Assembly: GCA_023266475.1 (NCBI GenBank)
Contig: JAHFQA010000008.1
Span: 1-35,166 of the forward strand
Reading direction: 5' to 3'
Origin: Candidatus Woesearchaeota archaeon
Lineage (GTDB): Archaea; Nanobdellota; Nanobdellia; Woesearchaeales; GW2011-AR4
Length of the DNA stretch: 35,166 bases
This document shows, in pieces, positions 1 through 35,166 of this stretch. The translations under genes were made by a program, and so were the position numbers. The number at the start of each line of letters is the position of its first letter. The first letter of the stretch is position 1. The notes under the pieces were generated by a model. It was not told the origin of the DNA and did no database searches. It saw only the letters and a program-made list of their open reading frames with translations.

Positions 1-1704
1 TTCAGTTATATTTTGGGTTAAATTTAGCGTTATATTTTCGGTTATATTCAAGGAAATATTGGCAGTTATGTTTGCAGTTAAGTTCAATTGCGTTATATTT
101 AATGTTATATTTGAATTGCCCTCGATAAATCCCGGGTCATTTGCAGTCAAAGTTATATCATATTTTTCCCCAATAGTCAAGTCTTTTATTTTCTCCCAAG
201 AGCCGAAGCAAACCTCCCTTTCATAATCCCACAGCTTGCATTTAAACAATGAATTTCCTGTTGCAGTCGCAGTCAAAGTTGCCTTTTCAAACTCCAAATT
301 TTCAAGATTTATTGCATATCTTTTTGTTACATTAACATTCTCAAGGCTTATTTCTTTTGTTACATTATCAATGCCTATGCCAGCAATTACCGGCTTTGTC
401 AAGTTTGCATTTTCTATTGTTAATTTCTCAATAACATCAACATCTGGTGTAATCTCAACATTGTAATAATCCGGGTCTAATATTTCGCTTGTTACATTGA
501 CATTGTCTTTGTAAATGGCATAGCTTCCGGACTGCATGCCTTGGCTGTCAATAATTGAAATATTTACTGCAACTTTTGGCAATTCCTCAATTAATGAGTA
601 TGTTATTGTGTCAAGATTCAATGTCGCATTCTCTATCTCAAAAATTAATTTATAGGTTGACAAATTAAAGCCGCTCAGTGTGCAAGTTTCAACGCAAACA
701 TTCCTGAAGTCAATTATTTCAAAATAGAAATCTGCGCTTAAGTTCTTCCAGGCCGAATAATAGATTTCAGCAAATGGCTCGTCTGCATTTAAGCTGTAGT
801 CAACATAAAGTATTTGCGAGCTTATAGTATTTTTCAACGAAGTACCATATTGGCCATAGGTGGCATAAAATACATCATTCCAGTTGTCTCTCTTTGGAAC
901 TAATCCAACATAATTGCAGCATTTGGAATTGCCGTAGCATATGCTTGTCACTTTTTCGTCATCAATGGAATAAGTATCCCATCTGGTGCATAAGTTTTCT
1001 TTTTTAACATCCCAGTTGAAATTGGCATTTTCAACTGTCATGTCTATGATTCCGCTCAAAGGCTCAATGCCATTATCGTCTCTGTCGTAGGCAGTTTCTG
1101 ATTTATAGTTAAGGCTGATTGCTATTGATTTTTCAGGCACAATCAGCTTAACTTCTTTTGTTGTTGACTTATCACCATCAGTTGCTGTAAATGATATTGT
1201 TGCTGTGAAATTATTACCTGTTGGAGTAAGAGTTACTATGCTGTTGTCTATCCCAATTTCTATTCTATTTGGCGTTGTGAATAAGTAGGCAAGCGAATCG
1301 TTCTCTGCGTCAATGAAGTAATTGCCCAAGTCTATAGAAGTCTTTCCATTCAGGATAAATTCTTCTACATCAGATTTCCATACAGGAGGTGTATTTGCTT
1401 CTTTGGATTTTTCAGGTTTCACTTTTTCCTCTTTTTTAGATTCATCAATAACAGTTTCATTAATTACAGTTGTATTTTCAGAAATTGTGATGTTTGCAGA
1501 GTTTTCAACAACATTTACGATGTTAGCAGTTGCATTATCAGCATTATTTGTTTTACTGTCATTATCTTTGATTTTATTTTCTTTAACTGCAAATCCTGTT
1601 AATGCATTATTATTTGAATTGCAGGATGCTAAGATCAAGAGCAATGTGATTATTGCAATTAAATAAAACACTCCAACTTTTTTAATTTCAAATTCGTCAG
1701 TCAT
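1..1704 (-). CDS. Large secreted/surface protein with TM-LTGFAV N-terminus, partial (C-terminus off left edge)
   Basis: The frame is open from ATG 1704-1702 to base 1: 568 codons without a stop. A hydrophobic segment (residues about 12-27) ends in ILASC, which fits a lipobox with Cys28, followed by an Asn-rich spacer and LTGFAV (35-40), the motif shared with other surface proteins here. Next come an acidic/Asn-rich linker, a cadherin-like beta domain (about 110-190, with FTATDGD), and a Cys-containing beta-rich region (CYGNSKCCNY, then VCVETC). The visible C-terminal end is a chain of N-x-T/S sequons. The protein is probably exported and glycosylated. Its ATG overlaps the stop of the upstream repeat-HTH gene (ATGA), so the two are probably one translationally coupled transcript. 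Whether the N-terminus is lipidated, cleaved or a TM anchor cannot be told. Function is unknown. Confidence 0.85.
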   Translation of the reverse strand, partial: MTDEFEIKKVGVFYLIAIITLLLILASCNSNNNALTGFAVKENKIKDNDSKTNNADNATANIVNVVENSANITISENTTVINETVIDESKKEEKVKPEKSKEANTPPVWKSDVEEFILNGKTSIDLGNYFIDAENDSLAYLFTTPNRIEIGIDNSIVTLTPTGNNFTATISFTATDGDKSTTKEVKLIVPEKSIAISLNYKSETAYDRDDNGIEPLSGIIDMTVENANFNWDVKKENLCTRWDTYSIDDEKVTSICYGNSKCCNYVGLVPKRDNWNDVFYATYGQYGTSLKNTISSQILYVDYSLNADEPFAEIYYSAWKNLSADFYFEIIDFRNVCVETCTLSGFNLSTYKLIFEIENATLNLDTITYSLIEELPKVAVNISIIDSQGMQSGSYAIYKDNVNVTSEILDPDYYNVEITPDVDVIEKLTIENANLTKPVIAGIGIDNVTKEISLENVNVTKRYAINLENLEFEKATLTATATGNSLFKCKLWDYEREVCFGSWEKIKDLTIGEKYDITLTANDPGFIEGNSNITLNITQLNLTANITANISLNITENITLNLTQNITE

Positions 1705-2207
1705 TTTTTCTTTTTCTTGGCTCTTTGGTAAACTGTCCAGATCGTCCTGTCATTTCTGTTAAGCAGCACAGCAATTTTGTGATACGTAAGCCCAAAAGTG
1801 TCTTTGAAGTAAGAAACAATATTTTCCAGAACGCTTAGATTTCTGTCCTTCAAAATTGAAACAGGAATAGAATAAGGAGAAATTTCTTCAATGAATTTTG
1901 CTTCTAATTTTTTCTTTGAATTTCTGTATGTAACAGCTAATGCAATTTCGTTTCTGTTGGTTAATTCAGCTATTTGCTTGTATGTAAGAAGAAGGTTTTC
2001 TCTTAGATATTTTACAATTATTTCCAAAGAGCTTAATTGGTCATTCTTGAAAACAGAAAGAGGAACTTTGACTTCCCCCTTGGCTTCAACTTTAAGTGAT
2101 TTGACTACTAATTTTAGAATTTCATCTGGACTCAAGCCTTGCTCTTTGAGATAGCTTAAAGTATCTAAAAGCTTTATTTCAATATCCTTTCCCTCTTTTA
2201 TTGGCAT
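1701..2207 (-). CDS. Tandem-repeat HTH DNA-binding protein (copy A)
   Basis: 168 aa. An N-terminal helical part (1-45) is followed by two homologous units of about 53 residues, at 49-100 and 114-166. Each runs VPLSVFKN or IPVSILKD, then a helix with LE.IV.Y.(R/K), then a helix-turn-helix such as YHKIAVLLNRNDRTIWTVY with a basic tail. The HTH resembles sigma-70 region 4-type folds, but I do not recognise a named family. Two DNA-reading units in one chain suggest binding to direct repeats. The TATGTAAGTA array lies on its own promoter: one copy 8 nt before the ATG and one over the TATA-like tract about 30 nt upstream, so autoregulation is likely (inference). The stop overlaps the ATG of the surface-protein gene. 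A clear paralogue with the same arrangement lies at 6787-7347. Confidence 0.85.
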   Translation of the reverse strand: MPIKEGKDIEIKLLDTLSYLKEQGLSPDEILKLVVKSLKVEAKGEVKVPLSVFKNDQLSSLEIIVKYLRENLLLTYKQIAELTNRNEIALAVTYRNSKKKLEAKFIEEISPYSIPVSILKDRNLSVLENIVSYFKDTFGLTYHKIAVLLNRNDRTIWTVYQRAKKKKK

Positions 2208-2214
2208 ATTACAT

Positions 2215-2349
2215 TATGTAAGTAGAATAATATATTATATAAGTATTAATAGATATTATGTAAGTATTAATATTAATTATGTAAGTATTAACAAAAGCAA
2301 TAACTTTATCATTACATAATATGTAAAATTTTAGTATACTATGTAAGTA
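2215..2349 (+). repeat. 21-bp-phased TATGTAAGTA array (iteron/operator-like)
   Basis: The 10-mer TATGTAAGTA, mostly followed by TTAAT, starts at 2215, 2236 (as TATATAAGTA), 2257 and 2278: three successive steps of exactly 21 bp, i.e. two helical turns. A weaker copy (TATGTAAAAT) starts at 2320, two steps further, as the right arm of a perfect 7+1+7 inverted repeat TTACATAATATGTAA (2312-2326). Another exact copy starts at 2340. All copies point the same way. The first four cover the start codon, probable transcription start and TATA region of the leftward HTH gene. Confidence 0.8.
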
Positions 2350-2828
2350 TTGATTATGATTGATTAAGTACCCAAAACTTGCATTCATTTTGATTTTCTA
2401 CAGATTAATTAATCCTTATACGATGCACTAAACTCCCCAAGATTTACAAGCAAGAAGTAGCCTATAGAACTGTAAATCCAAGTTTAGTATCTAATATTTT
2501 GAATATATCTATATTATGTAAGTAATCAATGTTCTGAATTAATCTATAGTTCAACATTATAACATACTATGTAAGTAGTAACTATTTAAAGTTTTCGTTT
2601 TCGTGAAAAAAACAGAATTCCAGGAGCCATGTTTCTCTTGTTTTATCTTAACATAATAAAAAATTGTCCTTAATAATATGAGAGATCTATCTTAATGATG
2701 GTACAGTTATAGTTATCATATGTCTCATAAGTAGCAAAACTTGTTATGTCTACCTTATAAGTTGCCGCACGATACCAATTAAGCTGTTACGATTCATACT
2801 ATTTTTCACCTTAATCAAATAATACTAG

Positions 2829-2881
2829 AAACTGGTCTCATTCAAATATCTATTCAATTGTTTATTCAAATAAATATATAT
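2829..2881 (+). repeat. Degenerate 53-bp direct repeat, copy 1 (copy 2 at 3308-3360)
   Basis: Aligned by eye without gaps, 39 of 53 positions match copy 2. The last 29 bases (2853-2881 versus 3332-3360) match at 26 of 29. The region is very AT-rich, so part of the similarity may be compositional. Confidence 0.4.
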
Positions 2882-3544
2882 TTTAACAGTATAAATATAT
2901 AATTTGTAAGTACAAAATCTTAAGTTAGAGTTAGTCACCTAGGTAGTCTGATAAAAGGATAAAAGAATAAAAATATTAAAGAAAAAGTGGAAATTCTGAT
3001 TAATCTATATTAGAACTAACCTCATTTATAACTATTATAACCTTTATAAAAAATTTGCTATCTATCCTCATCAAACAATGTGCAATCATTCTACAATTTA
3101 TATTTTTTATAATAATCTTTAGTACCTATAGTTTATATAATAGGAATTCTATATTTAATTACCATAATCCTAAACTTCATCTAAACCTTTATGACCATTA
3201 TAAGTATTACACTCCTTTAAACACCTCCTAAATAATGGGATTTAAAGTTATTAGGGATAATGCATAGTTTACCTATGGACTCACAGCAAACTTGCTTTCA
3301 ATTTATTAAAACAGGCTCTTTCGAATGAACTTTCAAATGTTTAATCAAATGAATATATATGATGTAGGTTAAAACAATTATTATATAGGTAAATTATGAT
3401 TAATTTATCAATTTTCAACTATATGGATAAACATTACATAATATAAATAGTAATACATAATATGTAAGTATTATTAGATAAGAGATTAAACCAGTATATG
3501 CAGCAATAAATTAGAATTACTAAAGATTAAACGATTAAGAGTAT

Positions 3545-3697
3545 TTAGCTAGAAGTTCCCTGGTATTCTTCAAGCTCTTGCTGAGCTTCTGGCCTAAGCA
3601 GCTTCTTGATTACTTCTTCATAGCTTTCGCCTTTCATTCCTTTTGTCTTAAGCCAGTCATGAAATTTTCTACTTATAGGTATAGTTGTAACAGTCAT
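3545..3697 (-). CDS. Small antitoxin-like protein (VapB/UPF0330-like)
   Basis: 50 aa, read directly from the sequence. It starts MTVTTIPISRKFHDWLK, contains GESYEEVIKKLL in the middle and ends in an acidic helix and TSS. The pattern of a short beta strand, a basic helix and then G-E-S-Y-x-x-V-I-x-x-L-L matches short archaeal antitoxins of the VapB/UPF0330 kind. No PIN-domain or other toxin gene is next to it, so it is an orphan or acts as a stand-alone regulator. The start codon lies inside a 6-11-6 inverted repeat (3693-3715), as expected for an autoregulated antitoxin. The toxin-antitoxin assignment rests on sequence pattern only. Confidence 0.6.
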   Translation of the reverse strand: MTVTTIPISRKFHDWLKTKGMKGESYEEVIKKLLRPEAQQELEEYQGTSS

Positions 3698-3715
3698 AAT
3701 AACTATAACTATGAC
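3693..3715. promoter_or_regulatory. Inverted repeat over the antitoxin-like start codon
   Basis: GTCATA (3693-3698), 11 bases, then TATGAC (3710-3715) form a perfect dyad across the start codon. The inner AGTTATAGTTAT (minus-strand reading) also occurs at about 2704-2715 on the plus strand. It may be an operator. Confidence 0.45.
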
Positions 3716-3830
3716 AACTTGTTTATTTACTTTTCTGTTTTTATTGGACCAATTTGAAAATTTCTTAACAAAAGTTTTATATAATCTATGAAAATTAAAA
3801 TATCAATCATATATAACAAATATAGCAATT

Positions 3831-4304
3831 ATGGCAAAAATAAACTTACCAAAGGATATTCTTGAAAGGAGCGCCCTTAAGTCTTTGCCGGCAAAAGAAA
3901 AAGAGGAATACCTCAACAATCTATTAAAGAAGGTATTAGACATTAATCCTGAAGGCGTTACAATTTCTCAGATCAAGGAATCAATTGGATTAACTCCTTC
4001 TACAATTTGGCATCATTTGGAGATGCTTAAGAGTACTGCTCAATGCAGAAAGATATCTCATGGAAATATGGATGTTTACCATCCTTATGGAAAAGAAGAG
4101 CAGCTTGGTGATTTTGATACGCCTAGAGCCAAGTACACTATTGGAAGGGTCCAAAACGAGGAAGGCACCTTCGTGTGCATTCATGACAAAAGAAAGAATA
4201 GGCAGGAAACATACACTGTTGTAAGGGGTATAGCTATACCTGATGAAATACTAGATGATGTAATAAACACGCTTAGTAATGCTAAAAGGTTGCTTAAGAA
4301 ATAA
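3831..4304 (+). CDS. Winged-helix (ArsR-like) transcriptional regulator
   Basis: 157 aa. Residues about 25-80 form a winged helix: the recognition region is ISQIKESIGLTPSTIWHHLE and the wing is CRKISHGNMDVYHPYG. A C-terminal part (about 95-157) of beta strands and a final helix (EILDDVINTLSNAKRLL) may bind a ligand or dimerise. A TATA-like TTTATATAA at about 3776-3784 lies about 50 nt before the ATG. It is a single gene, pointing away from the antitoxin-like gene. Its target cannot be read from the sequence; the leftward surface-protein genes or the spacer are candidates only by position. Confidence 0.8.
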   Translation: MAKINLPKDILERSALKSLPAKEKEEYLNNLLKKVLDINPEGVTISQIKESIGLTPSTIWHHLEMLKSTAQCRKISHGNMDVYHPYGKEEQLGDFDTPRAKYTIGRVQNEEGTFVCIHDKRKNRQETYTVVRGIAIPDEILDDVINTLSNAKRLLKK

Positions 4305-4348
4305 TCATAAATATTTGTAATATTTCATTTCTGCTTTTAAGAAACAAA

Positions 4349-4600
4349 TTAACTCACTATCTGCAGATAAACTCCAAAACTTGCAGTCACAGAGCTGCTT
4401 GATTTATTAACTAATGTTACATCGACATTATCTGATACAGATGAAGTATTAACTACATCAATTGAAGGAATAATACCGATAGTATTATTTGATTCATCAC
4501 CAGTCAGGTTTTTTTCACTCCCATCTTCTGAGGCTTCAACTAACACAATAAAAAAAATAAAGATTACTAATAAGACTAAGCCATTTAATTTTCTAGCCAA
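4349..4600 (-). CDS. Small exported protein, unknown function
   Basis: 83 aa. An N-terminal MARK and a hydrophobic stretch (about 7-21, GLVLLVIFIFFIVLV) make a signal peptide or membrane anchor. The rest is acidic, Ser/Asn-rich and carries several N-x-S/T sequons (NLT, NNT, NTS, NKS), so glycosylation outside the cell is plausible. There is no cysteine or known domain. It lies downstream of the 121-aa membrane protein gene on the same strand, about 100 nt away. Confidence 0.55.
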   Translation of the reverse strand: MARKLNGLVLLVIFIFFIVLVEASEDGSEKNLTGDESNNTIGIIPSIDVVNTSSVSDNVDVTLVNKSSSSVTASFGVYLQIVS

Positions 4601-4702
4601 AAAACCACTACCCCCAACAATTAATGATATGGGGAAGTCTGCTTGTTTAAGAATCTTGCTTTTTAAGTTATTTCATTAGTAATTATTATAGAATTTCCAA
4701 AA

Positions 4703-5068
4703 TCACCTTCTAATATCCTCAAGCTTTTTTGCAAAGCTTCTAAATTGAATAGCTACATAAAATAAAATACACAGGCCAATAAATTGTAGGGTATGTGCCA
4801 CCAAATCTAGCGATTCTTCTGCTTCTTCAGTAACTGTTCCCTGATACAGCCTTAAATTATGCAATATCTCTAATCCCTCTATGGATAAGACTGCTAGAAA
4901 ATAAGTGCCTGTAAAAATAGCCAGTAAAACAAATATTTTTTTTGCCTCTCCTGGAACGAAGCTGTTTAAATAAAAAAGAAATATCATAAAGATTATTAAT
5001 GGCAGAACCACTATTACAATATCTAATATATTTTCAATCATTATAATGGTGCTTGCCATTGACATCAA
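4703..5068 (-). CDS. Membrane protein with three predicted TM segments
   Basis: 121 aa. Hydrophobic segments are at about 14-34, 44-63 and 90-107, with a short basic C-terminal tail (FAKKLEDIRR) probably in the cytoplasm. An acidic loop (TEEAEESLD) separates TM2 and TM3. I recognise no family. Internal methionines at residues 2, 4 and 10 are alternative starts. It follows the 318-aa surface protein on the same strand after 75 nt. TATGTA-like sites sit in that gap, so it may have its own promoter responding to the same HTH proteins (weak inference). Confidence 0.6.
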   Translation of the reverse strand: MMSMASTIIMIENILDIVIVVLPLIIFMIFLFYLNSFVPGEAKKIFVLLAIFTGTYFLAVLSIEGLEILHNLRLYQGTVTEEAEESLDLVAHTLQFIGLCILFYVAIQFRSFAKKLEDIRR

Positions 5069-5103
5069 TGATTAATGGTCTTAACATCACCATACATGCC
5101 TTG

Positions 5104-5137
5104 TGTATAAGTATTTTTGTTATAACTTATGTATAAT
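5104..5137 (+). promoter_or_regulatory. Possible degenerate operator sites upstream of the 121-aa membrane protein
   Basis: TGTATAAGTA (5104-5113, 8 of 10 to TATGTAAGTA) and TATGTATAAT (5128-5137, first six bases identical) flank a TATTATAC tract in the promoter position of the leftward gene. In AT-rich DNA such matches can arise by chance. Confidence 0.3.
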
Positions 5138-5143
5138 AAAAAC

Positions 5144-6100
5144 TTATTTCTTCGAAACTCCAATTTTTTCTTCGATTCTCGTCTTTTCCTTTTGGTAGCT
5201 TTCCTTTGATATAAACCCTGCTTTTTGAGCTTCTTCCAAAGCTTTCAGCTCTTTATCTAATTTTTCAATTTTCTCAATGGCTGTCTTTTCCTTTAATTCT
5301 TCAATCTCTCTCTTTTTCTTAAATTTGCCGAGGCCAAAGTTTATTAAAACAAAAATTATAACTAATGCGACAAATACAGCAAGCCCAATCAAATAATATT
5401 TTAATTCAGGAGGATACTTGCTTTCGTATTTACCTACAACCTCGAAAGTGTCAGAGCCTGTGCCAACAATTATGTCTGTAGACGCTTCAACAAACGCAAT
5501 ATAAGTTCCTGGCTTAAGCTCCTCTGGTATTATTAACCTCCTTATGAATTTAGCTTGTGTTTCAACATAAACTGATTCCTGCTGGTTTGCAACTAAATTT
5601 CCCTTTTGATCCTTAATTGAATATTTAACATTTACATTTCCGGCTCCGAAGCCTCGTAAGTTGAGCAGCGCAATTTGCATTAAAAGCTCATCGCCTTGGG
5701 CTATTTTTTTATATTCTGGAAGAACATTGACATTTACATCAAACAATTGCTTAGTGCTGTCAAACAGCAGCAACTTTGAGCCGTTTTTTTCTATGTAGAC
5801 TTTTGCAGTCCCATTGCTTGTTACTGAACCAGTTGCCTTTATAGACTTTATGTTGCCTGGATTTTTTACCTGCCATTCATAAGTCCCGCTTTCATTTTTT
5901 TCAATATTGAGGTTTTCACTGTATACAGTTTCTGTTCCGGAGACTACTTTGCCGGTAATAGATGGCCTTTTAAATATGACAAAACCAAGAACAATTATTA
6001 AGGCAATTATTATTACGAATCCATATTTATATAGCCCCGCGGAATTTCTAATATCCTGTACATTATTGTATCTCCTTTTATTATTTTTTTCTCCATTCAT
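5144..6100 (-). CDS. Surface protein: TM-SITGKVV, Ig-like stalk, second TM, cytoplasmic coiled coil
   Basis: 318 aa. A basic N-terminus is followed by TM1 (about 26-43) and SITGKVV (47-53). A domain of about 70 residues (YSENLNIEKNESGTYEW to VYIEKNGSKLLLFD) is shared with the upstream 214-aa protein. Next comes an Ig/FN3-like beta domain (about 130-225, with PEELKPGTYIAFVEAST), TM2 (about 236-256) and a charged coiled coil ending in a SHOCT-like pattern (ALEEAQKAGFISKESYQKEK). The topology places the beta domains outside and the coiled coil inside. It probably belongs to the leftward operon that starts with the HTH gene at 7347. Function is unknown; a cell-surface assembly or adhesion part is plausible. 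Confidence 0.75.
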   Translation of the reverse strand: MNGEKNNKRRYNNVQDIRNSAGLYKYGFVIIIALIIVLGFVIFKRPSITGKVVSGTETVYSENLNIEKNESGTYEWQVKNPGNIKSIKATGSVTSNGTAKVYIEKNGSKLLLFDSTKQLFDVNVNVLPEYKKIAQGDELLMQIALLNLRGFGAGNVNVKYSIKDQKGNLVANQQESVYVETQAKFIRRLIIPEELKPGTYIAFVEASTDIIVGTGSDTFEVVGKYESKYPPELKYYLIGLAVFVALVIIFVLINFGLGKFKKKREIEELKEKTAIEKIEKLDKELKALEEAQKAGFISKESYQKEKTRIEEKIGVSKK

Positions 6101-6145
6101 TTTGCCTTACAACTAACTTTGAAGTTAATAAGTTTTTGTATTTTT

Positions 6146-6790
6146 TCAACTATTATTATTGTTTTTTTTGTCGTATATTAAATATTTTTTGCCGTCCTTT
6201 TCAATATAAATCTTTACTATTCCATTTCCTCCAATACTGCCTGTTGCCCTCATAGATGTCATTGTTCCAGGCTTGCCTAATCTCAGAGTATAATTGCCGC
6301 TTTCATTTAGCTTCAGGTTCAACGATTTGTTGTATGTAACTTCTTTTCCCAATACAACATGGCCAGTAATAGATGGCTTTAGTATAAATAGGCTTGTAAA
6401 TAATAGCAATAATACAAGGGCTGGAATGGCAATTTTAACTATTGGATTTTGATGCTTGAGTTTGCTCCCAAAATTTCCAATGAAACCGATGTCATTTTTA
6501 TCTTTTTTTGTTAAAACTCTCTCTTTTTTCTCTATAACAAGCTCTGAATTGGATACCTTAAGCTTATATTTTTCTATGTATTCTGTGTGGAACTCGACCC
6601 AGTCATTTAAATAAGAAATTTCCTCTTTAAGATCAATGTCATGAAATACATTTTGAAGTTTCGAATTTGCATTTACTTCAATTTCGTTATATATGTAAAG
6701 CAAAATAGATTTATGATTATTAAGTTTATTTACTTTTTCTTCTAATTCAATCAGCTTTCTCTTGTAAATTTGTATTCTTTCGTTGTTCAT
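6146..6790 (-). CDS. Membrane protein: cytoplasmic coiled coil, TM, SITGHVV and short extracellular domain
   Basis: 214 aa. A charged, helix-rich N-terminal region (1-115, coiled-coil-like) precedes a single TM (about 117-137), SITGHVV (140-146) and a domain of about 60 residues. That domain is clearly paralogous to the one in the 318-aa protein: NESGNYTLRLGKPG and IYIEKDGKKYLIYD versus NESGTYEWQVKNPG and VYIEKNGSKLLLFD. It ends abruptly in KKNNNNS right after an A8 run (6162-6169). Skipping one A would add about 20 residues and end in TGA overlapping the next gene's ATG, so a frameshift or length polymorphism is possible. Its ATG overlaps the stop of the HTH gene upstream (ATGA), the same arrangement as at 1704. 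Confidence 0.75.
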   Translation of the reverse strand: MNNERIQIYKRKLIELEEKVNKLNNHKSILLYIYNEIEVNANSKLQNVFHDIDLKEEISYLNDWVEFHTEYIEKYKLKVSNSELVIEKKERVLTKKDKNDIGFIGNFGSKLKHQNPIVKIAIPALVLLLLFTSLFILKPSITGHVVLGKEVTYNKSLNLKLNESGNYTLRLGKPGTMTSMRATGSIGGNGIVKIYIEKDGKKYLIYDKKNNNNS

Positions 6791-7347
6791 TTTTTCTTTT
6801 TATAAGCTCTATTGTAGACAGTCCATACGTTCCTTTCGTCGCGATTGAGCAGGGCAGAAATTTCACTGTAACGCAAATTGAAATCATCTTTGAGATAGCG
6901 CACTATTGACTCAAGAACACTAAATCTTCTGTCTTTGAAAATTAGAGTAGGGATAAAGAATTGTGATTCTTTTACATCCAGCTTTTTCTGCCTTTTCTTG
7001 CATGCTGCATTATAAGTGGCCCAGATTGTTCTGTCATCCCTATTTAGAATCAGTGCTATTTGATGAAACCTAAAGTTAAATTCTTCTTTAAGATATTTTA
7101 CAATCGTTTCCAGGCATCCTAATTCATCGTTATCAAAAGCGGAAATTGGAATACATACTTCATCACAAATTTTTCTGCCTTCAATTAAGCTAAAAATTTC
7201 CTTATTGGAAATATTGTATCGCTTCTTTAATCTAATAATAGAATCTTTAACCTTGAAAAAGTCTGAGTCAATGCTAATTGAAAAAAGCTTGTTGGTATTA
7301 TAAATTCTTAGGTTATTTCGCGTTTTTTCAGACTTTAAGTGAGGCAT
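6787..7347 (-). CDS. Tandem-repeat HTH DNA-binding protein (copy B)
   Basis: 186 aa, paralogue of the protein at 1701-2207. Two homologous units lie at 66-118 (IPISAFDNDELGCLETIVKY, HQIALILNRDDRTIWATY) and 132-185 (IPTLIFKDRRFSVLESIVRY, SEISALLNRDERNVWTVY), after a divergent N-terminal part. The conserved core is I-A-x-L-L-N-R-(D/N)-(D/E)-R-x-(I/V)-W-x-x-Y. TATGTAAGTA-like sites lie just upstream of its ATG, and the downstream surface-protein gene overlaps its stop. It probably regulates the leftward operon 7347 to 5144 or beyond. The name 'sigma-70 region 4-like' describes only the HTH pattern; I have no family match. Confidence 0.85.
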   Translation of the reverse strand: MPHLKSEKTRNNLRIYNTNKLFSISIDSDFFKVKDSIIRLKKRYNISNKEIFSLIEGRKICDEVCIPISAFDNDELGCLETIVKYLKEEFNFRFHQIALILNRDDRTIWATYNAACKKRQKKLDVKESQFFIPTLIFKDRRFSVLESIVRYLKDDFNLRYSEISALLNRDERNVWTVYNRAYKKKK

Positions 7348-7358
7348 TACTTATTATA

Positions 7359-7447
7359 TATGTAATTAAATATATAAATATTTCTATAAATTCAGTGAAT
7401 ACTTATTATGTATGTATAATTCAAACAAAGTTATTCCTATGTAATAT
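7359..7447 (+). promoter_or_regulatory. Operator-like sites upstream of HTH copy B
   Basis: TATGTAATTA (7359-7368) and TATGTATGTA (7407-7416) each match TATGTAAGTA at 9 of 10 positions. TATGTAATAT (7438-7447) is weaker. They have the same orientation relative to the gene as the array at copy A. The first lies between the TATA-like AAATATATAAAT (about 7369-7380) and the start codon. Confidence 0.5.
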
Positions 7448-7486
7448 TATCCAAAATCCAATAAGAAACCAGAAACGCATTACGAA

Positions 7487-9700
7487 TTAGGAATGTGAAT
7501 TCTTCAATTTTTCAGTATATCTGCACTTTGGGTAATTTGAACATCCAAAAAATTTCCCATAAATGCTGCTCCTTAAAACAATATCACCCTCCTTGCAGGT
7601 TGGGCATTTTCTTTTAATTTCACCTTTTGCAATCGCTTTTGCGTGTTTCCCAGCTTCACCTTCTACATTTTTGCTAGGGCACTTTGGATTTAGGCAGAAC
7701 TCCAATGGCTGCCTTGATTTTTTTATTGCCAATACCATTGGAAAGCTGCAAACAACGCAGTTTTTCTTTGCTGGCTTTATGAGCGCGTTTTTTGGTATAG
7801 AATATATTGTCTTGCATTCCGGATATTTGTTGCAAGCCGCAAAGCTACCAAATTTTCCACGCCTTATCATTAAATTTCCTTCATTGCATACTGGGCAAAG
7901 TCCAAGAAAAGCCATTTCGTCTTGTGTTTCTCTATTTGCTTTCGAGAGGTCAATTCCAATTTCCTTCTGGTGTTTTTTTAAATCGCCTATTATTTTTGTT
8001 ATCGCCTTTTTTGCGTCTTCTAAAAGAATATCCTTTTTTTGCTTTCCTTCCCTTATATTTTCCATCTCGATCTCAAAATGCCTTGTTAAATCTTCGTCGA
8101 GTATCTTGGGGCAGTGCTTCTCCAGAGTTTCAATTGTTGAAATCCCTAAATTAGTAGCTTCAATCGCTTTGCCTTGTATGTAGCCTCTCTTGAATAAGGT
8201 GTCTATAATTTCTGAGCGCGTTGCCTTGGTTCCAAGATCCCTTTTTTCAAGCTCTTTTATTATAGAAGCAGGAGTGAATCTTTTGGGTGGTTGTGTTTCC
8301 TTGCTTACAAGCTCTATTTTCTTAATGCTTATTTTATCACCTTCCTTTACGTTTGGCAGTTCGATTTCTTCCAACTGCACATATGGTGAATAAAATAAAT
8401 GCCAACCCTTCTCAATAGTTCTTGTCCCTTTTGCGACAAAAATTTCTTCATTGCAATTAATATCTGCTGTCACTGTTTCCCGGACAGCTGGCTTTGCAAA
8501 AGTGGCAAGGAATCTTTTCACTATCAAATCATAAATCTTGGCTTCTCTTTCTTCCAATTCATTGGACATGATGCCAGTCGGGAATATTGCAGGGTGCGCT
8601 GGATCAGTTTTCTTGCCATTATTTGGAGCTAAATTTGATATCTTTAGGATTAATCTTGATAAGTCACTATAAGAATTCTGCTTTGCCAATCCATTCAAAA
8701 TATTTCTATAGCCGATTGATTCAGGATATTGCTGGCTGGATGTTCTTGGATAAGAAATAAAACTTGATGTGTAAAGCTCCTGAGCGATATCAAGAGTTTC
8801 CTTTGGAGAGATGTTGAAGCATCTGTAAGCTTCCACTTGCAACGATGTCAGGTCAAATGGGAAGGGTGGCATCTGGTTGAATTGTTTTCTTTCAATTTTG
8901 TCAACATTGGCTTCCTTTTCATTTTTTGTTTTTTCAATTACCTTATCTGCTTTGTCTTTTTCCCAGAATTTGTCTTCATTGTGCCATGCTGAAACCTCAC
9001 GCCCATTGTGCTGGCCAATTAACTGGATTTGCCAGAATGGTCTTGAAACAAAGGCTTTGATGTTTTTTTCCCTATCGACTATAATCTTTAAGGCTGGGCC
9101 TTGAACTCTTCCAGTTGACATTATCTTGAAGGCACCTGCGCTTTTAATTGCAGATGTTAATGCCCTGCTGTAATTTATTCCGTTGTACCAGTCCAAGAAA
9201 TGCCTTGTTTCCCCGGCTTCTCCTTGACCCCAGTCAAGATGCGGGCTTTTATCTTTATAGGCTTTAACTAAATCTGGTTGTGTCAGAGTGGAAAACTTCA
9301 TCCTGTGAGCATCTTTTTGATTGCAAATATATCTTATAACATTCAACCCTATTACTTCACCTTCCTGGTCATAGTCGCATGCAACTGTAAATGAATCAGC
9401 ATTTTTTGCCAATTTCTTCAAGGTATTAAGATATTTTTTTGTAAACGCAGAACTTTTTGTGGTTTCTGAAACTGGCCTCCATTCTATATCAAAAACAGGG
9501 AATGTCCATCCTTTCTTTTCTTTTTCTGCCAATCCATATAAGTGGCCGACGGCGCAGGCCACTACAATATCCATTTTGCCGTGTGTTAATTTGTAATATG
9601 GCACTCCTTGATAATTCTCCTTAATTGACTTTCCGTCTGCCAGCGCTTCAGCTATTTTTTTTGCAGCTGCGGGCTTTTCAGTTATGATTAATTCATACAT
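7487..9700 (-). CDS. topA: DNA topoisomerase I (type IA)
   Basis: 737 aa. The TOPRIM domain begins ELIITEKPAAAKKIAEAL (catalytic Glu8) and has the acidic motif CDYDQEGEVIG (108-118). The active-site tyrosine is Tyr317 in SFISYPRTSSQQYP. The C-terminus has three Cys-rich zinc ribbons: CPVC with CNKYPEC, CVVC with CLNPKC, and CPTC with CSNYPKC, of the usual topoisomerase kind. The enzyme relaxes negatively supercoiled DNA by transient single-strand cleavage. A TTTAAATAA tract about 20-25 nt before the ATG suggests a leaderless transcript. It stands alone between the surface-protein operon and nadX, all leftward. Length and motifs are normal and the assignment is secure. Confidence 0.97.
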   Translation of the reverse strand: MYELIITEKPAAAKKIAEALADGKSIKENYQGVPYYKLTHGKMDIVVACAVGHLYGLAEKEKKGWTFPVFDIEWRPVSETTKSSAFTKKYLNTLKKLAKNADSFTVACDYDQEGEVIGLNVIRYICNQKDAHRMKFSTLTQPDLVKAYKDKSPHLDWGQGEAGETRHFLDWYNGINYSRALTSAIKSAGAFKIMSTGRVQGPALKIIVDREKNIKAFVSRPFWQIQLIGQHNGREVSAWHNEDKFWEKDKADKVIEKTKNEKEANVDKIERKQFNQMPPFPFDLTSLQVEAYRCFNISPKETLDIAQELYTSSFISYPRTSSQQYPESIGYRNILNGLAKQNSYSDLSRLILKISNLAPNNGKKTDPAHPAIFPTGIMSNELEEREAKIYDLIVKRFLATFAKPAVRETVTADINCNEEIFVAKGTRTIEKGWHLFYSPYVQLEEIELPNVKEGDKISIKKIELVSKETQPPKRFTPASIIKELEKRDLGTKATRSEIIDTLFKRGYIQGKAIEATNLGISTIETLEKHCPKILDEDLTRHFEIEMENIREGKQKKDILLEDAKKAITKIIGDLKKHQKEIGIDLSKANRETQDEMAFLGLCPVCNEGNLMIRRGKFGSFAACNKYPECKTIYSIPKNALIKPAKKNCVVCSFPMVLAIKKSRQPLEFCLNPKCPSKNVEGEAGKHAKAIAKGEIKRKCPTCKEGDIVLRSSIYGKFFGCSNYPKCRYTEKLKNSHS

Positions 9701-9761
9701 AATCTATAGAATTTGCTGGATTATTTAAAAAATTATTGAAAATCGATAAGTCACAGATTTT

Positions 9762-10553
9762 TTAGCTACCAATTTTAATATTATTTTTTATGTTTTTTAT
9801 CGTCTGTATTGCACTTAAAACTGCCAGATGGCTTGTTCTTGGATTTTTGCTCGGGAGATTTTGGGTTATTGCGGATATTTTTCCAAAATCACCTGTAGCT
9901 ATTATCTCATGAGTGTTGAATTTTGTATTTGGGTCTGCTATAATTTTAATAGTTATATTTTCGAATTTTGAAGCAAGGAATAATGTTGCAGCAACATTTA
10001 TATTCTGCGGAAATCCATCTACGGCATCTACTAGATTGCCGTAAAAAATCAGGATTTTTTTATTTGTTTTATTTAATTTTATATTGTTTTTAATAATAAA
10101 AGGAGCGCCTTCAAGACTCTTAACTGTTTTTGTTGTTGTTAATGTTAACGATTTTATTCTTCCTGAAACAGACTTTATAGCATCCAGGCCGGAAATTGCC
10201 CCTGAAGGCAGCAAAATTTCACAATTTTTTACTCCATTAATCAAATTTAAATTTTGAATTAAGCCTCCGGTGCTCATTATCAGCAGCTTTTTGTTTTTCT
10301 TATCCAAGTTTTTATTTTGCAATAATTTTTGAATGATATCTTTGCTTGCAGATTCTATGATTAAATCAGAATTTTGTATCAAATCATCTAAGCTCATTAA
10401 CTCGGGTTTATTGATTTTTAATTTTTTAATTAGAATATGTGCTTTGCTCTTGTTTGTATCATTTAATCCAATTAGCTTAAAGTCCTTACCTTTATCAATA
10501 AACTGAGCTATTTCTGTTCCAATAAATCCGCAACCAATAATGCCTACATTCAT
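9762..10553 (-). CDS. nadX: L-aspartate dehydrogenase
   Basis: 263 aa from ATG 10553-10551. This start gives MNVGIIGCGFIGTEIAQF, a Rossmann motif right at the N-terminus, and overlaps the nadC stop by ATGA. The frame runs 25 codons further upstream inside nadC, but that extension looks spurious. Other family motifs are STGGLI, LPSGAISGLDAI, DGFPQNINVAATL and the region with His in THEIIATGDFG. The enzyme oxidises L-aspartate to iminoaspartate with NAD(P)+, replacing NadB in de novo NAD synthesis. NadX is common in archaea. It is the third gene of the nadA-nadC-nadX operon, which makes the assignment strong. Confidence 0.92.
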   Translation of the reverse strand: MNVGIIGCGFIGTEIAQFIDKGKDFKLIGLNDTNKSKAHILIKKLKINKPELMSLDDLIQNSDLIIESASKDIIQKLLQNKNLDKKNKKLLIMSTGGLIQNLNLINGVKNCEILLPSGAISGLDAIKSVSGRIKSLTLTTTKTVKSLEGAPFIIKNNIKLNKTNKKILIFYGNLVDAVDGFPQNINVAATLFLASKFENITIKIIADPNTKFNTHEIIATGDFGKISAITQNLPSKNPRTSHLAVLSAIQTIKNIKNNIKIGS

Positions 10554-11473
10554 TCTATTTCTAATGACATATTTAGTATTTTGGCAGAATTTGTCAAACA
10601 GCCCAATGAAATTATGTCTGCACCACATTCCTTATAATCCCCAATGTTGCCTGGGGCTATATTGCCGGAAGCTTCCAACAAAACTTGCTCATATAGATTT
10701 TGCCCTTTTAATTCTTTGACAATGGATTTTACAACTTGAGCATTTATTTTATCAAGCATAATTGCGAACAAACTTTTTCTTTTGTTATAATTCTTTTTCA
10801 GTTTTTGGATACTTTTTGCTGCTGTTATTGCCTGATTTTCGTTTTCCACTTCAATCTCAACAAATTTTGACTTATTATTGATACGGCGCAATATTTCTTC
10901 GATGTTGTAATCTAATATTTTCAAATGGTTGTCTTTTATAATAATTCCATCGCTTAAACCAAGCCTGTGAGTTAATCCCCCGCCTAGGCTGACAGCTTTT
11001 TTATCAATTCTCCCCCATAAAGTCTTTCTTGTAGCTGCAATCTTAATTCTGTTGTCTAGCCTGCTTAGCAAGAAATTTGTTTGTGTTGCAATTCCGCTCA
11101 TTCTCTGAAGTAAATTCGTATTAATCCTTTCCCTTTCAAGAATTTTTCTTGCATTGCCTTCTATATTAATTATCAAATCATTTTTTTCTATTTTCTCGCC
11201 ATCATACCTAAATGATTTTATTTTCAAATCCTTATTCAATAATCTAAACTCTTCCAGTCCGGCAAGAATTCCATTTTCCTTTGCAACAATAACGGCAGAA
11301 ATATCTTGATTTTTCTTAATTAATGAATTTGTAGTTAAATCGGCTTTTCCCAAGTCAGTTTTTAAAAGTATAGTTTGAAGTTTTAAAACAAAGTCACTGT
11401 AGGATTTATTCTTGATATTTATTTCCTTGCTTCTATCCCAGAACTCCAAAACCAGCGATTCTCTAAGCTGCAT
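10550..11473 (-). CDS. nadC: Nicotinate-nucleotide pyrophosphorylase (quinolinate phosphoribosyltransferase)
   Basis: 307 aa. The typical NadC features are LLQRMSGIATQT, TRKTLWGRIDKKAVSLGGG (substrate-binding Arg/Lys), HRLGLSDGIIIKDNH and the C-terminal EASGNIAPGNIGDYKECGAD. It turns quinolinate and PRPP into nicotinate mononucleotide, CO2 and pyrophosphate. The start lies inside the end of nadA (11-nt overlap), and its TGA overlaps the nadX ATG, so the three genes are tightly coupled. The substrate-binding residues are present. Confidence 0.96.
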   Translation of the reverse strand: MQLRESLVLEFWDRSKEINIKNKSYSDFVLKLQTILLKTDLGKADLTTNSLIKKNQDISAVIVAKENGILAGLEEFRLLNKDLKIKSFRYDGEKIEKNDLIINIEGNARKILERERINTNLLQRMSGIATQTNFLLSRLDNRIKIAATRKTLWGRIDKKAVSLGGGLTHRLGLSDGIIIKDNHLKILDYNIEEILRRINNKSKFVEIEVENENQAITAAKSIQKLKKNYNKRKSLFAIMLDKINAQVVKSIVKELKGQNLYEQVLLEASGNIAPGNIGDYKECGADIISLGCLTNSAKILNMSLEIE

Positions 11474-12410
11474 TTTTTGATATTTCTAGCATCCTATCTA
11501 TTGCTTTGCGTGCATTGATTATTATGTGTTCCGGTAGTTTTATTTCATGAATGTCTTGCACTAATGACTTTACTACAAGCGGCAATGTTGTTGATTTCAT
11601 GTAGGGGCATATGTTGCAAAATGACAAAAAGTTCTTTTCCGGCACATCTTGCCTTAGCTTATCTGTCATTCCGCATTCAGTTACAACTATAAAATCCTTT
11701 GAGCCATCCGACTTTGCGAATTTTGCCATGCCTCCAGTCCCGCATACATGGTCTGAAAGTTTCAGCAATTCCTCTTTGCATTCAGGATGCGCAATAACCT
11801 TTGCATCAGGATATTTTTGCTTGAATTCCATTAATGTGTCTGCATCTAATTTGTCGTGCACAAAGCAGTAGCCGTCCCATAAGACGACTTCTTTTTTCGT
11901 GTGCTGCTGCACATACTTTCCAAGATTTTTGTCTGGAAGGAATATCACTCTTTTATGCGGAAGTGAATTGACAACCTCAACAGCATTTGCAGAAGTGCAG
12001 CAGATATCTGATATTGCCTTGACTTCTGCTGAAGTATTTACGTAGCTTACAACAGCTGCATCAGGATATTTATTCTTGATTGCCATTAATTTTTCAACAG
12101 TTGCCATATCTGCCAAAGAGCAGCCTGCGTCAAGTGTGGGCAAAAGCACTGTTTTTTTGGGGCTTAAGACCTTTGCAGTTTCTGCCATAAACCTGACTCC
12201 GCAGAATAGAATTATATCAGCATCTGTTTCAGCGGCTTTAATAGATAGGCCAAGAGAATCTCCAATATAGTCAGCTATCCTGAACATTTCCGGCCTTTGG
12301 TAGTTGTGAACAAGAATTACAGCGTTCCTCTGCTTCTTAAGCTCTAAAACCAATTGTATGAGCTTTTCAGAATCAGACAAAATACTCTGGCTAATTAATT
12401 TCTGTTCCAT
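11463..12410 (-). CDS. nadA: Quinolinate synthase A
   Basis: 315 aa. Motifs include ILVHNYQRPEMFRIADYIGD, ILFCGVRFMAETAK, TLDAGCSLADM, VCGTGGMAKF and FCNICPYMK. The three conserved cysteines that ligate the [4Fe-4S] cluster are in the DAGC, VCGTGG and CNIC regions. It condenses iminoaspartate with dihydroxyacetone phosphate to quinolinate. It is the first gene of the leftward nad operon. A TATA-like TATTTATATT (12440-12431) about 27 nt before the ATG suggests a leaderless transcript. It faces an NAD-kinase-like/HTH gene across 131 bp. Confidence 0.97.
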   Translation of the reverse strand: MEQKLISQSILSDSEKLIQLVLELKKQRNAVILVHNYQRPEMFRIADYIGDSLGLSIKAAETDADIILFCGVRFMAETAKVLSPKKTVLLPTLDAGCSLADMATVEKLMAIKNKYPDAAVVSYVNTSAEVKAISDICCTSANAVEVVNSLPHKRVIFLPDKNLGKYVQQHTKKEVVLWDGYCFVHDKLDADTLMEFKQKYPDAKVIAHPECKEELLKLSDHVCGTGGMAKFAKSDGSKDFIVVTECGMTDKLRQDVPEKNFLSFCNICPYMKSTTLPLVVKSLVQDIHEIKLPEHIIINARKAIDRMLEISKNAA

Positions 12411-12430
12411 TCATTTAAGCTAAAAACTTG

Positions 12431-12533
12431 AATATAAATAATTATTTAATCAGGCAACAAAATTAAAAGAGAAGTAAAATAGCGGCAAAATTTGCCTATA
12501 AATAGAAAAATATATTAATTAGCTTATATTGCC
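12431..12533. promoter_or_regulatory. Divergent nadA / NAD-kinase-like promoter with inverted repeat
   Basis: A perfect 6+1+6 dyad GGCAAA-A-TTTGCC lies at 12484-12496. A GGCAA half-site (12453-12457) is next to the leftward TATA tract (12431-12440), and a TTGCC half-site (12529-12533) lies between the rightward TATA-like TATATTAA (12511-12518) and its ATG at 12542. Both genes appear leaderless. The placement fits one regulator controlling both directions; the facing winged-helix fusion is the obvious candidate. Confidence 0.55.
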
Positions 12534-12541
12534 TTTATCGT

Positions 12542-13555
12542 ATGTATTTTATAACATCCAAGCCTGACAGGGAATCGCTCGAACTTGCAAAAAATGTAGT
12601 AGGCTTTTTGAGAGAAAGCAAAGTAAAATATGCATTAGGCAAAAATATTCCAATAACTGGAAATAAGAAAGAATTAAATGAATTTGATTGCGAGCTCTTG
12701 GTTGCTGTAGGCGACGACAGGTTTATACTTGAAACATTCAGAAAGCTGGACAAGAAACAAATACCGCTTTTTGCAATTTCTCCCAACCAAAGCTTTCTGG
12801 CACAGGCGAATTCCACAAATTTCAAGTACTATATCAGCCTGATAAAAAGAAATAAGTATGAAATATCAAAGAGGTCAAGGCTTGCTGCCAGCTTTAATGA
12901 GGCTTCAAGCCCCATAGCACTCAATGATATTGGCTTGTTCTCATATAAAAGCGCATCATTGCTCAAATATAATTTGATATTAAATGATAATATATTTTGG
13001 AAAGATATGGGAGATGGGTTAGTTGTTGCCACGCCAACAGGAAGCACTGGCTATTCTTTGTCTGCCGGCGGCCCAATAATTCTGGATGAGCCAAACATCT
13101 TAACTTTAACACCTATTTCTTCGATGGAAAAACATTCATCTATAGTTATATCTGATAAAACAAAAATAAAGATAGATGGCATTGAAGGCTATAATCCTAT
13201 TCTGATAGTAGATGGGGAAGTGAGAATTCCTGTTAAATCAAGGGAAATTCTTATAGAAAAATCACCTTATAATGCAAATTTTATTGTGTTTTCCAAGGAA
13301 TATTCTTTGGAAAGCAGATTGAAGAAAAGATCTGTTAAAGTAAATATTAATAAGCTTAGAGATTTGCCGGCAAGCTCAAAGCTTATATACAAAATTCTGC
13401 AGCATGAGAGCAGCATGACGCAAAAGGAAATTATAAACGCGTCTTTGCTTCCAGATAGGACGGTTAGATATTCTATTGAAGTGTTATTGAGGAAAGGGCT
13501 GATATCAAGCCAGCCACATTTTAGCGACGCAAGGCAAGCAGTTTACAGCGTTTGA
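12542..13555 (+). CDS. NAD-kinase-like domain fused to a C-terminal winged helix
   Basis: 337 aa. Residues 1-265 are NAD kinase-like: ALNDIGLF (126-133) and GDGLVVATPTGSTGYSLSAG (157-176) are the NAD-binding and substrate motifs. The nucleotide-binding GGDGT motif is altered to VGDDR (56-60), the following G-N/GFLT segment to ISPNQSFLAQ, and the usual N-E to N-D. Residues about 275-332 form a winged helix (MTQKEIINASLLPDRTVRYS, then LLRKGLISSQ). Ordinary NAD kinases are about 250-300 aa and lack this tail. It faces the nad operon across a dyad. Either it is a kinase with a regulatory tail, or a catalytically weak NAD(P) sensor that acts as transcription factor (inference). Domain assignment is strong, function is open. 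Confidence 0.85.
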   Translation: MYFITSKPDRESLELAKNVVGFLRESKVKYALGKNIPITGNKKELNEFDCELLVAVGDDRFILETFRKLDKKQIPLFAISPNQSFLAQANSTNFKYYISLIKRNKYEISKRSRLAASFNEASSPIALNDIGLFSYKSASLLKYNLILNDNIFWKDMGDGLVVATPTGSTGYSLSAGGPIILDEPNILTLTPISSMEKHSSIVISDKTKIKIDGIEGYNPILIVDGEVRIPVKSREILIEKSPYNANFIVFSKEYSLESRLKKRSVKVNINKLRDLPASSKLIYKILQHESSMTQKEIINASLLPDRTVRYSIEVLLRKGLISSQPHFSDARQAVYSV

Positions 13556-13595
13556 AAGCAATAAAATTAAAAATTGATGACAATTTCTATAAGTT

Positions 13596-14630
13596 ATGTA
13601 CGATGAAGTAATAAAAAAAATTCTTGAGACTGTTGATGGGAATTTTCTGAGCGCAAATTATCCAAAGTTTTCAGGAGAAGGCTACAGGGCATATAAGATT
13701 GATTCAAAGAATTTTCATGAAATCAAAAACATTGATTCAAATCAAAAAATTGTTTTTGTTGACGGTGGTAATGCAGAAATTATAGGTGCCAAAAATTTTT
13801 CTTTAAGCCTGATAAGGGTTGGCTATGTTATATATCAAGGAGTTGAAAAAATATCAGCTAAGAAATTTGAAGTTCTTGCCTTTGTACAAGCTATAAGCCA
13901 AAATAATGAAATATATTACAAGGCGACTTTTTTTACCGCTAATAGCCGCATAAAGCTGGAGGAAATGTCTTTCAGCTCTTTTGACCATACGCTAATGAAT
14001 GGGATGAACAGGGCAGAAATCGGCAGTGTTGCAACTGCGATAAGAAGATTTGCTGAGCTTAAGATTGCAAAACTAGCGAGTGACGAGAAAATTGCTGACA
14101 TTATAGTCTTAGACGGAAGTATTCAGGTGACTTTGACTGATGAAAATAAGCACTTAAACAAGCTTTACGAATCGTGCAGCAAAAATAACGTCGTATTGGC
14201 AGCCTTAAGCAAGACCACTTCCTTATTCACGGACAATGGAAATTTATTAAGTGCTGTATTGGTAAATTTAGGCAGAATTCCAACATGGTTTTACTATCCA
14301 ATTGTTGAAATAAATAGCCAAAACTATAAAGCTGAAATGTTTTTTGCTAAGCTCCATAAAAATTCTAGGCACGTTTTCAAAATTGAATTTTTTAAAGATC
14401 AGAAAGCAAAAGCAGAAGAATCGATAAATTTGCTTGCAAAAAACTGCGTAGATCCTATTTTCATTGGCTATCCTTATGGATTAGTTGAAGCTGATAGAAT
14501 TGCGAGGATCAGCAATCAGGAAAGAGAATCATTAAGAACTATTTTCTTGGTAAAATTAAGAAATAATAATATTGAGAAATATTTAAATTCTTCGAATGCG
14601 CATGAAATTCTTGATAGCATAAGTTTCTGA
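13596..14630 (+). CDS. NurA-domain nuclease
   Basis: 344 aa. NurA features include IVFVDGGNAEIIG (first catalytic Asp), IVLDGSIQVTLTDEN (second Asp region), and a late FIGYPYGLVEADRIARISN segment. NurA is a 5'-3' nuclease that works with the HerA translocase in DNA end resection. The herA, mre11 and rad50 genes usually found nearby are not in this window. It starts 40 nt after the NAD-kinase-like gene on the same strand and may share its transcript. Confidence 0.8.
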   Translation: MYDEVIKKILETVDGNFLSANYPKFSGEGYRAYKIDSKNFHEIKNIDSNQKIVFVDGGNAEIIGAKNFSLSLIRVGYVIYQGVEKISAKKFEVLAFVQAISQNNEIYYKATFFTANSRIKLEEMSFSSFDHTLMNGMNRAEIGSVATAIRRFAELKIAKLASDEKIADIIVLDGSIQVTLTDENKHLNKLYESCSKNNVVLAALSKTTSLFTDNGNLLSAVLVNLGRIPTWFYYPIVEINSQNYKAEMFFAKLHKNSRHVFKIEFFKDQKAKAEESINLLAKNCVDPIFIGYPYGLVEADRIARISNQERESLRTIFLVKLRNNNIEKYLNSSNAHEILDSISF

Positions 14631-14755
14631 TAATCTCAATAACAATCTTGCCGCACTAGCCAAATATCCTAAGCTCCTTTTAATATATCAATGAATATAC
14701 AATTTTAAAATCAAAAACAAAAAACTATATATACTGCTGATTCAAGAAAAGGCGT

Positions 14756-15742
14756 ATGTATGATGTAATAACAGTCGGTAGTGCCACTATAGATGTTTTT
14801 GCTAGGACAAAATTTTCTGAGCTAATTAAGGTAATAGACCCAAAAGGGGAGAAAGATTTTCTGGCATTTCCGAGCGGCTCCAAAATCCTAATTGACGAGC
14901 TTGAATTTTCAACCGGCGGCGGAGGCACAAACACAGCTGTTGCACTAGCAAGGCTCGGACACAGGGTTGCTTTCCTAGGAAAGCTTGGCTTTGGGACAAA
15001 CTCAGATTTTATCATTAACAATCTTAAGAATGAAAAAGTTAATTTGCTTTGTGTGCGAGGCAAGGGACATACTGGCTATTCCGTTATTCTTGATACTTTG
15101 GAGCATGACAGGACAATTTTGACACATAAGGGAATAAATGACGAACTTAGGCACACGGAAGTTCCGTATAAGAAGCTTAAAACAAAATGGTTTTATTTCT
15201 CAGCAATGATGGGGGAGTCATTTCACACGCTTGAGAGGCTTGCAGAATTTGCTCAGCAAAACAAAATTAAAGTTTCTTTTAATCCCAGCACATACCTTGC
15301 TGAAAAAGGAGGCAGGCACTTAAGGCATATTATAAATGCAACGGAACTTTTGGTATTAAACAAGGAAGAGGCGGGCTTGCTCGTGGGCAGCGATACGATG
15401 GAAGGATTATTGTTTAAGCTAAAGGGGCTTGGGCCAAAAATTGTCGTGATTACTGATGGAAAAAATAAACTTTTTGTCATTGATGATTCATACATCTACA
15501 GTGCATTTCCACCGCCTGTAAAGATTGTTGATGCAACTGGTGCAGGAGACGCTTTTGCCGCATCATTCCTGTCCGGAATTATGAGAAGGAATGATATCGA
15601 GTTTGCAATAAAGCTCGGGATTGCAAATGCGCAGTCAGTTGTTTCACATTATGGTGCTAAGGATATTCTTTTGACATTTAAGGAAGCAATGAAAGGCGTG
15701 AAAAAGATTAAAGTCAAAATACATAAGAAGAAAATTAAGTAA
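14756..15742 (+). CDS. PfkB/ribokinase-family sugar kinase
   Basis: 328 aa. The N-terminal PfkB signature is FSTGGGGTNTAVALARLG followed by FLGKLGFG. The C-terminal signature VDATGAGDAFAASFLSG carries the anion hole and catalytic Asp. It is a soluble kinase phosphorylating a sugar, nucleoside or sugar phosphate; the substrate cannot be read from the sequence. A TATA-like CTATATATA (14725-14733) about 28 nt before the ATG points to a leaderless mRNA. It is separate from the NurA gene by 125 nt. Confidence 0.9.
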   Translation: MYDVITVGSATIDVFARTKFSELIKVIDPKGEKDFLAFPSGSKILIDELEFSTGGGGTNTAVALARLGHRVAFLGKLGFGTNSDFIINNLKNEKVNLLCVRGKGHTGYSVILDTLEHDRTILTHKGINDELRHTEVPYKKLKTKWFYFSAMMGESFHTLERLAEFAQQNKIKVSFNPSTYLAEKGGRHLRHIINATELLVLNKEEAGLLVGSDTMEGLLFKLKGLGPKIVVITDGKNKLFVIDDSYIYSAFPPPVKIVDATGAGDAFAASFLSGIMRRNDIEFAIKLGIANAQSVVSHYGAKDILLTFKEAMKGVKKIKVKIHKKKIK

Positions 15743-15751
15743 AATCATAAT

Positions 15752-16060
15752 TCAATCCAGAGAGACCAAAACATCATTTCCCTCTACTTTTACTTGATAG
15801 GATTGAACCTTTGCAGTCGGCATTACAGGATTTACTCCAGTCCTGACATTGAACTGCCAGCCATGCCAGGGGCACGTCACGACATCACCTTCAAGAAAGC
15901 CTTCTCCTAAAGGACCGCCTCTGTGCAAGCATGTGTTGCTAATTGCAAAAAATTGGCCTTCTACATTGAACAAAGCAACATCTGTTCCGTTAACGCTGAC
16001 TACCTTGTTTTCTCCTGGCTTCAGATCACTAGATGAGGCAACTTTTGTAAAATTTGGCAT
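15752..16060 (-). CDS. Rieske-type [2Fe-2S] ferredoxin
   Basis: 102 aa. Cluster ligands are C44 and H46 in CLHRGG and C63 and H66 in CPWHGW. No signal peptide or TM segment is present, so it is a soluble NirD/dioxygenase-ferredoxin-like electron carrier rather than a bc1 subunit. It converges with the PfkB kinase gene (9 nt apart) and has no oxygenase or reductase partner nearby, so its partner is unknown. Confidence 0.93.
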   Translation of the reverse strand: MPNFTKVASSSDLKPGENKVVSVNGTDVALFNVEGQFFAISNTCLHRGGPLGEGFLEGDVVTCPWHGWQFNVRTGVNPVMPTAKVQSYQVKVEGNDVLVSLD

Positions 16061-16231
16061 TTAATTCACCCAACTAAAAGCAATTAGTTATTGTATTTAA
16101 ATGTTTTCTTGAAACACTGATTTTATTTAATATTTTTATCATTTCATTGTTTAATCTTTATTGATTTTGCTATAATTGGCTAGGCAAGTAGCACCACATA
16201 AAATAACCAGGAATTTATTTAATTGAAACAA

Positions 16232-16372
16232 CGGAATTCCACCAATTCTTTGAATGGTGGAGTGAGTAGTGCTCAAAAACCACACATCAGATGGTGTAAT
16301 TCCGAGCATCAAAAACCACTGGCTTATTATCAATAATGCAAACATGCCACCCATCTCTGATGGGTGGTTTTT
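16232..16372 (+). ncRNA. Structured non-coding element with junction fold and terminator hairpin
   Basis: CGGAATT (16232-16238) pairs with AATTCCG (16298-16304). Inside are a hairpin CCACCAATTC-TTT-GAATGGTGG (16239-16260) and a weaker one ACACAT-CAG-ATGGTGT (16282-16297), giving a three-way junction. TGCTC (16270-16274) could pair instead with GAGCA (16304-16308). TCAAAAACCA occurs at 16273 and 16309, and its complement follows the last hairpin. A strong hairpin plus T5 ends the element. It could be a small RNA, a leader element of ppsA, or a remnant end of a transposon. A 67-codon leftward frame here is not convincing. Confidence 0.4.
16347..16372 (+). terminator. Hairpin terminator
   Basis: CCACCCATC-TCT-GATGGGTGG is a perfect 9-bp stem with a 3-nt loop, followed directly by five T. 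It has the form of an intrinsic terminator for rightward transcription and lies about 125 bp before the ppsA TATA box. Confidence 0.5.
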
Positions 16373-16393
16373 GACAAATGTTCAATGAAAGCG

Positions 16394-16408
16394 AAATCCA
16401 TTAACGAT
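16394..16408 (+). repeat. 15-mer shared with the rpe upstream region
   Basis: AAATCCATTAACGAT here is identical to 29541-29555. Both are upstream of central-carbon genes (ppsA and rpe) on the same strand, so a shared regulatory site is possible. Confidence 0.3.
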
Positions 16409-16496
16409 TAATTTCAGAATGAGGACTAATAACTAATAATAATAAATGAATATAAGATACATTGGACAAAATAAATATATTCAAAAATCAGAAACC

Positions 16497-16538
16497 TTTA
16501 TATAAATATGAGTTTAAAACAACGACTTGAGAGGTGAT
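16497..16538 (+). promoter_or_regulatory. ppsA TATA box and ribosome binding site
   Basis: TTTATATAAATA (16497-16508) is a good TATA box. GAGGTGAT (16531-16538) is a near-perfect archaeal Shine-Dalgarno, 6 nt before TTG 16545. It argues for that TTG rather than TTG 16527, which would lie upstream of it. Confidence 0.65.
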
Positions 16539-16544
16539 ATTGTT

Positions 16545-19500
16545 TTGCGCAAAGACAAGAAGTTTATTCTATGGTTTAATGAGCTTGAATTAGAAGATGT
16601 CCCTATTGTTGGCGGCAAGAACGCCTCTTTGGGAGAGATGTATAGGAATCTGACAAAGAAGGGCGTCAAGGTTCCAAATGGATTTGCGTTGACGGCGTAT
16701 GCCTATAATTATTTTCTTGAAAAAGCAAAAATAAAAGACGAGCTTAAGAAAATTCTAGAGGGATTGGACACTTCAAATATGAGAAATTTGTCTGAAAGGG
16801 GAAGAAAAGCAAGGGAAACAATCCTGAGAGCAGAATTTCCAAAAGAACTGAAAGATGAAATAGTATTTTCATATAAGAAATTATGCAGGCAATATGGAAC
16901 TAATACAGATGTGGCAGTCAGGAGTTCTGCGACAGCAGAGGATTTGCCTGATGCAAGCTTTGCAGGCCAGCAGGAAACTTACCTGAATATACGAGGAGAT
17001 CATGCCTTGCTGGAAGCAAGCAAGAAATGCATTGCATCCTTGTTTACAAACAGGGCTATCTCCTACAGGGTGGATAAGCACTTTGGCCATTTTAAGATTT
17101 CCTTGTCTGTAGGCGTTCAAAAAATGGTGAGAAGCGACAAGGCATGCTCAGGTGTAATGTTTTCAATAGACACAGAAACTGGTTTTAAGGAAGCTGTTCT
17201 AATCAATGGAGCCTATGGGTTGGGGGAAAATGTCGTGCAAGGCTCTGTTAATCCTGACCAGTTTTACGTATTCAAGCCGACTCTGAAAAAAGGCTACAAG
17301 CCTGTTATAAGCAAGAAGTTGGGCAGTAAGAAAATTAAAATGGTTTATAGCGAGCAAGGCTCTAAAACCACTACAGAAAATGTTGAAGTTCCATACAATG
17401 CGCGCTTTAAATTTGTTTTGAACGACAATGAAATTTTGAAGCTTGCAAAGTGGGCTTGCATTATTGAAGATTATTATTCACAAAAAGCCAAAAAATTCAA
17501 GCCAATGGACATGGAATGGGCGAAAGACGGCACTACAAATGAGCTTTTTATCGTGCAGGCCCGTCCTGAGACTGTGCAAAGCCAGAAAAACATGAATATT
17601 CTTGAAGAATATGTTCTGAAAGAAAAAGGAGCATTGATTATGACTGGATTAAGCGTCGGTAGAAAAATAGGAGCTGGAAAGTCCCATGTTATAAAAAACG
17701 TCAACGATATTGGAAATTTCAAAACTGGAGAAGTTCTGATAACAGAAAAAACAGACCCAGACTGGGAGCCCATAATGAAAATTGCTTCTGCAATCGTCAC
17801 AAACAAGGGTGGAAGAACTTGTTTTGCAGGAGATACAAAAATACTGACAAATAAGGGATTTATGGAGATTAAGGGCATATATGAAGACTATGAAGGGCTT
17901 ATGGTTCCTTCGTTAAACAGAGACACCCTTAAAATAGAATGGAAAAATATAAATGGTGTTATGAAAAGAAAAGCAAGCCTAATTGAAATTTCAGTTTCTC
18001 AAACTGGAAAGAGCAAGAATAATAAAATAAGACTTACCAATGACCACAAAGTATTAACATTATCTAATCGCAAGTTGATCTCTAAGGAAATTAATAAAAT
18101 ACTTTCTGATGGAGGACATCTGTTAGTTGCCCAGCATATTCCTAGTCCATTAATGTCCAGTAATAGAGAAATAAAGCTTGCATACATGCTTGGAGCGATT
18201 ATGACTGATGGTCATATCCATACGAGCAGGACACATGGAGAAATAACTTTTATACAGTCTCCAAAGGAATATAAAGAGAAGTTTATAGAAAAAATGCAGG
18301 AATTTGCTTTGGATATCTTTGGAAAAGGATTCAAAGTTTCTAAAAAGAGTGAAATTGGCGGCATTATAGAGGGAAGACAGATTATTGGAAGTGGAAATGC
18401 ATACAGATTATATAGCAAAGAAATGGCTTACGAATTTAAATCAAAAGTAGAATCAATAACTAAAACTCTAATCTATGCCGATGAAGAGTTAATTTTGAAT
18501 TTTCTGGGTGGAGTTATAGATGGTGATGGAACTTACAGTAAATCTTCAAACAGAATTAGTATTTACTGTTCCAAAAGAAATCTTATGGAAGCTATCATTA
18601 TATCCTGCTTAAGACTAAAAATTGTGCCGCAAATAACTCGAAATAGGAACATTTGGAACGTACAAATTGTGGAATCAGTTGAAAGATTGCTTAGTTATAC
18701 TAATAGGGTAAAAGGAAATTATAACAGAAAAACACACGGCACAAGATTTTTTTCATCAAGGCAATTATTGGGAGATATTGTCAAAAGAGTAAATTATAAA
18801 GGAAGAATTTTGACATATATCAGTAAAAATTTGCTTATAGATATTGAAAAAATTAAAAGGAACGTGATGCCGCTGTGTTCTGACGAAGTAAAAAAAGAAA
18901 TCCAAAAAATATACTTATCAGATACACGAATGCTAAGGACTAAATTCATTAGGGAAGTGGGTTTTGATGATGTTTATAATATCTCAGTGGAAGACAATTA
19001 CAATTACGTTGTTTTTACACAAGATTATAGTCCTTTATTAGTCAATAACTGCCATGCTGCAATCATAACGAGAGAGCTTGGAATTCCTGCGATTGTGGGT
19101 ACAGAGCACGGGACAGAGCTTGTCAAGACAGGAACAGATGTAACGGTGAGCTGCGCAGAAGGCGAAGTTGGAAAAGTTTACAAGGGAAAATTAAGATTTG
19201 AAATTCGCAAAGTTGATTTAAAGAAATTAAAAAGGTCCAAGACAGAAATAATGATGAATGTCGGCAATCCTGACCAAGCATTTGAATTTTCTTTCATACC
19301 AAACGATGGAGTTGGACTTGCAAGAGAGGAATTCATCATTAGCTCTTACATTAAAGTTCATCCATTGGCATTGCTGCACTATAGTAAATTGAAAGACAAG
19401 AATGTAAAAGCAATTATTGACGAATTGACTTTTGCCTACAAAAACAGGGTTGATTTTTTCATTGAAAAGCTTGCCCAAGGAGTTGCAATGATTGGGGCTG

Positions 19501-20189
19501 CTTTTTACCCAAAGGATGTGATTGTTAGGATGTCTGATTTCAAAAGCAATGAATATGCAAATTTGATTGGCGGTGCAGAATTTGAGCCAAAAGAAGAAAA
19601 CCCGATGATTGGATGGAGGGGTGCATCAAGATATTATACAGGAAATTATAGGGATGCATTTGCTCTTGAGTGCATGGCAATGAAAAAAGCGCGAGATGAA
19701 ATGGGATTAACTAACATAAAACTTATGATTCCGTTTTGCAGGACTATTGATGAAGGCAAAGCCGTTGTAGATGAAATGAAGAAGCATGGGCTTGTCCAAG
19801 GAAAAAATGGATTAAAAATTTATGTCATGTGCGAAATTCCTTCGAATGTTATTTTGGCTGATGACTTTGCGAAGATTTTTGACGGATTTTCAATTGGAAG
19901 CAATGACTTGACTCAGCTGACACTTGGGTTGGATAGGGATTCGGAATTGGTCAGCAGGTTGTATGACGAGAGGAATCCGGCTGTGAAGAGAATGATTTAT
20001 GAAGTTATTCACAAAGCGAAGAGAAATAAGACAAAAATCGGCTACTGTGGCCAAGGAGCTTCAGATAAGGAGGATTTTGCATTATTTTTGGTCCAGTGTG
20101 GAATAGACAGTATATCACTAAATCCTGATACTGTTCTTAAAACTACACTGAAAATAACAGAAATGGAAAAGAGATTGAAAAAGAAATAA
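16545..20189 (+). CDS. ppsA: Phosphoenolpyruvate synthase precursor, containing an intein
   Basis: 1214 codons from TTG 16545; extein about 804 aa, usual for PpsA. The N-terminal ATP-binding domain has VGGKNASLGEMYRNL and AVRSSATAEDLPDASFAGQQ. The mobile domain is GGRT|CHAAIITRELGIPAIVG, whose His takes the phosphate; the intein splits it just before CHAA. The C-terminal TIM barrel has IGWRGASRYY, MCEIPSNVILADDF, FSIGSNDLTQLTLGLDRDS and GYCGQGASD with the catalytic Cys. It makes PEP from pyruvate and ATP and suggests gluconeogenic or anaplerotic flux. It is a single gene with its own promoter and Shine-Dalgarno. The protein is inactive until the intein is spliced out, as the insertion breaks the active-site motif. 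Confidence 0.96.
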   Translation: MRKDKKFILWFNELELEDVPIVGGKNASLGEMYRNLTKKGVKVPNGFALTAYAYNYFLEKAKIKDELKKILEGLDTSNMRNLSERGRKARETILRAEFPKELKDEIVFSYKKLCRQYGTNTDVAVRSSATAEDLPDASFAGQQETYLNIRGDHALLEASKKCIASLFTNRAISYRVDKHFGHFKISLSVGVQKMVRSDKACSGVMFSIDTETGFKEAVLINGAYGLGENVVQGSVNPDQFYVFKPTLKKGYKPVISKKLGSKKIKMVYSEQGSKTTTENVEVPYNARFKFVLNDNEILKLAKWACIIEDYYSQKAKKFKPMDMEWAKDGTTNELFIVQARPETVQSQKNMNILEEYVLKEKGALIMTGLSVGRKIGAGKSHVIKNVNDIGNFKTGEVLITEKTDPDWEPIMKIASAIVTNKGGRTCFAGDTKILTNKGFMEIKGIYEDYEGLMVPSLNRDTLKIEWKNINGVMKRKASLIEISVSQTGKSKNNKIRLTNDHKVLTLSNRKLISKEINKILSDGGHLLVAQHIPSPLMSSNREIKLAYMLGAIMTDGHIHTSRTHGEITFIQSPKEYKEKFIEKMQEFALDIFGKGFKVSKKSEIGGIIEGRQIIGSGNAYRLYSKEMAYEFKSKVESITKTLIYADEELILNFLGGVIDGDGTYSKSSNRISIYCSKRNLMEAIIISCLRLKIVPQITRNRNIWNVQIVESVERLLSYTNRVKGNYNRKTHGTRFFSSRQLLGDIVKRVNYKGRILTYISKNLLIDIEKIKRNVMPLCSDEVKKEIQKIYLSDTRMLRTKFIREVGFDDVYNISVEDNYNYVVFTQDYSPLLVNNCHAAIITRELGIPAIVGTEHGTELVKTGTDVTVSCAEGEVGKVYKGKLRFEIRKVDLKKLKRSKTEIMMNVGNPDQAFEFSFIPNDGVGLAREEFIISSYIKVHPLALLHYSKLKDKNVKAIIDELTFAYKNRVDFFIEKLAQGVAMIGAAFYPKDVIVRMSDFKSNEYANLIGGAEFEPKEENPMIGWRGASRYYTGNYRDAFALECMAMKKARDEMGLTNIKLMIPFCRTIDEGKAVVDEMKKHGLVQGKNGLKIYVMCEIPSNVILADDFAKIFDGFSIGSNDLTQLTLGLDRDSELVSRLYDERNPAVKRMIYEVIHKAKRNKTKIGYCGQGASDKEDFALFLVQCGIDSISLNPDTVLKTTLKITEMEKRLKKK
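17820..19049 (+). other. Intein with LAGLIDADG homing endonuclease (in PEP synthase)
   Basis: 410 aa, in frame. It starts with Cys1 (CFAGDTKILTNKGFMEIKG, block A), has TNDH at about 73-76 (block B), and two LAGLIDADG-type motifs: MLGAIMTDG (about 123) and FLGGVIDGDG (about 228). Block F is VYNISVEDNYNYVVF. The C-terminal splice junction is LLVNN followed by Cys+1. The usual penultimate His is Asn here, which may slow C-terminal cleavage but occurs in other inteins. The endonuclease acidic residues are intact, so homing may still work. Inteins at this conserved PEP synthase site are known in other archaea. Confidence 0.93.
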
Positions 20190-20289
20190 ATTATTTTCTC
20201 TATCAAAAATAACAGAATTTGTTCATTTTAAATAATTTACAATATTGAATATTAATAAAAATCAAGATTTAACAGCGTTAAGTAATATA

Positions 20290-21405
20290 TCAATATATCT
20301 TCACAATCTTTCTTGTCAAGCTTCTGTGCACGTAAATAGAGAATTCTTTTTCAACATTCAATTTTGACTTTTTTAACAGCAATCTATGATTTACATAGCT
20401 TGGAAAGATAATAACCGCTTTTTTCTTCAGTTTCTTCCTTAAATTCTTTAAAAACAGCAGATAAAATTTTTCAAGGTTTTTAGTAAAGTTTTTTGTTTTG
20501 ATTTTTTTATTTATTCTGAATTTTTTCCAGTCTTTTTCATAAGATGCCATTGCATTTGAATTTAATCCATAAGGAAAGTCTGTAACAACATGATCAAATC
20601 TATCATTTATGTCAATTGCATTCTTATTCTTGATTTTAAAATTCTTAATTCCAAAATATTTTAGATTTACTTTGCAACCTTTTGCCATTATCTTGTTTAT
20701 GTCGTAGCCAATAGTTCTAATGTTCATTAATCCGGCTTCAATTAAAAATCCGCCAGTGCCGCAGAATGGGTCAAACAAAACCTCTGGCTTCTTTATTTCA
20801 CTAATGTTCACTAATGCCCTTGCAACTTTGGGCTGCAAAGAGCTGGGATGCGGAAATGGCCTAAGGTGCGCTTTTCTTTTTTCAAAGTTCTCTTTGTTTT
20901 CATAAACTAATAATCCACAATATACTTTACCGCTATAAAAAAACAATTCAATCTTCGTCTTTGGATTTTCAAGATTGACTTTTGGGCATTTAATAGAGCG
21001 CCAGATATATTTTGCCAAATACTTTTCTGAAAATTTGTTTGTTATTCTGTTTTTTGATATTTTTTTATTGTTTTGTTTAGTAACGGACTTATTCGTTATT
21101 GCGTCGTTATTATTATCATTAAAATCGCTTATTCTTAAACAAAAATTTTCCCTATAAACCGAATTCCAGTCAAATTTTTTCATTAAATCAGTCAAATTAC
21201 TAGCATTACATTCAAACAATAGTGCGTACATGCTTTTTGTTAATGCAAGCCTCTTAACTAAACTTTCCCGTAATTCCGATTCATTCTCTAAATTAATTAT
21301 GAATAATCTGCCACCATCTTCATAACCCTTAATATTGAACAAACTTAGAACTTCTTCCTTGCCCAAGTCAATGAAATCGCCAGACAACAACAAAATATAT
21401 TTCAT
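20290..21405 (-). CDS. Trm-G10-like tRNA guanosine N2-methyltransferase (THUMP-methylase, COG1041)
   Basis: 371 aa. An N-terminal region (about 1-165) corresponds to the ferredoxin-like/THUMP part. A SAM-dependent methylase follows: motif I FDPFCGTGGFLIEAGLM (about 217-233), then GYDIN, and motif IV DFPYG in place of the usual DPPYG. Family members methylate N2 of G10 in tRNA. It converges with ppsA. The DPPYG to DFPYG change keeps the Asp, second Pro and Tyr. The target base assignment is by family only. Confidence 0.85.
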   Translation of the reverse strand: MKYILLLSGDFIDLGKEEVLSLFNIKGYEDGGRLFIINLENESELRESLVKRLALTKSMYALLFECNASNLTDLMKKFDWNSVYRENFCLRISDFNDNNNDAITNKSVTKQNNKKISKNRITNKFSEKYLAKYIWRSIKCPKVNLENPKTKIELFFYSGKVYCGLLVYENKENFEKRKAHLRPFPHPSSLQPKVARALVNISEIKKPEVLFDPFCGTGGFLIEAGLMNIRTIGYDINKIMAKGCKVNLKYFGIKNFKIKNKNAIDINDRFDHVVTDFPYGLNSNAMASYEKDWKKFRINKKIKTKNFTKNLEKFYLLFLKNLRKKLKKKAVIIFPSYVNHRLLLKKSKLNVEKEFSIYVHRSLTRKIVKIY

Positions 21406-21440
21406 GAATATAGAAAATTAGGAATCATAATAAATTTATC

Positions 21441-22082
21441 TTACTTTTTCTTTTTTGTTTTCTTAGCTTCTTCTTTCCTTCCAAAGCCAAACAAAGAAAA
21501 TCCCTTGTAGCCCAAGAATATCAAAACCGCCAATGCAATTCCCAAAATAATAAACCTTGCCCAATCAGCAAGCTCGCTCCAGTAATTAGTCGTGCCATAT
21601 ATTATTGTCAGGACTCCTCCGCCAAATAATCCAGCGCTTACACTCATAATGCCCAAAATAGCTCCTACGATAATTGCAATAATTCCCACAATTCCGCTTA
21701 TAATGAAAACATTTCTGAAGTAAATGTTTCTTGCCTGATTATAATCTACATTGCATGATGTGCATTCTTTTGCCACTTGGCATCCTTTGTCGTCATATTC
21801 GTAAATCACGTCTTTATTTTTATCAGCGCATGACTTTCTAAACTTGTCATACTCAAGATTGGATTTTGCACATACACTTTGCTCAGGCTCCTTCATCCTG
21901 GCAGGGTATGGCTCAGCATAATAGCCGCCTTTTCCAGATACATAATCAATAGGAACTCCAATTTTGCAAAAATTCTCGTATTTGGGTTCCTTGTAGAAAG
22001 CCTTTATTCCAAATACAACAAAGAATACAAATATTACAGCAATGCTTATACCAAGTATAGTTTCCTTGATTTTGAAAGTCAT
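21441..22082 (-). CDS. Membrane protein with Cys-rich external loop
   Basis: 213 aa. TM1 is about 9-28. A loop of about 100 residues contains six cysteines (FCKIG, VCAKS, SCADK, GCQVAKECTSC). Two or three TM segments follow (about 126-150, 152-165 and 175-192), then a Lys-rich C-terminal tail (KKEEAKKTKKKK pattern) that is probably cytoplasmic. I recognise no family. It is divergent from the 107-aa HTH gene at 22174, so that regulator may control it. Conserved cysteines outside the membrane suggest disulfides or metal binding (inference). Confidence 0.65.
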   Translation of the reverse strand: MTFKIKETILGISIAVIFVFFVVFGIKAFYKEPKYENFCKIGVPIDYVSGKGGYYAEPYPARMKEPEQSVCAKSNLEYDKFRKSCADKNKDVIYEYDDKGCQVAKECTSCNVDYNQARNIYFRNVFIISGIVGIIAIIVGAILGIMSVSAGLFGGGVLTIIYGTTNYWSELADWARFIILGIALAVLIFLGYKGFSLFGFGRKEEAKKTKKKK

Positions 22083-22141
22083 ATAAACAATGAATGAACT
22101 GCAGTATAAATATTTATTTATTTTCTATATGGAAACAAAAA

Positions 22142-22152
22142 TTATATAAATA
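22142..22152 (+). promoter_or_regulatory. TATA box of leaderless HTH gene
   Basis: TTATATAAATA ends about 22 nt before ATG 22174, with its centre about 27 nt away. That spacing leaves no room for a leader. Confidence 0.55.
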
Positions 22153-22173
22153 AGTGAATAATTATAACATTTC

Positions 22174-22497
22174 ATGAAGAAAGGACGCCCAATTAAATCG
22201 GAGATCAGGCAGAATGTTGTTGAGATACTTCATTTTGTGCAGAAAGCTTATGGCTATGAAATCTATAAAATTTACACGGCAATATTTCCAAAAGTTACTT
22301 TGAGGAGCATTTATTATCATCTTAAGAAGGGAGTCGAGCTTGGCGAGTTTGTTGTAAACAAAATTGAAAGGGAAAAGGGGGATTATTCATGGGGTGGAGA
22401 AGCGGAGAAAATTTACTATGCCTTGGGCCCGAATTCAAAGCCAACAGGAAATGACAGGGTTAAGGAGTATGTTGAGAGCAAGCAGAAAAAGGAATGA
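22174..22497 (+). CDS. Small winged-helix (PadR-like) DNA-binding protein
   Basis: 107 aa. MKKGRPIKSEIRQNVVEIL opens the fold; AYGYEIYKIYTAIFP and LRSIYYHLKKGVELGEF form the HTH and wing approach, as in PadR-like regulators. A short C-terminal tail is basic and lacks the PadR dimerisation helix, so the assignment to PadR proper is uncertain. The gene is leaderless and divergent from the 213-aa membrane protein gene. Confidence 0.75.
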   Translation: MKKGRPIKSEIRQNVVEILHFVQKAYGYEIYKIYTAIFPKVTLRSIYYHLKKGVELGEFVVNKIEREKGDYSWGGEAEKIYYALGPNSKPTGNDRVKEYVESKQKKE

Positions 22498-22515
22498 TTG
22501 CAAAAAAAGAAATTC

Positions 22516-23685
22516 TTAAAATATCTTTCCAGCCAAAAATTTAATTCCAGGATAAAATATATTCAGCAAAAGAATTATAATGCAAAAAGCTGTAATTCTG
22601 CTGAAAATAACAAACGCCTTTTTTCTGTCTTTTATCATTTGCTGCAATGCTGTATTCATCATCCTGCCGCCGTCAATAGGGCCTAGTGGAAGCAAATTAA
22701 TTACGCCGATTCCTAGTGTTAGAATATAAACCCATTTAAAAAATTCTTCAACTAAGCTTAAAATTGCAAACCACAGCCTATAAATTATAGATGTATTTTT
22801 TTGCTTTACTTCATCCTTAAGGTTTGATATGCCCATGAGTGTTGTTCCATCCTTTTCCACTGTCTTAATTGTAAAAATTCCAGAAGTGGTTTTGATAGTC
22901 ACATCTTCTCCAGGTCTTGTATACTGGTATTCTTTCTGGAACTCTTCATGAGTCGTAATCTCTTTTCCATTAATGCCTATTATGATATCACCAGGTTTAA
23001 TCCCGGCTTTTTCAGCAGGAAGGTCCTTTAGTAGCCCACCAACTGAAAATCCAATTGGCTCTGTTAATGAATTCTTCAATGGAATAATCCCAGAAAGCAA
23101 AATAAAAACAACAACTGCAAGAATTATATTTGAGAATGAGCCGGCTGCAAAAACTGAATATTGTACAACAGGGTCTCTTTTTATAAACTCTTTTTCATCA
23201 GGCTCTACAAAAGCGCCCATTATCGGGCCGAAGAATAAAACTCCAGAGCTTTTAACCTTGATGTTATGGGCCCTTGCCACAACGCCATGTGAAAATTCGT
23301 GGATTACAACAATAACAAAAAGGGCAACCCATCCAATTACTAATGGAACAAATATGCCGCTGCCAGGTATCTGTATTCCAGGTATTACAGGCGAAACGCC
23401 AGAAACTGCATCCGGCTTTGTGATCAGGTTGTAAAGATTAAGTGTCAAGATTACAACTATAAAAACCATCGCAGAAAAGCCAATTCCAATCCCGCAATAC
23501 CCAAAAATTTGAATTATACTCCTGTACTTTGCTGCCAGCCTGTCCATCAGTTTTAAGCCGATTCTTGTTTTGTATAGGGCGATTATTTTTGCATGAAATT
23601 CAAATTTTTTTCTGTAAATGAACAAAAGAAGAATTATAATTCCATAAAACAGTAATGCATACTTATTTTCAGAGACAAAACTCAT
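22516..23685 (-). CDS. Site-2 protease family membrane metalloprotease (M50) with PDZ domain
   Basis: 389 aa. Several TM segments surround the zinc motif HEFSH (129-133, in VVIHEFSHGVVARAHN). A PDZ domain is at about 205-270 (GLLKDLPAEKAGIKPGDII). The second zinc-ligand motif is INLLPLGPIDGGRMMN near 340, with Asp as third ligand. It is an intramembrane protease that clips membrane-bound substrates such as anti-regulators. The start lies one base after the eL40 stop, so it is co-transcribed with aIF5A and eL40. Substrates are unknown; the many single-TM proteins in the window are possible ones. Confidence 0.93.
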   Translation of the reverse strand: MSFVSENKYALLFYGIIILLLFIYRKKFEFHAKIIALYKTRIGLKLMDRLAAKYRSIIQIFGYCGIGIGFSAMVFIVVILTLNLYNLITKPDAVSGVSPVIPGIQIPGSGIFVPLVIGWVALFVIVVIHEFSHGVVARAHNIKVKSSGVLFFGPIMGAFVEPDEKEFIKRDPVVQYSVFAAGSFSNIILAVVVFILLSGIIPLKNSLTEPIGFSVGGLLKDLPAEKAGIKPGDIIIGINGKEITTHEEFQKEYQYTRPGEDVTIKTTSGIFTIKTVEKDGTTLMGISNLKDEVKQKNTSIIYRLWFAILSLVEEFFKWVYILTLGIGVINLLPLGPIDGGRMMNTALQQMIKDRKKAFVIFSRITAFCIIILLLNIFYPGIKFLAGKIF

Positions 23686-23686
23686 T

Positions 23687-23848
23687 TTACTTCTTTCTGA
23701 CGGCTTTAAAAGCCCTGCTTCCGCACCTTCTGCAGCTTACTTTGCCTTGAATAATCTTAATATTAGGTGACTTGATTTTAGTTTTGCATTTCCTGCATAT
23801 AAACACATTCCTGAATTTCCTTACTTCAGCTTCATGAAACTTAACCAT
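23687..23848 (-). CDS. rpl40e: Large-subunit ribosomal protein eL40
   Basis: 53 aa, read directly. It starts MVKFHEAEVRKFRN and carries a CxxC pair (ICRKC, 18-21) and a second pair (SCRRC, 39-42) forming a zinc ribbon, then a basic tail. This matches archaeal L40e (FPEAEAR start, CxxC...CxxC), with a somewhat longer spacer between the pairs. The ATG follows the aIF5A stop with no gap. Confidence 0.9.
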   Translation of the reverse strand: MVKFHEAEVRKFRNVFICRKCKTKIKSPNIKIIQGKVSCRRCGSRAFKAVRKK

Positions 23849-24247
23849 TTAATCACTTCCCTTTGTTTGCTTCATAACTCTTTCATTTAAAATTGTCCAA
23901 TAAAGCACAGAAGAGCCTTCAGTGACTTGGCCTTTTAGTTCCTCTGGTATTTTCAAGTCAAAGGTCTCGTAGCTTTCTGAATCCATAACATTTACCGTAT
24001 CGCCTTTTACAGACAATACCTGTGCAGATCTTTTTTCAATAATCGGAACTTCAACATTGTCGTGCCCGGGCATCACAGCAATCCTTTTCTTGTCGTCAAC
24101 AAGCCCTACCGCAGATATCCTTACTTTTGTATGGCCGTGCTTTCCTGGCTTTGATATCTCTGTATCAACAACCTTGCAGGCTGCGCCGTCCAGAATAATG
24201 AAACTGCCTTTCTGAATCTGGTTGGCACCCATCATCTTTGTTGTCAT
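23849..24247 (-). CDS. Translation initiation factor aIF5A
   Basis: 132 aa. An N-terminal SH3-like domain carries the hypusine loop SKPGKHGHTK with the modified lysine at K36, followed by an OB-fold domain (about 72-132). It helps the ribosome through poly-proline and termination. A Shine-Dalgarno GGTGAT lies about 5 nt before the ATG, so this gene heads a led transcript: aIF5A, eL40, site-2 protease. The length is normal for the archaeal factor. Confidence 0.97.
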   Translation of the reverse strand: MTTKMMGANQIQKGSFIILDGAACKVVDTEISKPGKHGHTKVRISAVGLVDDKKRIAVMPGHDNVEVPIIEKRSAQVLSVKGDTVNVMDSESYETFDLKIPEELKGQVTEGSSVLYWTILNERVMKQTKGSD

Positions 24248-24330
24248 TAAATCACCCTGAATTCTTTTTTTAGAGATAAAGATTTGAAATGGATTGGCAA
24301 TTAATTTATAAAGATTGTGCTCAAGAATAA

Positions 24331-24540
24331 CTATTCCTTGACAGCTAGCTTAATGTCTACTGCCTTGACTGTTTTTCTTCCTGCGTGGACCGCAAGCTGG
24401 ATTGATTTAACTGCAATTTCGTTTGCAATCTCTTCAACTGCATTTTTCAGCGCCACTTTTGCTTTGTCAGAAACTCTTTCTGCTCCGCCTTGCTTTAGTA
24501 TCTTTTCCATTGCTGCCAAGGGCAGAAATTTATCGCTCAT
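24331..24540 (-). CDS. Archaeal histone
   Basis: 69 aa, a single histone fold: LPLAAMEKILKQGGAERVSD, then a long central helix (AKVALKNAVEEIANEIAVKS), then HAGRKTVKAVDIKLAVKE with the conserved R-K-T-V. It forms dimers and longer stacks that wrap DNA. AGGTGTT about 6 nt upstream is a plausible ribosome site. The usual DNA-contact residues are kept and there is no tail. Confidence 0.96.
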   Translation of the reverse strand: MSDKFLPLAAMEKILKQGGAERVSDKAKVALKNAVEEIANEIAVKSIQLAVHAGRKTVKAVDIKLAVKE

Positions 24541-24589
24541 TTGAACACCTATCTTAGGTTGATTTCATATATTATATAAAGTTTGTGGA

Positions 24590-25261
24590 TTAAAAACTTA
24601 AAATCGCCCTTCTCAAGCTGAAGCGATGCTTTCTTGCCAGTTTTGAAATCTCTTTTTCAATAAAATCTCTATTTTCAAACTTAGCTTCCATTCTCTTGAA
24701 TTCAGGGCTGTGGTGCAAGGTTCTTCCGTTCTTGTTTTCAAACTTGAATTTCTTATGCAGCATTTCATGATAGATTACATAATCCAAAAGCCCCTTTTCA
24801 ACATTTCTGAAGATAGTGCTAATTGTTATTGTATCATTTCCGTAAGTGTAACAACCGAGTTTGCTGGTTGAATCAGAGCCCCATTCTAGATTTGGCATGT
24901 CAATCAACCCATTGAAATAGGATTCATTTACTCGGTTGAACGATGCTTCCAGTATTTCATCAGTTTTTGTTTTTGGAACAGCAAGATGGACATTTTTCAT
25001 GAACAAATTGTAAAGTTCCATATTCATTGTTTTCTTTTTGTCGTGCAGGATTTTTACCAATAATTCCTGCATTAAGCCAATTTGAATCTCTTTGCTTATC
25101 TTTCTCCAGTTCTTGCTCAAATGAAAGGTTAGATTGTTGCCATATAGCTTGACATTGGCATTGTAGGGCTTGAATTTTCTAGAATACTTAAGAAAGAGAT
25201 TGTATTTTATTTCCTTTTCCGGATAAAGTTCCTGGAATGCTTCTGTTATTAGCTCTGACAT
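24590..25261 (-). CDS. SprT/YgjP-like metallopeptidase domain protein
   Basis: 223 aa. The zinc motif is HEMLH (165-169, in YVIYHEMLHKKF). A third ligand is likely in HHSPEFKRMEAKF (about 183-186), as in SprT/DUF45 (YgjP) proteins. The N-terminal half (1-110) is helical and charged and of no known family. SprT relatives act on DNA-protein crosslinks; whether that holds here is unknown. It lies between the aRF1 and histone genes on the same strand. Confidence 0.8.
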   Translation of the reverse strand: MSELITEAFQELYPEKEIKYNLFLKYSRKFKPYNANVKLYGNNLTFHLSKNWRKISKEIQIGLMQELLVKILHDKKKTMNMELYNLFMKNVHLAVPKTKTDEILEASFNRVNESYFNGLIDMPNLEWGSDSTSKLGCYTYGNDTITISTIFRNVEKGLLDYVIYHEMLHKKFKFENKNGRTLHHSPEFKRMEAKFENRDFIEKEISKLARKHRFSLRRAILSF

Positions 25262-25414
25262 TTTTATTTACCTTTTTTACCATATTATTTTTTAAAAGTT
25301 GTTTCTAATATTAATTTTGGGGTTTTTTAATGTGTTATTCTCTTTCTAATGTCAATAAACTACAACCCATATAACAAAAATCATAGAATTATAAATATAA
25401 CCTATTTATTAACC

Positions 25415-26515
25415 TTATGTATGCACCTCATACCTTAGAATAGCTGCAAATTTTCCTAAATCCCTTAATTGGGCGCCTTCCCTTGTCTGGGTTGAAATAA
25501 TTATTATTTCACTTCCCACGGGCTTTGCCAAATTCTCAAATTCCTCAATCTTTTCGTCGCTTAAATCCTCCGACAATAAAACTTTGTCAACAACTCCCAT
25601 TTTCAGCTTGTTCATAACATCTGCTTCGCCATAAGCAACCATGTTCTGCTTTGTGGCAAGCATTTCAAGAAATCTGCCAACAATTTTCTTTTCTTCCATC
25701 ACATCTTCTTGAGCCAGAACATCGCCGCTTTTCTCAAGCAATTCCTCAAGCCCAAATTCTCCAGTGTAGCTTAAGTCCTTTATTCCGATTATTTTTTTCT
25801 TGACTTCGTTAGTGATAAAATCCCCTTCGACAAGATCATATTTTGTAGGGCCCGGGCCTCCTACAATTATGCCTTTAAGCCCCTCCATGTTTAGAAAAGT
25901 TTCTTTCATGTACTCTGCAACCTTTTTGTAATGGTCTTTTGCAGCACCCTCAATTTGCCTTGCAAATCTCATAGCAGATTGCCCCCCTGCCTTAAATTTT
26001 CCCGGAACTTCAGAATGTGTCTTAAGCAATGGAATAATTGTTTTGCCTTTGAGCAATGCAATGTTTGCATCCCTCCGGTCCATTACAACAAGACCATAAA
26101 CTTCCTTTGCCTCGAGCATGTCCCTTAAAATGTCAAGGACAAATTCCTTGTCGCACCGATAAATTCTTGTTTTTAATGGTATGGGGGGTTCAATGCTCCA
26201 TACTTTGAAATCCTGCTGGCCTTCCCTTTCTGCAACATTGCCTGAAAAAACAACCAGTCCGTTTGGAGGTGTTCTCTTGAATAACCTAAGATGCTGTATC
26301 ATCCTTTCCAAGGCATCAGTCACGTTTTTCCTGGTGGCAGAGGATTTTATGTTTGATGCTGTTCCTTGCTCTTGAGCAAGATGGTTGATAATCTTGTTCA
26401 TGTCATAGTCTTGTGGAATGTACACACTAACCAATTCAGTATGCCTCCCCCTGAATTTTTCCAGTTCCTTTATAAATTTCTTGAGATGAAATTTTTGTGC
26501 TTCTGTTAGTGACAT
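25415..26515 (-). CDS. prf1: Peptide chain release factor aRF1
   Basis: 366 aa. Stop-codon recognition motifs are NIKS (55-58, in TASNIKSSATRKNV) and YRCDKEF (119-125); the GGQ hydrolysis motif is at 177-179 (FKAGGQSAMRFARQIE). The C-terminal domain ends TREGAQLRDLGKFAAILRY. The length is below the roughly 410 aa usual for archaeal RF1; the shortage appears to be in the C-terminal domain, where the small mini-domain seems absent. It terminates translation with the a/eRF3 role taken by aEF1A in archaea. There is no sign of a frameshift. Confidence 0.95.
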   Translation of the reverse strand: MSLTEAQKFHLKKFIKELEKFRGRHTELVSVYIPQDYDMNKIINHLAQEQGTASNIKSSATRKNVTDALERMIQHLRLFKRTPPNGLVVFSGNVAEREGQQDFKVWSIEPPIPLKTRIYRCDKEFVLDILRDMLEAKEVYGLVVMDRRDANIALLKGKTIIPLLKTHSEVPGKFKAGGQSAMRFARQIEGAAKDHYKKVAEYMKETFLNMEGLKGIIVGGPGPTKYDLVEGDFITNEVKKKIIGIKDLSYTGEFGLEELLEKSGDVLAQEDVMEEKKIVGRFLEMLATKQNMVAYGEADVMNKLKMGVVDKVLLSEDLSDEKIEEFENLAKPVGSEIIIISTQTREGAQLRDLGKFAAILRYEVHT

Positions 26516-26548
26516 AGCAGTGTAAGAAATTTTAATGCTTTATAAAGA

Positions 26549-27388
26549 TTACAGCTTTTTATGAGCAGTCAGCCCGTAATGCGTTTCCTTAATGTCTTTG
26601 AATCCAGCTTGTTTTAATCTCTTGCTAACATTTCCTGGCAAATTTATTTTCCTGTTCCTGCTTCCTGGGCTTCCTGTGTAATGATAAATTTTACCATTTA
26701 TTTTTAAGACCCTGAAAATCTGCTTGTAAAATTCCAATGAATACAGCTCAGAGGCCAAGCTCAATCTTGGTGGGTCATGAATCACTGCATCAAACATGCT
26801 GTTTTTGAATATCTTAATTTCATCAAGGATATTTGTTTTCAAGATGCTTATTTTCTTGTTGTCAAACAAGCCTTTTGACCAAGGGTTTAATTTTGCTATT
26901 TCTATCACATTTTCATCTTTTTCGCACGTTATCACAAAATCCGCTTGTTTTGAAGCTTCGATTGCAGTGTAACCAAGTCCCATGCAAGTGTCTAGCACAA
27001 AGCCATTTATTGGAGCGATGCTATTAATCTTCATTTTTGTGTCTTCAATTGGTGACATCCGTTTTGTCACATGCATCCTTATTCCTGATATTTCAATTGT
27101 CGGAGCATCTTTTGTCGGCAGCAATTTATAGAATTTATTTGTTTCGTTAGAGAATAAGTGTATTTTTACCAGTGAACTCTCTTTGATTGAGAAGCAGATT
27201 GTATTGCTTTTCATTATTTTTTTTAATTGCGACTCTTCTATTTTCTGATTGTCTGGAAAAATAAAGAGAGTATCTTCAATCTTAACTTTTGATTTTGACA
27301 AACCCAAATCTAATGATATTTCTGCTTCTTTCAATCCATTTTGTCTTGAATCCAAAAGCTGCTGGGCCTGAATGTGAGATATTATCAT
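26549..27388 (-). CDS. Predicted archaeal SAM-dependent methyltransferase (COG2521 type)
   Basis: 279 aa. The N-terminal part (1-125) is strand-rich. The methylase has motif I VLDTCMGLGYTAIEA, the acidic CEKDENVIEIAKLNPWS, motif IV VIHDPPRLSLASELYSLEFY, and GKIYHYTGSPGSRNRKINLP near the end. This matches the conserved but uncharacterised archaeal family COG2521. The substrate is unknown. It lies 33 nt upstream of aRF1 on the same strand, so they may be co-transcribed, which hints at translation or RNA as its setting. Confidence 0.8.
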   Translation of the reverse strand: MIISHIQAQQLLDSRQNGLKEAEISLDLGLSKSKVKIEDTLFIFPDNQKIEESQLKKIMKSNTICFSIKESSLVKIHLFSNETNKFYKLLPTKDAPTIEISGIRMHVTKRMSPIEDTKMKINSIAPINGFVLDTCMGLGYTAIEASKQADFVITCEKDENVIEIAKLNPWSKGLFDNKKISILKTNILDEIKIFKNSMFDAVIHDPPRLSLASELYSLEFYKQIFRVLKINGKIYHYTGSPGSRNRKINLPGNVSKRLKQAGFKDIKETHYGLTAHKKL

Positions 27389-27457
27389 AATAATAACTAA
27401 AAAAGCATTATTTATATAAATTATTGTAGCAACTAACTCCTAACGGTTGGCGATAGA

Positions 27458-27465
27458 TTTAAAAA
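27458..27465 (+). promoter_or_regulatory. TATA box of tRNA-Pro
   Basis: TTTAAAAA lies 23-30 nt before G27488. The spacing places the transcript start at the GGGGC segment. It would be about 70 nt too far for a tRNA starting near 27535, so it supports the split acceptor stem. Confidence 0.55.
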
Positions 27466-27487
27466 CCAGAGATTAATCCTTATCGAA

Positions 27488-27632
27488 GGGGCGGAAGCTC
27501 AACTATCCAAGCATGGGACTTTACAATTAAAGCATGAAGCTGTAGGGTAGCTTGGACACATCCTTTCTGGTTTGGGACCAGAAGACCCCGGTTCAAAAAA
27601 AGCTAAAGCTTATGAAACTCCGGGCAGCCCCA
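27488..27632 (+). tRNA. tRNA-Pro (UGG) with two non-canonical introns
   Basis: Exon 1 is GGGGC (27488-27492), then a 48-nt intron (27493-27540; junction shiftable by up to 2 nt). Exon 2 (27541-27596) carries the last acceptor bases TG, the D arm GGGT...ATCC, and the anticodon arm TCTGG-TTTGGGA-CCAGA with anticodon TGG at 27573-27575. It also has T-stem CCCGG and TTCAA. A 21-nt intron (about 27597-27617) interrupts the T loop at about 58/59 or 59/60. Exon 3 (27618-27632) is CT, CCGGG, CAGCCCC, A73. Spliced, the 76-nt tRNA has a perfect seven-pair acceptor GGGGCTG/CAGCCCC. CCA is not encoded. The D arm resembles other archaeal tRNA-Pro. The second intron can fold AAGC-TAAA-GCTT (27600-27611). 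I could not draw a full bulge-helix-bulge for intron 1. Confidence 0.8.
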
Positions 27633-27845
27633 TTTAGAAGAAAAGAATAAATTTTTATTAAACCATTATAAATGAATGTCATGGTTATATAATTGGGTGC
27701 GGGACAAATTTAAATTAAAAATATTCAGTAAATATTAAATCTATTAACAATTATCATTGGGTAAATACCCAAAAACTAATTAAAATACAATTATAATGAT
27801 TAAAAATAAATATTTCAGTAAATAAATGAAATAAATTACCAAACA

Positions 27846-28166
27846 ATGAAATCACAAGAAAACTTGGGCTTTGTTAAGAGATACGGAGCAAGGTACGGAA
27901 GGAAACTCAAGCTAAAGCTTTCTAAGATTGAAACCGAGCAGAGAAAATTTCATAAGTGCCCCTACTGCAATAAGATTGCTGTAAAAAGGGTGGCAATTGG
28001 CATATGGAACTGCAGGAAATGCAATGCAAAATTTACTGGCAAGGCGTATTCTGTCACAAAAAAGATTTTGGGAAAAACAGAGGAAGCTGCTGAAGAGCAG
28101 GCTGAAATTTTAAAAGACATGACAAAGGAAACTGAAGAGACAGATGAAGCGTCACAGGAGGCATAA
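27846..28166 (+). CDS. rpl37ae: Large-subunit ribosomal protein eL43 (L37Ae)
   Basis: 106 aa. It has GFVKRYGARYGRKLKLKLSK, then zinc ligands C38, C41 (KCPYC) and C56, C59 (NCRKC), and KFTGKAYSV. An acidic C-terminal extension of about 25 residues (Glu/Thr-rich) goes beyond the usual end. Its stop TAA shares one base with the rpoP ATG, so the two are co-translated. Confidence 0.95.
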   Translation: MKSQENLGFVKRYGARYGRKLKLKLSKIETEQRKFHKCPYCNKIAVKRVAIGIWNCRKCNAKFTGKAYSVTKKILGKTEEAAEEQAEILKDMTKETEETDEASQEA

Positions 28167-28303
28167 TGGCAGAATACAAATGTTTTGACTGCAACAAGAA
28201 AGTGTCAATGGATTACCTTAGAAAAAGGATTAGGTGCCCATACTGCGGAAGCAAGATTCTTTTCAAGCCTAGAAGCGTAACCACAAAGGTCAAATCACGC
28301 TGA
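28166..28303 (+). CDS. rpoP: DNA-directed RNA polymerase subunit P (Rpo12)
   Basis: 45 aa, read directly. It starts MAEYKCFDCNKKVSMDYL and continues RIRCPYCGSKILFKPR. The zinc ribbon is C6, C9, C24, C27. The ending is a basic tail (TTKVKSR). The gene directly follows eL43, a common archaeal order. It is the counterpart of eukaryotic Rpb12. The size is normal. Confidence 0.95.
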   Translation: MAEYKCFDCNKKVSMDYLRKRIRCPYCGSKILFKPRSVTTKVKSR

Positions 28304-28350
28304 ATAAAAATTAGATTTTGCTAAATTTAATAATACAACGCTAAAACAAA

Positions 28351-28686
28351 ATGGAAGTTTCTAAAGAGACAGAGCAGAAAATCGGCCAATTGCAGATGTT
28401 TGAGCAGAGCCTGCAGAATTTTCTGGGCCAAAAGCAGCAGTTTCAGGTGCAGCTAGTGGAAGTTGATTCTGCACTGAACGAGCTTGAAAGCACGGAAAAG
28501 GCATACAAAATTGTAGGCAACATAATGGTTGAATCGGACAAAACCGAGCTGAAGGCTGATTTGCAGTCAAAAAAAGAGATGCTTGAATTGAGAATAAAGA
28601 CAATGGAGAAGCAGGAATCACAGGTTCGGGAGAAAGCATCACAATTGCAATCTGAAATTCTGAAGAAAATAAAAAAGGAAGATTAG
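28351..28686 (+). CDS. pfdB: Prefoldin subunit beta
   Basis: 111 aa. Two long coiled-coil helices (about 5-45 and 70-108) flank a short beta hairpin with AYKIVGNIMVESDK, the usual GxxxV/I feature of beta prefoldins. With subunit alpha it forms the jellyfish-shaped hexamer that passes unfolded protein to the thermosome. The setting after eL43-rpoP and before UPF0147 is typical for archaea. Confidence 0.95.
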   Translation: MEVSKETEQKIGQLQMFEQSLQNFLGQKQQFQVQLVEVDSALNELESTEKAYKIVGNIMVESDKTELKADLQSKKEMLELRIKTMEKQESQVREKASQLQSEILKKIKKED

Positions 28687-28688
28687 AC

Positions 28689-28949
28689 ATGAATAAAATG
28701 ACAGAGCAAATAAGCGAGGTAGATGCTGTGATAAGCAGTTTAAGTGAAATACAATATGATGGCACAGTGCCGAGAAATGTTAGGACTAAGATAGAATTAG
28801 TCATCGGAACGTTAAGGGAAGATTCTGAATTGTCAATTAAGATTAATAAGACCCTGAATGAACTTGACACGATAGCCAACGACACAAACCTTCAGTCATA
28901 TACAAGAACACAGATATGGAACGTTATGAGCCTGCTTGAAAAATTATAA
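28689..28949 (+). CDS. UPF0147 family protein
   Basis: 86 aa, helical. VPRNVRTKIELVIGTL and YTRTQIWNVMSLLEKL match the archaeal UPF0147 pattern (DxxVPRNIR, later RTxxWxxxSxLE). Function is unknown. It starts 2 nt after the prefoldin stop and is co-transcribed. Confidence 0.85.
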   Translation: MNKMTEQISEVDAVISSLSEIQYDGTVPRNVRTKIELVIGTLREDSELSIKINKTLNELDTIANDTNLQSYTRTQIWNVMSLLEKL

Positions 28950-28960
28950 ATTTTTATTAA

Positions 28961-29413
28961 ATGAAATATGCTCATTTAATCAAACTAACAGCTTTTTCTT
29001 ACGAGCATGAAAATACAGAAAATGTCACAAATGCATTCTTAGACTTTTTTCCTTTTGATTTGGACAAACATAAGATACATCTTAAAATAACTAATGCAAC
29101 AGGATTTGCTGATAATACAATTAAAATTCTAGAAGCCACACTGTCAAAAGATGCATTGATCAACGAATTTTTACAAAACTTATTGGGCAAACTGGATGAT
29201 GGGCAGAAAAAGGAAATATTGGACCAGGCAGAATCAAGATTGGACAGTAATCTTGACTTTTTCCTTAGGTTTGATAAAGAATTATGGATAGATGGCAGGA
29301 AATTAGAATTGACAGATTCCGGCAAATGCTTTCACCTGAAAATAAGCATCGCTGCCTTTCCAAAGAAAAGAGAGGTAGCTTTAAATATTGTCAAAGAATT
29401 GTTTTCAAAATAG
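28961..29413 (+). CDS. COG1325-like RNA-binding/exosome-associated domain protein
   Basis: 150 aa. It starts KYAHLIKLTAFSYEHENTE and has a central alpha/beta part with LSKDALINEFLQNLL. The end has FLRFDKELWIDGRKLELTD and FPKKREVALNIVKELF. This matches COG1325, an archaeal family predicted to bind RNA and to belong with the exosome. It is the last gene of the eL43 to UPF0147 run, 11 nt after UPF0147. Confidence 0.75.
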   Translation: MKYAHLIKLTAFSYEHENTENVTNAFLDFFPFDLDKHKIHLKITNATGFADNTIKILEATLSKDALINEFLQNLLGKLDDGQKKEILDQAESRLDSNLDFFLRFDKELWIDGRKLELTDSGKCFHLKISIAAFPKKREVALNIVKELFSK

Positions 29414-29475
29414 ATTAAATTAGTTTATTTTTTAATATTTAATACTGTTGTTAAGAGTATATTGAATTTACCCTA

Positions 29476-29487
29476 TTGCCTAGGCAA
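29476..29487. repeat. 12-bp perfect palindrome
   Basis: TTGCCTAGGCAA is fully self-complementary, in the 216-nt gap before rpe. It carries the TTGCC/GGCAA arms seen in the nadA promoter dyad, in the opposite order. The rest of the gap is AT-rich without a gene. Confidence 0.35.
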
Positions 29488-29540
29488 ACAGTTATAAAAA
29501 CATCAAGCAAGGATAGCTTTAACAAAAACAATATCCAAAA

Positions 29541-29555
29541 AAATCCATTAACGAT
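29541..29555 (+). repeat. 15-mer shared with the ppsA upstream region
   Basis: AAATCCATTAACGAT is identical to 16394-16408. It lies 75 nt before rpe, with a TATA-like ATTATATAAA (about 29609-29618) between. Confidence 0.3.
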
Positions 29556-29629
29556 AAACATTAATATAACTCCAATAAAACTAAATCAATAAATAAAAAC
29601 TAAAAATATTATATAAAAATCCAATTAAA

Positions 29630-30271
29630 ATGCTAAAGATAAAAATCGCGCCTTCGATTCTTTCTGCAGATTTGTCTCATGTTAATGAAGAAATAAAACA
29701 AATTGAAAAGTACGCTAATCTGATACATGTTGATATTATGGACGGCATTTTCGTTCCTCCAACAACAATTGGTTCAGATTTTGCCAAAACAATAAAGACA
29801 AAGATTCCATTAGATGTGCATTTGATGGTGCATGAGCCTTCCAATTCCTATATTAAAGGGTTTATTGATGCAGGAGCTGATTCTATAACAATTCATGAAG
29901 AAGCGTGCAAAAATCCTTTTGAACAGATTAATTTTATCAAAAAAAATAAAATAAATGCAACTATCTCAATCAAGCCAAATACACCATTAGAAAAGATAAA
30001 AAAATATCTTGATGCTGTTGATATGGTTTTAGTAATGACTGTTGAGCCCGGATGGGCAGGGCAGAAGTTTATTGAATCAACAATGGCAAAAATTAAGGAA
30101 TTAAGGAAATTAAAGCCAAATATGGATATAGAGGTTGATGGCGGCATTAATCCTTATACTGCAAGAGTCGCTTTTGATGCAGGGGCAAACGTTTTTGTTG
30201 CAGGCTCCTCGATATTTGGCGAAAAAGACAGGGTTGCTGCAATAAGAGAAATATTAAATAGCTTGAAGTAA
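29630..30271 (+). CDS. rpe: Ribulose-phosphate 3-epimerase
   Basis: 213 aa. The TIM barrel starts IAPSILSADLSHVNEEI; HVDIMDGIFVPPTTIG holds metal-ligand His and Asp, and DVHLMVHEP, MTVEPGWAGQKFI and IEVDGGINPYTARVA hold the other ligands and catalytic Asp. It interconverts ribulose 5-phosphate and xylulose 5-phosphate, so it supplies pentoses or links them to sugar phosphates. It is followed after one base by an EamA transporter gene. Confidence 0.96.
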   Translation: MLKIKIAPSILSADLSHVNEEIKQIEKYANLIHVDIMDGIFVPPTTIGSDFAKTIKTKIPLDVHLMVHEPSNSYIKGFIDAGADSITIHEEACKNPFEQINFIKKNKINATISIKPNTPLEKIKKYLDAVDMVLVMTVEPGWAGQKFIESTMAKIKELRKLKPNMDIEVDGGINPYTARVAFDAGANVFVAGSSIFGEKDRVAAIREILNSLK

Positions 30272-30272
30272 A

Positions 30273-31130
30273 ATGATGTGGGCAGCGCTTTCAGTACTTT
30301 CAGGGGCATTTGATGCTGTTGCATTTGCCTCAATGAAAAAATTAAGCAAGCTTAATACACGGCTAATACTTATTCTCAGACATTCTGTTGCATTGCCATT
30401 CCTTCTGCTTGGTTTTGTGTTCTATGAAATACCTAAGGTCTCTGCTGATTTTTATATTGTCACTTTTGTTAATTTAGCTGTGTTTTTGTTTGCAATGTAC
30501 CTGCTTGTAAAATCACTCAAAACATCAGATTTGTCCATGTCTATCCCAATGCTTAATTTAACTCCAACATTTCTCTTGATAACTTCTTACATAATGATTG
30601 GCGAAGCCCCAAGCTTGCAAGGATTAATTGGAATTATTGTAACCATAATAGGTGCATATGTCCTCAATTTGAGATATGTAAGGGGCAGCTTTTTTGATCC
30701 TTTTAAAATGATTTTCAGGAAAAAGGAAATATTTTACATGGTAATTGTGGCTTTTTTATTCAGCATAACCTCAAATTTGTTCAAGATGGGGGTGCAATTA
30801 TCAAATCCAGCATTTTTTGTGTTTGTTAGTTATTTGTTTTCATCTGTTATACTATCCCTTTTGTTTTTCAGGGAATTTAAACAAAAAGAATTGATATTTA
30901 AAAATGCCAAGTGGATTTTGGTAATGGGCATTTCAACTGCACTCATGGAAATGCTGATTGCAGTGGCTGTGAATTTTGCTATTATTCCATATATTATAAC
31001 ATTAAAAAGGACAAGCGTAATTTTCAGTGTAGTTTTGGGCTTCTTTCTATTCAAAGAGAAAAACTTCAGGCACGCCATTGCGGGAAGCGCAATAATGTTC
31101 TCTGGCGCTGCATTGATAATCCTTTCATAA
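30273..31130 (+). CDS. EamA/DMT-family transporter
   Basis: 285 aa with about ten TM helices in two five-helix EamA repeats. The first ends near GEAPSLQGLIGIIVTIIGAY (about 109-128), the second near FFLFKEKNFRHAIAGSAI (about 255-272). DMT proteins export or take up small metabolites; the substrate is unknown. Tight coupling to rpe (one base gap) may hint at a sugar or phosphate-sugar link, but this is only position. Confidence 0.9.
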   Translation: MMWAALSVLSGAFDAVAFASMKKLSKLNTRLILILRHSVALPFLLLGFVFYEIPKVSADFYIVTFVNLAVFLFAMYLLVKSLKTSDLSMSIPMLNLTPTFLLITSYIMIGEAPSLQGLIGIIVTIIGAYVLNLRYVRGSFFDPFKMIFRKKEIFYMVIVAFLFSITSNLFKMGVQLSNPAFFVFVSYLFSSVILSLLFFREFKQKELIFKNAKWILVMGISTALMEMLIAVAVNFAIIPYIITLKRTSVIFSVVLGFFLFKEKNFRHAIAGSAIMFSGAALIILS

Positions 31131-31165
31131 GAAGATTTATAAAATAAAACAATAATAAATTAGAA

Positions 31166-32287
31166 ATGACAAAAAAATATACAGTAACACCGTGGGAGGT
31201 TACCGGAGAAGTCGATTATGACAAGCTCATAAAGGAATTTGGAACAGAAAAGATAAATGAGCATCTTCTTGAAAGGATAAAAAAGCATACTGGAGAGCTT
31301 CATTATATGCTCAGGAGAAAAATTTTCTTTTCCCACAGGGACTTGAATCTTGTTCTAGACGAATACGAAAAGGGCATGGAATTCGCTTTGTATACGGGAA
31401 GGGGGCCTTCAGGCAATACACACATCGGGCATTTAGTTCCATGGATTTTCTGCAAGTATCTCCAGGATAAATTTGGCGCTGAGCTATACTTCCAGATTAC
31501 AGACGATGAGAAATTCATGCTGAAGCCTGAATTAACGCTTGAAAAAACAAATGAATTAGGCTATGAAAACGCTCTTGATGTAATTGCATGCGGCTTTAAC
31601 CCAGACAAGACTTTCATATTTGTTGACACAGATTATGCAAAAACTTTATACAAGCTTTCGATTCAGATTGCCAAAAAAGTCACGACATCTTCTGCAAAAG
31701 CTGTTTTTGGATTTACTAATGAAACAAATATCGGCATGATGTTCTGGCCTGCTGTGCAAGCAGCGCCCTGCTTTTTGCCGTCTGTGCTGAAAGGCAAAAA
31801 GATTAGAACTTTAATTCCTGCAGCAATTGACCAGGATCCCTACTGGCGCATATCAAGGGACGTGGCTCCAAAGCTTGGATTCCCAAAAACAGCTGCGATT
31901 CATAACCTCTTCCTTCCTGCACTTACAGGCCAAGGAAGCAAAATGTCTGCTTCGCATGAGGAAACTGCAGTTTATACCACAGACTCAGAGGACATTGTTG
32001 CTAAGAAAATAAAGAAATATGCGTTTTCTGGAGGCCAGGCAACTATTGACGAGCACCGAAAAAAAGGCGGCAATCCGGATGTAGATGTTTCATACCAATG
32101 GCTGACATTTTTTGAGGAAGATGACAAAAAGCTGGAAAATATCTATCGCGAGTACAAGGAAGGCAAAATGCTTACAGGCGAGCTTAAGCAAATATTGACA
32201 GACAAAATTGTGAATTTTCTCAAGAAGCACCAGGAAAAGCGTGAAAAAGCCAAAAAAGTGCTTGACAAGTTCATTCTCAAGGATTAA
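31166..32287 (+). CDS. trpS: Tryptophanyl-tRNA synthetase
   Basis: 373 aa, class I. HIGH is at 86-89 (SGNTHIGHL) and the KMSKS-type motif is KMSAS (259-263). The archaeal/eukaryal type shows in TGRGPSGNTHIGH and IPAAIDQDPYWRISRDVAPK. It charges tRNA-Trp. It stands 36 nt after the EamA gene. Size and motifs are normal. Confidence 0.97.
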   Translation: MTKKYTVTPWEVTGEVDYDKLIKEFGTEKINEHLLERIKKHTGELHYMLRRKIFFSHRDLNLVLDEYEKGMEFALYTGRGPSGNTHIGHLVPWIFCKYLQDKFGAELYFQITDDEKFMLKPELTLEKTNELGYENALDVIACGFNPDKTFIFVDTDYAKTLYKLSIQIAKKVTTSSAKAVFGFTNETNIGMMFWPAVQAAPCFLPSVLKGKKIRTLIPAAIDQDPYWRISRDVAPKLGFPKTAAIHNLFLPALTGQGSKMSASHEETAVYTTDSEDIVAKKIKKYAFSGGQATIDEHRKKGGNPDVDVSYQWLTFFEEDDKKLENIYREYKEGKMLTGELKQILTDKIVNFLKKHQEKREKAKKVLDKFILKD

Positions 32288-32328
32288 ATCGTTAAATTTA
32301 AATAAAAGCAAATTTATGATAGTAAAAA

Positions 32329-32715
32329 ATGAGCAAATACTTCAGGAATAATAAAGGGGAACATTTTAATTTTGCATTGGGTGTTGTATTTTTTTCAATA
32401 TTTATTTCTATTCTTGCATTCATGAGCGAGGACAAAGGCAAGATTACTGGTTTTGTGACATCAGATTATAATTCAGAAGAATCAAGTTCTTCATACAGCG
32501 CAGATGTAATGCCTGTGTTGGCCAAATTTGGCAATCTTAACGATTTAAGAAGCCTTGCAAAGGGCAATTACTACATTGACAGTGATGGAATAGTTTATTG
32601 GATTGATGATGATTCAAAGCCAGCTGTTGGAAAAGTAACTTACATTAGAGACACGCTAAGAAACAGGCTGATTTATATTGATGACAATGGCAATATCGGA
32701 TATATAATAACGTAA
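32329..32715 (+). CDS. Small surface protein with TM-KITGFV motif
   Basis: 128 aa. TM is about 15-32, then EDKGKITGFV (34-43) and a Ser-rich spacer. A domain of about 70 residues has NYYIDSDGIVYWIDDDSKP and LIYIDDNGNIGYI, two similar D-x-(D/N)-G beta units. It fits an extracellular or anchored protein with calcium-type acidic loops (inference). It is the fourth ITGxV protein of the window and starts the small membrane-gene run. Confidence 0.65.
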   Translation: MSKYFRNNKGEHFNFALGVVFFSIFISILAFMSEDKGKITGFVTSDYNSEESSSSYSADVMPVLAKFGNLNDLRSLAKGNYYIDSDGIVYWIDDDSKPAVGKVTYIRDTLRNRLIYIDDNGNIGYIIT

Positions 32716-32728
32716 AGAGGGAGATAAA

Positions 32729-32947
32729 ATGCAGAAGGAGTTTAACATAGCCCCACTATCAGGTGGTTATATGATTACAAGCATAGTTGGCTTCTTGATT
32801 TCAGCTTTCTATATCGCTCCTAATTCAGCAACATGGGGCTTTACTTTTGTCCTCTTTTTTACCCTTATGTTCATTGCTTCTCTGATTTCAATGACTTATG
32901 CTCCTAGCGACTGGCCGTTGAATATGGATCGAAAATACTTAAAATGA
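32729..32947 (+). CDS. Small membrane protein with two TM helices
   Basis: 72 aa. TM segments are about 13-31 and 35-55, followed by APSDWPLNMDRKYLK. Stop TGA overlaps the ATG of the MgtC-like gene (ATGA), so the two products are probably made together and may interact. A Shine-Dalgarno-like GAGGGAGAT lies before the ATG. No family is recognised. Confidence 0.65.
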   Translation: MQKEFNIAPLSGGYMITSIVGFLISAFYIAPNSATWGFTFVLFFTLMFIASLISMTYAPSDWPLNMDRKYLK

Positions 32948-33348
32948 TTGAATATGCAGAAGTATTTTTTAGGTTAGTCCTTGCGGTAATTTTTGGAGGA
33001 TTAATTGGCTTGGAAAGGGAAGTTGTCCACAAGCCAGCTGGAGTAAGAACGCACATGCTTGTGTGCCTTGGCTCTGCTCTATTCTTATTAGTAACAATTG
33101 AAACATTGCCAAACGAAGCGGCGAGAATTGTTGCCGGGATTGCAACAGGAATTGGATTTCTTGGTGCAGGGACAATATTCAAATCAAGAAATGATGTGCA
33201 AGGATTGACTACAGCAGCTTCTGTGTGGGCAGTCGCAGCAGTCGGGCTGGCTGTCGGCTTTGGATATTATTTGATGACTGCCATAGCAGTTGTTTTGGTA
33301 TTGATAATTCTGCATTTGAACAAATTGGAGTTTTTTCAGAGGCTGTGA
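32944..33348 (+). CDS. MgtC/SapB family membrane protein
   Basis: 134 aa with four TM helices. The motifs LAVIFGGLIGLEREVVHKPA, VRTHMLVCLGSA, GIGFLGAGTIFKS and VQGLTTAASVWAVAAVGLA are typical of the N-terminal MgtC domain. The C-terminal soluble domain of bacterial MgtC is absent, as in many short relatives. Known members are linked to Mg2+ homeostasis; the exact job here is unknown. It converges with the TrmB-like gene 3 nt away. Confidence 0.92.
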   Translation: MIEYAEVFFRLVLAVIFGGLIGLEREVVHKPAGVRTHMLVCLGSALFLLVTIETLPNEAARIVAGIATGIGFLGAGTIFKSRNDVQGLTTAASVWAVAAVGLAVGFGYYLMTAIAVVLVLIILHLNKLEFFQRL

Positions 33349-33350
33349 AA

Positions 33351-34079
33351 TTATTTTAATTTTTTGTACATAAAATTAAACCATTTCCTGAAGGCATCTG
33401 CAACATCCTTGCTTTCTATCATAAAGGCGCTTGGATACTTTTCCTTCCAAAGGACTATGGCAACTTTATTGCCAAAAATATTTATAACTCCGTTTGATTC
33501 AAAACCTTTGGGCAAAACTCTCCCTTCAAACATAGTCCTTTTTACTATGTCTTTTTCAAATTTCTTGACTTCTTGTTTGTCATAAATGAGTGTAAATTTT
33601 ATTTTCTTCTTTATTCGCTCCCTCTCAAAATTCGGTATAAAATAAGGCAATTCTGTAAAAATCATTCCTTTAGCGCCTAAAACGTAAACTTCTTTGCCTT
33701 CCTTAAGCATATCTGAATGTATTGTTTTTAATCCTTCATTTCCCTTATAGATTGAAGCGTTTATCTCTTCTTTTTTCAGTCCCTCAATTTTTTCAAGTTC
33801 GGGAAGAATTTGATTTACGATTTCTTTTTTTTCATAAATATAATCCAGCAATTTTTCTGGCTTTGATGCTTGAAAATATTTCTTAAAATCTTTGACAACA
33901 AAACTAACTAAGCCTAATTGCTGCAGCTTTTCCAAGCTGTCATATACTCTCGAACGGTGCATTCCGGATTCTTTTATTATATTCTGAGCATTTGTTGAGC
34001 CAAGTTTTAATAAAGAAATGTAAACTACAGACTGATTTTTTGTTAAGCCGAGTTTTTCTAGGGAATTATTGATATCCAT
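33351..34079 (-). CDS. TrmB-family transcriptional regulator
   Basis: 242 aa from ATG 34079. A TTATTTAAAT TATA tract at 34101-34110 is about 27 nt from this ATG; an in-frame ATG six codons upstream (34097) is too close to it. The winged helix is at about 4-70: LEKLGLTKNQSVVYISLLKL, STNAQNIIKESGMHRSRVYD, KLQQLGLVS. An effector-like domain (about 105-242) has YKGNEGLKTIHSDMLKEGKE and YVLGAKGM. TrmB proteins often respond to sugars; which one here is unknown. Targets may include ppsA and rpe (inference only). Confidence 0.88.
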   Translation of the reverse strand: MDINNSLEKLGLTKNQSVVYISLLKLGSTNAQNIIKESGMHRSRVYDSLEKLQQLGLVSFVVKDFKKYFQASKPEKLLDYIYEKKEIVNQILPELEKIEGLKKEEINASIYKGNEGLKTIHSDMLKEGKEVYVLGAKGMIFTELPYFIPNFERERIKKKIKFTLIYDKQEVKKFEKDIVKRTMFEGRVLPKGFESNGVINIFGNKVAIVLWKEKYPSAFMIESKDVADAFRKWFNFMYKKLK

Positions 34080-34217
34080 ACTTAAAACATTTATCATGCT
34101 TTATTTAAATAATTTGTCTTTTATAATCCTAAAAAGGAGGACTATAATTTAAAAGTAGAATTGTAATTACTCTGATTGTGTAAAACTGTATATTGTGGTA
34201 TAACAGAGTTTTTGAAA

Positions 34218-34990
34218 ATGGACCTCGAACAAGTTATTGATGCTATAAATAATGGAGAGATTCTAAGAATAGACGAACTAAAATGTGGAAGTGTCTATAG
34301 GGTAAGTTTTAACCATCATGGACAAGCTTTACATTTAGTTAGGAAGATTTCTGCAAAACAAACGCCTGAAAGCGTACAAGTTAATATTTATAACTTATTC
34401 AGGGAAGTGCTAGGATTACGGACACCAGAGATTGTTTTGTTGGGAAATGACCCAAGAATTAAAGATGGAGCCAAGGAAAAAAGATTCAGAAAATTAGATG
34501 ATTATTATCATCATGAACAACTTTTTAGTTATCTGCCTCGTAAATTTTATTCTAGCAGAAGTGGACTTTGGCTTTCTGATTTAAGCGAAGGGATAAGTTT
34601 CAATTAATTAGTAAAAGAATTGAATTTGCGAGTTTAGGCAATTATCGTGATTTACAAGATGAGTTGATGAGAAGCCTAGCTAATATTCATCACCATAATT
34701 ACAATGAGCTTTATCTGGACGCTTTTATATGGAGGAACGAAAATGGTAAAGGAGTACAATTTGTGGCAGACTTGGATTGCTTCCTTAGAGGTAAACCCGA
34801 ATTATTGCCAACAGATTTGGGAACTATAGCAATAATTGCACAAGAGTCCATGAGGTGGAATTTTGGAAAAATTAGAGGACCTGCCTTATCGGCTGTTTTC
34901 AATTTTGGTTTTGGTGAAGAAGATAGAACTAGAATGATTAGAATTTATAATGAAACAAGGCAAGCTTTGGAGCGAGCCGCCTATTTATGA
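34218..34990 (+). pseudogene. Frameshifted gene, possibly kinase-like
   Basis: Start ATG 34218 (MDLEQVIDAI). The first frame runs to TAA at 34605-34607; the second is open after TGA 34577-34579 and ends at 34990. Joining them near GGG 34590-34592 restores a continuous product of about 257 aa: LSDLSEG then DKFQLISKRIEF. One lost G in that run would explain it. VYRVSF and LHLVRKISAK resemble the first strands of a kinase-like fold; IHHHNYNELYLDAFIWRNE and VADLDCFL resemble a degenerate catalytic and D-x-D region of APH-type kinases. The family is uncertain. It may be a real lesion, programmed shift or assembly error. Confidence 0.6.
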
Positions 34991-35056
34991 AATTTTTGGA
35001 GATTATTTCATGCAAATCACAAAAAAAATAATTTATCCGTAATAATCTTATTCTCG

Positions 35057-35112
35057 TAGGCAAGAATACTACACAGTTTCTGTGTAGATGAATTGCCTTG
35101 CCTAAAGTTTTT
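35057..35112 (+). terminator. Long hairpin followed by T run (rightward)
   Basis: TAGGCAAG (35057-35064) pairs with CTTGCCTA (35097-35104), and inside CTACACAG-TTT-CTGTGTAG (35069-35087) is a perfect 8-bp hairpin. AAAGTTTTTCT follows. It fits the end of the frameshifted gene's transcript; the outer and inner stems are separated by unpaired bases. Confidence 0.45.
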
Positions 35113-35124
35113 CTACTTTCTTAA

Positions 35125-35164
35125 TAAAAAATTGAGCGTGCAACGAATTTTTGGCACGCTCAAT
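35125..35164 (-). terminator. Hairpin terminator for a leftward gene beyond the right edge
   Basis: ATTGAGCGTGC (35131-35141) and GCACGCTCAAT (35154-35164) form a perfect 11-bp stem with a 12-nt loop. Read leftward it is followed by a T run (about 35131-35126). The gene it would end is outside the window. Confidence 0.5.
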
Positions 35165-35166
35165 CA

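Follow-up and report, generated by a model that had tools for sequence, protein, structure and literature searches.

What do near-identical repeats at 21-bp steps in front of a gene for a tandem-HTH protein do, and which part of that protein would read which part of a repeat? The window in which this question arises, the whole stretch of DNA that was analysed, covers 35,166 nucleotides of a contig from a Woesearchaeota (DPANN) MAG of 1.32 Mb (88% complete), the genome that we searched for exact copies of the repeated 10-mer, TATGTAAGTA. The features of the locus are collected in Table 1.

Phased repeats upstream of a tandem-HTH gene

Copies of the 10-mer start at 2215, 2236 (as TATATAAGTA, with one mismatch), 2257 and 2278, and a further exact copy starts at 2340; all lie on the plus strand, antisense to the regulator gene. 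Tandem Repeats Finder delimited the array at 2206–2291 (period 21, 4.0 copies), and in 2000 dinucleotide-preserving shuffles of 2208–3547 the maximum was one exact copy (observed 7) and five copies at up to one mismatch (observed 9), with a longest 21-bp run of one copy (observed 4), which confirms the phased copies that an initial annotation of this sequence had pointed out. Three more exact copies (2515, 2568 and 3461) and one with a single mismatch (2903), in the same orientation, had escaped that annotation; there is indeed a site at its weak copy at 2320, but it is a near-palindrome with an orientation opposite to that of the array copies. As it stated, one site overlaps the TATA region, namely operator copy 2, inside which the TATA-like TTATATAA (2235–2242) sits, and another the start region, namely copy 1. 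In the genome as a whole TATGTAAGTA occurs exactly eight times, and seven of the eight copies are within this intergenic region. A CRISPR or known RNA was rejected, as Rfam had no match at gathering score over the array; a sub-threshold match to CRISPR-DR44 (27.6 versus 35 bits) is explained by the repeat itself. The 1.3-kb non-coding region has at its far end a 49-aa ORF (3548–3697, minus strand) that by eye resembles a small archaeal VapB-type antitoxin.

Table 1 Features of the P0001 and P0002 loci; operators and promoters are predicted (positions in the window)
Feature	Position	Strand	Detail
Start of gene for large membrane-anchored surface protein	1..1704	-	ATGA overlap with P0001
P0001, 168-aa tandem sigma70-region-4-like HTH regulator	1701..2207	-	Pfam, AF2, structure match
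Operator copy 1	2208..2224	-	exact 10-mer 2215-2224; abuts start codon
Operator copy 2, TACTTATATAATA	2229..2245	-	15.8 bits
Operator copy 3	2250..2266	-	19.2 bits
Operator copy 4	2271..2287	-	18.1 bits
Near-palindromic site ATTACATAATATGTAA	about 2309..2329	.	14.1 bits (+), 10.2 bits (-)
Operator copy with one exact 10-mer	2333..2349	-	11.5 bits
Conserved hairpin between P2 and proximal array	2424..2492	-	alignment fold, 7 orthologues
Second P2 operator	2508..2524	-	15.8 bits; spacing kept in orthologues
P2 operator, 13 bp from TATA box start	2561..2577	-	18.0 bits
TATA box TTTAAATA of distal promoter P2	2583..2590	-	(c)GAAAgCTTTAAATA-type in 11/12 orthologues
Distal weak operator	2896..2912	-	10.8 bits
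Distal strong operator, near palindrome	3454..3470	-	21.9 bits
P0002 partner, 214 aa	6146..6790	-	coiled coil, TM, SITGHVV; ATGA overlap
P0002, paralogous tandem-HTH regulator, RDERNVW unit 2	6787..7347	-	E 5.5e-33 to P0001
P0002 operator TACATATATAATAAGTA	7348..7364	-	17.1 bits
TTTATATA box near P0002 operator	7371-7378		
P0002 operator TACATACATAATAAGTA	7400..7416	-	18.9 bits

The two HTH units previously read from the P0001 sequence are supported by Pfam, AF2 and structure matching. Against Pfam Sigma70_r4_2 (cut-off 25.7) P0001 scores 31.5 bits and its paralogue P0002 stays under the cut-off at 23.3 bits. The AF2 model of P0001 (pLDDT 88) comprises two HTH units behind an N-terminal helical stretch. 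Each unit matches sigma region 4 structures, and one superposes on sigma region 4 of 5fgm at 0.8 A over 45 columns; neither sequence search nor structure comparison found a solved structure matching the whole chain. Sigma region 2 is absent among the Pfam matches of P0001, which is therefore not a sigma factor. A LytTR domain was also absent in the Pfam search, where HTH families were matched instead, and P0001 itself has no TM segment. Elsewhere in the window, both on the plus strand, are a phosphoenolpyruvate synthase gene split by an intein (16527–20189; TIGR01445) and a gene whose product joins an NAD kinase domain to a C-terminal winged-helix DNA-binding domain (12542–13555), possibly a redox-cofactor-linked regulator.

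Predicted family operators and the proposed reading of half-sites

From the window's order, 102 homologues were gathered, and de novo k-mers were counted in 101 of their upstream regions. Enriched there, chiefly in sense orientation, is TACTTACA...ATAATAAG/ATAATAGG; TACTTACA was found in 37 upstream regions as sense versus 3 as antisense. Expectation maximisation (EM) from the k-mer consensus gave the full site, a 17-bp pseudo-palindrome, TACTTACATAATAAGTA. Sites of at least 12 bits occur in 76% of the family's own upstream regions versus 0 of 218 other genes, and in only 0.8% of dinucleotide shuffles; the PWM here scores the upstream regions that trained it, and the strand asymmetry of the k-mers is independent of it. 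This restriction to the family's own genes supports the autoregulatory operator that the initial annotation had proposed. Consecutive sites are 20–22 bp apart in 39% of cases, and spacings, also those between non-adjacent copies, obey multiples of 10.5 bp (R=0.54, n=83), which bears out the helical phasing suggested for the array. Repeats are phased as listed, yet the preferred position of a site is after the TATA box, with a peak of the TATA-to-operator offset at +12/+13. The family was found in 126 of 279 sampled genomes of the phylum; these belong to the order of the window and to further families of the same class. Three members (L180, L181 and L182, from G103, G183 and G099; 314–338 aa) carry two tandem pairs, that is, four HTH units.

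Orthologues of P0001 (55–81% identity) are present in 11 other genomes of its family, and same-orientation sites stand upstream in 11 of the 12, so the related genomes that the initial annotation had named as a check do carry them. Only G020 has lost the sites, and other sequence precedes its gene. The proximal 21-bp array is found in about 7 of 12 (G000, G003, G004, G010, G011, G012; a pair in G030) and absent in G016, G006, G027 and G028; this absence and the loss in G020 count against the operator reading. More conserved than the proximal array (11/12 versus ~7/12) is the element of the putative distal promoter P2, ~370 bp upstream, in which a TATA box of TTTAAATA type is followed by an operator 13 bp from the start of the box and by a second one ~53 bp (5 turns) further on. 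Among the orthologues G020 alone lacks this element; in two others, G016 and G028, it stands directly before the regulator gene. Between P2 and the proximal array, the hairpin at 2424–2492 has 20 pairs, of which 4 changed on both sides among 7 sequences (compensatory); it has one copy in the genome and no family in Rfam, and a phage origin was dropped as no match was found.

To assign the HTH units to parts of the site, we used covariation, taken as background-corrected mutual information linking columns of the protein to positions of the site. The ten strongest pairs mostly join recognition-helix residues of unit 1 (N86, I88, A91, V92, T93) with bases of the right half, and those of unit 2 (N152, D153, R154, T155) with bases of the left half, at mirror positions. 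The pattern is mirror-symmetric, R154 covarying with C4 and I88 with G16. In unit 2, T155 goes with T5 (58/67) and N155 with A5 (11/17); in unit 1, R88 goes with T17 (33/38) and K88 with A17 (22/23). Among 10,712 window placements the two helices take rank 18, with the top placements falling on the same helices, and in a circular-shift control (p=0.016) they were equalled only by shifts of 1–2 residues either way. Our chief worry is that shared ancestry could produce such a signal: a tree-aware test of independent pairs did not reach significance, because the protein is short and its tree offers too few well-supported branches. Exceptions to the code include G005a and G003_L101. Within the clade of P0001, unit 1 carries IALAV (NEIALAVTY) and the AAGTA half is absent; unit 1 has here diverged and the right half changed alongside it.

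Single-unit homologues should need dimerisation, and their near-perfect palindromes (TACTTACAWTGTAAGTA type) thus provide an independent check of the half-site reading. Their arms match at 7.4 of 8 positions, versus 4.4 in tandem homologues, and a single-unit RNIW protein has TACATATATTGTATGTA, with TACAT and hence the predicted base in both halves. Because of the covariation and these palindromes, we consider it most likely that one tandem protein occupies one 17-bp site as a covalent pseudo-dimer; with each unit reading its own half of the site, a 21-bp repeat would correspond to one protein, and the array is most likely a series of head-to-tail sites. The earlier suggestion that the two units grip neighbouring repeats does not agree with this assignment of units to half-sites, and was replaced by it.

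A probable operon with a surface protein and its proposed control

The initial annotation had placed operators at the regulator's own gene, as we do, and had overlooked the overlapping downstream gene for a giant surface protein. The P0001 partner is cut by the contig end (at least 568 aa; TM at residue 5) and has a sub-threshold Big_9-like Ig domain; complete orthologues measure 2565 aa (L082) and 1441 aa (L084). A neighbour could be read for 98 homologues; in 85 of them the gene that follows overlaps that of the regulator (by 4 bases, mostly ATGA, in 42), and by simple hydropathy 82 of these 85 partners have a TM segment in the first 250 residues. Control genes of the same loci overlap in 22 of 191 cases, 12 of them with a TM segment. 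The partners examined have laminin-G-like, cadherin-like, Ig-like or carbohydrate-binding domains, or none recognised. A recurrent family of ~240-aa partners (G048a, G050a/b, G040b, G097a, G062, G069, G054, G098, G088) was recognised by eye, and the one checked, G048a, matched nothing in Pfam; (S)ITGFxV right behind the TM segment and a small NYTW...YLIFDS domain are shared by other partners.

Natural fusions, with the tandem HTH as the C-terminal end of a giant surface protein, occur in seven genomes that belong to other families within the class (L191–L197 in G307, G268, G172, G262, G234, G151 and G295). These frames of 1412–3456 aa have an N-terminal coiled-coil-like stretch and a TM segment, three of the seven have a TACATA-type site upstream, and the fusion in G295 carries four HTH units. 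The hydrophobic stretch ahead of the C-terminal HTH is short, and this HTH may face the cytoplasm; as the cytoplasmic tail of the giant, it might make a membrane-tethered receptor-regulator. What looked like two further fusions, in G202 and G135, turned out to be assembly gaps filled with N and not proteins.

From these sequence comparisons it appears highly probable that the repeats serve as cognate operators, one protein to a site, for an operon that regulates itself. One P0001 molecule would bind one 17-bp pseudo-palindrome, unit 2 on the left half (TACTT) and unit 1 on the right. As head-to-tail sites lie two helical turns apart, bound molecules would align on a single DNA face and probably cooperate. 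P0001, when bound to phased sites on and behind the TATA boxes, may repress its own operon, a sign that we consider reasonably likely because the sites overlap or directly follow these boxes. The giant surface protein would be made from the same operon, translated via the stop-start overlap, and, being produced in step with P0001, might modulate it; to such feedback we give about even chances. The sites, their phasing, the covariation, the gene overlap and the fusions can be read directly from the sequences; DNA binding, cooperativity, the sign of regulation and membrane signalling we infer from this arrangement. Simple repression leaves the long 1.3-kb non-coding region and the far sites unaccounted for.

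A site near the TATA box could also fit activation, and we regard as possible, if on the unlikely side, a positive autoregulation in which P0001 activates from phased repeats in LytTR-like fashion and is inhibited by its membrane partner until a signal arrives. The order of regulator and membrane-protein genes and the direct repeats at the promoter are as in LytTR systems (PMC6193735), and many family sites lie upstream of the TATA box, phased to it at −29/−30 and −40; however, the most regular operator begins 13 bp past the TATA start, over the polymerase loading region, and at P0001 itself one site covers the TATA-like element and another lies right against the start codon.

Relatedness to sigma factors, which act globally, would suit a global regulator for which the local sites are one part of a large regulon. 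This is improbable, since the single exact site off the locus (1/8) is at chance level (reversed-pattern controls gave 1 and 2) and TATA-plus-operator matches in the genome number 7 versus 5 in the control; a site excess elsewhere in the genome was not found. Phased direct repeats within a long AT-rich non-coding region would also suit the iteron-like nucleation that the initial annotation had considered, in which the tandem-HTH protein would nucleate a site for replication or partition. We give this very little credence: no replication gene or initiator is linked to the locus, orc1/cdc6 genes being on other contigs or, in G030, ~196 kb off; genomes hold up to ten family genes with sites at those genes themselves; and the sites follow promoter and gene rather than replicon. 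An operator for autoregulation, probably by repression, is the reading that we carry forward.

Comparison with known systems

ECF sigma/anti-sigma pairs resemble the P0001 operon in the sigma region 4 fold and in the overlap with a membrane-protein gene. In an ECF sigma factor region 2 binds polymerase and the −10 element, whereas P0001 has no region 2, has two region-4 units and would work at archaeal TATA-type promoters. Woesearchaeota are uncultured, probably host-dependent archaea, and the large surface proteins to which these regulators are linked probably mediate contact with other cells. We tentatively suggest a lineage-wide archaeal surface sensing, in which each giant may be paired with its own regulator and a private, evolvable 17-bp operator, the fused subset being membrane-tethered receptor-regulators, maybe for host contact. 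The natural series of single, tandem, four-unit and membrane-fused proteins would trace a path from homodimer to single chain to diverged halves.

The LytTR systems HdrRM and BrsRM (PMC6193735) are likewise two-gene operons in which a TM protein follows a DNA-binding regulator, and direct repeats at their promoters serve autoregulation. P0001 differs in its domain, a tandem sigma-region-4-like HTH and not LytTR, in its sites, which are pseudo-palindromes in helical arrays and often behind the TATA box, and in its partner, a large surface protein with which fusions exist. The fused homologues, like ToxR/CadC-type transmembrane regulators (PMC10269533), join a DNA-binding domain to a membrane protein; in contrast, P0001 is soluble, and the fused HTH is C-terminal to an ectodomain of >1000 aa. 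A 2021 study reported that 'sigma-70' fam00359 is prevalent in Woesearchaeota, found no anti-sigma and called the mechanism unclear (PMC8204110). The P0001 family probably includes fam00359-type proteins, to which our analysis adds a proposed operator code and membrane partner. A literature search of incomplete coverage found neither these operators nor the recognition code nor a coupling to surface proteins described, in support of the initial annotation's view of an undescribed regulator family. These puzzling 'sigma-70' proteins thereby gain a predicted target and a residue-to-base code testable by point mutation. In its working this is a regulator/membrane-partner system, and its DNA-binding architecture is new for that role.
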